From the NCBI GenBank assembly GCA_030697175.1, contig JAUYQR010000020.1, forward strand, positions 1-64,000: DNA of 64,000 bases. Direction: 5' to 3'. The translations under genes were made by a program, and so were the position numbers. Positions 1 through 64,000 of the stretch are shown piece by piece (position 1 is the first letter of the stretch; every line of letters starts with the position of its first letter). The notes under the pieces are model-generated. The model was not told the origin of the DNA. It saw nothing but the letters and a program-made list of their open reading frames with translations, and made no database searches. Source of the DNA: Paracoccaceae bacterium. GTDB taxonomy: Bacteria; Pseudomonadota; Alphaproteobacteria; Rhodobacterales; Rhodobacteraceae.

Positions 1-184
1 CACCACGGACGTGACCGGGACCGTGCAGCTGCCGGAAGGCACTGAAATGGTGATGCCGGGCGACAACCTGAAGTTCAACGTCGAACTGATCGCCCCGATC
101 GCGATGGAAGAAAAGCTGCGCTTCGCCATCCGCGAAGGCGGCCGCACCGTCGGCGCAGGCGTGGTGTCGAAGATCATCGCCTGA
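1..184 (+). CDS. tuf: Elongation factor Tu, C-terminal fragment
   Basis: The reading frame enters from the left edge in the frame beginning at base 2 and stops with TGA at 182-184, giving the last 60 residues of EF-Tu. The segment contains the domain 3 signature VMPGDNLKF and ends with [15 protein letters not shown] followed by SKIIA, as in bacterial EF-Tu. EF-Tu carries aminoacyl-tRNA to the ribosome as a GTP complex. The GTPase domain lies outside the window. A tuf copy directly upstream of rpsJ is a common bacterial arrangement, so this is the copy of the str/S10 junction. Confidence 0.96.
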
Positions 185-201
185 ACAGCGTATTGCACTG
201 A

Positions 202-232
202 CGAAGGGTGGGCTGTAGAAGCCCGCCCTTCG
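202..232 (+). terminator. Hairpin between tuf and rpsJ
   Basis: A 13-bp stem (202-214 with 220-232, one G-T pair, 5-base loop) stands 18 bases after the tuf stop. No T-tract follows, so it is either a Rho-type or processing signal or an attenuator-like element rather than a full intrinsic terminator. It lies in the rpsJ leader. Confidence 0.5.
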
Positions 233-299
233 AACCAACGAAACAGAACCTCTCGGGTCGGTCCCAAGCCCACGCCGATGTTCTAAAAGGAAAAAAGTG

Positions 300-608
300 A
301 TGCAAGGTCAGACCATCCGCATCCGGCTCAAAGCCTTCGATTACCGCGTGCTGGACGCCAGCACCCAGGAAATCGTGAACACCGCCAAGCGGACCGGCGC
401 GCAAGTGCGCGGCCCGATCCCGCTGCCGAACAAGATCGAGAAATTCACGGTTCTCCGTGGTCCGCACATCGACAAGAAGTCGCGCGACCAGTGGGAAATC
501 CGCACGCACAAGCGTCTTCTCGACATCGTCGATCCGACCCCGCAGACCGTGGACGCGCTGATGAAGCTCGACCTTGCTGCCGGCGTCGACGTCGAAATCA
601 AAGTATAA
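300..608 (+). CDS. rpsJ: 30S ribosomal protein S10
   Basis: The product is 102 residues (family usual length 102-105) and begins [19 protein letters not shown], typical of alphaproteobacterial S10. The segment [16 protein letters not shown] is the conserved S10 core. S10 sits in the 30S head and also works with NusB in transcription antitermination. An in-frame GTG lies directly before the ATG at 297. I chose the ATG at 300 because it matches family N-termini and follows a purine-rich AAAAGGAAAA ribosome-binding stretch. This is the first gene of the S10 cluster. Confidence 0.97.
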
Positions 609-620
609 GGAGCGAAAATC

Positions 621-1337
621 ATGCGCTCTGGCGTTATTGCAAAGAAGCTGGGCATGACCCGGCTGTTCCTCGCGGATGGCAAGCAGGTTCCGGTCACGGT
701 GCTGCAGCTTGACAGCCTTCAGGTTGTCGCCCAACGCACCGCCGACAAGGATGGCTACACCGCCGTCCAGCTTGGTGCCGGCGTGGCGAAAGCCAAGCGG
801 ACCACCGCCGCGCAGCGTGGCCATTTCGCGAAAGCGAACGTGGCTCCGAAGCGCAAGATCGCGGAATTCCGGGTCACCCCGGACTGCCTGATCGACGTGG
901 GCGCTGAAATCACCGCCGACCATTACCTCGCAGGCCAGTTCGTCGACGTGGCGGGCACCTCGATCGGCAAGGGTTTCCAGGGCGCGATGAAGCGGCACAA
1001 CTTCGGCGGCCTGCGGGCATCGCACGGTGTGTCGGTCTCGCACCGTTCGCACGGCTCCACGGGCCAGTGCCAGGACCCCGGCAAGGTGTTCAAGGGCAAG
1101 AAGATGGCCGGTCACATGGGTGCCGTCCGTTCGACCACGCAGAACCTGCAGGTCGTTCGCACCGATGCCGACCGCGGCCTGATCATGATCAAGGGCGCTG
1201 TCCCCGGATCGAAGGGCGGCTGGGTCACCATCAAGGATGCGGTCAAGAAAGCCGCGCCTGCTGGCCTGCCGGTTCCGGCTGCTGTGCGCGCGGCTCAAAC
1301 CGCTGCGCCTGTCGCCGCCGAAGGGGGTGAAGCATGA
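621..1337 (+). CDS. rplC: 50S ribosomal protein L3
   Basis: The 238-residue product begins [17 protein letters not shown]. It carries the L3 signature around the methylated glutamine, [20 protein letters not shown], near residues 145-165. It is longer than the 209-residue E. coli protein because of an Ala/Val/Pro-rich C-terminal tail after about residue 210, as is common in alphaproteobacteria. L3 binds 23S rRNA early in assembly and reaches toward the peptidyl-transferase centre. Its stop overlaps the rplD start by four bases (ATGA at 1334), pointing to translational coupling. Confidence 0.98.
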
Positions 1338-1969
1338 AACTCGACGTGATCAAGCTGGACGGCGGCAAGGCCGGTTCCATCGACCTGAATGAGGCACTGT
1401 TCGGGCTCGACCCGCGCGCCGACATTCTGCACCGCGTGGTGCGCTGGCAGCGGGCGAAAGCCCAGGCTGGCACCCACTCGACGCTGACCCGGGCCGAGGT
1501 TTCCTACTCGACCAAGAAGATCTATCGCCAGAAGGGCACCGGCGGCGCACGCCACGGGTCCAAGAAGGCGCCGATCTTCCGGCACGGTGGTGTTGTCAAG
1601 GGCCCGACCCCGCGCAGCCACGCCCACGACCTGCCGAAGAAGTTCCGCGCCCTCGGGCTGCGGCACGCGCTGTCGGCCAAGGCCAAGGCGGGTGAGCTGG
1701 TGATCCTTGACGCGGCGACCCTCGCCGAGGCCAAGACCGGTTCGCTGGCAAAGATGAAGTCGGAGCTTGGCTGGAAGCGCGTCCTCATCATCGACGGCGC
1801 GTCGGTTGACGGCAACTTCGCCCTCGCTGCCCGCAACATCGAAGGCATCGACGTGCTGCCGACGATGGGCGCCAACGTCTATGACATCCTGAAGCGTGAT
1901 ACGCTGGTCATCACCAAGGCCGGTATCGAAGCCCTGGAGGCCCGTCTGGGTAAAGGTGGCGTGAAATGA
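1334..1969 (+). CDS. rplD: 50S ribosomal protein L4
   Basis: The product is 211 residues, [18 protein letters not shown] at the start, with the conserved loop [20 protein letters not shown] (about residues 59-78) that lines the peptide exit tunnel. In E. coli, L4 also autoregulates the S10 operon; whether that happens here cannot be read from the sequence. The gene overlaps rplC upstream and rplW downstream by four bases each, so L3, L4 and L23 are read as a coupled block. Confidence 0.98.
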
Positions 1970-2286
1970 GCAAAGCACCCAAAAGCGCCGTGGCTGTGAA
2001 GCCCGAGCATTACGACGTGATCCGCAAACCGATCATCACCGAAAAGGCCACCATGGCCTCCGAGGCTGGTGGCGTGGTGTTCCAGGTCGCGATGCATGCA
2101 ACCAAGCCGCAGATCAAGGAAGCCGTCGAGGCGATCTTTGGTGTGAAGGTGAAGGCGGTGAACACCACCATCACCAAGGGCAAGGCCAAGCGGTTCCGCG
2201 GTCGCGCCGGCGAGCGTTCGGACAAGAAGAAGGCCTATGTGATGCTCGAAGAGGGCAACACGATCGACGTCTCGACTGGTCTTTGA
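1966..2286 (+). CDS. rplW: 50S ribosomal protein L23
   Basis: The product is 106 residues with the L23 core [18 protein letters not shown] (residues 18-35) and the C-terminal basic segment [21 protein letters not shown]23 lies at the tunnel exit and docks trigger factor and SRP. The ATG overlaps the rplD stop. Unlike the tight junctions before it, 160 bases with two strong hairpins separate its stop from rplB. Confidence 0.97.
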
Positions 2287-2319
2287 TCGGGGCCTCTGCT
2301 AGAAGCCCGCGAATCCTGC

Positions 2320-2375
2320 GGCCCCGGTGATCCGGGGCCGTGGCTTTTACGAAGCGCAGGCCCGTTCTGGCCTGC
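2320..2375 (+). terminator. Two hairpins between rplW and rplB
   Basis: The first is a perfect 8-bp stem (2320-2327 with 2332-2339, TGAT loop) followed by GTGGCTTTT, which resembles an intrinsic terminator. The second is a perfect 7-bp stem (2356-2362 with 2369-2375, 6-base loop). They occupy the middle of a 160-base gap inside the S10 cluster. An internal attenuator or mRNA-processing site is likelier than full termination, because I see no clear promoter between them and rplB. Confidence 0.5.
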
Positions 2376-2446
2376 AAAACTGGGGAGCTTCGGCGCCCTT
2401 CACCCTGGGTTCTTCGGAGCCCTGAAGCAAACGGAAGACAGAAAAC

Positions 2447-3283
2447 ATGGCACTAAAGTCGTATAAGCCGACGACGCCTGGCCAGCGAGGGCTGGTACTG
2501 ATCGACCGTTCGGAGCTGTGGAAAGGCCGTCCGGTCAAAGCCCTTACCGAGGGTTTGATCAAGACTGGTGGCCGGAACAACACCGGACGTATCACGATGT
2601 GGCACAAGGGTGGGGGCGCCAAGCGTCTTTACCGTGTCGTCGATTTCAAGCGTCGCAAGTATGACATTCCGGCGGTCGTCGAGCGGATCGAATACGATCC
2701 GAACCGCACCGCCTTCATCGCGCTGGTCAAGTATCAGGACGGTGAGCTGGCCTATATCCTGGCACCGCAGCGGCTGGCCGTTGGCGACAGCGTGATCGCT
2801 GGCGCCAAGACCGACGTGAAGCCGGGCAACGCCATGCCGTTCTCGGGCATGCCGATCGGTGCCATCGTGCACAACGTCGAACTGAAGCCCGGCAAGGGCG
2901 GCCAACTGGCCCGTGCTGCCGGGACCTACGCGCAATTCGTCGGTCGCGACGGTTCTTACGCTCAGATCCGCCTGTCTTCGGGCGAACTGCGCATGGTCCG
3001 TCAGGAATGCATGGCCACCATCGGTGCCGTGTCGAACCCCGACAACTCCAACCAGAACTTCGGCAAGGCCGGTCGTATGCGCCACAAGGGCGTGCGTCCG
3101 ACGGTCCGTGGTGTTGCGATGAACCCGATCGACCACCCGCATGGTGGTGGTGAAGGCCGGACCTCTGGTGGCCGTCACCCGGTTACGCCGTGGGGCAAGG
3201 GCACCAAGGGCAACAAGACCCGCAAGCCGAAGTCGTCGGACAGCATGATTGTCCGCTCGCGTCACGCGAAGAAAGGGCGCTAA
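2447..3283 (+). CDS. rplB: 50S ribosomal protein L2
   Basis: The 278-residue product matches L2 throughout. It contains the nearly invariant block [20 protein letters not shown] near residues 226-245, with the histidine close to the peptidyl-transferase centre. L2 is needed for subunit association and catalysis. The start [17 protein letters not shown] matches the family and follows a GGAAGAC-type ribosome-binding site. The rpsS start is three bases after the stop. Confidence 0.98.
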
Positions 3284-3286
3284 TCC

Positions 3287-3565
3287 ATGGCACGTTCAAT
3301 CTGGAAGGGCCCCTTCGTCGACGGTTACGTCCTGAAGAAGGCCGAAAAGGCAAAGGCCGGTGGCAAAGCCGAAGTGATCAAGATCTGGTCGCGCCGGTCC
3401 ACCATCCTGCCGCAGTTCGTTGGTCTGACCTTTGCGGTCTACAACGGCAAGAAGCACATCCCGGTCAACGTGACCGAGGACATGATCGGCCAGAAGTTCG
3501 GTGAATATTCGCCGACGCGGACCTATTACGGTCACGCCGCCGACAAGAAAGCGAAGAGGAAATAA
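3287..3565 (+). CDS. rpsS: 30S ribosomal protein S19
   Basis: The 92-residue product begins [20 protein letters not shown] and ends in the basic tail AADKKAKRK. The core [17 protein letters not shown] (residues 36-52) is diagnostic. S19 pairs with S13 in the 30S head and contacts the A-site region. It is placed three bases after rplB and three bases before rplV in the conserved rplB-rpsS-rplV order. Confidence 0.98.
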
Positions 3566-3568
3566 GCC

Positions 3569-3949
3569 ATGGGATCGGAAAAGAACCCCCGTCGCGTGGC
3601 GGACAACGAAGCAATGGCAATCGCCCGCATGCTTCGCACCTCGCCGCAGAAACTGAACCTCGTCGCCGGTCTGATCCGGGGCAAGAAGGTGGACAAGGCT
3701 CTGGCCGACCTCACCTTCTCCAAGCGCCGCATCGCGGGTGACGTGAAGAAGTGCCTGCAGTCGGCCATCGCCAACGCGGAAAACAACCACAACCTCGACG
3801 TCGACAGCCTGATCGTCGCCGAGGCCTGGGTCGGCAAGAACCTGGTGATGAAGCGGGGCCGTCCGCGGGCTCGTGGCCGGTTCGGCAAGATCATGAAGCC
3901 GTTCTCTGAGATCACCATCAAGGTCCGTCAAGCCGGGGAGACTGCATAA
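3569..3949 (+). CDS. rplV: 50S ribosomal protein L22
   Basis: The 126-residue product carries [20 protein letters not shown] and the hairpin tip region [17 protein letters not shown]. The hairpin loop enters the exit tunnel and is a known site of macrolide effects. The stop TAA overlaps the rpsC ATG by one base (TAATG at 3947-3951), so the two are probably coupled. Confidence 0.98.
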
Positions 3950-4665
3950 TGGGTCAGAAGGTCAATCCGATCGGTATGCGCCTGCAGGTCAACCGCACCT
4001 GGGACAGCCGCTGGTTCGCCGAATCGAAAGACTACGGCAATCTTCTTCTGGAAGACCTCCGCATGCGCGAGTTCATCCACAAGGAGCTGAAGCAGGCCGG
4101 CATCAGCCGCGTCATCATCGAACGTCCGCACAAGAAGTGCCGTGTGACCATTCACACCGCACGCCCGGGCGTGATCATCGGCAAGAAGGGCGCGGATATC
4201 GAGACGCTTCGCAAGAAGCTGACCGTGTTCACCAAGTCGGAACTGCACCTCAACATCGTTGAAGTGCGCAAGCCGGAGCTTGACGCGCAACTGGTTGCTG
4301 AATCGATCGCCCAGCAGATGGAACGCCGCGTCTCCTTCCGCCGCGCCATGAAGCGTGGCGTGCAGAACGCGATGCGCATCGGTGCGCTCGGTATCCGCGT
4401 GAACGTCGCCGGCCGTCTTGGCGGCGCCGAAATCGCCCGGACCGAATGGTACCGCGAAGGCCGCGTGCCGTTGCACACCCTGCGCGCCGACATCGACTAT
4501 GCCCTGTCCGAAGCCACGACCCCTTACGGGATCATCGGGGTGAAGGTCTGGATCTTCAAAGGCGAGATCCTCGAGCATGATCCGCAAGCGCATGACCGCC
4601 GCCTCGCCGAAGCGCAGGAAGGTGCTGCCCCGCGCGCACCCCGGCGCGACCGCGAACGCGCGTAA
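3949..4665 (+). CDS. rpsC: 30S ribosomal protein S3
   Basis: The 238-residue product begins [18 protein letters not shown]. It has a KH-type RNA-binding domain with the GxxG loop in [17 protein letters not shown] (about residues 65-81) and an S3 C-terminal domain ([20 protein letters not shown]). S3 forms part of the mRNA entry channel. A basic Arg-rich tail closes the protein. It is followed after 12 bases by rplP. Confidence 0.98.
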
Positions 4666-4677
4666 GGAGTAAATTAG

Positions 4678-5091
4678 ATGCTGCAACCAAAGCGCACCAA
4701 ATTCCGCAAGATGCACAAGGGCCGGATTCACGGCGAAGCAAAAGGCGGGTTCCTGCTGAACTTCGGCTCCTTCGCCCTGAAAGCGACCGAGCCGGAGCGG
4801 GTCACCGCGCGGCAGATCGAAGCGGCCCGCCGCGCGATCACCCGTCACATGAAGCGTCAGGGCCGGGTCTGGATCCGGATTTTCCCGGACGTTCCGGTGT
4901 CGGCCAAGCCCGTCGAAGTTCGTATGGGTAAGGGCAAGGGCTCCACTGACTACTGGGCAGCCAAGGTGAAACCCGGCCGAATCATGTTCGAGATCGACGG
5001 CGTGTCCGAAGTCATCGCCCGTGAGGCCCTGCGCCTTGGCGCGATGAAACTTCCGGTCACCACCCGCGTCGTCGCGAAGGAAGACTGGTAA
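4678..5091 (+). CDS. rplP: 50S ribosomal protein L16
   Basis: The 137-residue product begins [20 protein letters not shown] and contains [20 protein letters not shown], the conserved segment close to the A-site tRNA elbow. L16 is a late-assembly 50S protein. In most bacteria rpmC follows directly. Here the next 2 kb hold a terminator and four unrelated genes before rpmC resumes at 7138. Confidence 0.98.
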
Positions 5092-5124
5092 GGTCCGGGG
5101 GCAACCCCTGGCCATCCGATATCG

Positions 5125-5153
5125 GCCCCCGCTGGAAACGGCGGGGGCTTTTT
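5125..5153 (+). terminator. Intrinsic terminator after rplP
   Basis: A perfect 8-bp GC stem (5125-5132 with 5141-5148, 8-base loop) is followed directly by five T residues. It is a textbook Rho-independent terminator 33 bases after the rplP stop and would end the S10 transcript here. Confidence 0.9.
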
Positions 5154-5233
5154 CCATAGACCGGCCACCCCGCGCCTCCCCTCCCCCTCGTGGCGAGGGG
5201 ATGGGGGAGGGGGGCACCCGCAAGGACAAGCCC

Positions 5234-5857
5234 ATGCCCGACATTTCCTCGCTTTTCGTCACCCGCCTCTACCGCGCCCAGTTGAACGAACTGGCGAAAA
5301 AGCCGGTCAACTACGACGAGCTGCATTCCTCCTGCCTCGCCATCGCCGAAGATGACGAGGCCGGGCAGAAATGGTGCGAAAAGAACGGCTACCCCGGCTA
5401 CACCTCCTATTCCTCGCTGAACGATCTGCCCTGGCGCTTCCCGATCTTCGGCGCGCTGGAAAAGGCGCTCGACAAGCACGTTTCTGCCTTCTGCAAGGAC
5501 CTCGGCTTCGATCTTGGTGACAAGAAGCTGAAATGCGACTCGCTCTGGATCAACATCCTCGGGACCGGCGGCATGCACGCCAGCCACATCCACCCGCATT
5601 CGGTGATCTCCGGCACCACCTATGTCGCAATGCCGGAAGGCACGTCCGCCCTCAAACTCGAAGACCCCCGCCTGCCGATGATGATGACCGCCCCCCTGCG
5701 ATCAAAGAAAGCCGCGCGGGAGCTGCAAAGCTTCGTCTACATCACCCCTGCGGTCGGCGACGTCCTGCTGTGGGAAAGCTGGCTAAGGCATGAAGTGCCG
5801 ATGAACATGGCAGAGGAAGAACGGATCTCGGTCAGCTTCAACTACGGGTGGGGGTGA
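5234..5857 (+). CDS. Putative 2OG-Fe(II) oxygenase (TIGR02466-like)
   Basis: The 207-residue product resembles the TIGR02466/2OG-FeII_Oxy_5 family. The presumed metal site is the histidine cluster HASHIHPHS (residues 115-123) and the distal histidine in WLRHEVP (residue 186), and the oxoglutarate-binding arginine would be R197 in RISVSFNY. Members are expected to oxidise a substrate using Fe(II) and 2-oxoglutarate, but the substrate here is unknown. I took the ATG at 5234, which follows GCAAGGACAAG, rather than an upstream in-frame start. It sits between rplP and rpmC, an insertion in the ribosomal cluster, and shares the high GC of the region. Confidence 0.75.
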   Translation: MPDISSLFVTRLYRAQLNELAKKPVNYDELHSSCLAIAEDDEAGQKWCEKNGYPGYTSYSSLNDLPWRFPIFGALEKALDKHVSAFCKDLGFDLGDKKLKCDSLWINILGTGGMHASHIHPHSVISGTTYVAMPEGTSALKLEDPRLPMMMTAPLRSKKAARELQSFVYITPAVGDVLLWESWLRHEVPMNMAEEERISVSFNYGWG

Positions 5858-5863
5858 ATCGGG

Positions 5864-5892
5864 TTGAAATGGTATATTTTCTATACTATATT
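5864..5892 (+). promoter_or_regulatory. brnTA promoter with operator-like inverted repeat
   Basis: TTGAAA (5864-5869) and TATATT (5887-5892) are separated by exactly 17 bases. The spacer holds the inverted repeat GTATA-ttttc-TATAC (5872-5886), a good candidate operator for autorepression by BrnA. The predicted start of transcription falls at or within a base or two of the brnT ATG at 5898, so the message would be leaderless or nearly so. Confidence 0.65.
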
Positions 5893-5897
5893 GCCCC

Positions 5898-6161
5898 ATG
5901 GAGTTCGAGTTCGACCCGGCCAAGAGCGCCGCCAACAAGTCCAAGCACGGCATCGACTTCGTCGAGGCTCAGGCACTTTGGCAGGATGACGGGCTGGCCG
6001 ATGCTCCGGTAGTATCGGATGGCGAGCCGCGCTTCCTTGTGATCGGTCGGATCGACGGCAAGCACTGGACCGCGGTCTGCACTCTTCGCGGTGGGGTGGT
6101 GCGGATCATCTCGGTCCGGAGGGCGCGAAAAACGGAGGTGATGTTCTATGACGGCGCGTGA
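5898..6161 (+). CDS. brnT: BrnT family toxin
   Basis: The 87-residue product has the BrnT pattern: FEFDPAKSAANKSKHGIDF at the N-terminus (DPxKxxxNxxKHGI), a central IGRIDGKHWTAVCT strand pair, and RIISVRRARKTE near the C-terminus. BrnT is a RelE-fold ribonuclease toxin that blocks translation, and BrnA binds and neutralises it. No ribosome-binding site precedes the ATG, and the -10 box ends only five bases upstream. brnA begins inside its last 14 bases. Putative catalytic residues are the basic and aromatic positions of the RelE fold; I cannot assign them individually from the sequence. Confidence 0.88.
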   Translation: MEFEFDPAKSAANKSKHGIDFVEAQALWQDDGLADAPVVSDGEPRFLVIGRIDGKHWTAVCTLRGGVVRIISVRRARKTEVMFYDGA

Positions 6162-6381
6162 AACGATTACGACGGAACAGTTCGACGAAATGTTCGACAA
6201 TGGCGAAGATGTCAGCGCCCATGTCGACTGGTCCAAGGCCCGCCGCCCCAATCAGGAACCGCGGCGGGTGAACGTGGACTTCCCGGTCTGGATGGTCCGC
6301 GACCTCGACAAGGAAGCCGGGCGCCTGGGCGTCACGCGGCAGTCGCTGATCAAGATGTGGATTGCGGAGAAGTTGGGGTAG
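6148..6381 (+). CDS. brnA: BrnA family antitoxin
   Basis: The 77-residue product ends in a ribbon-helix-helix-like DNA-binding segment: RRVNVDFPVWMVRDLDKEAG, then LGVTRQSLIKMWIAEKL. Its N-terminal part with DVSAHVDWSKARRPN is typical of BrnA and is expected to wrap BrnT. It overlaps brnT by 14 bases and has a GGAGG ribosome-binding site inside brnT, so toxin and antitoxin are coupled with the toxin first. BrnA-type proteins repress their own operon, which fits the inverted repeat in the promoter. Confidence 0.88.
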   Translation: MTARETITTEQFDEMFDNGEDVSAHVDWSKARRPNQEPRRVNVDFPVWMVRDLDKEAGRLGVTRQSLIKMWIAEKLG

Positions 6382-6384
6382 GGA

Positions 6385-6990
6385 ATGAACGATGATCCGA
6401 CGGTCAAGGATGTCCTGAACGCTGCCGCTGACCTACCCAAGAAAGTAGGGAAGTCTGTTCTTGAGGCGAAGATTCCCGTTGGAGCTGTGAAGCGCGGTTT
6501 TCAGTTTGTGATGTCGCACTGGCTGTCGGGAGTCCTTTCGGTAGCCGTGCTGGTATGGGTTTCGTCCCACTACCTCTCTGAAATGAAGAGTTCGCGATAC
6601 ACTTGTTACGGTCCAAGGGCAGACTTCACTCTTCCGAACCAACCACCTGATGGGATTGTCATCAACGCAGCGATTGCGATTTCGCCAATCTCACAAGCGA
6701 TTGGTTGGTGGAAACTGGCTGATGGGGATGGGACCTATGATCCGGATTTCGATTTTCAAAAGTTTGTAGACGAGAAGGGATTTGATATCTCCTATTTGCC
6801 TTTGGTGGCCGGGGCCGACAACTTCGATCACGCGGTGGAACTCGTTGAGTATCAGAGGCGTCAGACCATATCCGCGTGCATCGCGGACAAGAGTTGGCTT
6901 ACCGCACTCGTCGTGTTCGCACATGCGCTCGTCGCCTATGTCATCTCCGTGAACCTAGGTCGGCTAAAACGGGCAATGTATGGGGGCTAA
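6385..6990 (+). CDS. Hypothetical membrane protein
   Basis: The 201-residue product has two clear hydrophobic segments: one near residues 46-62 (LSGVLSVAVLVWVSSHY) and one near the C-terminus (LVVFAHALVAYVISVNL). A soluble loop of about 110 residues lies between them. I do not recognise a family. It begins four bases after the brnA stop, so it may be co-transcribed with the toxin-antitoxin pair. Its codon use is visibly less GC-rich than the flanking ribosomal genes, which suggests acquired DNA. Confidence 0.6.
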   Translation: MNDDPTVKDVLNAAADLPKKVGKSVLEAKIPVGAVKRGFQFVMSHWLSGVLSVAVLVWVSSHYLSEMKSSRYTCYGPRADFTLPNQPPDGIVINAAIAISPISQAIGWWKLADGDGTYDPDFDFQKFVDEKGFDISYLPLVAGADNFDHAVELVEYQRRQTISACIADKSWLTALVVFAHALVAYVISVNLGRLKRAMYGG

Positions 6991-6998
6991 CTTCCCCC

Positions 6999-7027
6999 TT
7001 GCCTCGCACCCCCATCCCCCCTATACG
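6999..7027 (+). promoter_or_regulatory. Candidate promoter of the rpmC block
   Basis: TTGCCT (6999-7004) and TATACG (7022-7027) are 17 bases apart, 110 bases upstream of rpmC. A new promoter is expected here because a strong terminator and unrelated genes separate rpmC from rplP. The assignment rests on sequence alone. Confidence 0.45.
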
Positions 7028-7137
7028 GCCCCATCCAGCGATTCCGGGGCTCCCGGATTCGTTGGTTTGTCATTGATCCGCCAGGTCAACGGTAACCTCA
7101 CAAGGGGCCGTCTGGTGATTGTAGCAAAGGAAACGGC

Positions 7138-7338
7138 ATGAAAGCCGACGAACTGCGTACGAAAACGCCGGACCAGCTGCGCGACAGCCTGGTTCAGCTC
7201 AAGAAGGAAGCGTTCAACCTGCGCTTCCAGGCCGCGACCAACCAGCTGGAAAACACCGCGCGCATGCGCAACGTCAAGCGTGACGTTGCCCGCATCAAGA
7301 CGGTGCTTGTCCAAAAAGCTGCCGAAGCCGCGAAATAA
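7138..7338 (+). CDS. rpmC: 50S ribosomal protein L29
   Basis: The 66-residue product is a two-helix L29: [20 protein letters not shown], then [20 protein letters not shown]29 binds next to L23 at the tunnel exit. AAAGGAAACGGC precedes the ATG. The gene normally follows rplP directly; here it opens a separate block after a 2-kb insertion. Confidence 0.96.
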
Positions 7339-7350
7339 GAGGAGCACACC

Positions 7351-7590
7351 ATGCCGAAACGTATTCTCCAGGGTGTCGTGACCTCCGACAAGAACGAGCA
7401 GACGATCACCGTTCTGGTCGAGCGCCGCTTCAAGCACCCGCTGCTGCAAAAGACCGTCCGCAAGTCCAAGAAGTATCGGGCTCACGACGCGCTGAACACC
7501 TACAAGACCGGCGACACCGTCCGCATCGAGGAATGTGCTCCGATCTCGAAAACCAAGCGTTGGACGGTGGTTGTCGACGCCACGGCGTAA
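7351..7590 (+). CDS. rpsQ: 30S ribosomal protein S17
   Basis: The 79-residue product begins [18 protein letters not shown] and contains [20 protein letters not shown], the OB-fold core of S17, which binds 16S rRNA early in assembly. It follows rpmC by 12 bases. A 63-base gap separates it from rplN. Confidence 0.97.
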
Positions 7591-7653
7591 GCACCCTTCG
7601 TCTGACTTCATCGAAACCCTGGGGAATGGTCCCCAAAGGTCGGGAGAAACCAA

Positions 7654-8022
7654 ATGATCCAGATGCAGACCAATCTGGATGTTGCTGACAACTCAGGCGC
7701 TCGCCGGGTTCAGTGCATCAAGGTTCTGGGTGGCTCGCATCGCCGCTATGCTTCTGTGGGCGACATCATCGTGGTGTCGGTCAAGGAAGCGATTCCGAAA
7801 GGCCGTGTCAAAAAGGGCGACGTCCGCAAGGCCGTTGTCGTCCGCACCGCCAAGGAAGTTCGCCGTGAAGACGGCACCACGATCCGCTTTGACCGCAACG
7901 CTGCCGTCATCCTGAACAACCAGGGTGAACCGGTCGGCACGCGCATCTTCGGGCCGGTGGTGCGTGAACTTCGTGCGAAGAACTTCATGAAAATCATCTC
8001 GCTGGCTCCGGAGGTGCTCTGA
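7654..8022 (+). CDS. rplN: 50S ribosomal protein L14
   Basis: The 122-residue product begins [20 protein letters not shown] and ends [11 protein letters not shown], both typical of L14. It forms part of the inter-subunit bridge and the site where silencing factor RsfS binds. Its last base overlaps the first base of the rplX ATG (TGATG). Confidence 0.98.
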
Positions 8023-8327
8023 TGGCCGCCAAGCTCAAGAAGGGTGACACCGTGATGGTGCTCACCGGCCGTGACAAGGGCAAGACCGGCGAGATTTCCG
8101 CCGTCAGCCCGAAGGACAACAAGGCCGTCGTCGATGGCGTCAATGTTGCCATCCGTCACACCAAGCAATCGGCGGCGTCGCAGGGCGGCCGCATCGCCAA
8201 GGCGATGCCGATCGACCTGTCGAACCTTGCCATCGTTGACAAAAGTGGCAAACCCACCCGCGTCGGCTTCCGCATGGAAGGCGACAAGAAGGTGCGCTTC
8301 GCCAAATCGACCGGGGAGGCGATCTGA
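8022..8327 (+). CDS. rplX: 50S ribosomal protein L24
   Basis: The 101-residue product has the KOW motif [20 protein letters not shown] (residues 7-26), which binds 23S rRNA. L24 is one of two assembly-initiator proteins of the 50S subunit. The start and stop codons each overlap the neighbouring genes by one base, so rplN, rplX and rplE are tightly coupled. Confidence 0.97.
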
Positions 8328-8905
8328 TGTTGGATACGGCCAAATACACCCCGCGCCTGAAGGCTGACTATCAGACCCGGATCCGTCCGGCCCTGATGGC
8401 AGAGTTCGGCTACAAGAACGCGATGCAACTCCCGCGTCTGGACAAGATCGTCCTGAACATGGGCGTTGGCGAAGCGGTCAAGGACACCAAGAAGGTCAAG
8501 CAGGCGGCTGAAGAGCTGACCCTGATCGCCGGCCAGAAGGCCGTCATCACCCACGCCAAGAACTCGATCGCCGGGTTCCGGGTGCGCGAACAGATGCCGC
8601 TTGGCTGCAAGGTCACGCTGCGCGGCGACCGGATGTACGAATTCTTCGACCGTCTGATCACCATCGCGCTGCCCCGCGTCCGCGACTTCCGCGGCGTGAA
8701 GCCCACCTCGTTTGACGGCCGCGGCAACTATGCCATGGGCCTGAAAGAGCAGATCGTGTTCCCCGAAATCGACTTCGACAAGGTCGACGAAGTGCTCGGG
8801 ATGGACATCATCATCTGCACCACCGCAAAGACTGACGCCGAGGCGAAGGCCCTGTTGATCCACTTCAACATGCCCTTCACCGACACCGTGCGAGGGAAAG
8901 AGTAA
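8327..8905 (+). CDS. rplE: 50S ribosomal protein L5
   Basis: The 192-residue product carries the L5 signature [19 protein letters not shown] (near residue 37) and [21 protein letters not shown]5 binds 5S rRNA and the P-site tRNA. The start [15 protein letters not shown] is slightly longer than in E. coli, as usual in alphaproteobacteria. The stop TAA overlaps the rpsN ATG by one base. Confidence 0.97.
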
Positions 8906-9210
8906 TGGCCAAGAAATCCATGGTGAACCGCGAAGTGAAGCGCGCCAAGCTGGTGAAGCAACATGCTTCCAAGCGGGCCGCCCTCAAGTCGGTGATCAAC
9001 GATCAGGCGAAACCGGTTGAAGAGCGCTTCAAGGCCTCGATCAAACTGGCCGAGCTGCCCCGCAACTCGTCCGCCACCCGGCTGCACAACCGCTGCCAGC
9101 TGACGGGCCGTCCGCATGCGTTCTATCGCAAGCTCAAACTCAGCCGCATCATGCTGCGTGATCTCGCCTCGTTCGGCCAGATCCCCGGCATGGTCAAGTC
9201 CAGCTGGTAA
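8905..9210 (+). CDS. rpsN: 30S ribosomal protein S14 (zinc-free type)
   Basis: The 101-residue product is the long S14 form. It lacks the paired CxxC knuckles of the short zinc-binding form and has the conserved [20 protein letters not shown] near residues 64-83. S14 joins the 30S head late in assembly. It is followed by rpsH after 12 bases with a GGGAGGAG ribosome-binding site. Confidence 0.97.
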
Positions 9211-9222
9211 GGGAGGAGACAC

Positions 9223-9621
9223 ATGTCCATGAACGATCCTCTCGGCGATATGCTCACGCGTATCCGCAACGCCCAGATGCGCGGCAAGTCCACCGTCTCG
9301 ACGCCAGCTTCCAAGCTGCGCGCCTGGGTGCTGGATGTGCTGGCGTCCGAAGGCTACATCCGCGGCTATGAAAAGAACCCGTCCGACAACGGTCAGGGCG
9401 AACTGGTCATCAGCCTCAAGTACTACGAAGGCACCCCCGTGATCCGCGAGTTGAAGCGCGTGTCCAAGCCGGGTCGCCGCGTGTACATGGGCGTCAAGGA
9501 TATCCCGACGGTCCGCAACGGCCTCGGTGTCTCCATCGTGTCGACGCCGAAGGGCGTCATGTCGGATGCAAGCGCACGCACTGCCAATGTTGGCGGCGAA
9601 GTGCTTTGCACCGTATTCTGA
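9223..9621 (+). CDS. rpsH: 30S ribosomal protein S8
   Basis: The 132-residue product begins [20 protein letters not shown] and ends [13 protein letters not shown], both characteristic of S8. S8 binds helix 21 of 16S rRNA. In E. coli it represses translation of the spc operon; whether that holds here is not visible. rplF follows after an AGGAGGGTGGA ribosome-binding site. Confidence 0.98.
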
Positions 9622-9631
9622 GGAGGGTGGA

Positions 9632-10165
9632 ATGTCTCGTATCGGCAAGAAACCCGTAACCCTGGTCAGCGGCGTCAGCGCCTCGGTCTCGGGTCAGACG
9701 ATCGAAGTGAAGGGGCCGAAAGGCACCCGCAGCTTCACCGCAGGCGACGACGTGACCCTGACGGTCGAAGGGGATACCGTAAAGGTAACCCCGCGCGGCC
9801 TGTCGAAGCGCGCCCGCCAGCAGTGGGGCATGAGCCGCTCGATGGTGCAGAATCTGGTCGACGGCGTGTCGACCGGCTTCAAGAAGGAAATGGAAATCCA
9901 GGGCGTGGGTTACCGCGCCGCGATGGCCGGCAACGTGCTGAAACTGTCGCTGGGTTACAGCCACGAAGTGAACTTCGCCATCCCGGCCGGGGTGACGATC
10001 ACCTCGCCGAAGAACACCGAAATCATTGTGGAAGGCATTGACCAGCAGCTTGTTGGTCAGGTCGCCGCGAACATCCGCGAGTGGAAAAAGCCGGAGCCCT
10101 ACAAGGGCAAGGGCATCCGCTACAAGGGTGAGTTCGTGTTCCGCAAGGAAGGCAAGAAGAAGTAA
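9632..10165 (+). CDS. rplF: 50S ribosomal protein L6
   Basis: The 177-residue product begins [20 protein letters not shown] and ends with the L6 C-terminal signature [21 protein letters not shown] placed the start at the ATG at 9632. It follows AGGAGGGTGGA, matches the family N-terminus, and avoids a longer in-frame extension that would run back into rpsH. L6 lies near the sarcin-ricin loop and the factor-binding site. Confidence 0.98.
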
Positions 10166-10176
10166 GGGCGAGAGAA

Positions 10177-10536
10177 ATGGCAAACAACAAGAGAGAGCTG
10201 TTCCTCAAGCGCCGCTTGCGCGTCCGGAACAAGATCAAGGCGACTTCGCATGGTCGGCTGCGCCTGTCGGTGCACCGGTCCTCGAAGAACATCAGCGTGC
10301 AGCTGATCGACGATGTGAAGGGCGTGACTGTCGCCTCGGCCTCCTCCTTGGAGAAAGAGTTCGGCGTCGTCGGCAAGAACAACGTCGAAGCAGCGGCAAA
10401 GATCGGTTCGGCGATTGCCGAGCGGGCAAAGAAGGCCGGTGTCGAGGAATGCTACTTCGACCGCGGCGGTTTCCTCTTCCACGGCAAGATCAAGGCCTTG
10501 GCCGATGCTGCCCGTGAAGGCGGATTGAAGTTCTAA
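10177..10536 (+). CDS. rplR: 50S ribosomal protein L18
   Basis: The 119-residue product begins [20 protein letters not shown] and contains [19 protein letters not shown] and the C-terminal [21 protein letters not shown]18 binds 5S rRNA together with L5. The next gene, rpsE, lies 125 bases downstream beyond a strong hairpin, a larger gap than usual for this pair. Confidence 0.97.
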
Positions 10537-10545
10537 ATCAAAGGT

Positions 10546-10575
10546 GGGGGGCGTCCCGTCAGGGCGCGTCCCCCC
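10546..10575 (+). other. Intercistronic hairpin rplR-rpsE
   Basis: Six G residues (10546-10551) pair with six C residues (10570-10575) around an inner, slightly bulged stem with a GTCA loop. No T-tract follows. The position inside a 125-base gap of the spc block suggests an mRNA-stability or processing element rather than a terminator. Confidence 0.4.
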
Positions 10576-10661
10576 GATGATCCGGGGGCCATGCCAGCCA
10601 TGCACCCACCAGGATTGGCCACAACGGCGCGCTCGCTGCGCCACCATCGAAGGATTGCCTT

Positions 10662-11240
10662 ATGGCAGAACGTGATAACCGCCGGGACAATCGTGGGGGC
10701 AATGACCGCCGCGACAACCGTCCCGAGGAAACCCCGGAATTCGCCGACCGTCTGGTCGCGATCAACCGCGTCTCGAAAACCGTCAAGGGTGGCAAGCGCT
10801 TCGGCTTTGCAGCCCTCGTCGTGGTCGGCGACCAGCGTGGTCGCGTCGGCTTTGGCAAGGGCAAGGCCAAGGAAGTGCCGGAAGCGATCCGCAAGGCCAC
10901 CGAACAGGCCAAGCGCCAGATGATCCGCGTCGCCCTGCGTGACGGCCGCACCCTGCACCACGACATGGAAGGCCGCCACGGCGCCGGCAAGGTCGTGATG
11001 CGCACCGCCGTTGCAGGCACCGGCATCATCGCCGGCGGCCCGATGCGCGCTGTCTTCGAAATGCTGGGCCTTCAGGACGTGGTCGCCAAGGCGATCGGTT
11101 CCTCGAACCCCTACAACATGATCCGGGCCACCATCGACGGCCTGAAAAAGGAAACCAGCCCTCGTCAGGTCGCGGCACGCCGCGGCAAGAAGGTGGCCGA
11201 GATCCTGAAGAAGCCCGAAGCTGAAGTTGTGGAGGCTTGA
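10662..11240 (+). CDS. rpsE: 30S ribosomal protein S5
   Basis: The 192-residue product has the S5 double-stranded RNA-binding signature, with [20 protein letters not shown] (residues 41-60) and [20 protein letters not shown] (60-79). The C-terminal domain has [20 protein letters not shown]. The first 25 residues are an Arg/Asp/Asn-rich extension. S5 helps maintain decoding accuracy and mRNA unwinding. rpmD follows after two bases. Confidence 0.98.
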
Positions 11241-11242
11241 TC

Positions 11243-11467
11243 ATGGCAGACGCAAAGAAAACCGCCCCTGCGGCAGCCGGAAAGAAGACCATCGTCGTCA
11301 AGCAGGTGGCTTCCGCCGCCCGCCGCCCGGCGATCCAGACCGCGACCCTCAAGGGTCTTGGCCTGAACAAGATGAACCGCACCCGCGAGTTGGAAGATAC
11401 GCCTTCCGTGCGCGGCATGGTCAACAAGATCAGCCACCTCGTTCAGATCATCGAAGAGCGCGGCTAA
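11243..11467 (+). CDS. rpmD: 50S ribosomal protein L30
   Basis: The 74-residue product has the L30 core [20 protein letters not shown] and [20 protein letters not shown], preceded by a basic N-terminal extension of about 20 residues. I used the ATG at 11243 rather than an in-frame TTG two codons earlier. In most bacteria rplO follows at once. Here a terminator and two unrelated genes intervene. Confidence 0.95.
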
Positions 11468-11498
11468 CTCCGGCCTGGGGGCCGACCTGACCGTAAAG

Positions 11499-11524
11499 AC
11501 GCCCTCGCGGAAACGCGGGGGCGT
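11499..11524. terminator. Terminator between rpmD and the MAPEG gene
   Basis: An 11-bp stem with one G-T pair and a GAAA tetraloop (11499-11509 with 11514-11524) lies between the convergent rpmD and MAPEG genes. The T content after it is modest on both strands (TTGTTCATT on the plus strand). It probably ends transcription from both sides. Confidence 0.75.
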
Positions 11525-11530
11525 TGTTCA

Positions 11531-11992
11531 TTACATCACCGCCGCCAGCGCATAAATCGCCATCACCATCACGCTCAGCGACCCCAGCGTGTAAAACGTC
11601 GCCCGCACCTCATGCGACTGCGCTGTCGCATAGGCCACCGCATGGGCCGCCCGTGCCGCCACGAACCCATACATCAGCCCCTGCGCCAGCCACAGCGGCG
11701 GGGCCACGGCCACAAAGACCAGCCCCGCTGCCCAGAACGCCGGGATGTTCTCCAGATCGTTGCGGTGCATCCGGCGCGACCGGTCGACGTAATCGTTCAC
11801 CTCCAGTTGCGACGGGTCGGGCGCCTTGTTGATCAGCCCTGGCCGCAGATCCTCGGGCGCCGCGTAGCCGCCACCGACCCGAGTCATCCGGTAGACCGTC
11901 ATCCAGCCCTGACCCATCACCTTCAGCACGGTCAGCGCCACCGCGATCACATACGTCACGAAAACCGGGTTCCCGGTGTGCCATTCTCCCAT
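11531..11992 (-). CDS. MAPEG family membrane protein
   Basis: The 153-residue product has four hydrophobic segments and, after the first, the MAPEG-type motif RNDLENIPAFW. That motif matches the conserved R-N-x-x-E-N of microsomal glutathione S-transferase-like proteins. MAPEG proteins are integral membrane enzymes or relatives that act on lipophilic electrophiles, usually with glutathione; the substrate here is unknown. I chose the start MGEWHTGNPV at 11992, preceded by AGGGGACG. The gene is convergent with rpmD and divergent from the GFA-like gene, so it is inserted in the spc cluster. Confidence 0.78.
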   Translation of the reverse strand: MGEWHTGNPVFVTYVIAVALTVLKVMGQGWMTVYRMTRVGGGYAAPEDLRPGLINKAPDPSQLEVNDYVDRSRRMHRNDLENIPAFWAAGLVFVAVAPPLWLAQGLMYGFVAARAAHAVAYATAQSHEVRATFYTLGSLSVMVMAIYALAAVM

Positions 11993-12142
11993 CGTCCCCT
12001 CCCGCATGGCTGCGTCAAGCGTCCTGCCCGCATGGCCGGCTGTCAATCATCTGCGGAAATTTCGCGATCCCGCCGTTCAATGCTACGCTTTGCCGCGACT
12101 CGGCTGTCCGCCACGGGCAGGGGTCGCCAGGGAGGATTGAAA

Positions 12143-12583
12143 ATGGCCGCGACCTACGCCGGCGGCTGCGCGCATGTGCATGTCACAGCCGCCGCCGAAC
12201 CCATCGACAACCATGAATGCCACTGCAACGTCTGCAAGTCCGTCACCGGGCAGCAGCACACCCATGTCGCCTTCTTCAACCACGGTGATGTCAGCGTCGA
12301 TCACCCCGAAAAGATCAAGCGCGTGCCGTTCAACGCGCAAAATCCCGACGGCCCGCTGGAGATCTGCCTTTGCACCGATTGCGGCGCGGTCCTGATGCTT
12401 GATGACAAGCAGCACCGCATCCGCGTTGCCGTGCCAAATGTCATGGGTTACGACGACGCCAAGTTCCCCAAGGCCACCTACCACGCCTTCTGGGATGAAA
12501 CCAAAGGCTACGAAAAGCCGCACGACGGTCGCCCGGTCTATGACAGCTTGCGGCCTGAATTTGTGTGGCCCGCCGCTCACTGA
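12143..12583 (+). CDS. GFA-family zinc protein
   Basis: The 146-residue product has the GFA (glutathione-dependent formaldehyde-activating enzyme-like) cysteine pattern. GGCAHVHV leads into ECHCNVCKSVTG (residues 27-38), and a second CLCTDCGAVL lies near residue 75. These positions bind structural and catalytic zinc in the family. The C-terminal part, YHAFWDETKGYEKPHDGRPV, is typical of the subgroup often named GFA family protein. True formaldehyde activity is unproven for most members. The ATG at 12143 follows GGGAGGATTGAAA. It is inserted between rpmD and rplO. Confidence 0.78.
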   Translation: MAATYAGGCAHVHVTAAAEPIDNHECHCNVCKSVTGQQHTHVAFFNHGDVSVDHPEKIKRVPFNAQNPDGPLEICLCTDCGAVLMLDDKQHRIRVAVPNVMGYDDAKFPKATYHAFWDETKGYEKPHDGRPVYDSLRPEFVWPAAH

Positions 12584-12596
12584 CGGTTTCGGGCGG

Positions 12597-12670
12597 GTTA
12601 ACAAAGTCTGAACATGGCCCTCAAGCCATTGAAATATCATACTTCGGCCGGGTGTCCCACGGTGGGACAC
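12597..12670 (+). repeat. Intergenic repeat, copy 1
   Basis: The element runs from GTTAACAA to the palindrome GTGTCCCACGGTGGGACAC, with shared CAAGCC and TTGAAAT between them. A second copy of almost equal spacing lies at 28682-28755. Copy 1 lies between the GFA-like gene and the rplO promoter. Confidence 0.7.
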
Positions 12671-12679
12671 CCGTTACCC

Positions 12680-12708
12680 TTGCCATCGGGTGCAGGCTGA
12701 GGTAATGC
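12680..12708 (+). promoter_or_regulatory. Candidate promoter of rplO-secY-adk
   Basis: TTGCCA (12680-12685) and TAATGC (12703-12708) are separated by 17 bases, about 100 bases upstream of rplO. The same -10 sequence occurs in the rpsM promoter candidate. A promoter is needed here because a terminator and a divergent gene separate rplO from rpmD. Confidence 0.5.
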
Positions 12709-12806
12709 CCCGCGGTGGCCCGCTATCGGCCACGAGAATCAACAAGAAACGCCGCGTTGCCCCCGTCCGTCGCAGGCAGGGGCCCTCCGGCAAAGGAGAT
12801 TGCGAC

Positions 12807-13304
12807 ATGAAACTGCATGAACTCGCCGACAACCCCGGCGCTGCCAAAAAGCAAAAGCGTGTGGCCCGTGGTCCCGGTTCGGGCAAGGGCAAGACTGCCG
12901 GCCGTGGTATCAAGGGTCAGAAATCCCGTTCGGGCGTCGCCATCGGCGGCTACGAAGGCGGCCAGATGCCGCTCTATCGGCGCCTGCCGAAGCGCGGCTT
13001 CAACAAGCCGAACCGCAAGGAATACGCCGTCATCAACCTGGGCCTGATCGAGAAATTCATCGGCCTCGGCAAGCTGGACGCCAAGGCCGAGATCAACGAG
13101 GATGTGCTGATCGCTGCTGGTCTCACCACGGCCAAGCGTGACGGCATCCGCATCCTGAACAAGGGCGCGATCACCACCAAGGTCACCCTCGTCGTCACCG
13201 GCGCTTCGGCCGCTGCGGTCGAGGCCGTGGCAGCCGCAGGCGGCACCCTGACCGTCGCTCCGACCCTCGAGCCGTTTGGAAAGTCGAAGCGCAAAGCTCA
13301 ATAA
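12807..13304 (+). CDS. rplO: 50S ribosomal protein L15
   Basis: The 165-residue product begins [20 protein letters not shown] and has the Gly-rich [20 protein letters not shown] region of L15 near residues 23-42. The start at 12807 follows CAAAGGAGATTGCGAC and agrees with family N-termini, whereas a longer in-frame extension reads back through the promoter region. L15 is a late 50S assembly protein. rplO precedes secY by 103 bases. Confidence 0.97.
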
Positions 13305-13407
13305 GGTGTTGTGAGCGGCCCCGAGGTCGCTTACATCAACGCCTAAGTTTTCCCGCGCCGCCGACCGGAGAACGGTTTGGCGGCGCTGCGCATGAAAGAG
13401 ACCGGAC

Positions 13408-14769
13408 ATGGCATCAGCCGCAGAACAGATGGCCGCAAACCTCAGCTGGGGGGCGTTTGGCAAGGCGACCGACCTGCGCCAGCGAATCTTCTTCACCATC
13501 GGCCTTCTGATCGTCTACCGGCTCGGCACGTATATCCCCGTTCCGGGCATCGACGGCCAGGCCTTGCGCGAATTCATGGCGCAGGCGGGGCAGGGGCTGG
13601 GCGGCATGCTCAACCTGTTCACCGGCGGCGCCATCAGCCGGATGGGCATCTTCGCACTCGGCATCATGCCCTACATCTCTGCGTCGATCATCGTGCAGCT
13701 TCTGGGCACCATGTATGAACCCTGGAAGAACCTCCGCAAGGAAGGCGAGCAGGGCCGCAAGAAGCTGAACCAGTATACCCGCTACGGCACCGTCGCGCTG
13801 GCCCTGTTCCAGGGTTACGGCATTGCCGTGTCCCTTCAGGCCGGTGGTCTGGCCCATACGCCGGGCGCCTTCTTCATCGCCTCCTGCGTCATCACGCTGG
13901 TCGGCGGCACCATGTTCCTGATGTGGTTGGGCGAGCAGATCACCGCCCGCGGCATCGGCAATGGCATCTCGCTGATCATCTTCGTCGGCATCGTTGCGGA
14001 AATCCCGGCAGCCTTGGCGCAGTTCTTCGCGCAAGGCCGCTCGGGCGCGCTGTCGACCCCGGTGATCCTTGGCGTGATCCTGATGGTGATCGTGGTGATC
14101 ACGTTCGTGGTGTTCATGGAGCGCGCCCTGCGCAAGATCAACATCCAGTACCCCCGGCGCCAGGTCGGCATGAAGGTCTACGACGCGGGCTCCTCGCACC
14201 TGCCGATCAAGGTGAACCCGGCCGGCGTGATCCCCGCGATCTTCGCCTCGTCGATCCTGCTTCTGCCGACCACGGTCAGCACCTTTGCCGGCGGTTCCAC
14301 CAACCCGGTGATGTCATGGCTTGCTGCGAACCTCGGCTACGGCCAGCCGCTGCACATGCTGTTCCTTGTCGCGATGATCGTGTTTTTCAGCTACTTTTAC
14401 ACCCTGAACGTGTCGTTCAAGGTGGACGACGTGGCTGACAACCTGAAGAATCAGAATGGCTTCGTGCCCGGCATCCGCCCCGGCAAGAAAACCGAGGAAT
14501 ACCTGGAATACGTGGTCAACCGCATTCTCGTGCTCGGCTCGGCCTACCTTACGGCTGTCGTCCTGCTGCCCGAATTTCTGATCAGCCGCGTCGGAATTCC
14601 CTTCTACTTCGGCGGCACTTCGCTGCTGATCGTGGTGTCGGTGACGATGGACACCATCCAGCAGATCCAGTCGCACCTTCTGGCCCACCAATACGAAGGT
14701 CTGATCGAAAAGTCGCAACTGCGCGGTCGCAAGCGGACCGGTGCGCCCAAAGCCCCCGCTCGTCGGTAA
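13408..14769 (+). CDS. secY: Protein translocase subunit SecY
   Basis: The 453-residue polytopic protein matches SecY. It has ten expected membrane helices, the plug region [20 protein letters not shown] near residues 72-91, and the cytoplasmic loop [20 protein letters not shown]. SecY forms the protein-conducting channel with SecE and SecG. It lies in its conserved place between rplO and adk. The adk start follows after four bases. Confidence 0.98.
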
Positions 14770-14773
14770 CGGC

Positions 14774-15424
14774 ATGGCCAACATCATCCTTCTCGGCCCG
14801 CCCGGGGCCGGCAAAGGCACGCAGGCCAAGCGGCTGGTCGATGCGCGCGGCATGGTGCAACTGTCCACCGGCGACATGCTGCGCGAGGCCAAGACCTCTG
14901 GCACCGACATGGGCCGCCGCGTGGCCGAGGTGATGGAACGCGGCCAACTGGTGACCGATGACATCGTGATCGGTCTGATCGGGGAAAAGATCGCCAAAGG
15001 CTCCAGGGGCGGTTTCATTTTCGACGGCTTCCCGCGCACGCTGCCACAGGCCGATGCGCTTGGCGACCTGCTGGCCGCCAAGGGGCAGGGTCTTGATGCC
15101 GTGATCGAGATGCAGGTTGATGACGCTGCCCTTGTTGCCCGGATCACCGGGCGCAGCACCTGCGGTAACTGCGGTGCCGTCTATCACGACGTCACGCATC
15201 CACCCAAGATTGCCGGTGTCTGCGATGCCTGCGGCAGTCACGACTTGCGCCGCCGCGCGGATGACAACGAAGACGCGCTGAAGACCCGGCTGATGGAATA
15301 CTACAAGAAAACCTCGCCACTGATCGGCTATTACTACGCCAAGGGGCAGCTTTCCGCTGTCGACGGGCTGGCCGATGTAGAGACCGTTGCCACCGCGATC
15401 GCATCGGTTCTTGACAAAGCCTGA
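14774..15424 (+). CDS. adk: Adenylate kinase, zinc-LID form
   Basis: The 216-residue product has the P-loop GPPGAGKGT (residues 8-16), the [11 protein letters not shown]-binding segment and DGFPRT. Its LID domain carries four cysteines (C130, C133, C150, C153) arranged to bind zinc, unlike the E. coli enzyme. It interconverts ATP + AMP and 2 ADP. The start at 14774 is immediately before the P-loop strand, as in the family. It follows secY directly. Confidence 0.97.
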
Positions 15425-15442
15425 ATATCTGCCTTCGCGGCC

Positions 15443-15471
15443 TTGACGACCCGTGGAAAAGCCCCTAATGC
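15443..15471 (+). promoter_or_regulatory. Promoter of rpsM-rpsK-rpoA-rplQ
   Basis: TTGACG (15443-15448) and TAATGC (15466-15471) lie 17 bases apart in the adk-rpsM gap. Downstream in the leader are two small hairpins, CTTCC/GGAAG (15504-15518) and CAGGGG/CCCCTG (15529-15544). Confidence 0.6.
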
Positions 15472-15603
15472 ACGGCGTCCCGCGGTGGAATCGCCAAGCG
15501 GGCCTTCCTTATTGGAAGTTCGGATCGTCAGGGGAATACCCCTGCCGTTGTTGTGAAAAAAGGTTCTGGCACTACGGAACCGCAACCTAGAAGGACGACA
15601 CGT

Positions 15604-15972
15604 TTGGCACGTATTGCTGGCGTCAACATTCCCACCGCGAAACGGGTTCCGATCGCGCTCACCTACATCACCGGGATCGGTCCGCACATCGCAGAAAACA
15701 TCTGCGCCGCGTTGAACATCGACCGCGCCCGCCGCATCAACCAGCTCAGCGATAGCGAAGTGCTGGCGATCCGTGAATACATCGACGCGAACCTGACCGT
15801 CGAAGGCGACCTGCGTCGTGAAACCACGATGAACATCAAGCGTCTGATGGACCTTGGTTGCTACCGTGGCCTGCGTCACCGCAAGGGCCTGCCGGTCCGC
15901 GGCCAGCGCACCCACACCAACGCCCGCACCCGCAAAGGCCCCGCAAAGGCCATTGCCGGCAAGAAGAAATAA
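15604..15972 (+). CDS. rpsM: 30S ribosomal protein S13 (TTG start)
   Basis: The 122-residue product, [19 protein letters not shown] at the start, matches S13 throughout, including [20 protein letters not shown] near the C-terminus. The only start that gives the family N-terminus is TTG at 15604, preceded by AGAAGGACGACACG. An in-frame GTG at 15553 would add 17 residues not seen in the family. S13 contacts the P-site tRNA and bridges to the 50S subunit. The weak start codon may limit S13 synthesis. Confidence 0.95.
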
Positions 15973-15984
15973 GGGGCGCACAGA

Positions 15985-16380
15985 ATGGCACGCGATACCA
16001 AAGCATCCCGCACGAAGAAAAAAGAACGCAAGAACATCGCCGCTGGCGTTGCGCATGTGAACTCTTCGTTCAACAACACCAAGATCCTGATCTCCGACGT
16101 TCAGGGCAATGCCATCGCATGGTCCTCTTCGGGGACGATGGGCTTCAAGGGCTCGCGCAAGTCGACGCCCTATGCCGCCCAGATGGCCGCAGAAGACGCT
16201 GGCAAGAAGGCCCAGGAACACGGCGTGAAAACGCTGGAAGTCGAAGTGCAGGGTCCGGGTTCGGGCCGCGAGTCCGCGCTTCGTGCGCTGGCTGCTGTCG
16301 GCTTCAATATCACGTCCATCCGTGACGTGACGCCGCTTGCGCACAACGGCTGCCGTCCGCCAAAGCGCCGCCGCGTCTGA
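15985..16380 (+). CDS. rpsK: 30S ribosomal protein S11
   Basis: The 131-residue product has the S11 core [20 protein letters not shown] (residues 23-42) and ends THxxH-like [18 protein letters not shown]11 binds in the 30S platform next to the Shine-Dalgarno helix. It follows rpsM by 12 bases. A strong terminator-like hairpin separates it from rpoA. Confidence 0.98.
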
Positions 16381-16394
16381 CGCACAGATTTCTG

Positions 16395-16438
16395 CCGGGT
16401 CGCGGGGGCAACCTCGCGGCCCGGTTTTCGTTGTTTTC
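16395..16438 (+). terminator. Terminator-like hairpin between rpsK and rpoA
   Basis: A 10-bp stem with one G-T pair (16395-16404 with 16415-16424, 10-base loop) is followed by TTTTCGTTGTTTT. By sequence it is a good intrinsic terminator, yet it lies inside the alpha operon. Partial termination, or a promoter for rpoA at 16440-16497 that I cannot identify firmly, would explain it. Confidence 0.7.
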
Positions 16439-16497
16439 GATCCTCGGGCGTCCCGCTGCTTCGGACATCGGCACGGGACAAGTATAGGGGCTTCAGC

Positions 16498-17514
16498 ATG
16501 ATCCATAAAAACTGGCAAGAACTCATCAAGCCGACGCAGCTTGTCGTGAAGGCGGGGGCAGATGCCGCCCGCACCGCGACGGTGATCGCCGAACCGCTGG
16601 AGCGGGGCTTTGGCCTCACCCTCGGCAATGCGCTGCGCCGGGTGCTGATGAGCTCGCTGCAAGGCGCGGCCATCACGTCGATCCAGATCGACAACGTGTT
16701 GCACGAGTTTTCGTCCGTTGCCGGCGTGCGTGAAGACGTCACCGACATCGTGCTGAACCTCAAGGGCGTCAGCATCAAGATGGAAGTCGAAGGGCCGAAG
16801 CGTCTGTCGATCTCGGCCAAGGGTCCGGGCGTCGTGACCGCTGGCGACATCTCGGAATCGAACGGGATCGAGATCCTGAACAAGGATCACGTGATCTGCC
16901 ACCTTGACGATGGCGCCGACGTGTTCATGGAACTGACGGTCAACACCGGCAAGGGCTATGTCGCGGCTGACAAGAACCGTCCGGAAGATGCTCCGATCGG
17001 CCTGATCCCGATCGACGCGATCTATTCGCCGGTCAAGAAGGTCAGCTACGAAGTCACGCCCACCCGCGAGGGCCAGGTGCTGGACTATGACAAGCTGACG
17101 ATGAAGATCGAAACCGATGGTTCGCTGACCCCGGATGACGCGGTGGCCTATGCCGCCCGCATCCTGCAGGATCAACTGTCGATCTTCGTGAACTTCGACG
17201 AGCCGGAATCGGCCAAGCTGGGCGAGGTCGATGCCGGCCTCGAGTTCAACCCGCTGCTTTTGAAGAAGGTGGACGAGCTGGAACTTTCGGTCCGTTCGGC
17301 AAACTGCCTGAAGAACGACAACATCGTCTACATCGGCGATCTGATCCAGAAGACCGAAGCAGAAATGCTGCGCACCCCGAACTTCGGCCGCAAGTCCCTG
17401 AACGAGATCAAGGAAGTGCTGTCGGGCATGGGTCTGCATCTTGGCATGGACGTCGAGGATTGGCCGCCGGAAAACATCGAAGACCTGGCCAAGCGTTTCG
17501 AAGACCAGTTCTAA
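16498..17514 (+). CDS. rpoA: RNA polymerase alpha subunit
   Basis: The 338-residue product has the N-terminal dimerisation domain, with [20 protein letters not shown] (residues 38-57), and a C-terminal domain whose helix-hairpin-helix reads [20 protein letters not shown]. The C-terminal domain contacts UP elements and activators. Length and sequence are normal for alphaproteobacteria. It lies in its usual position between rpsK and rplQ. Confidence 0.98.
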
Positions 17515-17574
17515 GATCGCCAGGAATGCCCGGACTGCCGGGGAAAAGCACGGGTTGAAGAAACCCCAAGGTGA

Positions 17575-17596
17575 GCGGGGCCGCACGAGGCCCCGC
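17575..17596 (+). other. Intercistronic hairpin rpoA-rplQ
   Basis: A perfect 8-bp GC stem (17575-17582 with 17589-17596) with loop GCACGA lies 34 bases before rplQ. No T-tract follows, so processing or stability is likelier than termination. Confidence 0.4.
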
Positions 17597-17629
17597 CGGA
17601 CAAAGCAAAACACGCGATAGGAGATTCCA

Positions 17630-18049
17630 ATGCGTCACTCTAGCGGCTACCGCAAGCTGAACCGGACCCACGAACACCGCAAGGCGATGTTCGCGAACAT
17701 GGCTGGCTCGCTTATCGAACACGAACAGATCAAGACCACCCTGCCCAAGGCCAAGGAACTGCGCCCGATCATCGAAAAGCTGATCACGCTGGCCAAGCGC
17801 GGCGATCTGCACGCCCGCCGCCAGGCCCATGCCCAGCTCAAGCAGGACATGCACACCGCGCGCCTGTTCGAGATTCTCGGCCCGCGCTACAAGGACCGGC
17901 AGGGCGGCTATGTCCGTGTCCTGAAAGCAGGATTCCGTTACGGCGACATGGCTCCGATGGCGATCATCGAGTTTGTCGATCGTGACCCTTCTGCGAAGGG
18001 CGCCGCCGACCACGCGCGCGTTGCAGCGGAAGATCTGGCAGCAAGCTGA
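17630..18049 (+). CDS. rplQ: 50S ribosomal protein L17
   Basis: The 139-residue product begins [20 protein letters not shown] and contains [20 protein letters not shown], the conserved L17 segments. L17 lies near the tunnel exit beside L22. It is the last gene of the ribosomal cluster and is followed by an intrinsic terminator. GATAGGAGATTCC precedes the ATG. Confidence 0.98.
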
Positions 18050-18075
18050 CCGTCAGCCCCTACTTGTTGAGTTCG

Positions 18076-18107
18076 AAGGCCCGCCTCGCGCGGGCTTTCG
18101 TGTTTTT
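18076..18107 (+). terminator. Intrinsic terminator after rplQ
   Basis: The stem GCCCGC/GCGGGC (18079-18084 with 18090-18095), extended by AAG/TTT pairs, is followed by TTTCGTGTTTTT. It closes the alpha operon. Confidence 0.8.
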
Positions 18108-18231
18108 GGGCGACACAAAACTTCTTTTTCTTGCCTTTGTTTCGCACCGCCCCGGCCTTGCTATCGAACCGGGCGGACGTCATATACAGCATATGGTTGC
18201 ATTGGGCTGAGTCACGAGACTCTCACGGTTG

Positions 18232-18843
18232 ATGATGCAGGGAAAGCGGTTGTCTGAATTGTATAAAGAGTTGGATGAGCTGGCCCCTCAAGGCTACGCC
18301 GTTGGTTTGCATATCCGGTTTGCCACGCCGCTGGTCTACTATTCCAAATACCCGCCAAAGTGGGTCGAATACTACAACGCGAACTCGTATTATCTGCGCG
18401 ATCCGTTGGTATTCTGGGGAATAGGAACAACCGGCACCCGCAGGTGGAGCGAGATTCCCTTGCCAGACCCGTTCGGCCTGCTGAAAAAGGCCGCCGGATT
18501 CGGAATGAAGTTTGGCGCGGTCTCGTCCTATGGTCCGATCACATCCCGGTCGATGGCCGGTATCTGCCAGTCGGAACGCGAGTTCACTGACGAGGAAATG
18601 GATGTCCTCGCGGATATCACGGCGCGACTGCACATTGCAGCCAAGCCGCCCTCGGAACTGACCAAAGCCCAGATCGAGGCGTTGGAGTGTATCGCGAACG
18701 GAGATCGTCATACCGCTGCTGCGGCCAAGCTCGGAATCTCTGAAAGTGCCTTCAAAGCGCGCCTGAATTCCGCTCGCATCAGACTTGAAGCGAGGACAAC
18801 GTCAGAAGCTCTTAGAAAAGCGCGAGAATATCGTTTACTATGA
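18232..18843 (+). CDS. LuxR-family quorum-sensing regulator
   Basis: The roughly 203-residue product has an N-terminal autoinducer-binding domain, with the aromatic and acidic positions YYSKYPPKWVEYYNANSYYL and RDPLVFW (about residues 41-70). It also has a C-terminal LuxR helix-turn-helix, KLGISESAFKARLNSARIRL. Proteins of this kind bind acyl-homoserine lactones and control target promoters. The start may be either of two adjacent ATG codons (18232 or 18235), and no strong ribosome-binding site is visible. The luxI-type gene follows 51 bases later, so this is its probable cognate receptor. Confidence 0.88.
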   Translation: MMQGKRLSELYKELDELAPQGYAVGLHIRFATPLVYYSKYPPKWVEYYNANSYYLRDPLVFWGIGTTGTRRWSEIPLPDPFGLLKKAAGFGMKFGAVSSYGPITSRSMAGICQSEREFTDEEMDVLADITARLHIAAKPPSELTKAQIEALECIANGDRHTAAAAKLGISESAFKARLNSARIRLEARTTSEALRKAREYRLL

Positions 18844-18894
18844 AGGTACGGCGCGCGACTCACCTGGAGTGCAGGGGCCGGAAGGGGACTGGGA

Positions 18895-19482
18895 ATGGAA
18901 GTGACAACGCTGTCGTATGATAACCTCCACAAGCATGGAGAGTTGTTTGCGAACATGTTCCGCGCACGCCATCGCGCTTTCATTCAGCAAAACAGGTGGA
19001 ATCTGCCCGAAGCCAACGGGATGGAGTTTGACCAGTATGACACTCCGGCCAGCCGCTGGCTTGCCGTGCATCAGAACGGCGAGGTTCTTGCCGGAATCCG
19101 TCTGACGCCCACGACGCACCGCTGCGGGATTTATTCCTACATGATTCGAGATGCGCAAAAGGGATTGCTTGAAAGCATTCCCGCCAACCTGCTTAATTTT
19201 GAGGCTCCGGTTGCCAGCCATATTTGGGAAAGCAGCCGCGTGTTTGTTTCAGATTCGGTGCCCGCGAGCATGCGTCTGCGCGTGCAACTGCAATTGCGCC
19301 ACGAGATGGTTGTTTCCGCCCGCGCGCTTGGTGCCACAACGGTGCTTGGCCTGATTCCCGAAAGCTCGCGCCGCCTTGGTCGGCGGGTCGGGCTGGAATG
19401 TGAGCCAGCCGGACCGCTTCTTGATTTCGATGGCGTTGAATGCGTTTGCGTCACCATCAATATGTCCAGCAAGCTGCATTGA
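18895..19482 (+). CDS. Acyl-homoserine lactone synthase (LuxI family)
   Basis: The 195-residue product keeps the LuxI invariant residues: R25, F29 and W35 in the N-terminal acyl-donor and SAM site, D46 and D49, R69 in GIRLTPT, and E112 and R115 in WESSRVFV. It should join S-adenosylmethionine and an acyl-ACP to make an AHL signal; the chain length cannot be read from sequence. GGAAGGGGACTGGGA precedes the ATG. It lies directly after the LuxR gene in the same direction, forming a complete quorum-sensing circuit. Confidence 0.93.
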   Translation: MEVTTLSYDNLHKHGELFANMFRARHRAFIQQNRWNLPEANGMEFDQYDTPASRWLAVHQNGEVLAGIRLTPTTHRCGIYSYMIRDAQKGLLESIPANLLNFEAPVASHIWESSRVFVSDSVPASMRLRVQLQLRHEMVVSARALGATTVLGLIPESSRRLGRRVGLECEPAGPLLDFDGVECVCVTINMSSKLH

Positions 19483-19527
19483 CCCTACGGGTAGCCCTCA
19501 CTCTCGCGCGGCGCTTACCGGGCTGAC

Positions 19528-19560
19528 GGCGAAACCCGCTTCGGTTTCGCCTTACGCTTT
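19528..19560 (+). terminator. Probable terminator after the luxI gene
   Basis: A perfect 9-bp stem (19528-19536 with 19543-19551, 6-base loop) is followed by TTACGCTTT. The T-tract is weak, so confidence is moderate. Confidence 0.5.
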
Positions 19561-19586
19561 GCGTTCGGGCGGCATAAACTTGGCGC

Positions 19587-20897
19587 ATGGCAGATCTCTT
19601 CGACAGCGCGGCACCCTCTTCAACGCCCGGTCTTCGGCCCTTGGCCGACCGGCTTCGCCCGCGCAGGCTGGCAGAGGTGATCGGGCAGGCGCATGTGCTG
19701 TCGCCGGAAGGTCCGCTTGGCGCGATGCTGGCCGCCGGAACCCTGTCGTCGCTGGTCCTGTGGGGTCCGCCCGGCGTGGGCAAGACCACGATCGCACGCC
19801 TGCTGGCGGACGAGACGGACCTGGCCTTTGTGCAGATTTCCGCGATCTTCACCGGCGTGCCGGATTTGCGCAAAGTTTTCGAAACCGCCAAGATCAGGCG
19901 GCAGAACGGGCAGGGCACGCTGCTTTTCGTTGACGAGATCCATCGATTCAACAAGGCGCAGCAAGACGGCTTTCTGCCCCACATGGAAGATGGCACCATC
20001 CTCCTTGTCGGGGCCACCACGGAAAACCCCTCGTTTGAATTGAACGCAGCCCTCCTCAGCCGCGCTCAGGTCATTGTGCTTGAACGGCTCAACCTTGCCG
20101 ATCTGGAGCGGCTGGCCCAGCGCGCCGAACAGGATATTGGCCGCGCGCTGCCGCTCGATGGCCCGGCGCGCGAGGCATTGCTGGAAATGGCCGACGGTGA
20201 TGGCCGCGCGCTCCTGAACCTCATCGAGCAGGTCGCAGGCTGGAAGGCCGACACCAGACTTACGCGCGACCAGCTTTCCACGCGCCTGATGCGCCGCGCC
20301 GCGAAATACGACAAGTCGGGCGAGGAACATTACAACCTGATCTCTGCCCTGCACAAATCGGTGCGCGGCTCCGACCCCGACGCCGCGCTTTACTGGTTCG
20401 CCCGTATGCTGGAAGGCGGCGAAGACCCCCGCTTCCTTGCCCGGCGCATCACCAGGATGGCGGTCGAGGATATTGGCCTTGCCGATCCGCAGGCCCAGGC
20501 GGTGTGCCTTGACGGCTGGCAGACCTACGAACGTCTTGGCAGCCCCGAAGGCGAGCTGGCGTTGGCGCAGGCGGTGGTCTACCTCGCCCTCGCCCCCAAA
20601 TCGAACGCGGTCTACACCGCCTACAAGGCCGCCCGTGCCGCGGCGCGTGACACCGGCAGCCTGCCGCCGCCGAAGCACATCCTGAACGCGCCCACCAAGC
20701 TGATGAAGGACATCGGCTATGGCACCGGCTATGCCTACGACCATGACGCCGAAGACGGCTTCTCCGGGCAGGACTATTTCCCCGAAAGCATGAGGCGTCC
20801 GGTCTACTACCTGCCGCCCGAGCGCGGTTTTGAACGCGAGCTGAAAAAGCGCGTCGACTACTTTGCCAAGCTCAGGTCGAAACGGCAGGGCGGCTAG
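19587..20897 (+). CDS. rarA: Replication-associated recombination protein RarA (MgsA)
   Basis: The 436-residue AAA+ ATPase has Walker A GPPGVGKT (residues 60-67), Walker B LLFVDEIHRF (from residue 112) and the sensor segment GATTENPSFELN. The C-terminal MgsA domain carries RRITRMAVEDIGLADP and PPKHILNAPTKLMKDIGYG. RarA acts at stalled replication forks and interacts with SSB. The start MADLFDSAAP at 19587 follows CTTGGCGC, a poor ribosome-binding site, but matches the family N-terminus. Confidence 0.95.
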   Translation: MADLFDSAAPSSTPGLRPLADRLRPRRLAEVIGQAHVLSPEGPLGAMLAAGTLSSLVLWGPPGVGKTTIARLLADETDLAFVQISAIFTGVPDLRKVFETAKIRRQNGQGTLLFVDEIHRFNKAQQDGFLPHMEDGTILLVGATTENPSFELNAALLSRAQVIVLERLNLADLERLAQRAEQDIGRALPLDGPAREALLEMADGDGRALLNLIEQVAGWKADTRLTRDQLSTRLMRRAAKYDKSGEEHYNLISALHKSVRGSDPDAALYWFARMLEGGEDPRFLARRITRMAVEDIGLADPQAQAVCLDGWQTYERLGSPEGELALAQAVVYLALAPKSNAVYTAYKAARAAARDTGSLPPPKHILNAPTKLMKDIGYGTGYAYDHDAEDGFSGQDYFPESMRRPVYYLPPERGFERELKKRVDYFAKLRSKRQGG

Positions 20898-20989
20898 GCG
20901 CAGACTCCGGATGACGGGTGTTTGGCGCGCGGCCCCGCGTTTCGCGCCTTCTCATTGACATTCCCGCCCGCCCGCCGCAAAGACCGGGC

Positions 20990-21340
20990 ATGTCCCTGAC
21001 CCTTCCCCTCATCGCGCTTGGCGGCGCCCTTGGTGCAATCCTGCGCCACCTGACCGTCGTCGCCATCGGTGCGCCCCTTGGCACGGCTGCGGTCAACGTG
21101 GCCGGCAGCCTGCTGATCGGCGCGCTCTTCGTTCTGCTCGCGGGTCGTGGCGACTGGCAGGCGTTCCTGATGACCGGCGTGCTTGGCGGTTTCACCACCT
21201 TCTCCGCCTTCTCGCTCGACACTTTGAAACTGGTCGAGGTTGGTCAGGTTCTGCACGCTGGCGCCTATGTCGCCGGATCGGTCCTGTTGTCCCTCGCCGC
21301 CGTCGCCCTTGGCGCGGCCATTGCGCGGGGGCTGGCATGA
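20990..21340 (+). CDS. crcB: Fluoride exporter CrcB
   Basis: The 116-residue product has four hydrophobic helices and the Fluc/CrcB signatures GGALGAILRHLTV, TAAVNVAGSLLIGAL and GGFTTFSAFSLD. Dimers form a double-barrelled fluoride channel. The ATG at 20990 gives the family N-terminus and I rejected a 24-residue in-frame extension. I saw no fluoride riboswitch upstream. The stop overlaps the next gene by four bases. Confidence 0.93.
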   Translation: MSLTLPLIALGGALGAILRHLTVVAIGAPLGTAAVNVAGSLLIGALFVLLAGRGDWQAFLMTGVLGGFTTFSAFSLDTLKLVEVGQVLHAGAYVAGSVLLSLAAVALGAAIARGLA

Positions 21341-22383
21341 GCGGCGTCAAGACCTACACCGTGTCCGAGGACGAAGGCGAACAGCGCCTCGACAAGTGGT
21401 TCAAGCGCCGCTTCCCGCAGGTCACGCAAGGGGCCGTCGAAAAGATGTGCCGCACCGGCCAGGTCCGCGTCGATTCCGCCCGCGCCAAGGCGTCTGACCG
21501 CATTGCCCCCGGCCAGATGATCCGCGTGCCGCCCCTGCCGGATGCCGAGGCCCCCAGCCGCCCGCGCGCTGGCAGCGTGTCTGCCGCCGACGAAAAGATG
21601 ATCCAGGCTGCCGTGCTGTGGAAGGATGAACACATCATCATCCTGAACAAACCCCCCGGCCTGCCGTCGCAAGGCGGCTCCGGCCAGGGCGACCGTCACG
21701 TCGACGGGCTGACCGAGGCGTTGAAGTTCGGCTACAAGGACCGCCCCAAACTGGTTCATCGGCTCGACAAGGACACCTCGGGCGTCCTGATGCTGGCCCG
21801 CACCGATCGTGTCGCCCGCGCGCTGTCCGAAGCGCTTCGCCACCGGGCCGCGCGCAAGATCTACTGGGCCGTCGTCGCCGGTGTGCCGCACCCCCGGCAA
21901 GGCTCGATCAAGTTCGCGTTGATGAAAGCCCCCGGTCGTGGCCGCGGCGGCGAAGGCGAGAAGATGATCTGCGTCCACCCCGCCAAGATCGCCGACCACC
22001 CCGAGGCAAAGCGCGCCCAGACCGACTACTTCACCCTGTGGTTCCTTGGCGCCCGCCTGTCGTGGATGGCGCTTGAACCCGTTACCGGCCGCACCCACCA
22101 GCTTCGCGCGCACATGGCCGAAATCGGCCACCCCATCCTTGGCGACGGCAAGTATGGCGGCTCCGAACAGGAAAACGCCGGTGACGGCTGGGGCGCCTCC
22201 ATCGGCGGCGATCTGTCGAAGAAACTGCACCTCCATGCCCGCAGCCTGACGATCGAACACCCCATCACCAAGAAGATGCTGACCTTCGAGGCCCCCTTGC
22301 CCGAACACATGGCCCGCACCTGGAAGCTGATGGACTGGAAGGAAACCGACGTTCCCGCCGACCCGTTCGAGTCCATCCGGTAA
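21337..22383 (+). CDS. RluA-family pseudouridine synthase (RluC-like)
   Basis: The 348-residue product has an N-terminal S4 RNA-binding domain (QRLDKWFKRRFPQVTQG onward) and the RluA catalytic motif HRLDKDTSGVLMLART, in which the aspartate is the nucleophile, and PVTGRTHQLRAHMAEIGHPI. It should isomerise uridines in 23S rRNA, most like RluC by domain layout. The ATG overlaps the crcB stop, so the two are read as one unit, with the ATP12 gene five bases on. Confidence 0.93.
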   Translation: MSGVKTYTVSEDEGEQRLDKWFKRRFPQVTQGAVEKMCRTGQVRVDSARAKASDRIAPGQMIRVPPLPDAEAPSRPRAGSVSAADEKMIQAAVLWKDEHIIILNKPPGLPSQGGSGQGDRHVDGLTEALKFGYKDRPKLVHRLDKDTSGVLMLARTDRVARALSEALRHRAARKIYWAVVAGVPHPRQGSIKFALMKAPGRGRGGEGEKMICVHPAKIADHPEAKRAQTDYFTLWFLGARLSWMALEPVTGRTHQLRAHMAEIGHPILGDGKYGGSEQENAGDGWGASIGGDLSKKLHLHARSLTIEHPITKKMLTFEAPLPEHMARTWKLMDWKETDVPADPFESIR

Positions 22384-22388
22384 CAGCG

Positions 22389-23096
22389 ATGAGCGGTTGG
22401 GCGCCCAAACGTTTCTGGACCGACGCGGTTGCCGAGCCCTGCGAGGGCGGCTTCGGCGTGCGCCTTGATGCCCGCCCGGTCCGCACGCCGCTGAAGGCGC
22501 CGATGGTGCTGCCCACGCTGGCGATGGCGCAGGCGATTGCCGCCGAATGGCAGGCCCAGACTGGCGCGGTCAACCCCGCCACCATGCCCTGCACCCGCGC
22601 CGCGAATTCCGCCATCGACAACGTCGCCCGGCAGTTCGACGCGGTCGTCGCCATGCTGGCCGCCTATGGCGACACCGACCTTCTGTGCTACCGCGCCACC
22701 GATCCCGACCCGCTGATTTCGCGTCAGACCGCCGCGTGGAACCCGTTGCTGGAATGGGCCGCCGATAGGTTTGGCGCGCCGCTGAACGTGACCAGCGGCG
22801 TGATCCCGGTGGCCCAGCCGACCACCAGTGTCACGATGCTGCACGCGGAAATCGCGCGCCTGAGCCCGTTCCAGCTTGCTGCGTTCCATGACCTCGTCGC
22901 GATTTCCGGCTCGCTTGTCCTTGCCCTCGCCGTGATCCACGGTCGGCTGGCCCCGAACGAGGCCTGGGCGCTCAGCCGGATCGACGAACACTGGCAGGCC
23001 GAGCTTTGGGGCGATGACGACGAGGCCAGTGTCTTGGCCGAACGCAAGCACCGCGATTTTCTCCAGGCCCACCGATTCTATGCATTGTGCCGGTAA
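22389..23096 (+). CDS. ATP12-family F1-ATPase assembly chaperone
   Basis: The 235-residue product matches the ATP12 family: KRFWTDAVAEPCEGGFGVRL at the N-terminus, the central block YGDTDLLCYRATDPDPLISR, and LNVTSGVIPVAQP. In mitochondria ATP12 holds the F1 alpha subunit during assembly; the alphaproteobacterial protein is assumed to do likewise. It follows the pseudouridine synthase by five bases, as in many Rhodobacteraceae. Confidence 0.92.
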   Translation: MSGWAPKRFWTDAVAEPCEGGFGVRLDARPVRTPLKAPMVLPTLAMAQAIAAEWQAQTGAVNPATMPCTRAANSAIDNVARQFDAVVAMLAAYGDTDLLCYRATDPDPLISRQTAAWNPLLEWAADRFGAPLNVTSGVIPVAQPTTSVTMLHAEIARLSPFQLAAFHDLVAISGSLVLALAVIHGRLAPNEAWALSRIDEHWQAELWGDDDEASVLAERKHRDFLQAHRFYALCR

Positions 23097-23219
23097 CAAT
23101 GCTGCCCAAACCTTGGGCAGAGTTCCGCCGGTCCGCGAATGGCTTCATCCAACCCTCGGAAATCCGGTCATTTTTCTGAATGATCAGCGTTTAGCTTGAC
23201 GTTTCAAAGCGCTTTAGAT

Positions 23220-23310
23220 GAAACTGCACCCACTGGGAGAGGCTCACCTCCTACAGTTTCGCCCCCGCAGCTCTGTGCGGGGCACCAAAAGTGCCGTTCA
23301 AAAAGAACGG
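23220..23310 (+). promoter_or_regulatory. Structured leader of bztABCD
   Basis: Four successive hairpins precede the bztA ribosome-binding site: A, GAAACTG/CAGTTTC (23220-23226, 23254-23260, with GAGG/CCTC inside); B, CCCCGCA/TGCGGGG (23263-23269, 23276-23282); C, GGCAC/GTGCC (23281-23285, 23291-23295); D, CCGTTC/GAACGG with an A5 loop (23294-23299, 23305-23310). B and C share two bases, as do C and D, so neighbours compete. A TTGACG at 23196 has no convincing -10. No known riboswitch was recognised. Confidence 0.5.
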
Positions 23311-23331
23311 TCAACTCAGGAAGAGGTAAGA

Positions 23332-24348
23332 ATGAAAAAATCCGTATTGCTCGGCACCTTCGCCGCCGCTGCGCTGGTTTCTGGCATGGCGTCCGCTGCG
23401 ACGCTTGACGACGTCAAGGCGCGGGGCGAGCTGATCTGCGGTTCGAACACCGGTCTGACCGGTTTCGGCGCGCCGGATGCCAATGGCGAATACCAGGGCT
23501 TCGATGCGGCGCTTTGCAAGGCGCTGGCCGCAGCCATCTTCGGCGATGCGTCGAAAGTGAAGTTTGTCCCGACCACCGGTGAAACCCGCTTCACCGCACT
23601 GGCGTCTGGCGAAGTGGACCTCCTCGTCCGCAACTCGACCTGGACCTACAGCCGTGACAACGACCTGAAGTTCGACTTCGTCGCCGTGAACTACTACGAC
23701 GGCCAGGGCTTCATGGTGAAGAAAGACCTCGGCGTTTCGTCCGCCAAGGAGCTTGATGGCGCCACCGTCTGCATCCAGACCGGCACCACGACCGAGCTCA
23801 ACCTGGCTGACTTCTTCAAGGCCAACAACATCACCTACACGCCGGTCACCGTGGCCGACGACAGCGAAGCCCAGCGCCAGTATGTCGCCGGCGCCTGCGA
23901 CGCCTACACCACCGACGCCTCCGGTCTTGCCGCTTCGCGCGCAACGCTGGCTGACGCTGAAAACCACATCATCCTGCCCGAGATCATCTCGAAAGAGCCG
24001 CTCGGCCCGGTCGTTCGCCATGGCGACAACCAGTGGGGCGATATCGTGCGCTGGGTCTACTTCTCGCTGGTGATCGCGGAAGAGAAGGGCATCACCAAGG
24101 CCAACATCGAAGAGGTGGCCTCCACCTCCACCGACCCGGAAGTGCGTCGTCTCCTCGGTCTCGAGGGCGAGATGGGTGCAATGATGGGTCTCGACAACAA
24201 CTGGGCCAAGAACGCCATTGCCGCCAACGGCAACTATGGCGAGATCTTCGAAGCCAACATCGGCACCGCCACCCCGATCGGTCTGGCACGCGGCCTGAAC
24301 GCACTGTGGACCCAAGGCGGCCTGCAGTACGCTCCGCCGGTGCGTTGA
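23332..24348 (+). CDS. bztA: Amino-acid ABC transporter, periplasmic binding protein
   Basis: The 338-residue product begins MKKSVLLGTFAAAALVSGMA and has a Sec signal peptide cleaved near ASA-ATLDD. The mature part is a type 3 solute-binding protein: DVKARGELICGSNTGLTGFG, then GETRFTALASGEVDLLVRNS. It matches BztA/AapJ, the glutamate/glutamine/aspartate/asparagine binding protein of Rhodobacter and Rhizobium. AGGAAGAGGTAAG precedes the ATG. A terminator-like hairpin follows, so it is probably made in excess over the membrane subunits. Confidence 0.93.
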   Translation: MKKSVLLGTFAAAALVSGMASAATLDDVKARGELICGSNTGLTGFGAPDANGEYQGFDAALCKALAAAIFGDASKVKFVPTTGETRFTALASGEVDLLVRNSTWTYSRDNDLKFDFVAVNYYDGQGFMVKKDLGVSSAKELDGATVCIQTGTTTELNLADFFKANNITYTPVTVADDSEAQRQYVAGACDAYTTDASGLAASRATLADAENHIILPEIISKEPLGPVVRHGDNQWGDIVRWVYFSLVIAEEKGITKANIEEVASTSTDPEVRRLLGLEGEMGAMMGLDNNWAKNAIAANGNYGEIFEANIGTATPIGLARGLNALWTQGGLQYAPPVR

Positions 24349-24361
24349 TCTGATCTGAACT

Positions 24362-24392
24362 GGGCGCGCGGATCAGTCCGCGCGCCCTTCTT
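24362..24392 (+). terminator. Partial terminator between bztA and bztB
   Basis: A perfect 11-bp GC stem (24362-24372 with 24377-24387) with loop TCAG is followed by TTCTTC. Such hairpins between the binding-protein gene and the permease genes usually lower read-through and stabilise the upstream message. Confidence 0.75.
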
Positions 24393-24480
24393 CATGAATA
24401 TCGTTCTTGGTCCACGCGGGATACGTTCCGCGCCATAACCGGCAAAAGCCGGAAAACGGGTCGAGGCAGGGGGTACTAGA

Positions 24481-25758
24481 ATGGCGCTGGCCACCGAAAC
24501 GCCGGACACTGGCTTCCGGCTTTCCATGCTCATCTATGACACGCGGTTCCGGGCGATCACGATCCAGGTGATCGTGCTGATCCTGTTCCTGTTGTTCCTC
24601 GGCTGGTTGGTGGACAACACGATCCAGAACCTTGCCGCCAAGGACAAGGACATCAACTTCAGCTTCCTGTGGAACCGCGCTGGCTACGATATCGACCAGC
24701 AGTTGATCCCGTGGAACAACGACATGACCCACGGTCGCGCGGCGATCATCGGGCTCTTGAACACCCTTGTCGTCGCCTTCTTCGGCTGCATCTTCGCGAC
24801 CATCATCGGCGTCGTCGTCGGCGTGCTGCGCCTGTCGAAGAACTGGCTGGTGTCGCGCCTGATGACCGTCTACGTCGAGGCGTTCCGCAACGTCCCGCTG
24901 CTGCTGTGGATCATCCTCGTCTATGTGGTGTTCTCCGAAATCCGCCCCGCGCCCAAGGATTTCCGCATCACCGACGAAATGGCCGCTGCAGGCACGGCAC
25001 CGGCAGCCCACATGAACCTGTGGGATTCGGTCGCCATCACCAACCGCGGCTCCAACATCCCCGCGCCGCTGCTGGACCGCCCGCTCGGCGGGTTCGAGGT
25101 GTTTGACGTGCCGATCAACTTCTCGGTCCTTGCCACGCTTGCCGTCATCATCGCCTCCATCCTCGCCAACCGCGCCTTCCTCCGGCGCGTCCGCGCCGTT
25201 CAGGAAGACACCGGCATCCGTCCGACGACCTGGTGGAAAAGCCTTCTGATCCTGTTCGTGCCGGTCAGCCTGCTTCTTTGGGCCCTTGGCCTCCACCTCG
25301 AATACCCGGTGCTGAAGGGTTTCAACTTCCAGGGCGGCATCGCGGTCGCACATTCCTTCACCGCCCTCCTGATCGCCCTCTCGCTCTACACCGGCGCCTT
25401 CATCGCCGAGGTGGTGCGCGCCGGCATCTTGGCGATCAGCCGGGGCCAGACCGAAGCCGCCTTCGCCCTCGGCATGCGCCCGAACCGCACGATGAGCCTG
25501 ATCATCCTGCCGCAAGCGCTGCGCGTCATCATCCCGCCGCTGATCAGCCAGTTCCTCAACCTGACCAAGAACACCTCGCTTGGCATCGCGGTCAGCTACC
25601 TTGACCTGCGCGGCACGCTGGGCGGCATCACCCTCAACCAGACCGGTCGAGAACTGGAGTGCATGCTTCTGATGATGCTGATCTACCTGACCATCAGCCT
25701 GATCATCTCGTCGATCATGAACTACTTCAACGCCTCCGTGAAACTGAAGGAGCGTTGA
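24481..25758 (+). CDS. bztB: Amino-acid ABC transporter, permease 1
   Basis: The 425-residue polytopic protein is longer than ordinary His/Glu permeases, as is typical of BztB/AapQ. It carries an extended N-terminal part, and the EAA loop reads GQTEAAFALGMRPNRTMSLI. With BztC it forms the membrane channel that receives amino acids from BztA. The start ATG at 24481 follows GGCAGGGGGTACTAGA. bztC begins one base after its stop. Confidence 0.92.
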   Translation: MALATETPDTGFRLSMLIYDTRFRAITIQVIVLILFLLFLGWLVDNTIQNLAAKDKDINFSFLWNRAGYDIDQQLIPWNNDMTHGRAAIIGLLNTLVVAFFGCIFATIIGVVVGVLRLSKNWLVSRLMTVYVEAFRNVPLLLWIILVYVVFSEIRPAPKDFRITDEMAAAGTAPAAHMNLWDSVAITNRGSNIPAPLLDRPLGGFEVFDVPINFSVLATLAVIIASILANRAFLRRVRAVQEDTGIRPTTWWKSLLILFVPVSLLLWALGLHLEYPVLKGFNFQGGIAVAHSFTALLIALSLYTGAFIAEVVRAGILAISRGQTEAAFALGMRPNRTMSLIILPQALRVIIPPLISQFLNLTKNTSLGIAVSYLDLRGTLGGITLNQTGRELECMLLMMLIYLTISLIISSIMNYFNASVKLKER

Positions 25759-25759
25759 G

Positions 25760-27214
25760 ATGAGCGACACCGACAGCCAGACCGTCTTTGTCCGCCACCA
25801 GATGCTGGACCCGCAGCTTGCCCCCGTCACCGAACGCGGCGCGGTCAAGTGGATGCGCGAGAACCTGTTTTCCGGCACGTTCAACACCATCCTCACGCTG
25901 CTCGGCATCGGCGCGGTCTACTACCTCGTGTCAGCCTCGCTGCCCTGGCTGCTGAACGGGGTCTGGAACGCCAACTCGCTGTCCGAATGCCGCCAGATCA
26001 TCGCCGACAACGGTGGCACCACCGGGGCCTGCTGGGCGCTGATCAAGGCACGCTGGCATCAGTTCCTGTTCGGCTTCTATCCGCAGGATTCCTACTGGCG
26101 TCCCGTCCTCGCCTTCGGCCTCCTGTTCGTCGCCCTTGCGCCGGTGCTTTACTGGAACGACCGCAAGGGCGCGATCATGGTCGCTGTCTCCGGCGTCCTC
26201 ACCGTGCTGGCGATGATCGGCCTGTCCTCGCCCGGCACGGTCGACCTTTTCACCATCGTGCTGATGGCGGCGCTGTTCGCGCTTGCCTGGGTGATGCCCA
26301 AAAAGCTGGTCCTCGTCACGCTTGTCTACCCGTTCGTCGCCTTCTTCCTCTTGTGGGGCGGGCCGATTGCGGGGCCGATCTCTGTGCTGCTCGGGCTTGC
26401 CGCCGCCGCGTGGCTGGTGATGGCCCTCCAACCCAGAATCGGCTCGATCCTTGCCACGATCTTGGCTGTCGTCGCCGTGGCGCTGCTGTTCCTCGGCCCT
26501 TACCCGCTGACCTCGCTCCTCTCCAGCGCGTTGCAGACCGTTACCGGCTGGGGCCTTCCGGCGGTCAACTCCGACCAGTTCGGGGGCTTCCTTCTGGCCT
26601 TCGTCATCGGCATCACCTCGATCTCGTTCTCGCTGCCGATCGGTGTGATCCTGGCGCTGGGCCGCCAGTCCGACATGTTCCTGGTGAAAACCCTCTCCGT
26701 CGGGTTCATCGAATTCATCCGCGGCGTGCCGTTGATCACGCTTCTCTTCACCGCTTCGCTCCTGCTGCAATACTTCCTGCCGCCGCAGACCAACTTCGAC
26801 CTCATCCTGCGCGTCATCATCCTCGCCACGCTTTTCTCCGCAGCCTATCTGGCCGAGGTGATCCGGGGTGGTCTCGCCGCCCTGCCGCGCGGGCAGTATG
26901 AGGCGTCGGATGCACTTGGTCTGAACTACTGGCAGGCGCAGCGCCTGATCATCATGCCGCAGGCGCTCAAGATCTCGATCCCCGGCATCGTCTCCACCTT
27001 CATTGGCCTGTTCAAGGACACCACGCTGGTTTCCTTCGTGGGCCTCCTCGATCCGCTCAGGGGCGTGACCACCATCGTTCGCGCCGACATCAACTGGAAG
27101 GGCATCTACTGGGAGCCCTACATCTTCGTCGGCGTCATCTTCTTTGTCATCTGCTTCGGCATGTCGCGGTACTCGATGTACCTTGAGCGCAAGCTGAAGA
27201 CCGACCACCGGTAA
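25760..27214 (+). CDS. bztC: Amino-acid ABC transporter, permease 2
   Basis: The 484-residue polytopic protein matches BztC/AapM. A long N-terminal region contains several extra membrane segments. The permease core has the EAA loop [20 protein letters not shown] and the following [19 protein letters not shown]. It pairs with BztB. AAGGAGCGTTGAG precedes the ATG within the bztB end, so the two are coupled. Confidence 0.92.
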
Positions 27215-27224
27215 GGGACACATC

Positions 27225-27995
27225 ATGGCTGAAGCTATCGCAAGAATGCAGGTCTCGGACGAGGTCGCGATCCAGATTCAAGGGATGAACAAGTGGTACG
27301 GCACCTTCCACGTTCTGCGCGACATCAACATGACCGTGATGCGTGGCGAACGGATCGTGGTCTGCGGCCCGTCAGGCTCAGGCAAATCCACCTTGATCCG
27401 CTGCATCAACCGGCTTGAGGAACACCAGCAGGGCCACATCGTCGTCGATGGCACGGAACTGACCTCCGACATCAAGAACATCGACAAGGTCCGCTCCGAG
27501 GTCGGGATGGTGTTCCAGCATTTCAACCTCTTTCCGCACCTGACCATCCTCGAAAACCTGACGCTCGCGCCGATCTGGGTCCGCAAGGTGCCAAAGCGCG
27601 AGGCCGAGGAAACCGCGATGTATTTCCTGCAAAAGGTCAAGATCCCGGAGCAGGCGCACAAATACCCCGGCCAGCTATCGGGCGGCCAGCAGCAGCGCGT
27701 CGCCATCGCCCGCAGCTTGTGCATGAAGCCGCGCATCATGCTGTTCGACGAACCCACCTCCGCGCTCGACCCCGAGATGATCAAGGAAGTGCTCGACACC
27801 ATGATCCAGCTTGCCGAAGAAGGCATGACGATGATCTGCGTGACGCACGAGATGGGCTTTGCCCAGGCCGTGGCGAACCGGGTGATCTTCATGGATCAGG
27901 GCCAGATCGTCGAACAGAACGCCCCGAAGGAATTTTTCAACAATCCGCAGTCCGACCGGACCAAGCTGTTCCTCAGCCAGATTCTGGGTCACTGA
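27225..27995 (+). CDS. bztD: Amino-acid ABC transporter, ATP-binding protein
   Basis: The 256-residue ATPase has Walker [10 protein letters not shown], signature [15 protein letters not shown] and Walker [14 protein letters not shown] followed by the H-loop CVTHEMGFA. It energises amino-acid uptake by the BztBC channel. It follows bztC by ten bases with AAGGGACACATC as ribosome-binding site and completes the bztABCD operon. Confidence 0.95.
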
Positions 27996-28001
27996 CGCGC
28001 A

Positions 28002-28406
28002 ATGACCCGCCTGCTGCTGTTCGCGGTAGCGATTGCGGTGGCGGGCTTCTTTGCGCTGTATTTCGTGATCGGCTCGGCCTTCATGCTGGGCGAGCCGCTT
28101 CCGCATGGGCAGCACATTTCCAATGTGTTCGGGCTCCTTGGCTTTGTCGGGCCGCTCATCCTCGTGTGCGTGCATTTCGTCACGACAACACCCGACTGGA
28201 CGCTTCGGGCGCGCAAGCGCATGCTCTGGGCCTACGGCTTCATCGTGTTGGTTGCCTTTGTCGGCGTCGCGCCCCAACTCTTCTTCGCTGAAACGCGGCT
28301 TCCGGTTGCCGAAGAGATGGCGAAGCTGGCGGTCTGGTGCGGCCTTTGTGGCGCGCCGATCATCGCCGCGTGGCTCAACGCCGTGGGCGATCAGCGACCG
28401 AAGTGA
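28002..28406 (+). CDS. Hypothetical four-helix membrane protein
   Basis: The 134-residue product has four predicted membrane helices (about residues 4-24, 43-62, 75-92 and 107-126) and little else. I do not recognise a family. It starts six bases after bztD in the same direction and may be the last gene of the transporter operon. A role in transport is not implied by sequence. Confidence 0.65.
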   Translation: MTRLLLFAVAIAVAGFFALYFVIGSAFMLGEPLPHGQHISNVFGLLGFVGPLILVCVHFVTTTPDWTLRARKRMLWAYGFIVLVAFVGVAPQLFFAETRLPVAEEMAKLAVWCGLCGAPIIAAWLNAVGDQRPK

Positions 28407-28427
28407 TCCGGTCGCGGTTTGGGCTGG

Positions 28428-28592
28428 TCAGCCGTTCTTCTTCGCCTCGGCCGCCGCCTTCATCCGCTCCAGCAACTCGGCCTTGGCCTTCTTCGCCGCC
28501 TCTGCTGCCTCGGCGGCGGTCTGGTTCTTGCCTTCCTTGTTCTTCGGTTCGTGCTTGCCACCCTTGGGGTTGCCCGATTTGCCGTAGTCCAT
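28428..28592 (-). CDS. Small basic/acidic helical protein, 54 aa
   Basis: A 55-codon frame begins ATG at 28592 after a good GGAAGGACATAGC ribosome-binding site and stops with TGA at 28428. The product starts MDYGKSGNPKGGKHEPKNKE and continues as an Ala/Lys/Glu-rich amphipathic helix ending AAAEAKKNG. Similar Lys-rich small proteins of unknown role occur in Rhodobacteraceae. It is cytoplasmic and probably disordered at the N-terminus. It is convergent with the preceding membrane-protein gene. Confidence 0.65.
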   Translation of the reverse strand: MDYGKSGNPKGGKHEPKNKEGKNQTAAEAAEAAKKAKAELLERMKAAAEAKKNG

Positions 28593-28681
28593 GCTATGTC
28601 CTTCCGATCGCTTTGCGCCGAAATGCCTGAACGGGGGCCGGTTCGCAAGCGGCCATTCTACGGCGGCGGTTGCCCAGATCC

Positions 28682-28755
28682 GTTAACAAGATGCTAATGG
28701 CGGTGTGCAAGCCCTTGAAATCGTTGTGGCACACCAAGTGTCCCACGGTGGGACA
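28682..28755 (+). repeat. Intergenic repeat, copy 2
   Basis: The same elements as at 12597-12670 occur in the same order and spacing within one base: GTTAACAA, CAAGCC, TTGAAAT and the palindrome GTGTCCCACGGTGGGACA. It lies just downstream of the minus-strand phosphatase gene, where the palindrome could also act as a terminator. Confidence 0.7.
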
Positions 28756-28757
28756 GG

Positions 28758-29261
28758 CTAGGCCACGATCTCGCGGGGAACCACGAAATCTACCGTCACC
28801 CCCTGCCCAAAGCGTACCTCGGCCCAAGCATCGACCAGAAAATCCACCACCAGCGTCGCCCCGGTCGGATATCGGGTAAACTCCGGGCTGACCGGGGTAT
28901 GGGCCACCAGCCGATGGGCAAATTCCGCGATGCCGGGGTTGTGCCCGATCATCATCACCGTCTCCCCCACCGCGTGCTGAAGGACGGCCATCATCACATC
29001 CGGCCCCGCATGATACAGCGCCGGCTTCAACTCCAGCACCGGCGCGCCGGGCAGGGCGGGGGCGATCCCGGAAAAGGTCTTCCGCGTCCGCACCGCATCG
29101 GAACACAAGACCTCGTCCGGCACATAGCCCCGGCTCGCCAGCCATTGCCCCAGGTCCGCCGCCGCCGCCTTGCCCCGCTCGTTCAGAGGGCGGTCATGGT
29201 CAGGGGTGAGCGGATCATCCCAGGAAGATTTCGCATGCCGCGTCAGGATCAACCGCTTCAT
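28758..29261 (-). CDS. Histidine phosphatase family protein (SixA-like)
   Basis: The 167-residue product has the phosphoglycerate-mutase-like catalytic motif LTRHAKSSW (RHG-type, residues 6-14) and the second histidine in MMIGHNPGIAEFAHRL. It is close in size to SixA-type phosphohistidine phosphatases, but the substrate is not established. The start MKRLILTRHAK overlaps the stop of the ferredoxin-like gene by four bases, so both belong to one minus-strand transcript. Confidence 0.85.
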   Translation of the reverse strand: MKRLILTRHAKSSWDDPLTPDHDRPLNERGKAAAADLGQWLASRGYVPDEVLCSDAVRTRKTFSGIAPALPGAPVLELKPALYHAGPDVMMAVLQHAVGETVMMIGHNPGIAEFAHRLVAHTPVSPEFTRYPTGATLVVDFLVDAWAEVRFGQGVTVDFVVPREIVA

Positions 29262-29956
29262 TTGTGGAATTGCCTCATGTGATAGGCCGACTGTTCTGCC
29301 ATCCTTGCATAGGTCTGCGACACCGGGCAAGCACGCCGCACCGCGCAGCCCCGATCAAGGCAATCCGTCCCCTCAACCGTATCAAGAAAGGCGTGACACG
29401 CCGGCACGTCGTACCCCGCCCCGGTCAGGGCGCCTGCCGGGCAGGCGGTCAGGCAGGGTGCCGCGCACCCGTCACAAGGCCTCGCCGATGCCGGCGGAAG
29501 TTCCAGCGCCTCCTTCAATGCCAGCGCCCCGCGAAAGCTGACCATCAGCCCCTGCTCGGCATGCACCAACAGCCGCACCGGGCTGTCCCACATCCGACCG
29601 GTCCTTAGCGCCCAACGATAAAATGGGTGCCACGGCGGCCCGCCAAAGGGAAAGAGGGCCTTCGCACCCAGATCACAGGCCAGCCGCCCGATCACCCGGC
29701 GCGACCAGCGGTCCACCGGATCAGCCGCGCCGTCCCACTCCGGCTGGCTGGTGACATGCGGCCAATAGCCCGCGCCACCCGGGCCGATCAACAGCAGGGT
29801 GCGCGTCCCGCCCGGCAGAGTGTCATCGTCCTCGCAGACAAAGCCACCAAGGACGGCTAGCCGATGGTCCGCCAAACGCGCTTCGATATCCGGCAGCGTC
29901 AGCGGAACGGCAGCCACAGGCTCCACCCCAATCTTGTTGGTCGGTCGTCCTGCCAT
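29258..29956 (-). CDS. Ferredoxin-like iron-sulfur protein
   Basis: The roughly 232-residue product has cysteine clusters CDGCAAPCLTACPAGAL and CLDRGCAVRRACPVSQ in its C-terminal third, arranged as for [4Fe-4S] clusters and reminiscent of epoxyqueuosine-reductase C-termini. The N-terminal part has no cofactor motif I recognise. Its function is unknown; the family is often annotated simply as ferredoxin. The ATG at 29956 lies inside the upstream hydroxylase gene (58-base overlap), and GTG codons further in could be the real start. Confidence 0.7.
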   Translation of the reverse strand: MAGRPTNKIGVEPVAAVPLTLPDIEARLADHRLAVLGGFVCEDDDTLPGGTRTLLLIGPGGAGYWPHVTSQPEWDGAADPVDRWSRRVIGRLACDLGAKALFPFGGPPWHPFYRWALRTGRMWDSPVRLLVHAEQGLMVSFRGALALKEALELPPASARPCDGCAAPCLTACPAGALTGAGYDVPACHAFLDTVEGTDCLDRGCAVRRACPVSQTYARMAEQSAYHMRQFHK

Positions 29957-30687
29957 TCCAGCCCCAGCACCATTCCGTCATGCCCCGCCTCTGGCTTCGC
30001 ACGGTAGGTGCGGAAAATCCGGTCCCAGACCGACAGGGCAAAGCCGTAGTTGCTGTCATGCTCGTCGCGTCTCACGGAGTGGTGGATGCGGTGCATGTCG
30101 GGGGTCACGATGACCAGCCGCAAGACCGCGTCCAGCCAGCGGGGCAGGCGCAGGTTCGCGTGATTGAAAAGGGCGGTTCCGTTGAGGATGATCTCGAAGG
30201 CCAGCACAGCCAGAGCAGGCGGGCCGATCAGGTAGACAAGACCGATCTTCAGCCCCATCGAGGCCACGATCTCGACCGGATGAAAACGGACGGCGGTGGT
30301 CACGTCGAAATCGCGGTCAGCATGGTGGACCCGGTGAAAGCGCCAGAACAGCGGCACCTTGTGGGTGACGAGGTGCTGCGCCCAGATCGCGAAGTCGAGG
30401 ATCAGGATCGACAGCAACACTTCGGTCCAGAATGGCCAGGAAAGGGTGTTGAAAAGCCCCCAGCCGTTTCGCCACGCATCAACGGCGGCACCAATGGCAA
30501 GGAACGGCAGGGCGACGGCCATTGCGCGCAACACCAAGCTGTCAATGACGGCGATGACGAGGTTGGTGCCCCAGCGGTTGCGTCGTGGCACCGTGCGAGC
30601 GCGGCGCGGAGCGAGGCTTTCAAGAGCCGCGAAGATGAGGAAAAGCGTCGCGAAAGCGGACAGTCGGATAAGGGCTTCGTTCGACAT
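29899..30687 (-). CDS. Sterol desaturase / fatty-acid hydroxylase family protein
   Basis: The 262-residue membrane protein has the tripartite histidine motifs of the di-iron hydroxylases: HLVTHKVP, RFHRVHHADRDFD and the C-terminal DMHRIHHSVRRDEHDSNYGF. The substrate is probably a lipid, but it cannot be named from sequence. Four or more hydrophobic segments surround the motifs. The start at 30687 follows GGAGCCTGCAA and I rejected a ten-residue longer form. It lies downstream of argB on the same strand. Confidence 0.88.
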   Translation of the reverse strand: MSNEALIRLSAFATLFLIFAALESLAPRRARTVPRRNRWGTNLVIAVIDSLVLRAMAVALPFLAIGAAVDAWRNGWGLFNTLSWPFWTEVLLSILILDFAIWAQHLVTHKVPLFWRFHRVHHADRDFDVTTAVRFHPVEIVASMGLKIGLVYLIGPPALAVLAFEIILNGTALFNHANLRLPRWLDAVLRLVIVTPDMHRIHHSVRRDEHDSNYGFALSVWDRIFRTYRAKPEAGHDGMVLGLEWQDDRPTRLGWSLWLPFR

Positions 30688-30741
30688 TTGCAGGCTCCAT
30701 CGGACCCGTGCCGTCACGGTAGGCGGGCACGCCTTGGATAG

Positions 30742-31641
30742 CTAGCGGCGCACGCGGGGTTTTACGCGGGGTTCGGTGGCGCGGATCTGGCTACCGGCGC
30801 CGTGGTCGGTGAAAAGTTCAAGCAGGCAGGCGTTCGGGATGCGCCCATCAAGTATGGTCACCGCGCGGACGCCTTCTTCGATAGCCTTCAGAGCGGTCTC
30901 GGTCTTCGGGATCATGCCGCCGGCAATCACGCCATCGGCCGTCATCTTGCGGATTTCGTCGGGGGTTATCTGGGTCATTACCTGCCCGTCGGCGTTCTTC
31001 ACGCCGGCAACGTCGGTGAGCAGGAGCAGGCGGTCGGCCTGCAGCGCGCCAGCGATCGCGCCGGCCGCAGTATCGCCGTTGACGTTGAAGGTTTCATTGT
31101 CGGCCATTCCAGTCGCCACGGGTGCCACGACCGGGATGATCCCGGCAGCGTAAAGGTCACGCAGGACCTGCACGTTCATCTCGACCGGGCGGCCCACAAA
31201 GCCAAGCTCGGGATCGTCCGCCTCGCAGACCATCAGGTCGTCGTCTTTGCCCGAGATGCCCACTGCGCGGCCACCGGCATCCATGATAGCCTGGACAATG
31301 CGCTTGTTAACGAGGCCGGACAGGATCATTTCGACGACCTGAACGGTGGCCTTGTCGGTGACGCGCTTGCCGCGGACGAATTCGGACTTGATGCCCAGCT
31401 TTTCCAGCATCTCGTTGATCATGGGGCCGCCCCCGTGGACCACGACCGGGTTCACGCCGACTTGCCGCATCAGCACGATGTCGCGGGCAAATTCGGCCAT
31501 CGCCGCATCATCGCCCATCGCATTTCCGCCAAACTTCACCACAACGACCGCATCGGCATAGCGCTGCAGGTAGGGCAGGGCTTCGGACAGCATCTTGGCG
31601 GTGTTGAGTGCATCTTGCATGGTCAGGGTCTGCTGTTTCAT
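30742..31641 (-). CDS. argB: N-acetylglutamate kinase
   Basis: The 299-residue product has the amino-acid kinase motifs [31 protein letters not shown] and the C-terminal [20 protein letters not shown]. It phosphorylates N-acetyl-L-glutamate in arginine synthesis. The start [16 protein letters not shown] at 31641 is preceded by GGAGGCCGCC and agrees with related proteins; an upstream in-frame ATG was rejected. No other arginine gene is adjacent. Confidence 0.95.
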
Positions 31642-31852
31642 GGCGGCCTCCGGGATGGCCGGCACCTTTGGGCAAACGGGAAGAAAACGCAAGGGATGGG
31701 CTGGGAGAGAGGACAATCGACGACTGCGGGATACAAGCGGTTGAAAAGGTTGGGCCTGTCAGGGATGCCGGGGAGTTCTTTGCAGTTTCAAGACCTTGGC
31801 AGCGTGGCGGATTGGGCTTACGAAGGGGGACACCCGGCGCGAGGAGGCAGTC

Positions 31853-32584
31853 ATGGCGGAACAGAAAACGCTCGTCCTGACGGGGGCCAGCCGGGGGATC
31901 GGTCACGCCACGGTCAAGCGGTTCTCGGCGGAAGGCTGGCGGGTGCTGACCTGTTCACGTCAGCCGTTCGATCCGCGCTGCCCGTGGCCCGGGGGCGAGG
32001 ACAATCACATCCAGATCGACCTTGCCGACCCGAAAAAGACCATCGAGGCGATCGAGACGATAAAGGCCAAGGTGAACGGGCGGGTGCACGCGCTGGTGAA
32101 CAATGCCGGTATCAGCCCGAAAGGCGAAGGTGGCAAGCGGTTGAGCACGCTCGATACCGACCTGCGGACGTGGGGCCATGTGTTTCATGTGAACTTTTTC
32201 TCCAGCGTTATACTGGCGCGCGGCTTGCAAGCCGAACTGGCGGCAACCAAAGGGTCGATCGTCAATGTGACGTCGATTGCCGGGGTGCGGGTGCACCCAT
32301 TCGCCGGGGCAGCCTATGCCACGTCGAAGGCGGCGCTTGCCGCGCTGACGCGCGAGATGGCGCATGATTTCGGGCCGCTAGGTGTGCGGGTGAACGCCAT
32401 TGCTCCGGGCGAGGTCGAGACGGCGATCCTGTCACCGGGGACGGACAAGATCGTGGAAAAGCTGCCGATGCAACGTCTGGGCCAGCCGAAGGAAGTGGCC
32501 GATGTGATCTGGTTCCTTTGTTCGGACCAGTCGAGTTATATCTCGGGCGCCGAGATCGAGGTGAACGGGGCGCAGCACGTCTGA
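31853..32584 (+). CDS. Short-chain dehydrogenase/reductase
   Basis: The 243-residue product is a classical SDR. The cofactor motif TGASRGIG is at residues 10-17, NNAG follows LVNNAGISPKGEGG, and the catalytic serine and tyrosine lie in SIVNVTSIAGVRV and AYATSKAAL (YxxxK). The C-terminal NAIAPGEVETAI and SGAEIEVNGAQHV are typical. The substrate is unknown. GGCGCGAGGAGGCAGTC precedes the ATG at 31853. Confidence 0.88.
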   Translation: MAEQKTLVLTGASRGIGHATVKRFSAEGWRVLTCSRQPFDPRCPWPGGEDNHIQIDLADPKKTIEAIETIKAKVNGRVHALVNNAGISPKGEGGKRLSTLDTDLRTWGHVFHVNFFSSVILARGLQAELAATKGSIVNVTSIAGVRVHPFAGAAYATSKAALAALTREMAHDFGPLGVRVNAIAPGEVETAILSPGTDKIVEKLPMQRLGQPKEVADVIWFLCSDQSSYISGAEIEVNGAQHV

Positions 32585-32596
32585 GACCCGCTAGTT

Positions 32597-33136
32597 TCAG
32601 TTCAGCTTTTCAAAGCTCATCGTCACGTCGCCGGCATCGACCCCGAAGCGCTGCATGTAGGCGCGGTTCAACAGCCGGTCGTCGGACAGAAGCCACATCC
32701 AGTCATCAAAGGTCACGCGGACGGTATCGCTCGGCCCGTCTTTCGACGGCACGGGCAGGTCGATGGTGTAGCGCCAGTTGAACCGGTCGCCAGCCTCGCG
32801 GCCCACAGCCTCGCCCACCACTCCGGGGGCAGTGCCGCGCCAAGTGTCGTCGCCGGTCTTGACCAATGTCCACACGCGCTGTTCGGTTGAGCCATCCTCA
32901 TAGACGAAATCTTCGACCAGACGGAGGCGCTCTCCGTTCCAGTCGCCCGTGATCGTCACGTCAAACCGGCGGCGCACGGTACCAAAGACATCCTGGAACT
33001 GACCTTTGGCGACAAGGGTGCCGTCGAAGAACTCCTCCAGGTTCAGCTTTCGGTCGCTGAGGGCCGGGTCGTTGAACGACGGCTTTCCCGTGCAGGCAGC
33101 GAGAACCGTGATTGTGGCGAGGGCGAGAATGCGCAT
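32597..33136 (-). CDS. DUF3833-family lipoprotein
   Basis: The 179-residue product begins MRILALATITVLAACTGKPS, a lipoprotein signal peptide with lipobox LAAC at residues 12-15. The mature part matches DUF3833, with EEFFDGTLVAKGQFQD, TGDWNGERLRLVEDFVYEDG and FDDWMWLLSDDRLLNRAYMQ. The function is unknown; an outer-membrane anchor is expected. The start at 33136 follows AAGGAGCCCGCC. A small unknown frame ends 11 bases upstream on the same strand. Confidence 0.85.
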   Translation of the reverse strand: MRILALATITVLAACTGKPSFNDPALSDRKLNLEEFFDGTLVAKGQFQDVFGTVRRRFDVTITGDWNGERLRLVEDFVYEDGSTEQRVWTLVKTGDDTWRGTAPGVVGEAVGREAGDRFNWRYTIDLPVPSKDGPSDTVRVTFDDWMWLLSDDRLLNRAYMQRFGVDAGDVTMSFEKLN

Positions 33137-33147
33137 GGCGGGCTCCT

Positions 33148-33423
33148 TCACTTCTTATACGGGCGCCACCGGGCTTCGGATGTGTTGCGGGTGGTGCAAG
33201 GGTTTTCAAATGCAAGCAGCGCTGGCAGGTCGTCTTTGGCCAAAACCGTGACGGCATTCTTGAAACTTTCTTTCTCAACCTTTTCCACGGCGGCAGGCTG
33301 GCGGCCACGGCGACGAACCGGCGCCAGTCGATTTTGGGGGGCTTTCTGAGGCCACGGTGAATTCAGAGAATTTGACGCAACTTGTGGCTGAGCGTTAAGG
33401 AACTTCTCATGAACATCTTCCAT
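33148..33423 (-). CDS. Possible small hypothetical protein
   Basis: A 91-residue frame starting MEDVHEKFLNAQPQVASNSL ends in KNAVTVLAKDDLPALLAFEN and a basic tail. It stops 11 bases before the DUF3833 lipoprotein start, which would suit coupling, but its ribosome-binding site is weak and I recognise no family. The N-terminal half is Pro/Arg-rich and low in structure. It may be a chance frame. Confidence 0.35.
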   Translation of the reverse strand: MEDVHEKFLNAQPQVASNSLNSPWPQKAPQNRLAPVRRRGRQPAAVEKVEKESFKNAVTVLAKDDLPALLAFENPCTTRNTSEARWRPYKK

Positions 33424-33476
33424 TTCTGAAGGGCCGGGTGCAGGCATGTCGCCCGCCGGTTTCGGGATGGAATAAT

Positions 33477-34970
33477 ATGAAGACCACCCTTATGCATCTG
33501 CTTGCCGGCTTTGGTCGGGCCGAGTTTCTGGTATTCGTACCTGCCCTTTCCCTTGCTGCCTTCTGGTATGGCGGCGAAGGGGCGATGCTGTTGACCGCGC
33601 TGGCGGTGCCGGCCGTGGTTCTTGTGGCAGGGCTGTCTGTTGCACTGGGCGGCAGTCGCAGTCGCAGCCGCGGCCTTGTCGCCGAGTTGGACAGGGTGCT
33701 GGCTGACAAGGACGGTCTTGGAAGGACCACAGGTTGTTTCGTGATCCAGTTCGACGATCCGGCGGGGCTGATCGAACGCCACGGTCGCAGCACGCAAACT
33801 GAAATCCTCGCCCGCTGCAACGACCGAATTCGCGGTGCGATGCGCTTTGGGGATACCTTGACGGTGCTGGAGGATGGCAGTCTTGCCGTCATGCTTGCCC
33901 CCGTCTTCCGGCTGGATGTGGAGACGATGATCCAGATTGCAGCGCGGATTCAGGGTGTTGTCCAGCAGCCGATCGACCTGCGCGTCGGGGCGGTGCAGGT
34001 CAGCTGTTCCATCGGGTTCTGCCAGGGAAGGCGTGCGCCGGAAGCAACCGGCCGGTCGATGCTGGATGCCGCGCAAATCGCTGTGGACGAGGCGCGTCGT
34101 CACGGGCCGGGCGCGATCCGGGCGTTTTCTCTTGATATGGCCCGCGCCAAGGCAAGCCGCGACGCCTTGCGCGACGGGATGGAGCAGGCGCTTGCCGAAG
34201 GTCAGATCAAGGCATATTTCCAGCCGCAGCTTTCAACTGACACCGGCGAAGTGTCTGGCATGGAGGCGCTGGCGCGCTGGCACCACCCACACCGTGGCTG
34301 CCTGATGCCCGGCGATTTCTTGCCAACGATCGAGGCGAACGGCCTTAGCGCGCAATTGAGCCAGGTGATGTTGCGAGAGGCGTTGCTGGCATTGTCGTCA
34401 TGGGACCGGGCGGGCATTGTCGTCCCGACCATCTCGGTCAATTTTTCGGCAGCAGAACTGGGCGACCCGCATCTGCCCGAGCGGCTGAAATGGGAGCTTG
34501 ACCGTTTTGACCTGACCGCTGATCGCCTGACGATCGAAGTGTTGGAAACCGTCGTTGCAACATCGCAAAGCGATACGATCACCGTCAACATCGCTGCGCT
34601 GGCTGCACTGGGCTGCGGAGTGGACCTTGACGATTTCGGGACCGGACACGCGTCGATCACCAGTATCCGCCGTTTCGCCTTGCGACGCCTGAAAATCGAC
34701 CGAAGCTTCGTGACGGGCGTGGATGTGGACCGTGAGCAACAGAAAATGATTGCGGCTGTACTGTCGTTGGCTGAACGGCTGGGTCTTGAAACAGTGGCCG
34801 AGGGCGTGGAGACGGCTGCTGAACATGCGATGCTTGCTCAACTTGGCTGCGGCCATGTGCAAGGCTACGCCGTTGCCCGTCCGATGCCGATAGAAGAAGC
34901 TTCCGCTTGGTTGGAGCGAATGGCGATACGCGCTTGCTTGCCGCCCTTGCTCGCCAGTCGCGCACGTTAA
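33477..34970 (+). CDS. c-di-GMP phosphodiesterase with degenerate GGDEF and EAL domains
   Basis: The 497-residue product has two N-terminal membrane helices (about residues 15-32 and 36-56) and a GGDEF-like domain. At the signature position it reads EDGSL (residues 132-136), so cyclase activity is unlikely. The EAL domain is intact: EALARWHHP (263-271), VNFSAAEL, DLDDFGTG (to residue 390), LKIDRSF and ETVAEGVE. It should hydrolyse cyclic di-GMP at the inner membrane. The ATG at 33477 follows GGGATGGAATAAT. Confidence 0.9.
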   Translation: MKTTLMHLLAGFGRAEFLVFVPALSLAAFWYGGEGAMLLTALAVPAVVLVAGLSVALGGSRSRSRGLVAELDRVLADKDGLGRTTGCFVIQFDDPAGLIERHGRSTQTEILARCNDRIRGAMRFGDTLTVLEDGSLAVMLAPVFRLDVETMIQIAARIQGVVQQPIDLRVGAVQVSCSIGFCQGRRAPEATGRSMLDAAQIAVDEARRHGPGAIRAFSLDMARAKASRDALRDGMEQALAEGQIKAYFQPQLSTDTGEVSGMEALARWHHPHRGCLMPGDFLPTIEANGLSAQLSQVMLREALLALSSWDRAGIVVPTISVNFSAAELGDPHLPERLKWELDRFDLTADRLTIEVLETVVATSQSDTITVNIAALAALGCGVDLDDFGTGHASITSIRRFALRRLKIDRSFVTGVDVDREQQKMIAAVLSLAERLGLETVAEGVETAAEHAMLAQLGCGHVQGYAVARPMPIEEASAWLERMAIRACLPPLLASRAR

Positions 34971-35141
34971 GCGCTTGTCCTTGTCCAAGGTTGCGCCCGA
35001 TCTCCCGAAAACCCCGGACTAGAAACTGAACCCCAAGAATTGATCGCCCTCTAGCGTGCCGGACAAGGCAAAACCGCTTGACCTTTGGGCCACCCTGTCG
35101 TTGAAGCACGCTGATGCGCGCATGCGGCAAGGTGGTGGCCA

Positions 35142-37043
35142 ATGGAAGAAAACAACAACAAGAATCTGCTGCTGGCAACGGCGCTGAGCTTCCTTGTCAT
35201 CCTCGTCTGGTTCGTGCTGTTCCCGCCACCCGAGGCGCCTGTTGCTCCGCCAGCCCCCACCGAGGTCACGTCCGCCGATGCCGTTGCGACGCCGGCCCAG
35301 ACAACAGCTACTGCCGGACAGGCCGAACCTGCCGAAGCAGTTCCCGAAGCGCCGCGGTTGACGATCGACACGCCCAAACTGTCTGGCTCGATTTCCATGC
35401 TCGGCGGGCGGATCGATGATCTAAAGCTGAAAGCCTACCGCGAGACGATCAAGCCAGACGCGGAGACTGTTAGGCTCCTGTCTCCGGTTGGCGGAGAAAA
35501 ACAGGCGTATTATGCGCTTTACGGATGGGTTCCAGGTGGTTCGCTGTCCTTCGGTGATGTCCCCGGTGCAAACACTGAGTGGAAACTTGCCTCAGGCAGC
35601 ACATTGTCGCCAGGACAGCCGGTCGCCCTTCGTTGGGATAACGGCAAGGGGCTGACATTCACGCGCGAAATCTCCGTTGATGATGATTATATGTTCACCG
35701 TTAGCGAAACGGTCGAGAATACATCGGCAGCCGAGGTCAGCTTGCAGCCCTATGGGGTGATTGCGCGGCACGGAGTGCCGAACGACCTCCAGCATATCTT
35801 CGTGGCCCACGAGGGCGCAGTCAGCCGCGTCGACGGCGAGCTTTGTGAGCGGGATTATACGGGTTCAACCTGGCTTTCTTGCGACACCTTCGCCCAACTG
35901 GATGATGATGCGCCCGAACTTGGCAAGGCCATCAAGGAACAGGCAGCCTCTGACGGCTGGATCGGCTTTACCGATCATTACTGGATGACCATCCTTATCC
36001 CTGAACAGGGAAAGCCGTTCACTGCTGTGGCAAAGCACGTCACGGCGTCGGATATCTACCAGACCGAAATCCGTCAGGAAACCATCGTTGTGCCTGCGGG
36101 TGGCAAGAGCACGACGACGTCCCGTCTTTTTGCAGGCGCGAAAGAATGGGAAACCATTCGCAACTATCAGAACGAAGCGGGAATTCCGGGCTTTATCGAC
36201 AGCATCGATTGGGGCCTGTTCTTCTTTTTCACCAAGCCGATCTTCGCGGTGCTGCATTGGCTGCACGGGATCATCGGCAACATGGGTCTGGCGATCATTG
36301 CGCTGACCTTTGTGCTCAAGGTGCTCGTGCTGCCGTTGGCGTACAAGTCTTACGTCTCGATGGCGCGAATGAAGGAACTTCAACCCGAAATGGAGGCGCT
36401 GAAAGAGCGCGCCGGCGATGACAAGCAAAAGTTGCAGCGAGAGATGATGCAGCTCTACAAGGACAAGAAGGTCAACCCGGCGGCGGGCTGCCTTCCGATC
36501 CTGATTCAGATCCCGATCTTCTTCAGCCTTTACAAGGTGATCTTCGTCACCATCGAACTTCGGCATGCGCCGTTCTTCGGCTGGCTGAACGACCTGAGCG
36601 CGCCTGACAGCTCGTCGCTTTTCAACTTCTTCGGACTTATGCCGTGGGACGCTCCGCCGATGGGGTCGCTGCTTCACCTGGTCTTCATCGGTATTCTGCC
36701 AATCCTTCTTGGCATCACGATGTGGCTTCAGCAAAAGCTGAATCCGGCGCCAACTGATCCCGTTCAGCAGCAGATCTTTGCCTGGATGCCCTGGGTTTTC
36801 ATGTTCATGCTGGGCGGTTTTGCAAGCGGTCTTGTGGTGTACTGGATCACCAACAATACGATCACCTTCGCCCAGCAATACCTGATCATGCGCAGCCACG
36901 GTCACAAACCTGACCTGTTTGGCAATATCCGGTCGGGCTTTCGCAAGAAACCTGCGGTGGCTGCGGCGAACAGTCCAGCCAAGCCGACGAGCGTATCAAA
37001 GCCCACAAGTCCAACAAAACCCGGGCCAAAGGCAAGGAAATGA
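35142..37043 (+). CDS. yidC: Membrane protein insertase YidC
   Basis: The 633-residue product has an N-terminal anchor (NNKNLLLATALSFLVILVWF), a large periplasmic domain to about residue 370 and the conserved insertase core. The core includes PLAYKSYVSMARMKELQPEM and KKVNPAAGCLPILIQIPIFF. YidC inserts membrane proteins alone or with SecYEG. Its stop overlaps the MOSC gene start by four bases. The canonical upstream partners rpmH, rnpA and yidD are here on the opposite strand further along. Confidence 0.97.
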   Translation: MEENNNKNLLLATALSFLVILVWFVLFPPPEAPVAPPAPTEVTSADAVATPAQTTATAGQAEPAEAVPEAPRLTIDTPKLSGSISMLGGRIDDLKLKAYRETIKPDAETVRLLSPVGGEKQAYYALYGWVPGGSLSFGDVPGANTEWKLASGSTLSPGQPVALRWDNGKGLTFTREISVDDDYMFTVSETVENTSAAEVSLQPYGVIARHGVPNDLQHIFVAHEGAVSRVDGELCERDYTGSTWLSCDTFAQLDDDAPELGKAIKEQAASDGWIGFTDHYWMTILIPEQGKPFTAVAKHVTASDIYQTEIRQETIVVPAGGKSTTTSRLFAGAKEWETIRNYQNEAGIPGFIDSIDWGLFFFFTKPIFAVLHWLHGIIGNMGLAIIALTFVLKVLVLPLAYKSYVSMARMKELQPEMEALKERAGDDKQKLQREMMQLYKDKKVNPAAGCLPILIQIPIFFSLYKVIFVTIELRHAPFFGWLNDLSAPDSSSLFNFFGLMPWDAPPMGSLLHLVFIGILPILLGITMWLQQKLNPAPTDPVQQQIFAWMPWVFMFMLGGFASGLVVYWITNNTITFAQQYLIMRSHGHKPDLFGNIRSGFRKKPAVAAANSPAKPTSVSKPTSPTKPGPKARK

Positions 37044-37795
37044 CGGCGCGCGTCGCGCATCTTGTGCGTCATCCGATCAAGTCCGCCGGGTTTGAGGAGG
37101 TGGCGGAGGTGCGCTTGACCACAGGTGCCGCGTTTCCGTTTGACCGCGTGTGGGCGGTGGCCCATGCTGCCGCGCGGTTGTCCGAACCACCGACCTGGGC
37201 GTCCAAGCTGCAATTCCTGCGGGGGTGGGGTTCGGCTGATCTGATGGCTGTGTCGTGCATCTCATCTGACGTCGACAAAGGCGAGGTTACGCTTGCGCAT
37301 CCGAGGCGTGCGCAAGCCACATTCCGGCCAGACGATGCGGCGGATGCTGCCCGGCTGATGGAGTGGTTGCGGCCTTTATGGCCTGCAAATCGGCCTGATC
37401 CGGCACGGGTGGTCCGGGTGCCTGGTCAGGCCTTGACCGATCAGGAGCAACCGTTCATCTCGATAAACAGCCTGTCGTCACTGGCGGACCTTTCGCGGCG
37501 AACGGGGCAGCCCTTGTCGTTGCATCGCTGGCGCGGCAACATCTGGGTCGACGGCTGGGAGCCTATGGCCGAACTGGACTTGATAGGGGGCGAGATCACG
37601 CTTGGCGATGTGCGCCTGCTGATCGAGGAGCCCATTGGTCGCTGCCGTGCAACCGGTGCCAACCCTGATACCGGTGTGCAGGATGTTGATACCATGACGG
37701 CGTTGGACGCAGCTTACGGGCATACAGACTTTGGTGTTTTCGCCCGGGTGGTCGAAGGTGGGCGCGTTGCGCGGGGCGATGAGGTGCGGGCATGA
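37040..37795 (+). CDS. MOSC domain protein
   Basis: The 251-residue product has an N-terminal beta-barrel segment (VAHLVRHPIKSAGFEEVAEV) and a C-terminal MOSC domain with the conserved cysteine in EPIGRCRATGANPDTG. MOSC proteins carry sulfur or molybdenum-cofactor ligands; the exact substrate is unknown. It overlaps yidC and yihA by four bases each. This yidC-MOSC-yihA order is common in Rhodobacteraceae. Confidence 0.88.
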   Translation: MTARVAHLVRHPIKSAGFEEVAEVRLTTGAAFPFDRVWAVAHAAARLSEPPTWASKLQFLRGWGSADLMAVSCISSDVDKGEVTLAHPRRAQATFRPDDAADAARLMEWLRPLWPANRPDPARVVRVPGQALTDQEQPFISINSLSSLADLSRRTGQPLSLHRWRGNIWVDGWEPMAELDLIGGEITLGDVRLLIEEPIGRCRATGANPDTGVQDVDTMTALDAAYGHTDFGVFARVVEGGRVARGDEVRA

Positions 37796-38442
37796 GCATG
37801 GTGTTTTCCCTCGCGCCCGATCCGACGGACGAAGACCGCGAAATCGGTCGGTTGATGTTCGCAGGGCCGGTGACCTTTGTGAAGGGCGTCGTTGCCATGT
37901 CTGGTCTACCGCCTGCGGACCGGCTGGAGGTTTGCTTTGCGGGGCGGTCGAATGTCGGCAAATCGAGCCTGATAAACGCCCTGACGGGGCGCAAGACCCT
38001 GGCGCGGGCGTCGAACACGCCGGGGCGGACGCAAGAGATCAACTACTTCGCGTTGGGTGAGGCGCGCTATATCGTGGACCTTCCGGGATATGGCTATGCC
38101 GAAGCACCGGTTGCGATTGTGGCGAAATGGCAGGCATTGTTGCGCCAGTATCTTGCAGGGCGGCAGACGTTGCGGCGGGCGTTCGTGCTGATCGACGCGC
38201 GCCACGGCATCAAGGCGGTTGACGAAGAGATTCTAAAGCTGCTGGATCGGTCGGCAGTGACTTATCAGGCGGTGCTGACAAAGATCGACAAGATCAGCCG
38301 GGCAGAGCTTGAAGCGGTGACCGAACAGGTCAAGGGAGCGTTGGGCAAACATCCGGCTGCGTATCCCGAGATTGTTGTGACCAGTTCCGAAAAGGGCGAG
38401 GGGATCGAGACGCTGAGGGCCATCATCGCCACGATGGTGTAA
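37792..38442 (+). CDS. yihA: Ribosome biogenesis GTPase YihA/YsxC
   Basis: The 216-residue GTPase has G1 GRSNVGKS (residues 51-58), G3 DLPGYGYA and G4 LTKIDK. EngB/YsxC proteins help late 50S assembly. The gene ends convergently with yidD, 29 bases away, and no clear terminator lies between them. The ATG overlaps the MOSC gene stop. Confidence 0.95.
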   Translation: MSMVFSLAPDPTDEDREIGRLMFAGPVTFVKGVVAMSGLPPADRLEVCFAGRSNVGKSSLINALTGRKTLARASNTPGRTQEINYFALGEARYIVDLPGYGYAEAPVAIVAKWQALLRQYLAGRQTLRRAFVLIDARHGIKAVDEEILKLLDRSAVTYQAVLTKIDKISRAELEAVTEQVKGALGKHPAAYPEIVVTSSEKGEGIETLRAIIATMV

Positions 38443-38471
38443 TTCCCACGCGATGCACTGGGGCTTCCCGG

Positions 38472-38720
38472 TCAGCGGGTCTTGTCGAAATCCCGGTCCG
38501 AGCCCGGGACCGGGTCGTAGCCGGACCCGCCCCAAGGGTGGCAGCGGCAAATCCGGTTCAGTGTCAGATAGCCCCCCTTAAGGCCGCCGTGGCGATCAAG
38601 CGCTTCAAGCGCGTAGACCGAACAGGTGGGCTGGAAGCGACAGCCGTGACCGACCCAGGGTGACAGGATCAAGCGGTAGGCACGGACGGGAAGCGCCAGG
38701 ATCTGCGCGAGCGGCGTCAT
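38472..38720 (-). CDS. yidD: Membrane protein insertion efficiency factor YidD
   Basis: The 82-residue product has the YidD signature YRLILSPWVGHGCRFQPTCS and RICRCHPWGGSGYDPVP with its conserved cysteines. It has an amphipathic N-terminal segment and is expected at the inner face of the membrane near YidC. Its ATG overlaps the rnpA stop by four bases. Confidence 0.96.
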   Translation of the reverse strand: MTPLAQILALPVRAYRLILSPWVGHGCRFQPTCSVYALEALDRHGGLKGGYLTLNRICRCHPWGGSGYDPVPGSDRDFDKTR

Positions 38721-39124
38721 TGCTTGGTCCGGTGGACTGAGGTGAGCGCGGCTTCCAGATCAGCCATGAGGTCGGCATAGACGCGCGTAACCGTCGCTTC
38801 GGGCCGGGCCACGAGGACGTAATCCCATCCGGGGCGACCAAGGTGGGGCAGCGTTTCGCGTGCCATCGCGCGAAGCCGACGCTTGGCGCGGTTGCGCAGC
38901 ACAGCATTGCCGATCTTCTTGGAGGCCGTGAAGCCGACCCGGATTGCCTGGCTATCGTCGCCCCGGTCGCGGGCTTGCAAAAGGAAACCTGCTGTGCCCT
39001 GCCGTCTTGCAGAAGCGGCCTTTAGATAGTCAGCCCGCTTTTTCATAACGCAAAGCGAAACCGCCGGGGGTGCTTCGGGCGCTGCGGCTGTGAAGCCTTG
39101 GCCCTTGTCCTCCGGCGGTGTCAT
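38717..39124 (-). CDS. rnpA: Ribonuclease P protein component
   Basis: The product is up to 135 residues and carries the RNase P signature VGFTASKKIGNAVLRNRAKR with the RNR motif. It assists the RNA subunit in 5' processing of tRNA. I used the ATG at 39124, preceded by GGGGTCTCGAC, which gives an N-terminal extension seen in related species. An internal ATG at 39046 would give 109 residues but lacks a ribosome-binding site. rpmH lies 33 bases upstream. Confidence 0.93.
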   Translation of the reverse strand: MTPPEDKGQGFTAAAPEAPPAVSLCVMKKRADYLKAASARRQGTAGFLLQARDRGDDSQAIRVGFTASKKIGNAVLRNRAKRRLRAMARETLPHLGRPGWDYVLVARPEATVTRVYADLMADLEAALTSVHRTKQ

Positions 39125-39157
39125 GTCGAGACCCCGTAAACCCCCGAAGGGGAACGA

Positions 39158-39292
39158 TCAGGCGGAAAGCTTGTGACGGCCCTTGGCGCGGCGCGCAGCA
39201 AGCACGAGACGGCCATTCTTGGTGGCCATGCGGGCGCGGAACCCGTGGCGGCGCTTGCGAACCAGGTTCGAAGGTTGAAAGGTGCGCTTCAT
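39158..39292 (-). CDS. rpmH: 50S ribosomal protein L34
   Basis: A 45-codon frame on the minus strand gives [20 protein letters not shown] and a basic tail ending AKGRHKLSA, which is L34. Its 44-residue length is normal. GGAGAGCCGCG precedes the ATG. It is the first gene of the rpmH-rnpA-yidD operon, driven by the promoter at 39357-39385. Confidence 0.97.
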
Positions 39293-39356
39293 CGCGGCTC
39301 TCCATCAGACGGTGCCCGAACCCCAAGGATTCGAGGGCGGATAACTTGAAGCCCGT

Positions 39357-39385
39357 CCTTTACGGGCGCTTCGTCCCCAAGTCAA
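39357..39385 (-). promoter_or_regulatory. rpmH promoter
   Basis: On the minus strand TTGACT (39385-39380) and TAAAGG (39362-39357) are separated by 17 bases, about 65 bases upstream of rpmH. The -35 box is strong and the -10 box is fair. Confidence 0.6.
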
Positions 39386-39540
39386 CGCGCGCTGACCGGA
39401 TTTCCTGCAACATTTCGCCTGCCAACCGGCGGTTTTGTTTCAATGCGGCTGTGAAACCCTTGCTTGGCATCAAGGCCGCGTGAGGCGGGTGTCTTTCAGC
39501 GCCGTGACCGGCCATGTTGCCGCCCGAAGAGGATGCCAAG

Positions 39541-40296
39541 ATGATAAAGCCCGCACCGCACAATGCAGCCCCGGCCAGCCGCCCAAAGACTGCCAGACCC
39601 GGCTGGTTGCGCAAATTGCCGATCCTTGTGATTCTGGCGAGTGCGGTGGCGGGATTGGTGTTGCTGCGAGATGACCTGAGTTTTGCAGCGCTTGCGCAGC
39701 ACCGTGAGGCGCTTCTTGCCTACCGGGATGCGCATTATGGGCTGGCCGTTCTGGGCTTTATTGCCGGATATGCGGCGCTTGTCGGGTTAAGCCTTCCGGG
39801 GGCAACCGTCGCGACGCTGACCGGTGGCTTCCTGTTTGGTGTGTTTCCCGGGGCGCTTTTCAACGTGGTGGCGGCGACTGCTGGCGCGGTGGTCGTTTTC
39901 CTGGCTGCTCGCGCAGGCTTCGGGCAAGGGGTTGCGCAACGTTTGGCTGCTGGCGGCGGTGCTGCCGCGCGCCTTCAGGCGGGTTTGCGCGAAAACGAAT
40001 GGTCAGTGCTTCTGCTGATGCGGCTGGTGCCGGCGGTTCCGTTTTTCGTGGCCAACCTTATCCCGGCCTTCGTCGGGACATCTCTGTGGCGGTTTGTGGT
40101 GACGACATTTGTCGGCATCATCCCCGGGGCCGTGGTCTATACGTCGGTTGGCGCGGGCCTTGGCGATGTCTTCGCGCGGGGTGACACACCGGATCTGGGG
40201 GTGATCTTCACGGCACCGGTCTTGTTGCCGATTCTGGGGCTGGCGGCTTTGGCGGCCTTACCGCTGGCGGTCAAGACCTTGCGGAAAGGGCGCTGA
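39541..40296 (+). CDS. TVP38/TMEM64 (DedA-like) membrane protein
   Basis: The 251-residue product has about six hydrophobic segments and the SNARE-associated/DedA-like core GLSLPGATVATLTGGFLFG and LLLMRLVPAVPFFVANLIPA. Related proteins are lipid scramblases or exporters; the function here is unknown. The start at 39541 follows GAAGAGGATGCCAAG. The flavoprotein reductase gene begins one base after its stop, a pairing seen in many genomes. Confidence 0.85.
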   Translation: MIKPAPHNAAPASRPKTARPGWLRKLPILVILASAVAGLVLLRDDLSFAALAQHREALLAYRDAHYGLAVLGFIAGYAALVGLSLPGATVATLTGGFLFGVFPGALFNVVAATAGAVVVFLAARAGFGQGVAQRLAAGGGAAARLQAGLRENEWSVLLLMRLVPAVPFFVANLIPAFVGTSLWRFVVTTFVGIIPGAVVYTSVGAGLGDVFARGDTPDLGVIFTAPVLLPILGLAALAALPLAVKTLRKGR

Positions 40297-40297
40297 G

Positions 40298-41713
40298 ATG
40301 GAGCGGATCGAGACGGACATCTGCGTGATTGGCGCAGGATCGGGCGGGTTGTCAGTGGCGGCGGGCGCAGTGCAGATGGGTGCGCGGGTTGTGCTGATCG
40401 AGGCGGGCAAAATGGGCGGCGATTGCCTGAACGCCGGGTGCGTGCCGTCAAAGGCATTGATCGCCGCCGCCAAGGCAGCCGAGGCGCAGCGGCACGGGTT
40501 TCGCGGCGTGGCAGGGCTGGAACCCGCAGTCGACTTTGGCGGGGTCAAGGACCACATCGCTGCGGTGATAGAGCAGATCGCTCCGGTCGACAGTCAAGAG
40601 CGGTTCGAGGGGTTGGGGGTGCGCGTGATTCGCGCATTTGGCCGATTTGTCGGCCCGCGCGAGGTGGAAGCTGGCGGCTACAAGATCCGCGCGCGGCGCT
40701 TCGTGATCGCCACAGGCTCGCGTCCCTTCGTGCCGCCGATCGAGGGGGCAGATAAGGTGCCGTGGTTTACCAACGAGACGATCTTTGCCGTGCGTGAGCG
40801 ACCCGAGCATCTGATCGTGATTGGAGGTGGGCCGATCGGGGTGGAAATGGCACAGGCGCATCGGCGGCTTGGCTCCGCGGTGACAGTGATCGAAGGGGCC
40901 AAGGCGCTGGGACGCGAGGACCCGGAACTGGCAGGGGTGGTGCTGGAGGCGCTGCGGGCAGAGGGCATTGTCTTGCGTGAACGGCAGCAGGTGGTGCGGC
41001 TTTCGGGCGTTGCGGGCGCCGTTGAGGTGGCGCTTGCGGACGGCACGACAGTGCGGGGCAGCCATCTGTTGATGGCTGTCGGACGCAAGGTCGCCCTTGG
41101 CGGGATGGGGCTTGAGGCGGCCGGGGTTGCCTATACAGCCAAGGGGGTCACCGTGGATGCGCGGCTGCGGTCGTCGAACCACAAGGTCTTTGCCGTGGGC
41201 GACGCGGCTGGTGGCCTGCAGTTCACCCATGTCGCGGGATATCACGCCGGAATAGTGGTGCGACAGGTTGTGCTGGGCCTGCCAGCCAAGGCCACCATGC
41301 GCGCAATGCCGCGGGCGACCTACTCCGACCCCGAACTGGCCCAGGTCGGCTTGACCGAAGCCGAGGCCCGCGATGCCTACGGTGCTTCGGTTACGGTCGT
41401 CAAAGCCGAATTTGCCCATAATGACAGGGCAATCACCGAGGCCAAGGGCAAGGGGCTGCTCAAGGTGATGGTGGTGAAGGGACGGCCTGTAGGTGCCTCG
41501 ATTGTCGGGCCCCAGGCGGGCGAATTGATAGCCCTTTGGGCGCTTGCGATTTCGGCGAAACTGAAGATGTCGGCGATTGCCGCGATGGTAGCCCCCTATC
41601 CCACGCTCGGCGAAGTGTCGAAACGTGCCGCAGGAGCCTATTTTTCCCCGAAACTCTTTGATAGTGCTGCTTTGAAGCGTCTGGTGCGGTTTGTGCAGCG
41701 GTTCGTTCCCTGA
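40298..41713 (+). CDS. FAD-dependent pyridine nucleotide-disulfide oxidoreductase
   Basis: The 471-residue product has the FAD motif VIGAGSGG, the redox disulfide CLNAGC (C43 and C48) and a second Rossmann motif VIGGGPIGVE. It also has the GDAAG FAD site. The C-terminal position where lipoamide dehydrogenase has HxHPTxxE reads APYPTLGE, so the catalytic histidine is missing and a true dihydrolipoyl dehydrogenase is unlikely. It is closer to mercuric-reductase-like relatives, but without an N-terminal metal-binding domain. It is paired with the TVP38 gene. Confidence 0.85.
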   Translation: MERIETDICVIGAGSGGLSVAAGAVQMGARVVLIEAGKMGGDCLNAGCVPSKALIAAAKAAEAQRHGFRGVAGLEPAVDFGGVKDHIAAVIEQIAPVDSQERFEGLGVRVIRAFGRFVGPREVEAGGYKIRARRFVIATGSRPFVPPIEGADKVPWFTNETIFAVRERPEHLIVIGGGPIGVEMAQAHRRLGSAVTVIEGAKALGREDPELAGVVLEALRAEGIVLRERQQVVRLSGVAGAVEVALADGTTVRGSHLLMAVGRKVALGGMGLEAAGVAYTAKGVTVDARLRSSNHKVFAVGDAAGGLQFTHVAGYHAGIVVRQVVLGLPAKATMRAMPRATYSDPELAQVGLTEAEARDAYGASVTVVKAEFAHNDRAITEAKGKGLLKVMVVKGRPVGASIVGPQAGELIALWALAISAKLKMSAIAAMVAPYPTLGEVSKRAAGAYFSPKLFDSAALKRLVRFVQRFVP

Positions 41714-41745
41714 ACCCAGAAGCAACCCGGGGGGACTGAGACAAG

Positions 41746-43152
41746 GTGAAGCGGAGCCGGTTCCTCAAGACCCTGTCGGGGCGGTTTCTACTTCTGACCG
41801 TCGTCTTCGTGATGTTGGCGGAAGTCCTGATCTTCGTCCCGTCGATTGCGCGGTTTCGTGCTGATTTCCTGCTGGAGCGGTTGAAGCAAGCGCAGATCGC
41901 CGCACTAACGCAGTTGGCGACGGCCGACATGATCACGCCAGAGCTGGAGCGGGAACTGTTGGCCAATGCCGAGGTGTTCAACGTTGTGCTCAGGCGTGAC
42001 GAAGTTCGCCAGCTTATCTTGTCCTCACCATTGCCAGGCGAGGTTTACGACACCTTTGATTTGCGCATGGCTGGCCCGTGGGAGCTGATCCGCGATGCGG
42101 CTGGTGTGCTGGTCGATCCGCAAAACCGGGTTGTGCGGGTGATCGGCAACCCGGTGCAGGAGGCGGGAAGTCTGATCGAAATCACGATGGAAACGAAACC
42201 GCTGCGCGAGGCGATGATCGACTACGGCCTTCGCATCCTTGTTCTTTCGGCCCTGATCTCGATCGTCACCGCGTTCCTGCTTTTCCTTGCGGTGCAGCGT
42301 TTGATCGTGGTGCCGATTCGGCGGGTTGTGCGGCACATGCAGGCCTACGCCGAGGCACCGGAGGATGCGCGCCGGGTGATTGAGCCTACGGCGGATGTCG
42401 AGGAATTGCGGGTTGCGGAAGAGGCGCTGCAATCCATGCAGACGCAATTGACCGGCGCCCTGCGGCAAAAGGAACGGCTGGCGCAGCTTGGTGGCGCTGT
42501 CGCCAAGATCAGCCATGATCTGCGCAACATCCTGACCACCGCGCAGTTATTCGCCGACCGCATCGAAGGCAGCGCCGACCCGGCGGTTGCGCGGGCTGCG
42601 CCAAAGCTGGTCGCGTCGATCAGCCGGGCGGTTTCGTTGTGCGAGGCGACGCTGGCCTTCGGCAAGGCCGAGGAGCCGCCGCCGCAACTGCGCCGCCTGT
42701 CGTTTGCAAAACTGGCCGAAGAAGTCGCAGAGGGCGAGGGGCTAGGAGCGGAGGGGCAGGCGACCTGTCTCATCGACGTCCCACAAGGCCTGACGATCCG
42801 GGCCGACGAAGAACAATTGTATCGCGTGCTGGCAAACCTGATCCGCAACGCGCGCCAGGCGATCGACGCCAAGGGGCAACCCGGAACCATCGAAATTTCG
42901 GCTGGCGAGGACGAGGCGGAGTGGTGGATCCGGGTGGGCGACACGGGACCGGGCCTGCCGGCACGAGCACGCGAACACCTGTTCGCTGCCTTTCAGGGCG
43001 GGGCGCGCAAAGGCGGCACCGGCCTCGGGCTTGCCATTGCGGCCGAACTGGTGCGCGGCCACGGGGGCCGGCTTGAACTGGCCAGGAGTGACGCGGAGGG
43101 GACCGAATTCATGATCCACCTGCCCAAGGAGACAGCCGGCGCAGAGCTTTGA
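41746..43152 (+). CDS. Sensor histidine kinase (orphan)
   Basis: The 468-residue product has two membrane helices (about residues 13-33 and 163-185) enclosing a periplasmic sensor region and a HAMP-like linker. The phospho-acceptor histidine is H257 in KISHDLRN, and the ATPase domain has NLIRNARQAI, DTGPGLP and GTGLGLAIAAEL. The start is GTG at 41746, after GGGGGACTGAGACAA. No response regulator lies next to it. The tRNA-Arg gene and the integrated island follow. Confidence 0.9.
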   Translation: MKRSRFLKTLSGRFLLLTVVFVMLAEVLIFVPSIARFRADFLLERLKQAQIAALTQLATADMITPELERELLANAEVFNVVLRRDEVRQLILSSPLPGEVYDTFDLRMAGPWELIRDAAGVLVDPQNRVVRVIGNPVQEAGSLIEITMETKPLREAMIDYGLRILVLSALISIVTAFLLFLAVQRLIVVPIRRVVRHMQAYAEAPEDARRVIEPTADVEELRVAEEALQSMQTQLTGALRQKERLAQLGGAVAKISHDLRNILTTAQLFADRIEGSADPAVARAAPKLVASISRAVSLCEATLAFGKAEEPPPQLRRLSFAKLAEEVAEGEGLGAEGQATCLIDVPQGLTIRADEEQLYRVLANLIRNARQAIDAKGQPGTIEISAGEDEAEWWIRVGDTGPGLPARAREHLFAAFQGGARKGGTGLGLAIAAELVRGHGGRLELARSDAEGTEFMIHLPKETAGAEL

Positions 43153-43213
43153 TGCGACCAGTGATTTCACCCTTGCATTGCCGACGGCGGGGGGCTACAT
43201 CGCCGGGGCTTGC

Positions 43214-43290
43214 GGACCCGTAGCTCAGCTGGATAGAGCATCAGACTACGAATCTGAGGGTCGGGCGTTCGAATCGCTCCGGGTCCGCCA
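43214..43290 (+). tRNA. tRNA-Arg (ACG)
   Basis: The 77-base gene folds as a normal cloverleaf: acceptor GGACCCG/CGGGTCC, D-arm TAGCTCAGCTGGATAGAG, anticodon stem TCAGA/TCTGA with loop CTACGAA (anticodon ACG), variable GGGTC, T-stem GGGCG/CGCTC, discriminator G and encoded CCA. Its 3' end is the integration site of the following island. Confidence 0.95.
43277..43290 (+). repeat. Island attachment site (attL, within tRNA-Arg)
   Basis: The 14-base sequence CTCCGGGTCCGCCA at the 3' end of the tRNA is repeated exactly at 54975-54988. The two copies bound the island, and integration has preserved the tRNA. Confidence 0.85.
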
Positions 43291-43418
43291 TTACCCATTG
43301 AAATCATTGATTATTTTGTCGACTTGTCGGCGATACCCATCAATAAACCCCACATCTTGAAAACGCTTGGGCCGCTGGGCCGCCTGTCTAGCTGAACGGC
43401 CAAGGAGGCTCCGTCTGC

Positions 43419-46010
43419 CTATGCGCGGGCCGCAAGGAAAGTCGGAAGCATCGTTTGCACGTCCTGCATCAAGATCAGGGCGCATTCGATCGTCTCGCCC
43501 GTTTGCTGAAGTTGAAGCTGGCCAGCGGGCACGGCGGTATCCCACGCAAAGGACTGTGACAGAAAATCCAGAAGGTCGCGTTTGTAGTCAGTGTCAGGGT
43601 TCTGAAGGTGATCGCCCTTCGTCTCTAGTGCCACAATCCGCCGTGCTGTGCCTGTCCCGCCCGCTGCAAAGATAAAGTCAGGATAGATGCGCCCGCGTTT
43701 CCAGCCCTGAAGACCATAGCCGGAAAGGGCAACGTTTCGGTGCCACCACTGGATTGCCCCATCGCCGTCCAGCATCACGGCAACTCCCCGTTCGTCATTG
43801 TTCAGATCGGCTTCGTAGAAAGGTGCAAAGACACTTTTGCCAACAGGCGTTCCGTCTCTGCCCGCCAGAACCCTAGACCCCTCTGGCAGGCTTGTCTCGA
43901 CCGTGACAGGCATGCGCCAGTTCGCTCCGTCCAGTCGAAGGCGGAATTGAATCCGTCCTGCCAGCACTTCGGACCGAAACAGGGTTTCCGCCCGCGCGTT
44001 GCGTTCAAGGTCCAGTGCTTTGCGCAGTTCGGTCAGTATCAGGCTTCCCAATCGCCCGATCTTTTCCGGCCCGAATCCACGCACCGAAAGCCCGGTCAAC
44101 AGCCGTCCGACAATTTCACGCGCAACGAAGGGGTTCGGAACCAGATCGGAAATCGCCCGCGCCGCATACGCAGGGTCAAAGCGCATCGCTTCGCCAGAGA
44201 ACGCGACGGGCTTGCCGACCTCGATCCCATGCCCGTCACCTGCCAGACTGATCACCTGCAACTGCGAAACCGCCTCTTGCGCGTTTTCCGGTATCACTTG
44301 CACCACGCCAGCCGGATCGTAGCCGCGCCAGTCGATTGCCGCCAACAGGTCCGTTTCATAGTCCAGTTCGCGCATCTTGCCGCCGTCCAGCCGCAAGACC
44401 CTTGGCAGGTAAATCTCTACCGTCTTGAATTCCGCCCGTCTCGCCACTTTCCGCGAAACCGCTGGGCCGCCCGCTTCGCCCCCACCCGCGACCGAAAGCA
44501 CCAGATCGGACAACCCGTCCTTTTCCAGCCCGTCCTTGATCGCCTCAACAACGTCAGCCGTACCAGCGTGATGCGTGATGACGTGGCATTCATCCAAGGC
44601 AGGAACCCTCGTCTTCACAGCATAGGGTTGCCGCAGAATCCGCCCAACAAGTTGCGTCATTGCGGGCAGGGCTGAATTCGCCGCCAAGGAACAAAGCACA
44701 TAGGCGAAGGGGCAGTCCCATCCCTCTTGCAGCGCAGCTTTCGTGACGATCACCCGCACCCGGTTCGTCGGGGATAGTAGGTCAAGATTTTCCGGCTGCG
44801 ACAGGTCATTCTGTTCAGCCGTCTTGATCGCCACTTCGGCCCCGTCAAAGCCCGCTTGCAGCAACCAGTCCCGCACATCATCGGCATGGATATGGGTTCC
44901 GTCCCGTTGATCCTTGCCCGTCCGTTCCACCTGCACCAGCATGATGGGCCGGATATAGCGCCCGGTTTCCCCCCGATACCTATCGGCGGCAACGTCCAGC
45001 TCTTTCAGCTTGGCCAGCGCTGCGTTCATTGTGGCACGCCAGTCCGTCCCCTGCCTTGGATCAAGGTTCAGAGGCATCTTGATCATCTCTTCAGCGTGAA
45101 GGTCTTGCCCCATCACCTCGACCAGAAGGTTCGGAATTCGTGCGGGCATCGTCGCCGTCGCCTGCACTTCCTTGGGGGTAGCAGTCAGCTCCAAAACGAA
45201 AGCAGGATTAAAGCCGTAGAGCGTTTTGAAGGCAAGTTGCGACGTTGCCTTCTGCCCTTCGTCCATAACCACAATCGGGCGGATCAGGCGCAAGGCGTTG
45301 CCCAGACTGTCCTTCACCATTGGGAACATGCCCTGATAGGCGTCCAGGTTCGGAACCGCCGCCAGCATCGCTTCGTGCAACTGTTGCTCCCCTTCAGCGG
45401 GGAAGAACCCATGCACGTCCCCCCGGTCCTGAAACATCTTCAGCGTCGCTTGGGTTTGCCTGTTTGCGGCCTGTAACATCAGGACCATCACGCACAGATG
45501 CGTCTCCACATCCGCAGCATGCAGCCGGTCTTCCTTTTCCATGATCTTCACCCGGCCCGCCGCCGCGCGGTCCAGCGCTTGCCGGTAGGGGTGTTGCCGA
45601 TCCTTCAGCCGTTTCAGCGTCTGCGAATAGATCGCCTCGTTCGGCACGATCCAAAGGACAAAGCCGGTGTTGGCCCCCAGATACCGCCCGATGATACGCG
45701 AAACGGAATTCACTGCCAGCCACGTCTTGCCGCCCCCGGTTGGCACCTTCAGCGTCACGTTCGGCACGGGCCTGCCAATGCCATCCTGCCGGAGTGAGAA
45801 GGGTTTCCCGGCCTGCGACGGGGGAAGCCGTCCAGCGGCCTGAAGAGAGTCCCACGCGGCCTTAGGGTAGTCCAAGGGTGGCAAGTTCAGATCGGGGTTC
45901 TCTGCCGCCAGTGCGGCGACCTTGGCCGCCTTCACGCCCTGTTCTTTTAGCACGTCCAGATAGGCGTCCAGCGTCTCCAGAACGCGCACCTGATAGTCGA
46001 GCGTGCGCAT
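43419..46010 (-). CDS. Type III restriction endonuclease subunit Res
   Basis: The 863-residue product has a superfamily-2 helicase core with Walker A VPTGGGKT (residues 89-96), a DExx box MDEGQK (from residue 249) and motif VI QLVGRILRQPY. A C-terminal PD-(D/E)xK nuclease centre is made up of PDF near residue 777 and ETK near 796. Type III Res uses ATP to translocate or signal along DNA and cuts after meeting a second site; it needs Mod for recognition. It starts three bases after the mod stop. Confidence 0.92.
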   Translation of the reverse strand: MRTLDYQVRVLETLDAYLDVLKEQGVKAAKVAALAAENPDLNLPPLDYPKAAWDSLQAAGRLPPSQAGKPFSLRQDGIGRPVPNVTLKVPTGGGKTWLAVNSVSRIIGRYLGANTGFVLWIVPNEAIYSQTLKRLKDRQHPYRQALDRAAAGRVKIMEKEDRLHAADVETHLCVMVLMLQAANRQTQATLKMFQDRGDVHGFFPAEGEQQLHEAMLAAVPNLDAYQGMFPMVKDSLGNALRLIRPIVVMDEGQKATSQLAFKTLYGFNPAFVLELTATPKEVQATATMPARIPNLLVEVMGQDLHAEEMIKMPLNLDPRQGTDWRATMNAALAKLKELDVAADRYRGETGRYIRPIMLVQVERTGKDQRDGTHIHADDVRDWLLQAGFDGAEVAIKTAEQNDLSQPENLDLLSPTNRVRVIVTKAALQEGWDCPFAYVLCSLAANSALPAMTQLVGRILRQPYAVKTRVPALDECHVITHHAGTADVVEAIKDGLEKDGLSDLVLSVAGGGEAGGPAVSRKVARRAEFKTVEIYLPRVLRLDGGKMRELDYETDLLAAIDWRGYDPAGVVQVIPENAQEAVSQLQVISLAGDGHGIEVGKPVAFSGEAMRFDPAYAARAISDLVPNPFVAREIVGRLLTGLSVRGFGPEKIGRLGSLILTELRKALDLERNARAETLFRSEVLAGRIQFRLRLDGANWRMPVTVETSLPEGSRVLAGRDGTPVGKSVFAPFYEADLNNDERGVAVMLDGDGAIQWWHRNVALSGYGLQGWKRGRIYPDFIFAAGGTGTARRIVALETKGDHLQNPDTDYKRDLLDFLSQSFAWDTAVPAGQLQLQQTGETIECALILMQDVQTMLPTFLAARA

Positions 46011-46013
46011 CCC

Positions 46014-47837
46014 TTAGCTCCGCTCGATTCGGTAAAGTGCGAAGGGAAGAGGCACGAATTCGACCGGCACGTTTTCATCGTTCAGCATCTTCTGTGACAC
46101 ATGGCGCGCCGGGGCAAAGACAAGGTGCTTGCCCGGCTTTGCCGCTGCCACGCCCCGCGCGTAGGACAGGGTGAGGGCGGCTTCTGGCGATTTCAGCCAA
46201 TCCAGATCGGGCCGATAGATCAACCAAAGGTGCTGGGCGTCCGCCTGGCCGAGATAGCCGCTGCCTTCGTCAAGCTGACTTGCGTCCAGTGGAATATTTG
46301 TGGCCATGTGGAACAGCGCCCGGCCCAGCGCGTCCCATGCCGGCAGATCGGTGCCTTGCAGGATCGCATCAAGGTCAACTGGCGCGCCAAGGGTGCAATA
46401 GGTGAAGGTGCCGCCCAACCCCTCGGAGCGGTCTTTTACCGCTTTTTCGCCGGTAACGATCAAGTTGCCATCCTTCACCTTTTTGGTGATCTTGTCGTAC
46501 TCGTGCCCGTGCAGGTTCTCAATTTTCTCCACCTGATCGGTCAGCCGATCCGCCTTTCTCAGCTTCTGCCAACTCAGGCTTTCGCGCAGAAGTTCGGTCT
46601 TTTGCGTGCCGGTAAAGTCAAAGCCGCTGATCACCCGCCGCACCCGTTCAGCAGTGAGGCGGTCGGCATAGCCTTCCATCTCGACCAGAATGAATTTCCG
46701 GTTGCCTTTGTCATGTTTATTGGCTTCCAAGACTGCATGAGCAGTTGAACCCGACCCGGCAAATGAATCCAGAACGATACTATCAGGTTTGGTGGCCAAA
46801 TCCAAAATGCGGCGAATAAGGCGGACCGGCTTCGGATAGTCAAATGACGCTTCTTCACCTAGAATTCTATTCAGTTCCTTTTTTGCTTCTTGATTGTGCC
46901 CAACTTCCTCGTTCGGCCACCACGTCCAGCTACTCACACCATCAGATTCATCGAGATATGTCTTGACGCGGGGACGCGCGTCACCATTTATCCCAAACCA
47001 GAGGCGGCCCTCTTTTTTGAGTCTATCATATTCAGGGCGCAGCACCGACCAGCATCTACCAGGCGGTGGACCAACTACTTCCCCACTGGGCAGTTCGATA
47101 ACATATTGCTGATCTTTTCGTTTTGTAGGATCAGGGTTTTGAGCGGTCAAATCGGTAGAAGTCCACGCTCCGTTCTTGTCGCCATCCGGATTGGTAAACT
47201 CTGCTTCTTGCTCTTCGGTCCGGTCTAGGCGACTGATCTTCTCTTTCTCAGAGCCTTTCTTGAAGACGATAATTGTATCGTAGGCTTGGCCCAGCCTTTT
47301 GCGTGCCTCTGGCGAAGTTCTCTTTTGCCAAGCGATGTTTGCAATGAAGTTCTGATCGAAGAAAATCTCATCCATCAAACAGCGCAGCCGTTGCACTTCA
47401 TTGTGATCAATTGAAACAAAGATGAGCCCGCCTTCTCGTAGCAACTCCCACAGGAGTCGAAGCCGTGGCCAGATCATTGCGCACCACTTGTCATGGCGCA
47501 GGCCGTCATCTTTCGCAATACCGCGATTTTTTGCGGAATCAGGGTCAAGATTTTCCTTAAACCATTCCTTGATCATCGGCGCGTTAACGTTGTCGTTGTA
47601 GGCCCAGCCTTCATTTCCGGTGTTGTAGGGGGGGTCAATGAAGATGCAGTCTACCTTGCCCGCATACATCGGCAGCAGCGCCTTCAGCGCGTGCAGGTTG
47701 TCGCCCTGGATGATCAGATTGCCGTTCAGATCGACCGGCCCGATCCCCTTGGCCGCGTCTGGCACCAGCGGTCGGAAGGGCACGGAAAGGTGGTGATTGT
47801 AGACGAATTCCTTGCCCTTGAAACTCAGCTCGGTCAC
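46014..47837 (-). CDS. Type III DNA methyltransferase subunit Mod
   Basis: The 607-residue product is a beta-class N6-adenine methyltransferase: catalytic DPPY at residues 68-71 comes before the SAM motif FAGSGSTAH near residue 358. The segment between them, about residues 170-320, is the likely target-recognition region. Its DNA is clearly more AT-rich than the flanks. Mod methylates adenine on one strand of an asymmetric site and directs Res. It starts with GTG at 47837 behind GGGGGGCGTGAC. I saw no simple repeats that would make it phase-variable. Confidence 0.92.
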   Translation of the reverse strand: MTELSFKGKEFVYNHHLSVPFRPLVPDAAKGIGPVDLNGNLIIQGDNLHALKALLPMYAGKVDCIFIDPPYNTGNEGWAYNDNVNAPMIKEWFKENLDPDSAKNRGIAKDDGLRHDKWCAMIWPRLRLLWELLREGGLIFVSIDHNEVQRLRCLMDEIFFDQNFIANIAWQKRTSPEARKRLGQAYDTIIVFKKGSEKEKISRLDRTEEQEAEFTNPDGDKNGAWTSTDLTAQNPDPTKRKDQQYVIELPSGEVVGPPPGRCWSVLRPEYDRLKKEGRLWFGINGDARPRVKTYLDESDGVSSWTWWPNEEVGHNQEAKKELNRILGEEASFDYPKPVRLIRRILDLATKPDSIVLDSFAGSGSTAHAVLEANKHDKGNRKFILVEMEGYADRLTAERVRRVISGFDFTGTQKTELLRESLSWQKLRKADRLTDQVEKIENLHGHEYDKITKKVKDGNLIVTGEKAVKDRSEGLGGTFTYCTLGAPVDLDAILQGTDLPAWDALGRALFHMATNIPLDASQLDEGSGYLGQADAQHLWLIYRPDLDWLKSPEAALTLSYARGVAAAKPGKHLVFAPARHVSQKMLNDENVPVEFVPLPFALYRIERS

Positions 47838-47931
47838 GTCACGCCCCCCGTTTTGGTCTTTCCGTCATAGAACAGATCGCCGGGGGGCAGAGCAAGCGGA
47901 TTTGGGGACTCGGTAACCCCTCAGAGCGAAG

Positions 47932-48315
47932 TCAGCTTATTAGCCCCGCCACCGCTCTGCAGCAAAGCTGGATTTGCCACTGCTCCATTGTATCACTTCC
48001 AGCGAGGGCAGAGTGAAGAGCAACTGCATCGGCGGGACGAAGGTTTCCTACCTTTATTGGGGTGTATCCGCCGAGCTCAGAAGCAGGATAAACAACTATG
48101 CCATTGCACGAAACATAGCTGATCGGCTTTGTCAGAAAGGCGTAGTCCGATTGAAGAATCTTGAAGTCGCCCCCGTAATCATTGGAGCTAATGAACAGGA
48201 AAGCTTGGCCGTCATCTTTCCAACCGGCCTCACCAATATACAAATGGAATTTGCTCCTTAGGGCATGGCCCTTAGCTCGGTCAGTCTCCCACAAATAAAT
48301 ATCACCAATTTTCAT
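47932..48315 (-). CDS. Panacea partner protein, candidate toxin
   Basis: The 127-residue product is unrecognised. It begins MKIGDIYLWETDRAKGHALR and continues with short beta-rich stretches, FHLYIGEAGWKDDGQAFLFI and SYVSCNGIVVYPASELGG. The opening GDIYLW faintly recalls PemK-type SH3 barrels (GDI followed by a strand), but the similarity is too weak to name it. Its ATG overlaps the stop of the Panacea gene by four bases, and in such pairs the Panacea protein is usually the antitoxin. The gene is less GC-rich than the chromosome. Confidence 0.6.
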   Translation of the reverse strand: MKIGDIYLWETDRAKGHALRSKFHLYIGEAGWKDDGQAFLFISSNDYGGDFKILQSDYAFLTKPISYVSCNGIVVYPASELGGYTPIKVGNLRPADAVALHSALAGSDTMEQWQIQLCCRAVAGLIS

Positions 48316-48887
48316 TCAAGAAACTGCGATATGCCTCCGAAATCTTCCACAAGTGACTGCCGCAGCTCGTCACTTTCGACCATTTCGTCGTAATACATCT
48401 CGGCTCTCTTTGAGTTTGGCCGTCTCCTTGCCCACGCCTTCTTATACGCGTTGTGGTCATGGGTTACTTCGAAAAGTTGCTCAAAGGTGCATTTGCCGAA
48501 CTCGGCAATCACCTCATCAAACACCTTGAGATCAGACTTGGAGAATAGCTCAAAGTTCACTTCACGCAGCGGCTTTCCAATAACGGTCACCGGCTTTCCT
48601 TTGCGACTCTCATCTGAAACGGCGAAAGGCAGAGCCTCTATGCCCGCCTCGTTCATCGTCCAGCGATCCTGCTCAAGAAGGTCCATCGCTTTTGACGCCA
48701 CCGGCCCGTAAGGGAGGGCAAAATAGCTTTCTTGAGTGATGGGCCGACCATGCCGGTTCAGGTGTGCTCTGTCAGCAAGATAGAAGAATTTGACCGCCTG
48801 ATATTTGTCAGCACCTGGCCTCTTGTGGGCAAGGTAAAGCAGCAGCTCCACGATCTTGTCGAGCTTGGGTCGGTAGAGAAGTCGCAT
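48312..48887 (-). CDS. Panacea-domain (DUF4065) protein, candidate antitoxin
   Basis: The 191-residue product has the Panacea/SocA-like pattern. KIVELLLYLAHKRPGADKYQ leads to AVKFFYLADRAHLNRHGRPI, then the conserved ESYFALPYGPVASKAMDLL, with further helices to the C-terminus. Panacea proteins neutralise diverse unrelated toxins encoded beside them. The ATG at 48887 follows GTGAGGCGTA. It is the first gene of a two-gene unit inside the island. A prophage-type regulator role is the main alternative. Confidence 0.78.
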   Translation of the reverse strand: MRLLYRPKLDKIVELLLYLAHKRPGADKYQAVKFFYLADRAHLNRHGRPITQESYFALPYGPVASKAMDLLEQDRWTMNEAGIEALPFAVSDESRKGKPVTVIGKPLREVNFELFSKSDLKVFDEVIAEFGKCTFEQLFEVTHDHNAYKKAWARRRPNSKRAEMYYDEMVESDELRQSLVEDFGGISQFLE

Positions 48888-49022
48888 TACGCCTCACAAA
48901 AAACGAGCATATCTCGACTTAGACCTAATGTGCTTGGGATCTGTTTGGCTGTCAAGCCCTTTTGTGCCGATCTGTATGCGGTCCGGGACCATCTGGCTGG
49001 GCAGCAATCCCGTTCTCTCACA

Positions 49023-49655
49023 TCACAGATCGTCCAGTTTCGCACCGGGAAAGCGCCGATACACCCAATTCGCAAAGGCCATGTCACCCGCAGCGTCTGC
49101 CGTATCTATCGCATCTATCTTCCGCCAATAGGTGCGCCAGTGCATGCCCTTGGGCTTGGGGGGTGGCATTGATGCCGTGCCGGGTTCCCCGCCCAGCGCC
49201 GTCCGTATCTTGTTGGCGCGGCGATTGTGCCGGTGCATCGGTTCTTCGGACTGACTGGTATAGGCCAGCCCAAGGCAGTGACGGCAAACGAAGTATTTCT
49301 GGCCCAGAAACAGCTTCCCCACCCGCCGCCCGCAATATCGCCCGTTGCGAACAGCGGGGCAGCGAAACCACGGGCGCGTGCCGCCATAGGGGCAATCGGT
49401 CTCGGTCAGCGGGATCGGTTCTTCGACTTCTTCCCAGTCGCTGCCGTTCGACCTGATCCGGTAGACCAGAACCAGCCGACCGACTTCGGCGCGGATGGAT
49501 ATGCTGGCGACTTTTTCACCGTCCACTGTCCACCGCCACCCGCAAGAGTATCCTGACTTCAGCAATCCGGCCTTGCGCAGTCGGTTCACGTCCAAGCTGC
49601 GAAACTGTTCGGCTTTCGGTCGCCATCCGGGCCGCCCTGATCCGTATCCGCCCAT
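49023..49655 (-). CDS. Island zinc-ribbon protein of unknown function
   Basis: The 210-residue product begins MGGYGSGRPGWRPKAEQFRS. It has cysteines at 88, 99, 108, 124 and 127, the last four arranged like a zinc ribbon (FRCPAVRNGRYCG and YFVCRHCLGLAY). The C-terminal 60 residues are basic. Proteins of this look occur in alphaproteobacterial mobile elements, but I know of no assigned function. It starts 11 bases downstream of the winged-helix-like gene, so it belongs to the replication-module transcript. Confidence 0.65.
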   Translation of the reverse strand: MGGYGSGRPGWRPKAEQFRSLDVNRLRKAGLLKSGYSCGWRWTVDGEKVASISIRAEVGRLVLVYRIRSNGSDWEEVEEPIPLTETDCPYGGTRPWFRCPAVRNGRYCGRRVGKLFLGQKYFVCRHCLGLAYTSQSEEPMHRHNRRANKIRTALGGEPGTASMPPPKPKGMHWRTYWRKIDAIDTADAAGDMAFANWVYRRFPGAKLDDL

Positions 49656-49666
49656 CGTTTTCCCCT

Positions 49667-50068
49667 TCAGGATTTTCCGAAATCATTTGCCAAGTTGGGG
49701 TTCGGATAAGGGTGCCCTCGCCCGAATTCGCCCAACCGCACCAGGCCAAGCGCGCGCAGTTTGGCTTCGGCCCGCCATGCGCGCGTTGCACCCCAGCCCA
49801 TCGCCGTCGCCATTGCGCCATATGTTGCCGGTCCGAAAATGCGCAGCCGGTCGAGATATGCGCCCGCGTCGGGTTCCAAGCCATCGGTCCGGTCCTTCGG
49901 TTCCGGGGAAAGCGTTCCCTCTTCGGACAAAACCGACATAACTGACAGAAGCCCCTTTACCGTTGCTACTGCGCCGCCCTCGTTTAGCCGTTCCTTTGGT
50001 TTCGTCGGTTCTGTCAGCTCTGTCCGGGGCGGTGCTTCCTGTCTCGCGGCCTGAAGCCATCGCGTCAT
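49667..50068 (-). CDS. Small winged-helix-like island protein
   Basis: The 133-residue product has a Pro/Glu-rich N-terminal half and a C-terminal block, YLDRLRIFGPATYGAMATAM followed by ATRAWRAEAKLRALGLV, that reads like a winged-helix DNA-binding fold. No family was recognised. Its ATG overlaps the DUF3987 gene stop by four bases, so it is the next gene of that operon and may regulate or assist replication. Confidence 0.55.
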   Translation of the reverse strand: MTRWLQAARQEAPPRTELTEPTKPKERLNEGGAVATVKGLLSVMSVLSEEGTLSPEPKDRTDGLEPDAGAYLDRLRIFGPATYGAMATAMGWGATRAWRAEAKLRALGLVRLGEFGRGHPYPNPNLANDFGKS

Positions 50069-51570
50069 GGCTGCCCCCTGCGAATTGCTGGGTTCACCAG
50101 GAATAGCCGTTGCGGCCTTCCGCCCTTCGGGTTTGCGGGCGGATCAACCATCCTGACGCACTCGCCATCTTCCAGCATTGCCAGCGCCGGGTTAAGTTCC
50201 GCAGCCGTGCCAAGGCCAGAGCGGTCGAGCCGCAGCACATCGCGTGAATTGAAGCTTTGCCAGCCCTGTTCGCGGATGATTCCGACAAGTCGCCGGGCGG
50301 CCCGTTCAGCCTTTGGCGTTGCTGCGTCGGCATAGGCCCGCCGGGCCATTGGCAAAAGGTAGACTTCCACCAAATGGGCTGCCCGCCCGAAGTGCGGCAC
50401 CGAGATTTCGTGGGGTTCTTCGGCTCCATCGGCGGCCCAGTCGAGATAGGCCAGCACCAGCGCCAACCGTGCAGTCAGGCCCGGAAGCTTGCCCAGAAAG
50501 GACAGTAATAGCCCTTCAGCCCCGGCTTCCCAACTGCGCACCGCCGCGCGGAAATCATCCATCAGGGCGCGCGCATCTTCCGTGAAGGGAATAAACCAAG
50601 GGCGAGACACTCCGGCTTCATCGGTTAGAAGGTCTAGGGTCAGTAACCGCCCCAGCGCGGCTTCCATAAGCGCTTCATCAACCAAAGCTTGGGGGCGTCG
50701 GATGGGCGCGGGTTCCGGCCAGATAGGCAGGAAGCGCGCCAGAAGCCCGTCATCATCGGATTTGAACAGTAGGCTTTTCAAGCGGTCGGGTTGGATGCCG
50801 CCAAGCACTCCGATTAACAACCGGTCGATTGTCAGAGGATCACGGCCCATACGTTCCACCGTAAAGCCACGGCCCCCGAAGGCTTCAAGCCAGAAGGGTC
50901 GGTCAGAGCCGCCGCCCGAATAGCGCTGCATTCCTTCCAGCCATCCCGCCAGTTCATCGCGCATTTGCAGCGTGCCTCGTGGTTGCTGGGCCAATATCGC
51001 CCCTAGCCGCTCAATCGTGCCATCGTTCACCACTAAGCGCGGGACATGCGGGGGCGGTCCCGCATCGCAGCCGGTCGGTCTATCAGGGGGCGTTTTGCCT
51101 TCCTTGATTGCGGCCCTCGCCACTTCCTTCCATGTCGCGTCCGCCAGCTTTGCAAGTTCAGCCTTTTCGTTCCAAGCCATGCGCTGGGCTTCTGCCGCTT
51201 CGCGCAGGGGGCGTTCGACTTTTCGCAGCGGTTGTAGGGCTGCGTCTATTGCCGGGCTTTTGCCAGCGCTGGGCAAGCCGATACACATCGCCCAAATGAC
51301 GGGCGGTTCTGCCCAGCCTTGCCAGATTGCCGCCCAGCGCGCGTTTCCGATAGTCGAGCCTGCAACCGCCAACAGCGCTGAAAAAACGTAGTCAGCGGGT
51401 GCGCCTTTGGCTTCAGCTGCATCCGTCACCCATCCAGCAAGGCGCGGCCCCAGCACATCGCGCAAGGGCAAACTTGGGGCAGAGGGTAGTTCCGCCCGCA
51501 ACAGGCGCGGGTCCGGTGCCGACCATGCTGGCATGAAGGGGGTTTGCTTTGGCTTGGCTTGCGCGGTCAT
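50065..51570 (-). CDS. DUF3987 (YfjI-like) ATPase
   Basis: The 501-residue product has a Walker A-type motif GLPSAGKS (residues 98-105) and the DUF3987 blocks TLQMRDELAGWLEGMQRYSG and LLIGVLGGIQPDRLKSLLF. Such proteins accompany primases in mobile elements and are thought to act as helicase-like or primase-associated ATPases. I chose the ATG at 51570, which follows GGGGGGCAGC and overlaps the primase stop by four bases. Its own stop overlaps the next gene by four bases. Confidence 0.78.
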   Translation of the reverse strand: MTAQAKPKQTPFMPAWSAPDPRLLRAELPSAPSLPLRDVLGPRLAGWVTDAAEAKGAPADYVFSALLAVAGSTIGNARWAAIWQGWAEPPVIWAMCIGLPSAGKSPAIDAALQPLRKVERPLREAAEAQRMAWNEKAELAKLADATWKEVARAAIKEGKTPPDRPTGCDAGPPPHVPRLVVNDGTIERLGAILAQQPRGTLQMRDELAGWLEGMQRYSGGGSDRPFWLEAFGGRGFTVERMGRDPLTIDRLLIGVLGGIQPDRLKSLLFKSDDDGLLARFLPIWPEPAPIRRPQALVDEALMEAALGRLLTLDLLTDEAGVSRPWFIPFTEDARALMDDFRAAVRSWEAGAEGLLLSFLGKLPGLTARLALVLAYLDWAADGAEEPHEISVPHFGRAAHLVEVYLLPMARRAYADAATPKAERAARRLVGIIREQGWQSFNSRDVLRLDRSGLGTAAELNPALAMLEDGECVRMVDPPANPKGGRPQRLFLVNPAIRRGQP

Positions 51571-52427
51571 GCTGCCCCCTTCGATTGCTGCACATCGTTC
51601 CAATCCTGCCCGTCAGGTGCAGCAAACAGATATACGTCCCAGCCCAGGCAATAAGCGCGGTCGCCCAGCGCATTTGCGGCCTGCATCCCGGGCGCGTCCC
51701 CATCGGCGGCAATGATCAGCCGCCGGGGCTGGGGCGGCAGGCGCAGCGCGCGAATGCCAGAGGTGGATAGTGCCACCCAGACTTCTGCAGGCTCACCCAG
51801 AAGGCCGCTCAGAAGGCTTAGGCCGGTCTCTATTCCCTCACACACCACAAGCGGCCCCTGCGCCTCTGAGAGGGCAACAGCGCCCCCAGAGCATGGCCCT
51901 TGCATCATCTTGGCGTTGCGCTCCAGGCGCGCGCCAGATTTCTCAAAAAAGGTCCGATGCACTCCCCCGGTCGAAACATCCGCGACCATGGCGGATTGCC
52001 ACCGGGCGCTTGGCCCGTGGTAAGCATCGGCGACCCAGCGTAGCGAAGGCGGCAAGGCGCAAGTGATACCCCGGCTTCGCAGATAGGTCTCGCCTTTCGT
52101 TCCGCTTATCGGCCTTCCCACATCCCAGAGCTTCCGGGCTTTCGCGCGCTGTTCCGCCTCATACGTCGCGCGCCGGGTGTCGGCTTCTCTTGCGGCTTGC
52201 AGGTCGATTGCGCCGGTCGAAGCAGGTAGGCCCGCCGCTTCCGTCACAGCCCGGAAGTCGCACCCCGACTTGTGGCAGAACGTCAGAAGCCGCCCGCCTT
52301 CCTCGCGGATCGAAAGGGCGCGCTGATCACGTCGCCGCTCGGGCTGGCAGACCGGGCACGGGGCGCTGCCATGATTGCCGCGCCAGCTGCCTGACAGTGC
52401 ATTGGTAAGGTCGCGGGCGTCACTCAT
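51567..52427 (-). CDS. Toprim/CHC2-type primase-like protein
   Basis: The 286-residue product has an N-terminal zinc site (C24, C27, C51 and C56) and a Toprim domain with VCEGIETGLS and IIAADGDAPG, the acidic residues that bind catalytic metal. This layout fits a mobile-element primase that starts replication of the excised island. The ATG at 52427 overlaps the alpA-like stop by four bases, and the stop overlaps the DUF3987 gene likewise. Confidence 0.8.
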   Translation of the reverse strand: MSDARDLTNALSGSWRGNHGSAPCPVCQPERRRDQRALSIREEGGRLLTFCHKSGCDFRAVTEAAGLPASTGAIDLQAAREADTRRATYEAEQRAKARKLWDVGRPISGTKGETYLRSRGITCALPPSLRWVADAYHGPSARWQSAMVADVSTGGVHRTFFEKSGARLERNAKMMQGPCSGGAVALSEAQGPLVVCEGIETGLSLLSGLLGEPAEVWVALSTSGIRALRLPPQPRRLIIAADGDAPGMQAANALGDRAYCLGWDVYLFAAPDGQDWNDVQQSKGAA

Positions 52428-52627
52428 GCGGCTTGCGCTGCCTCCCAAGCCTGCACATCGGCCCAGCGCCAACGGGTGATTTGTGGGGACAGTTTCACAG
52501 GGGCGGGGAATTGCCGTTCATTGGTCCAGCGCCAGATAGTCGCGCGGCTTACCCGGAAATGGGCCGCAAGGTCGGTATCTGCCGCGTAGGCGTTGCGGGT
52601 GATGTCAGGCGATACAGGTTTAGCCAT
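52424..52627 (-). CDS. AlpA-like regulator / excisionase
   Basis: The 67-residue product has a MerR-like winged helix-turn-helix: DTDLAAHFRVSRATIWRWTN followed by RQFPAPVKLSPQITRWRWAD, as in AlpA of P4-like elements. AlpA proteins activate the integrase or act as directionality factors. The ATG at 52627 follows AAGGGACACTTCACC. It is the first gene of the chain with primase, DUF3987 and winged-helix genes, and a cluster of TGTCCC motifs lies upstream. Confidence 0.82.
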   Translation of the reverse strand: MAKPVSPDITRNAYAADTDLAAHFRVSRATIWRWTNERQFPAPVKLSPQITRWRWADVQAWEAAQAA

Positions 52628-52634
52628 GGTGAAG

Positions 52635-52703
52635 TGTCCCTTTGCGTGCTGCAATGGGATGGAATTTGCATATCCCGGCTGGGACAGTGGCGGGACACGT
52701 CCC
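52635..52703 (-). promoter_or_regulatory. Operator-like repeats upstream of alpA
   Basis: TGTCCC occurs at 52635-52640 and in reverse as GGGACA at 52681-52686 and 52692-52697. The last forms the palindrome GGGACACGTCCC (52692-52703). The spacing suggests a cooperative binding site for the AlpA-like protein or another island regulator. The promoter itself is not obvious. Confidence 0.4.
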
Positions 52704-53533
52704 TACTTTTTGGCGTGCCGCCCCCAAAGCTTGCGGTTGCTCGCGACAGTGCCGCCAACAGAATTGGCGGTAAGTCGGGCGGCGTTTGCAACACTCGAAT
52801 TCTTGGCGACAAGCTCACGCATCTTGCTCAAGCGAGCTTCAGTATCTGGCGCAGTGCTGTTCTTCCGGCCCTCTGCACCTGCCCTTGCGGCCTTTATCGT
52901 CCTTTTGCCGCGAAGAGCATCCTTCTTGTTCAACAACGCCAGTTCAAGCTCCCGCACTGCCGCCCCAAGGAAGAATGCGTGACTGCTTACCATAATGGAT
53001 TCTAGGCCTCTTTGGCGAAAAGCGATGCTATCTTGATCTTCACCGGGAAGCGCTTCCACTTGTCGATTTAGTGGCTCTGTCAGATCATTGCAGAGAAGCG
53101 CGTACTGAATGTAGCACTGGATGCAAAGCCATCCAAAACTGCCCTCGCCGATGGATTGGGACAGTCCGTTTGCGATCCCAAAAATGTACTTCAATGCCCC
53201 CTTGCTGACCCTTGCAAAAGTCAGAGGAAAGTTGAGGTCGATAGGCGGAAGGCCAAGAGTCACCGCTTCAGTAATCGCGTCACACAGTAATCCGTAGAGC
53301 TGCTGGTTATAGAATATGTGCCGTGCAGACGGGTTGCTAAGGCCGTCTGCATCAGTCGTGAATGCCTTTGCGCTACTAGGGGCAAACTGGTCGAGATAGG
53401 CGAACCTGACCTCGGCCATACCCGACGGCGGCGTCACTGTTGCCTTCTTCAAAGCTCCTGAAATGTCACCCCACTTTTCATGCAGTTTGTTTGCGACAGG
53501 CTTGATTGGCGGCGGCGCTTTGGACCGAGTCAC
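52703..53533 (-). CDS. Island hypothetical protein next to integrase
   Basis: The 276-residue product is unrecognised. It is mainly helical, with a hydrophobic block (IGEGSFGWLCIQCYIQYALL) and a basic C-terminal region ending ARLTANSVGGTVASNRKLWG. The start is GTG at 53533 overlapping the integrase stop, so the two are co-transcribed. Possible roles include a satellite-specific function such as packaging interference or partner recognition, but nothing in the sequence settles it. Confidence 0.55.
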   Translation of the reverse strand: MTRSKAPPPIKPVANKLHEKWGDISGALKKATVTPPSGMAEVRFAYLDQFAPSSAKAFTTDADGLSNPSARHIFYNQQLYGLLCDAITEAVTLGLPPIDLNFPLTFARVSKGALKYIFGIANGLSQSIGEGSFGWLCIQCYIQYALLCNDLTEPLNRQVEALPGEDQDSIAFRQRGLESIMVSSHAFFLGAAVRELELALLNKKDALRGKRTIKAARAGAEGRKNSTAPDTEARLSKMRELVAKNSSVANAARLTANSVGGTVASNRKLWGRHAKK

Positions 53534-54822
53534 GCCCCTATCCTCACAACATTGCCGCCCGGCACTCGACCAGCCAGAAAGTCAGCCCAATCCGCCATCA
53601 TCCGCCGTCGCTTTTCGATCATGTCGCCGCGACGATAGGCGGCCTCGACTGCGCTGCTGATCCGGTGGGCAAGGGCAACCTCTGCCATGTCGCCGGGGTA
53701 GTGCGTCCGCTCTGCAACCCAATCTCGGAAGCTGCTGCGAAGGCCGTGGGGAACGGCGGGGCGCTTGCTTACGCGGTCCAGAAAGCCTTTGCCACCAGCC
53801 GCGACTGCCGCCGTGTGCTGGCGCTTCATAAGCATGGAAAGGGCCATGTCGGAAAGCTGGCCGCCCCGCACGCCGGGGAACACCAGCGGGTTGCCTTCAA
53901 GCTTGGGAAGGGCCTTCAAGAGGTCCACCGCTTCTGCAGTCAGGGGCACACGATGCTCGCGCTGCATTTTCATTCGGTGGGCAGGGACAATCCAAAGGGC
54001 ACGATCAAGGTCGATTTCATCCCACCGCGCTCCCCGCACTTCGCCGGAACGGGCGGCGGTCAGGGAAAGAAACTCCAAGGCCCGCGCTGGGAAGCCTTCG
54101 CGCTGGCGCAGATCAGCCAGCCATGCCGGGGCATCGTCCAATTGCAGCGCCGGGTGATTGCTTTCCTTCGCGACCTTGCTGGCAGCGGGCAGAAGCTCTT
54201 TCAGGTTCCCCGCCCAGCGCGCCGGGTTATCGCCTGTCCGATGCCCCGCAACGGTTGCCCAGCTGAGAACCGCCTCGATCCGACCGCGCAGCCGGGTGGC
54301 GGTTTCGGTCTTGGTGGCCCAAATCGGTTGCAGGCAACGCAGGACGGCGGCGGTATCAATCTGGCCGACCGGAAGCGCGCCGATTTCCGGCAGGGCGTAG
54401 TTGTCCAACGTGCTGCGCCACTGGGCGCGGTGCTTTTCATTGCGGAAGGCGTCGAGCTTGGCCGCAAGGGCCTTGTCCACGGCGTCGCTGAATAACATGC
54501 CCTTCCGCCGGGCTTCGATCAGCTTCGCCTTGGCCGCCTTCCGTTCCTCGATCGGATCAACCCCACGCTCCACCTTGTCGCGGGCTTCGCGTGCCTTGTC
54601 GCGGGCCTGCGCCAAAGTGACAGTCGGGAAGCCCCCAAGGCCGATATCGCGGCGGCGACTTCCGACCAGCATCCGCAAGACCCAAGTCTTGCCGCCCTTA
54701 GGCGTAAGTTGCAGGTAGAGGCCATTCACCCCGCCAACGGCCACCATCGCGTTGCCTTTGCCGCCACCATGCACCAAGCGTTTGACGTCCAGTGGCCCGA
54801 GTTCCTGCGCTATCTTTGGCAT
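53530..54822 (-). CDS. Tyrosine-type integrase
   Basis: The 430-residue product has the N-terminal DUF4102 arm-binding domain (GGVNGLYLQLTPKGGKTWVL) and the catalytic domain with R258 in TAARSGEVRGARW, H359 and R362 in VPHGLRSSFRDW, H386 in ALAHRISS and the tyrosine Y396. It should recombine the 14-bp core in tRNA-Arg. I chose the ATG at 54822, preceded by TAGGATAGCGGGA, over two ATG codons 18-21 bases upstream. It reads away from attR into the island. Confidence 0.93.
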   Translation of the reverse strand: MPKIAQELGPLDVKRLVHGGGKGNAMVAVGGVNGLYLQLTPKGGKTWVLRMLVGSRRRDIGLGGFPTVTLAQARDKAREARDKVERGVDPIEERKAAKAKLIEARRKGMLFSDAVDKALAAKLDAFRNEKHRAQWRSTLDNYALPEIGALPVGQIDTAAVLRCLQPIWATKTETATRLRGRIEAVLSWATVAGHRTGDNPARWAGNLKELLPAASKVAKESNHPALQLDDAPAWLADLRQREGFPARALEFLSLTAARSGEVRGARWDEIDLDRALWIVPAHRMKMQREHRVPLTAEAVDLLKALPKLEGNPLVFPGVRGGQLSDMALSMLMKRQHTAAVAAGGKGFLDRVSKRPAVPHGLRSSFRDWVAERTHYPGDMAEVALAHRISSAVEAAYRRGDMIEKRRRMMADWADFLAGRVPGGNVVRIGA

Positions 54823-54974
54823 TCCCGCTATCCTACCCATCATAGAGCTTGTGACAGGATAGCACGTCACGCGCCGGGTTGAAACAAGGTCTAGCGTAGA
54901 TACCCTTATTTTATTGGAACTTTATGCCATCCCATGCGACGGGATGCATCGGGATACTTCCTAAAAATGGCGGC

Positions 54975-54988
54975 CTCCGGGTCCGCCA
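54975..54988 (+). repeat. Island attachment site (attR)
   Basis: The 14-base CTCCGGGTCCGCCA is identical to the tRNA-Arg 3' end at 43277-43290. It marks the island's right end, about 150 bases beyond the integrase start. Confidence 0.85.
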
Positions 54989-55120
54989 ATATCTCTCCTG
55001 TCGTTGCGTTGGTCACCTCACGGGGTGTCGCGTTGGTCAAACGGAGAGGCTTCACCCGATTATTGATGGATGGACCTTTCAGCAAATTCGTTGCGTTGCG
55101 GTCTTTTTGGCAAAATGAAA

Positions 55121-55154
55121 GAAGCCGGGCAATTTGATAATTGAGCCCGGCTTC
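55121..55154 (-). terminator. Hairpin downstream of the DUF1127-like gene
   Basis: A perfect 10-bp stem (55121-55130 with 55145-55154), further extended by AATT/AATT inside, is followed on the minus strand by CTTTCATTTTG. It is a plausible terminator for the minus-strand gene ending at 55355, although 200 bases away. Confidence 0.5.
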
Positions 55155-55354
55155 TGAAAAGAATTGGATCTAAAAACTTTGACGAAGCTGCCACTTGCTA
55201 GACGGCATTGCTGCCGTTTTGCGCGAACCGCCTTTCAGTTGCTGCGTCAATCGTTGGGGAAGTGAGACCGATTGACAGGGAGAGCTACCGGATGACGGCT
55301 CGATGGAGGTTCGTGCCTACCTTTCGTGAAATTCAAATCTTGATTGGCCGCCCT

Positions 55355-55840
55355 TTACGGATGGCTGTGGGATTGGGCGGAAGCAGGGGTCATGGCCAGA
55401 TGGACCCGGCCGATTCCGTCGCGTTGCCGTTCGGATGCGCCGAAAATCCGGTCCACCGGCCGATTGAATCCAGCGGGGTTCAGGATGATGATCGGTGCCG
55501 AGACGACAGGGGCCACCGTGGTGACCGGCACATCCACCGAGACAGTGGCGCTTGCAGATTCTGGTTGCCATTTGATCGGCGCCGTCTCGGGGGTTTGACC
55601 GAGACCGATGTCGTCAAGCAGATGGGGGGACAGGGCTTCAAGTCGCACCACTTCACGCTGCAGCAGGCGGCCTTGCTTGAAGGTTTCCAGCGCGACACGC
55701 AGCGGCTCAAGGTAGCGGTGCAGGCGGGTCACGCGATCAGGTGACCTGCCTTCGTGATCTGCATCGGTCGCTTCAAGGGGCAAGATGCGGCCTGATTCAA
55801 CCAGGCCCACCATCATCTGCGCAATACCAATGTTCATCAT
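55355..55840 (-). CDS. DUF1127-like protein
   Basis: The 161-residue product has a DUF1127-like core in its middle, REVVRLEALSPHLLDDIGL, preceded by a helix and followed by a Val/Ser/Pro-rich tail of about 75 residues. DUF1127 proteins are small and their function is mostly unknown; some affect RNA turnover and stress responses. The tail makes this one unusually long. The ATG at 55840 follows GGAGGACGCAGAA. It lies just beyond the island, next to a Crp/Fnr regulator. Confidence 0.55.
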   Translation of the reverse strand: MMNIGIAQMMVGLVESGRILPLEATDADHEGRSPDRVTRLHRYLEPLRVALETFKQGRLLQREVVRLEALSPHLLDDIGLGQTPETAPIKWQPESASATVSVDVPVTTVAPVVSAPIIILNPAGFNRPVDRIFGASERQRDGIGRVHLAMTPASAQSHSHP

Positions 55841-55944
55841 TTCTGCGTCCTCCGCCGCCCATTTGGTTCAGGGCCCGTGAGGATCAGATTGGCGCAAGTG
55901 CCGTCTGGGCGCTGTTCCCTGGGGAACGCGGAGAGTCTTTCTGG

Positions 55945-56676
55945 TCAGATTTCAACTGCGCCAGAATCTTCCGCAATGCGCAGCAGTTGAGCGGTCTCGC
56001 AGATCAGCAGATCACCATCGCGGCGCAGGGCACCTTCATCGAACAGATCGTGCAGGGCGCGGTTCAGTTTTGGCCGGCTTGCCCCCAGCATCGCTGACAG
56101 CTCTGCCTGATTGAGACGGACGCGCAATTCGCAGCGCGCAGGAAGCGCATCGCCGTGGGCTTGCTTCAACCCAAGCAGCACAAAGCGGACAAGCCGCGAG
56201 CGCAGGTCATGCAGCGCTATGGATTCCATCTGAAAGTTGGTCGCGCGCAAGAGCGAGCATAGGTAGCGCGACATTTCCAGACCAAGGCGTGGGTCTTCGT
56301 CCATCGCCGCAAGGAATGCGTCCCGCCAGATCACCAGCCCAAGGGTCGGTTCCATCGCCGTGGCATCGGCTGATCGGGGGTGGCCGTCGATCAGGGCCAC
56401 TTCGCCGACGACGCCTGTCGGGCCGACAGTGCCCAGCAGGATTTCGCGGCCGGCTGCGCTGACAAGTGAAAGGCGCAGTCGGCCTGACACAACCAGAATC
56501 ATATGGCTGCCCGCATCGCCGCGCATGAATACCGCCGCGCCGGCCGGCCATTCGCGCCAGACCGAGAGCTTCGACAAGGTCGTCAGCGAAGCGGTTTCGA
56601 GGCTGGCGAAAACCTCACACGATCTAAGCGCGGCCATAGCCTGCCGCATGTTCGGGCCAGCCTTCGGTTCCTTCAT
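55945..56676 (-). CDS. Crp/Fnr family transcriptional regulator
   Basis: The 243-residue product has a cyclic-nucleotide-binding-type beta-barrel, with AVFMRGDAGSHMILVVSGRL and GEVALIDGHPRSADATAMEP, and a C-terminal winged helix-turn-helix (RVRLNQAELSAMLGASRPKL). It lacks the N-terminal cysteine cluster of FNR, so it is not an oxygen-sensing iron-sulfur form. The ligand is unknown. The start may be 56676 or the ATG eight codons later. Its target may be the neighbouring genes, but no site was identified. Confidence 0.88.
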   Translation of the reverse strand: MKEPKAGPNMRQAMAALRSCEVFASLETASLTTLSKLSVWREWPAGAAVFMRGDAGSHMILVVSGRLRLSLVSAAGREILLGTVGPTGVVGEVALIDGHPRSADATAMEPTLGLVIWRDAFLAAMDEDPRLGLEMSRYLCSLLRATNFQMESIALHDLRSRLVRFVLLGLKQAHGDALPARCELRVRLNQAELSAMLGASRPKLNRALHDLFDEGALRRDGDLLICETAQLLRIAEDSGAVEI

Positions 56677-56921
56677 CCGCGCCCATCCGGTATGTCGCCG
56701 GGCCGGAAATTACCCAACGCGGCTTGTGCTGTGATCGGCCCTTGCGGACATGCTGGTGAAGGATGGTCAGCACTGGGCGGTTTGCAGAGGCAGGGCATTT
56801 CGGGCTCCGTGAAGGTGTCGGACGTCTCGGGGAACGGGAGGAAACCGGCACACCACTTACAAGTCGATTCTAATGCAGATCAGAGGGCGAAGCCAACCCT
56901 CGCCGACCACCCGTGACACGG

Positions 56922-58112
56922 TCAAAGCGGCGGCACGGCTTTCTGATGCGCCTTGTAGAACGGTTCCTTCGGCCGCAACGCTTCTGGCACCATGACCAGA
57001 TCGTCCCCCAGCTTTGTCTTGGCTGCGGCAAGCCGGGCGGAAAGGTCCCCCTCGGTCGGAACTTGCCACTCGGGAACGGTTTCGAGAAACCCGTGGCGCA
57101 CCAATTCCATCCCGAGAATGGCGAAATCCGTCGTGACCTGTGCGCCGAACCAGGAGGATTTTCGACCCAAACCACGGGAGGCAACGTACATGTCGCGGTG
57201 CGCTTCGATCACGTGCGCGTCGCATCCGGAAAAGGCGCGCAGTTGGTCGGCCAACGCCCATGCATAGAACTCGCGGCGAGAGATGATCGCCACCCTTGCA
57301 CTGGCGGGTATCGCCGTCGCCGCGACATGCAGCGCCGAGCCGTCAACGGCGATCAGGCGGCGGGCCGAACGGTATGTCGCAATCTGGTCGGCCAGCGAGG
57401 CCTGTTGCGGGTGAAAAACGTGATATCCCGCCAACGCCAGTGCGCGTTCGATCTCGGACTCGAAAAGGTGGTTTCCCTTCCAGCCGATGCGAGTGCGGGA
57501 GATGTAGATGTCGCGGGGGGCCGCGTTCGGCTCGATCCGGGCGGCGTTGTCGCGCATGAAGCGGCGCTGCTCGTCAAGCCCAAGGAACAGGCTTGGATGC
57601 GTCGACATGCCCTGCTGTGGCACAAACAGTGTTTCGACCCGTTCGGTGGTGCCAGTGGTGGCCACGGGTATTCCCGGTTGAAACACGTCAAGGGTCTGAC
57701 GGAAGTTTCGCGGAAGCGCCGTATCACCCTTTGGCTCGGTTGAATGGCGTTCGTGAAACAGGATGCCCTTCAGCGGCACGCCGTCCTGCAGCAGTCGGCG
57801 TATGGCCCAGAGCCGCGACGCCGAATAGATCAGCCCGTGGCCGAAATGATGGTAAAGCTGGCCGCCGAACACCCAAGCGCCATCACGCTGGACCGACGGC
57901 GTTTCGGGAACCGGCGGTGGGGGCGAAAGATAGCCGCCGATCGACAGCGTCTTTGAAAGTTCCACCAGCGTTCCATCGGGGCGGAACACGCCACAGACCT
58001 GATGCAGGCCGCTCATATCACCTTCACGCGGCGGGCGCATGATTGCCCCGTCGACCCGTTCGACCCGTGCGTCGGGCAAATCGGTCGGCAAGACACCGCT
58101 GAAATCGCGCAT
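56922..58112 (-). CDS. Glycosyltransferase family 61 protein
   Basis: The 396-residue product ends in the GT61/DUF563 pattern: RDIYISRTRIGWKGNHLFES, then RALALAGYHVFHPQQASLAD and RRLIAVDGSALHVAA. Such enzymes transfer xylose, N-acetylglucosamine or related sugars; the sugar cannot be named here. The start at 58112 (MRDFSGVLPTDLPDARVERV) follows GGGAGCAGCG. It is divergent from the glycosyltransferase gene at 58289, suggesting a shared surface-polysaccharide task. Confidence 0.85.
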   Translation of the reverse strand: MRDFSGVLPTDLPDARVERVDGAIMRPPREGDMSGLHQVCGVFRPDGTLVELSKTLSIGGYLSPPPPVPETPSVQRDGAWVFGGQLYHHFGHGLIYSASRLWAIRRLLQDGVPLKGILFHERHSTEPKGDTALPRNFRQTLDVFQPGIPVATTGTTERVETLFVPQQGMSTHPSLFLGLDEQRRFMRDNAARIEPNAAPRDIYISRTRIGWKGNHLFESEIERALALAGYHVFHPQQASLADQIATYRSARRLIAVDGSALHVAATAIPASARVAIISRREFYAWALADQLRAFSGCDAHVIEAHRDMYVASRGLGRKSSWFGAQVTTDFAILGMELVRHGFLETVPEWQVPTEGDLSARLAAAKTKLGDDLVMVPEALRPKEPFYKAHQKAVPPL

Positions 58113-58288
58113 CGCTGCTCCCGGCGTCGATATGACGATGCGATAAATGCACCGACGGCTGCGATGTTTCAAGCCTCGGAACTTGCTGGCACGGCCTGCG
58201 AATTCTTGCGCACAATGCGCATATCTGCGACGTGTCAAGCAAGGCGGTTTTCGAGCCGGGCGGGCGTCAGGGCAGTGGAGCGAGGCGA

Positions 58289-59182
58289 ATGCAGATTTAC
58301 GGCCATTGCCGTTTTTCCTGGTTTGGAATCTCCGACACCGGACGTGAACTGACGGGTATCGAGGATGCTCACCTTCGGCTGTGGCATCCTTTGCGGATGG
58401 CAATCCGGTTTCATCTGTTCGAGCATCTGATGCTTCCCAGCCTTGGCGCGCAGACCGATCAGGATTTCACGCTGCTTGTGACCGTGTCCGAAGACATGCC
58501 CGAGGTGTTTCAACTGCGGCTTGACCGCGTTGTGGCGGCCTATCCCTTTGTCCGCCTGAACCGCACAATGTCCCGCGATTACGCCAAGTTGATTGGCCCG
58601 TTCATGCGTGAGACCACGGCAGACGGAACCATCCAGTCGGCACATTTCCGTCTGGACGATGACGATGCCGTACCGTCCAGCTACATCGCCCGGCTGAAGC
58701 GCGATGCGGATCGTGTCGATACCGGCGGTCTTGTGTGCTATCCGTCAGGCATCGTCGGCTTTCTTGACGGACAACAGGCGAAACACGGGTTCCGCGCGAT
58801 TTCCTATCATGCGCAGGGGCTTGCGCGCATTGCCGGGCCCGGCGTCTTGCGTTCGCCCCTGCATATGCAGCACCGCGACATGGGCAATCATGTGCCAAGC
58901 TATGTCGACCCGACCTTCACCGGGTTTCATTTTACCCAGCACAGCGTCAACAACACGCTTGGTTACGGCGCAGTCGTCCATTCTGGCAGCGATCGGCGGC
59001 TGGTAGAGCGCATGACCCGAAACAACCCGGACCTTGCCACGGGAATCGCCTCTCCGCCGCGGTGCGACGAGGCGATTGCAGTCGCCTTTCCGTTCACCGA
59101 CGGACCGGCCATCCGCAAGATGCTCGAGGCGACGACCACACCGATGCAGTTGTGCGAGAGCATGGGATTTGCGCTTCCGTGA
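58289..59182 (+). CDS. Putative rhamnosyltransferase (PF11316-like)
   Basis: The 297-residue product has the layout of the putative rhamnosyltransferase family: MQIYGHCRFSWFGISDTGRE at the start, TLLVTVSEDMPEVFQLRLDR, and an acidic metal-binding stretch, RLDDDDAVPS with aspartates at residues 123-126. It should transfer a sugar to a surface glycan. The ATG at 58289 follows GGAGCGAGGCGA. The SGNH-like gene starts 15 bases after its stop. Confidence 0.78.
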   Translation: MQIYGHCRFSWFGISDTGRELTGIEDAHLRLWHPLRMAIRFHLFEHLMLPSLGAQTDQDFTLLVTVSEDMPEVFQLRLDRVVAAYPFVRLNRTMSRDYAKLIGPFMRETTADGTIQSAHFRLDDDDAVPSSYIARLKRDADRVDTGGLVCYPSGIVGFLDGQQAKHGFRAISYHAQGLARIAGPGVLRSPLHMQHRDMGNHVPSYVDPTFTGFHFTQHSVNNTLGYGAVVHSGSDRRLVERMTRNNPDLATGIASPPRCDEAIAVAFPFTDGPAIRKMLEATTTPMQLCESMGFALP

Positions 59183-59197
59183 GTGTGGCGAGCAAGC

Positions 59198-60733
59198 ATG
59201 AGCGGTGATGATTCGGAACCGACCGGCGCGCAGGTGCTGACTCCGGTGACCTTGCCAGGCGGGCGCGTCGCGTTGCGGCGGACCGAGGGCAAGACGATCC
59301 GGATCGCGTGGCCCGAGTTTGGCCAGCCGATGTTCTACCCGATGCGAGTGGTCGGGGTGATCGACACAAGGCTGCGGGTGGCGCATGACCTGGGCGCGGA
59401 CGGCGAACAGATTGAAGACATCGACACGCAATACTGCTGGTCGATGGCCGCCTCGATCCGGCAGGTGCAGCCCTACATCATGTATGGGCAATCCCTTGCA
59501 CTTAGCATCGGCCACGATGCGCCATTGACTGACGCACCGGTTGCGCCCGGTCGGGCGCTTACCTTTGCCAACCCCGGCGCAGGCGCGCAGATGTCGGTGT
59601 CGGAACGTCCGGGCCGCGAGCAGCATGACTTTGGTCCGTGCCACTTTCCGCAAAGCGACCTTGACCGGCTGGACGATCTGAAGGAAGGACCCGGGGAAAG
59701 TCCGGTTTCGGCTGCCGTTGCCGGGCTTTTGGCGGGCTTGCCGGCCGATGCCGGGGTGGTCGCGACCAACCATGGGCGCGGTGGCGTGGCGATGCGAAAG
59801 CTGCTGCCCCGGCGGATCAGTGCGTCCAGCGGCATTCAGTATGCCGGGATCTTGCGGGCCTTGGCGCGCACGCGGCAGTTCTGCGATGTCCACGGCTGCA
59901 CCATACGCCAGCCGATCGTGTCCTTCATCCACGGCGAGGCGCTTCAACCTGATGATTGGCGCCTTTACGGCGATCGACTTCAGTCGCTGCAAAACGCCAT
60001 GACCGAGGATTTCAGCCTGATCACCGAACTGGACGCTCCGGTCTTGATGTTTGTCGATCAGGCCAGGGCGGCCTTGCGACCTGACGACAGGCTGCACCGC
60101 AACGCGATTCCTGCCGCAGTGGCGCAGTTGCATACTGCTTTGGCTCATCCGGGCCGGATCTTCTGTGTCGGGCCAAAGTATTTCCTGCCGCGCCGGTCAA
60201 CGGTCAAGGGGCGAGGCGATCCGGTGCATCTTGTTGCTGCGGCGTCACGGTTGCTTGGTGACTATCATGGCCGCGCGATCCGGCAGACACTTTCGGGACG
60301 CGACTGGTTGCCCCTGCATGTTGCCGGCTATGCCCGCGACGGGCAGGCGATTACGCTGACAGTGGCTGGGGGGGATGGAAGCGCGCTGGCCATTGATACC
60401 GAAACCGTATCGCGCACCGTGAACAGCACCTTCGGGCTTCGCTGGATGCAGGAAGGCGGCACCGAGCGGCAGGTCGTCGATGTCGCTGTTGATGGGCGCC
60501 AGATCCTTGTTTCGCTGGATGCTGATCCGGGCCGGGTCGGTGTCGATTTCCGCAAGGCAGTGCTTTCCATCGGCCTAGTTGCCGATCTGCCCTTGCGCGA
60601 TGAAGGTCCGCTGACGGGCGGGCGCACGAATGTCCGCGACGGGGCCACAGATATTGGCAGCGGCGGCGAGCCGATGTTCAATTGGCTCTGCCACGACTGG
60701 ATTTGGGAAACGGGGGACGGCTCTGCGACATGA
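59198..60733 (+). CDS. SGNH/SASA-type esterase-like protein
   Basis: The 511-residue product carries the parts of an SGNH hydrolase. The nucleophile would be S99 in YIMYGQSLA (block I), TNHGRGG near residue 190 resembles block III, FIHGEA lies at 243-248, and the D341/H344 pair in GRGDPVHLV fits the block V D-x-x-H. The family contains sialate and carbohydrate O-acetylesterases. No signal peptide is visible, so an acetyl group may be removed in the cytoplasm. Its stop overlaps the hydantoinase gene start. Confidence 0.6.
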
Positions 60734-63700
60734 GCCGGGGTGCGCGGATGGCATGGGAATTCTGGATCGACCGCGGCGGCACGTTCACCGACATCGTTGC
60801 GCGTGACCCGGATGGTCGGCTGCTGACGCGCAAGCTGCTTTCGGAAAACCCCGAGCGCTATGCCGATGCGGCTGTTGCTGGCATCCGCGACTGCCTTGGC
60901 CTGCGTGATGACGAGCCGATTGCCACCGGAACAATCGCTGCGGTCAAGATGGGCACCACGGTCGCGACCAACGCTCTTTTGGAACGCAAAGGCGAGCGGG
61001 TTCTGTTGCTGATCACCGAAGGGTTCCGCGATCTGCTGCGGATTGGCACCCAGGCGCGGCCTGCGTTGTTCGACCTGCACATCCGACGGCCTGACCTGCT
61101 TTACGAACGGGTCGAGGAGGTTGCGGGCCGGCTGGATGCCGACGGCCAGGAGGTGCGCCCGCTTGACGAAGGTGCCGTCCGGCGCGCCCTTGCCGATGCC
61201 CATGCGGCGGGCATCCGTGCGGTGGCGGTGGCGCTGATGCATGGTCACGTAAACCCCGCCCATGAACTCCGGGTCGGCGAGATTGCGGCCGAGATCGGCT
61301 ACAGCCAGGTGTCGCTGTCACACCAGGTAAGCCGACTGGCGAAGCTGGTTCCTCGCGGTGATACGACGGTCGTCGATGCGTATCTGTCGCCGTTGTTGGG
61401 GCGGTATGTGGCGCAGGTCGAGGCGGCACTGGACATGGGCCGGGCGACGGCGCGGCTGTTGTTCATGCAATCCAATGGCGGGTTGACCGAGGCGGGGCGG
61501 TTTCGTGGCAAGGACGCCATCCTTTCAGGCCCGGCGGGTGGCATCGTCGGGATGGTGCGGGTTGCCGAGGCGGCGGGCCACACTCGGCTGATCGGGTTTG
61601 ACATGGGGGGCACGTCAACCGACGTCAGCCACTATGCCGGCGAATATGAACGCTCGTTCGAGACCGAAGTGGCGGGTGTGCGGATGCGCGCGCCGATGAT
61701 GGACATCCACACCGTGGCGGCCGGTGGCGGCTCGATCTGCGCGTTTCGCGATGGGCGCTATCAGGTTGGACCGGAAAGTGCGGGCGCTGATCCGGGACCG
61801 GCCAGCTATCGGCGCGGTGGGCCTTTGACCATCACCGACTGCAATGTGATGCTTGGGCGGCTTTCTCCGGCGCATTTTCCGGCTGTCTTCGGGCCGAACG
61901 GCAATGAGGCGCTGGATGTCGACGTGGTGCGCACGCTGTTTGCCGGACTGGCGGCGGGCATCGCGGCCGAAACCGGCCAGCTTGCCGCGCCGGAAATGGT
62001 CGCCGAGGGGTTCCTGCGGATCGCAATCGACAACATGGCCAACGCGATCAAGAAGATAAGCGTGCAGCGTGGCCATGACGTGACGGGCTATACGCTCAAC
62101 TGCTTTGGCGGGGCGGGTGGTCAGCACGCCTGCGGTGTCGCCGATGCGCTTGGCATGCAGAAGGTTTTCATCCATCCGTTCGCGGGTGTGTTGTCCGCGT
62201 TCGGGATGGGCCTGGCTGACCTCAGGGTGCATCGCCAGACCCAGTTCGACCGGCCCCTGCTGGCAGCAGACGAGGCCGCCAGCATCCTGACCGCGTTGGA
62301 GGCCGAGGCGCGGGATGAGCTTTTGGCGCAGGGCGTGGCCGGTGCCCGCATGTTGACGCGCGCCCACCTGCGCTATGACGGTTCCCATCAGGCGCTGGAA
62401 GTTCCGTTCGGGTCACAAGAGGCAATGACCGCAGCTTTTGCCGCCGCGCATCAGGCGCGCTTTGGTTTCACCTCGCCCGAACGCGCGATCTTGTTTGAAA
62501 GCCTTTCGGTCGAGGCGATCGGCGGTGGCTCGGACATGCCGCGGCAGTCGGTCGGGCGGGCCGCGCCAGAACCGGTGAATCACCTCAGGGTCTGGACCGG
62601 CGGAGCCTGGACGAGCGTGCCACTCTTTGACCGGCAAGACTGCGGAACCGACACCCGTATCGAGGGGCCAGCGGTGATCCGCGAAGCGACCGGCACCATT
62701 GTGCTTGAACCGGGCTGGACTGGCCAGGTCGATCCGGATGGCAATCTGATGCTGACGCGAACCGAAGCGGTCACCCGCACGCCTGCGTCGGGAACCACGG
62801 CCGAACCGGTGCTGCTGGAGGTTTTCAACAACCTCTTCATGTCGGTTGCCGACCAGATGGGGGCCACCCTTGCCAATACGGCCTGGTCGGTCAACATCAA
62901 GGAACGTCTGGATTTTTCCTGCGCGATCTTTGACGCGAATGGTGATCTGGTGGCGAATGCGCCGCATGTGCCGGTGCACCTTGGCTCGATGAGCCATGCA
63001 ATCAAGGTGGTGATGGCGGCGGTTGCAGATCATGCGCGGCCCGGCGATGCGTGGATGCTGAATTCGCCCTACAACGGCGGCACGCACCTGCCAGACGTCA
63101 CCGTGATCACCCCGGTTTTTGTCGGTGGCAGACCGGCTTTCTGGCTAGGTTCGCGCGGGCATCACGCCGATATCGGCGGCCGGACGCCCGGATCGTCACC
63201 GCCTGATAGCCGCCATATCGAGGAAGAAGGTGTGCTGATCGACCTATTCCCGCTGGTAGCGCAAGGCCGCCTGCGAGAGACCGAAACCCGCGCGCTGCTG
63301 ACATCGGGGCGTTATCCGTGCCGCGCGGTCGACCAGAACATTGCCGACCTCAAGGCTCAAGTCGCCGCCAACGAAACCGGGCGACGCGAACTGCTGCGCG
63401 TGGTGGATGCCTACGGGGCGGACGTTGTTGCCGCCTACATGGGCCACGTCCAACGCAACGCGGAGGCTTGCGTGCGCGCAGTGATCGACACCCTGCGTGA
63501 CGGATCGTTCACCTATCCGATGGATATCGGTTCCGAAATCAAGGTGCGCGTTTCGGTCGACCGCAAGGCGCGGCGTGCCGTCGTGGATTTCACCGGCACC
63601 AGCGCCCAGCAATCAGGCAACTACAACGCACCGAAGGCGGTGACGCGGGCGGTGGTGCTCTATGTGTTCCGCACGCTGGTGGGCAAGGCGATCCCGTTGA

Positions 63701-64000
63701 ACGAAGGCTGCCTTGCGCCGCTGGACATCATCGTTCCCGAAGGGTCGATGCTGAACCCGCGGGCACCTGCTGCCGTGATCGCGGGCAATACCGAGGTCAG
63801 TCAGGCCGCCTGCAACGCGCTTTATGGTGCCTTGGGCGTGATGGCGGGCAGTCAGGGCACGATGAACAATTTCGTCTGGGGCAACGCGACGTTCCAGAAT
63901 TACGAGACGATTGCCGGTGGCACCGGGGCCGGGCCGGGATTTCCGGGCTGTGATGCTGTGCAAAGCCATATGACCAACACCCGGATGACAGACCCGGAGA
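60730..64000 (+). CDS. Fused hydantoinase / 5-oxoprolinase (HyuAB), 3' end missing
   Basis: The open frame of 1090 codons runs off the right edge. The first 690 residues are HyuA-like, with the ATP-binding motifs [15 protein letters not shown] and [16 protein letters not shown]. From about residue 693 a HyuB-like domain begins ([18 protein letters not shown], later [14 protein letters not shown]). Fused proteins of about 1200 residues are 5-oxoprolinases or relatives that hydrolyse 5-oxoproline or hydantoins with ATP. The ATG at 60730 overlaps the SGNH gene stop; ATG 60748 is an alternative. Confidence 0.88.

Follow-up and report, generated by a model that had tools for sequence, protein, structure and literature searches.

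The 5' UTR of ompA in Escherichia coli is laid out as a hairpin at the 5' end, a further hairpin and then the ribosome-binding site. According to a review (PMC7509114), stem-loops, with ompA among the cases, stabilise mRNA, and in the puf mRNA of Rhodobacter capsulatus multiple hairpins can prevent endonucleolytic cleavage. Intergenic scans have furthermore produced candidate structured RNAs that are found throughout the Rhodobacterales, HRC-8-4 and uORFC-8-2, which were located between cco operons and in front of cysS (main text of PMC8632094). The string "bzt" is absent from the main text of that scan as well as from the accessible text of an RNase E study of R. sphaeroides (PMC6238624), and the open-access literature searched yielded no account of a bztA leader. 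Here we analyze the leader of bztA in the window, that is, the whole 64,000-nucleotide stretch of DNA under study, and "the family" denotes the window's own family, taken as Rhodobacteraceae. Transporters of the BztABCD type are responsible for uptake of glutamate, glutamine, aspartate and asparagine. The same four amino acids label the Bzt transporter in a table of PMC3413700, where R. sphaeroides bztA appears in the expression table as RSP_1747, and the bztA-D cluster of Paracoccus denitrificans is, in the accessible text of PMC5424462, among the genes responding when nitrate and ammonium cultures are compared.

In the window the bztA gene, encoding a solute-binding protein (PF00497), occupies positions 23332..24348 of the + strand, where the end is taken from the list of open reading frames, and its product has the N-terminus MKKSVLLGTFAAAALVSG. 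An ATP12-family gene (PF07542) ends at 23096, upstream of the leader, and the rest of the operon (24481..27995, + strand) consists of two permease genes and an ATPase gene, assigned from open reading frames and family matches, in an order that we take to agree with bztABCD. The name bztA is that of the original prediction, the family libraries giving only an amino-acid-binding protein of family 3; the nearest named bztA loci, among the best 80 of 593 relatives, belong to Rhodobacteraceae such as Xinfangfangia and Cypionkella. An N-terminal extension of the bztA product from the ATG at 23218 was rejected, as it begins upstream of the predicted transcription start described below. Between bztA and bztB there is a terminator-like hairpin of 11 pairs followed by TTCTTC (24362-24387, + strand), which would favour the binding protein over the permeases.

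The original prediction placed four successive hairpins in front of bztA and proposed that they form a switch of competing stems. The inverted-repeat arms are all present, namely GAAACTG (23220-23226) with CAGTTTC (23254-23260) for hairpin A, CCCCGCA (23263-23269) with TGCGGGG (23276-23282) for B, GGCAC (23281-23285) with GTGCC (23291-23295) for C, and CCGTTC (23294-23299) with GAACGG (23305-23310) for D. Equally real are the two-base overlaps between B and C (23281-23282) and between C and D (23294-23295), and hairpin D ends 7 bases before AGGAAGAGG (23318). The position of the promoter is nevertheless difficult to reconcile with hairpin A as a leader stem. Across the bztA loci the sequence CTTGAC, followed by about 18 bases and then CAAACT, CACACT, GAAACT or similar, recurs about 130 bases before the ATG, and a promoter of this CTTGAC-N18-CAAACT type could be assigned in 156 of 157 distinct bztA upstream regions, the -35/-10 spacer measuring 18 in 118 of these. 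Because the -10 scoring prefers A at position 2 and T at position 6, the presence of T at position 6 in 156/156 is partly by construction. In the window the -35 element is TTGACG (23196..23201, + strand) and the -10 element is GAAACT (23220..23225, + strand), which has a spacer of 18, aligns with the CAAACT/CACACT of relatives and departs from TATAAT; the promoter scanner did not report this promoter. From conservation and spacing we predict that transcription starts at the A at 23232 on the + strand, the seventh base past the -10 box, which agrees with the original assumption of a start not downstream of 23290. Since the 5' arm of stem A is mostly the -10 box, it should be absent from the mRNA. 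Stem A does form with a probability of 0.98 when folding begins at 23196, but from the predicted start its 3' arm pairs inside another hairpin, H1, instead. The case is a general warning against reading leader stems into inverted repeats that lie across a -10 box. The spacer (23202-23219, + strand) is itself partly conserved in the window and in many loci of relatives, approximately as GATGAATCCGCC with most bases at 40-60%, which appears to exceed the plain need of a promoter and makes a regulator site there possible.

The minimum-energy fold of 23232-23331 contains three separate hairpins, all on the + strand: H1 at the 5' end (ACTGGG...CAGT, 23232-23257), H2, which contains hairpin B (23261-23283), and H3, which contains hairpin D (23293-23311) and ends 6 nt upstream of the ribosome-binding site. 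Pair probabilities are near 1 for H3, on average 0.76 for the outer stem of H1 and 0.69-0.91 for the outer three pairs of H2. In folds that are cut at the ribosome-binding site or run to 23391, H3 gains three pairs (GTG/CTC) and in the window's leader then ends 1-2 nt before the site. Compared with shuffles, the interval of the original prediction folds mildly better (z -1.82, with 8 of 200 as good), while the leader from the predicted start reaches z -3.77 and is the third strongest among the 35 upstream regions in the window, for which gene starts were set by a simple rule. In two of these, at about 200-299 and 13308-13407 (+ strand), folding exceeds that of shuffles by even more than in the bztA leader (z -5.5 and -4.4); they may be terminators of the preceding genes.

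For comparison between species, a BztA match was present in 147 of 149 family genomes, from which 30 loci were taken, and these were combined with the best 80 of 593 relatives and with later-fetched loci, 11 of 40 later-fetched stretches being left out owing to start placement and not content. The 163 placed regions were reduced to 157 without duplicates, of which 155 gave usable leaders (92 + 42 + 21). The 92 and the later 42 (L113 onward, some of them close relatives of members of the first set) were chosen by the string AGGA[AT]GAGG, and invariance inside this string among the 134 is therefore partly a matter of selection; the 21 are the leaders without it, and include L028, L050 and L073, where the match begins at residue 24 and the start was placed some codons late. 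Exactly three local hairpins were obtained for 81 of the 92 leaders and for 41 of the 42 later ones, against 29% and 26% of shuffles. All 134 leaders had z < -1 (20 shuffles each; means -3.42 and -3.28), and by a simpler count H3 was present in 86/92 leaders against 23.6 (sd 4.0) in shuffles. The last hairpin stops 5-7 nt before the AGGA in 80/92 and 36/42 leaders, and the linkers between the three hairpins are short and A-rich in the family consensus. Among the 21 leaders without the usual site, 12 of which are named Paracoccus, three hairpins were found in 15, against 39% in shuffles. A group of Paracoccus and look-alikes (L040, L041, L043, L054, L117, L124, L158) has kept the promoter on a diverged leader and uses a different ribosome-binding site, in several of them ACAGAGAGG-like.

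The hairpins have been kept while the sequence drifted, with a mean of 0.52 bits per column over columns 1-80. In an alignment of 32 leaders, hand-chosen from the 134 for clean alignment, paired cells made up 85.9% for the 12 named pairs of H1 and H3, whose covariation score of 0.348 was reached by 0/500 shuffles (a statistic that ignores kinship) and exceeded the slid controls (at most 0.190), and double changes were seen in 8 of the 12 tested pairs. An unguided scan of the 134 leaders aligned with L-INS-i likewise placed its strongest column pair in H3 (0.408); the only other pair above the highest of 20 permuted maxima (0.289) scored 0.310 and is not a helix pair, and further pairs of H3 and H2, the latter near the top, appeared among unpaired noise in the top 30. 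H3 was not recovered by an unguided scan of the nearly ungapped, 46-nt alignment A1, and RNAalifold on a plain MAFFT alignment of the 92 leaders gave almost no structure, the latter probably because loop lengths vary. Judged by comparison of these sequences, the bztA leader is a conserved structured mRNA leader downstream of its assigned promoter, at the same gene across species. We also considered whether the conservation could act mainly at the DNA level, with the strength or pausing of the promoter set by the -35/-10 elements and first transcribed bases and the hairpins being a by-product of GC-rich sequence. Outside the ribosome-binding site, the promoter and the initial transcribed bases do indeed belong to the better conserved parts. 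In H1 and H3, however, compensating changes have preserved the pairs, and the folding energy beats dinucleotide shuffles in 134/134 leaders, neither of which selection on the DNA predicts for hairpins far from the start; we hold the explanation to be improbable.

The same comparison bears on the proposal that the leader is a metabolite riboswitch or translational switch, responding to glutamate, glutamine or aspartate through mutually exclusive stems. The location upstream of an amino-acid transporter gene is what one would expect of such a switch, the two-base stem overlaps are real in this one sequence, and the GGCAC/GTGCC stem (hairpin C, 23281..23295, + strand) has a pair probability of about 0.77 if the transcript is cut at 23298-23300, so that in this leader it could be a passing intermediate. 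In the full leader, however, the probability of stem C is at most 0.04, and an equivalent stem joining H2 and H3 was found in only 5/122 leaders, this one included; of the conservation and covariation expected in related leaders, that of H1 and H3 was thus borne out and that of stem C was not. With the first stem overlapping the -10 box in addition, a switch of competing stems is not supported. A conserved unpaired core was not seen either: apart from the columns next to the ribosome-binding site (C 99%, T 75%), identity in loops and linkers is nowhere above 75%, and in the 32-row alignment the columns of at least 90% upstream of the site fall in stem arms, plus the adjoining T. A terminator or attenuator in the leader was rejected on the grounds that a TTT run follows the last hairpin in 0/134 leaders, and pairing of the ribosome-binding site with the leader is below the level of shuffles (see below), which likewise speaks against such a switch. 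No Rfam family reaches its gathering score in the leader, in line with the original statement that no known riboswitch class was recognised; lax limits brought up two matches below threshold, one covering the leader on the opposite strand (E 3.1) and one within bztA (E 5). Taken together, a metabolite switch is in our opinion an improbable explanation. Elsewhere in the window Rfam identified an L2-Alphaproteobacteria ribosomal protein leader above the gathering score (2382-2444, + strand) and a tRNA gene (43214-43287, + strand). A leader peptide started by ATG was also rejected, since an ATG between +1 and the ribosome-binding site is present in 77/134 leaders and in none of the other 57.

A covariance model, R1, was built from 32 hand-chosen leaders and used for searching 26 genomes, the window's own included, in which matches below E 1e-4 occurred only at bztA. 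In the own genome the bztA leader was matched with E 2.2e-18 and the next match had 0.37. Matches below 1e-4 were found in 11 of 16 family genomes, each abutting the BztA match, and 10 of the 11 matched loci are outside model R1, although close relatives of them may be inside; the remaining 5 family genomes and 10 genomes of other families had no match below 1e-4 (best 0.0029). When upstream regions from other alphaproteobacterial families were compared, 28 of 29 loci could be placed, and the single family member among them has both the ribosome-binding site and the three hairpins. In the 27 upstream regions from other families the site AGGAAGAGGT was found in none, and three hairpins were found in 7, using fixed 100-nt stretches and starts set by a simple rule. 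To judge from the genomes searched, the leader appears to have arisen in this family and at this gene.

The most unusual part of the leader is the conservation of its ribosome-binding site. In 134 of 157 bztA regions the sequence AGGAAGAGGT (23318..23327, + strand, in the window) is found exactly and no further than 25 nt from the ATG, and in longer loci, like these regions not selected for the site, it is in 106 of 123 bztA sites, compared with 7/126 bztB sites and 6/125 sites of the upstream gene for the commonest 10-mer there; the bztC site reaches 49/77, but the 22 nt in question may include the end of bztB. This degree of conservation, far beyond that of nearby sites, can be taken as a sign that a small RNA or an RNA-binding protein recognises H3 together with CAGGAAGAGGU and sets the translation of bztA down or up with nitrogen or stress. 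The last hairpin lies at a nearly fixed distance from the site, this genome has a single instance of the pattern in front of an ATG, and repressing small RNAs usually act at the ribosome-binding site, all of which favours a regulated target. CsrA is the most familiar protein to bind AGGA sites of this kind, but its family PF02599 was matched in 0/61 family genomes (3 of 14 control genomes matched), making control by CsrA unlikely. A small RNA carrying the exact complement was also sought: AGGAAGAGGT has 15 further exact copies in the genome, and reading their flanks by eye revealed no evident small-RNA gene. The loop sequences of the leader are not strongly conserved. The small-RNA or protein part of the original prediction is in our view a serious rival to the explanation that we prefer below, possible rather than probable. 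A broader version, in which a protein or small RNA would read the three hairpins at their fixed positions together with CAGGAAGAGGU and set amino-acid uptake in Rhodobacteraceae, would make the leader a new family-wide class of cis-regulatory RNA without a metabolite aptamer, and this we consider rather unlikely. The Rhodobacteraceae are a major marine group, and if the leader is regulated it would add a new point at which their amino-acid uptake is controlled post-transcriptionally.

The explanation that we prefer, and to which we give an even chance, is that the bztA leader may be a constitutive 5'-UTR device, which would operate like the ompA leader and not as an on/off switch. The bztABCD mRNA would start at about A23232 with a 5' UTR of 100 nt, in which three independent hairpins are joined by short linkers. 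H1, beginning at the first nucleotide, would tie up the 5' end of the mRNA and be followed by H2, H3, the near-invariant ribosome-binding site and the ATG. In this way the hairpins would shield the 5' end and leader of the binding-protein mRNA from decay that depends on the 5' end, and prevent base pairing between the GC-rich leader and the ribosome-binding site, presumably to the benefit of translation and of a binding protein that is made in high abundance.

Several of the folding results are in favour of this constitutive device. The first four nucleotides are more often paired than in shuffles (unpaired 0.40 and 0.42, against 0.65, with +1 set by rule), the pairing between the ribosome-binding site and the leader is low (0.26 and 0.25, against 0.44 and 0.42 in shuffles), and it is the position of the hairpins and not the sequence of their loops that is conserved. 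Site-leader pairing was below that of a leader's own shuffles in 78/92 and 37/42 leaders, together 115/134, an effect that partly follows automatically from stable hairpins. Other results weaken the proposal. The site is unpaired overall at 0.40 and 0.39 against 0.36 in shuffles and is thus hardly freer, because it pairs more with the sequence downstream (0.15 and 0.17, shuffles 0.09 and 0.10). The first four nucleotides are still unpaired to about 40% in the prediction, and when folding is started directly behind the -10 box, the position of the first paired base varies between 1 and 11, with one case at 21, which leaves a blunt 5' stem unproved. Also counting against a constitutive device are the lower frequency of three-hairpin leaders among those without the usual site (15/21), the 5 of 16 family genomes without a match below 1e-4, and the modelled extension of H3 to 1-2 nt before the site in some folds of the window's leader. 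In addition, a stabiliser model does not fully account for the near-invariant ribosome-binding site. The original prediction is right in a structured bztA leader and unsupported in its switch; what stands in front of bztA is a three-hairpin leader, conserved across the family, absent from Rfam and followed by a conserved ribosome-binding site. With its hairpins kept and its letters drifting, it constitutes a clean natural experiment on what the mRNA of a transporter needs in its 5' UTR.

Among known systems, riboswitches for glutamine and other amino acids would likewise be situated upstream of nitrogen or amino-acid genes, but the bztA leader differs from them in having neither an Rfam match at threshold nor a conserved unpaired core. 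The puf mRNA offers a likeness from the same bacterial family, also with multiple hairpins, except that the puf hairpins lie within a polycistronic photosynthesis mRNA and not in a 5' leader as at bztA. In layout the bztA leader can be compared with the ompA 5' UTR, both being structured 5' UTRs of envelope protein genes; bztA has three hairpins, its stabilising role would be the counterpart of that ascribed to ompA, and the likeness drawn here is one of layout.
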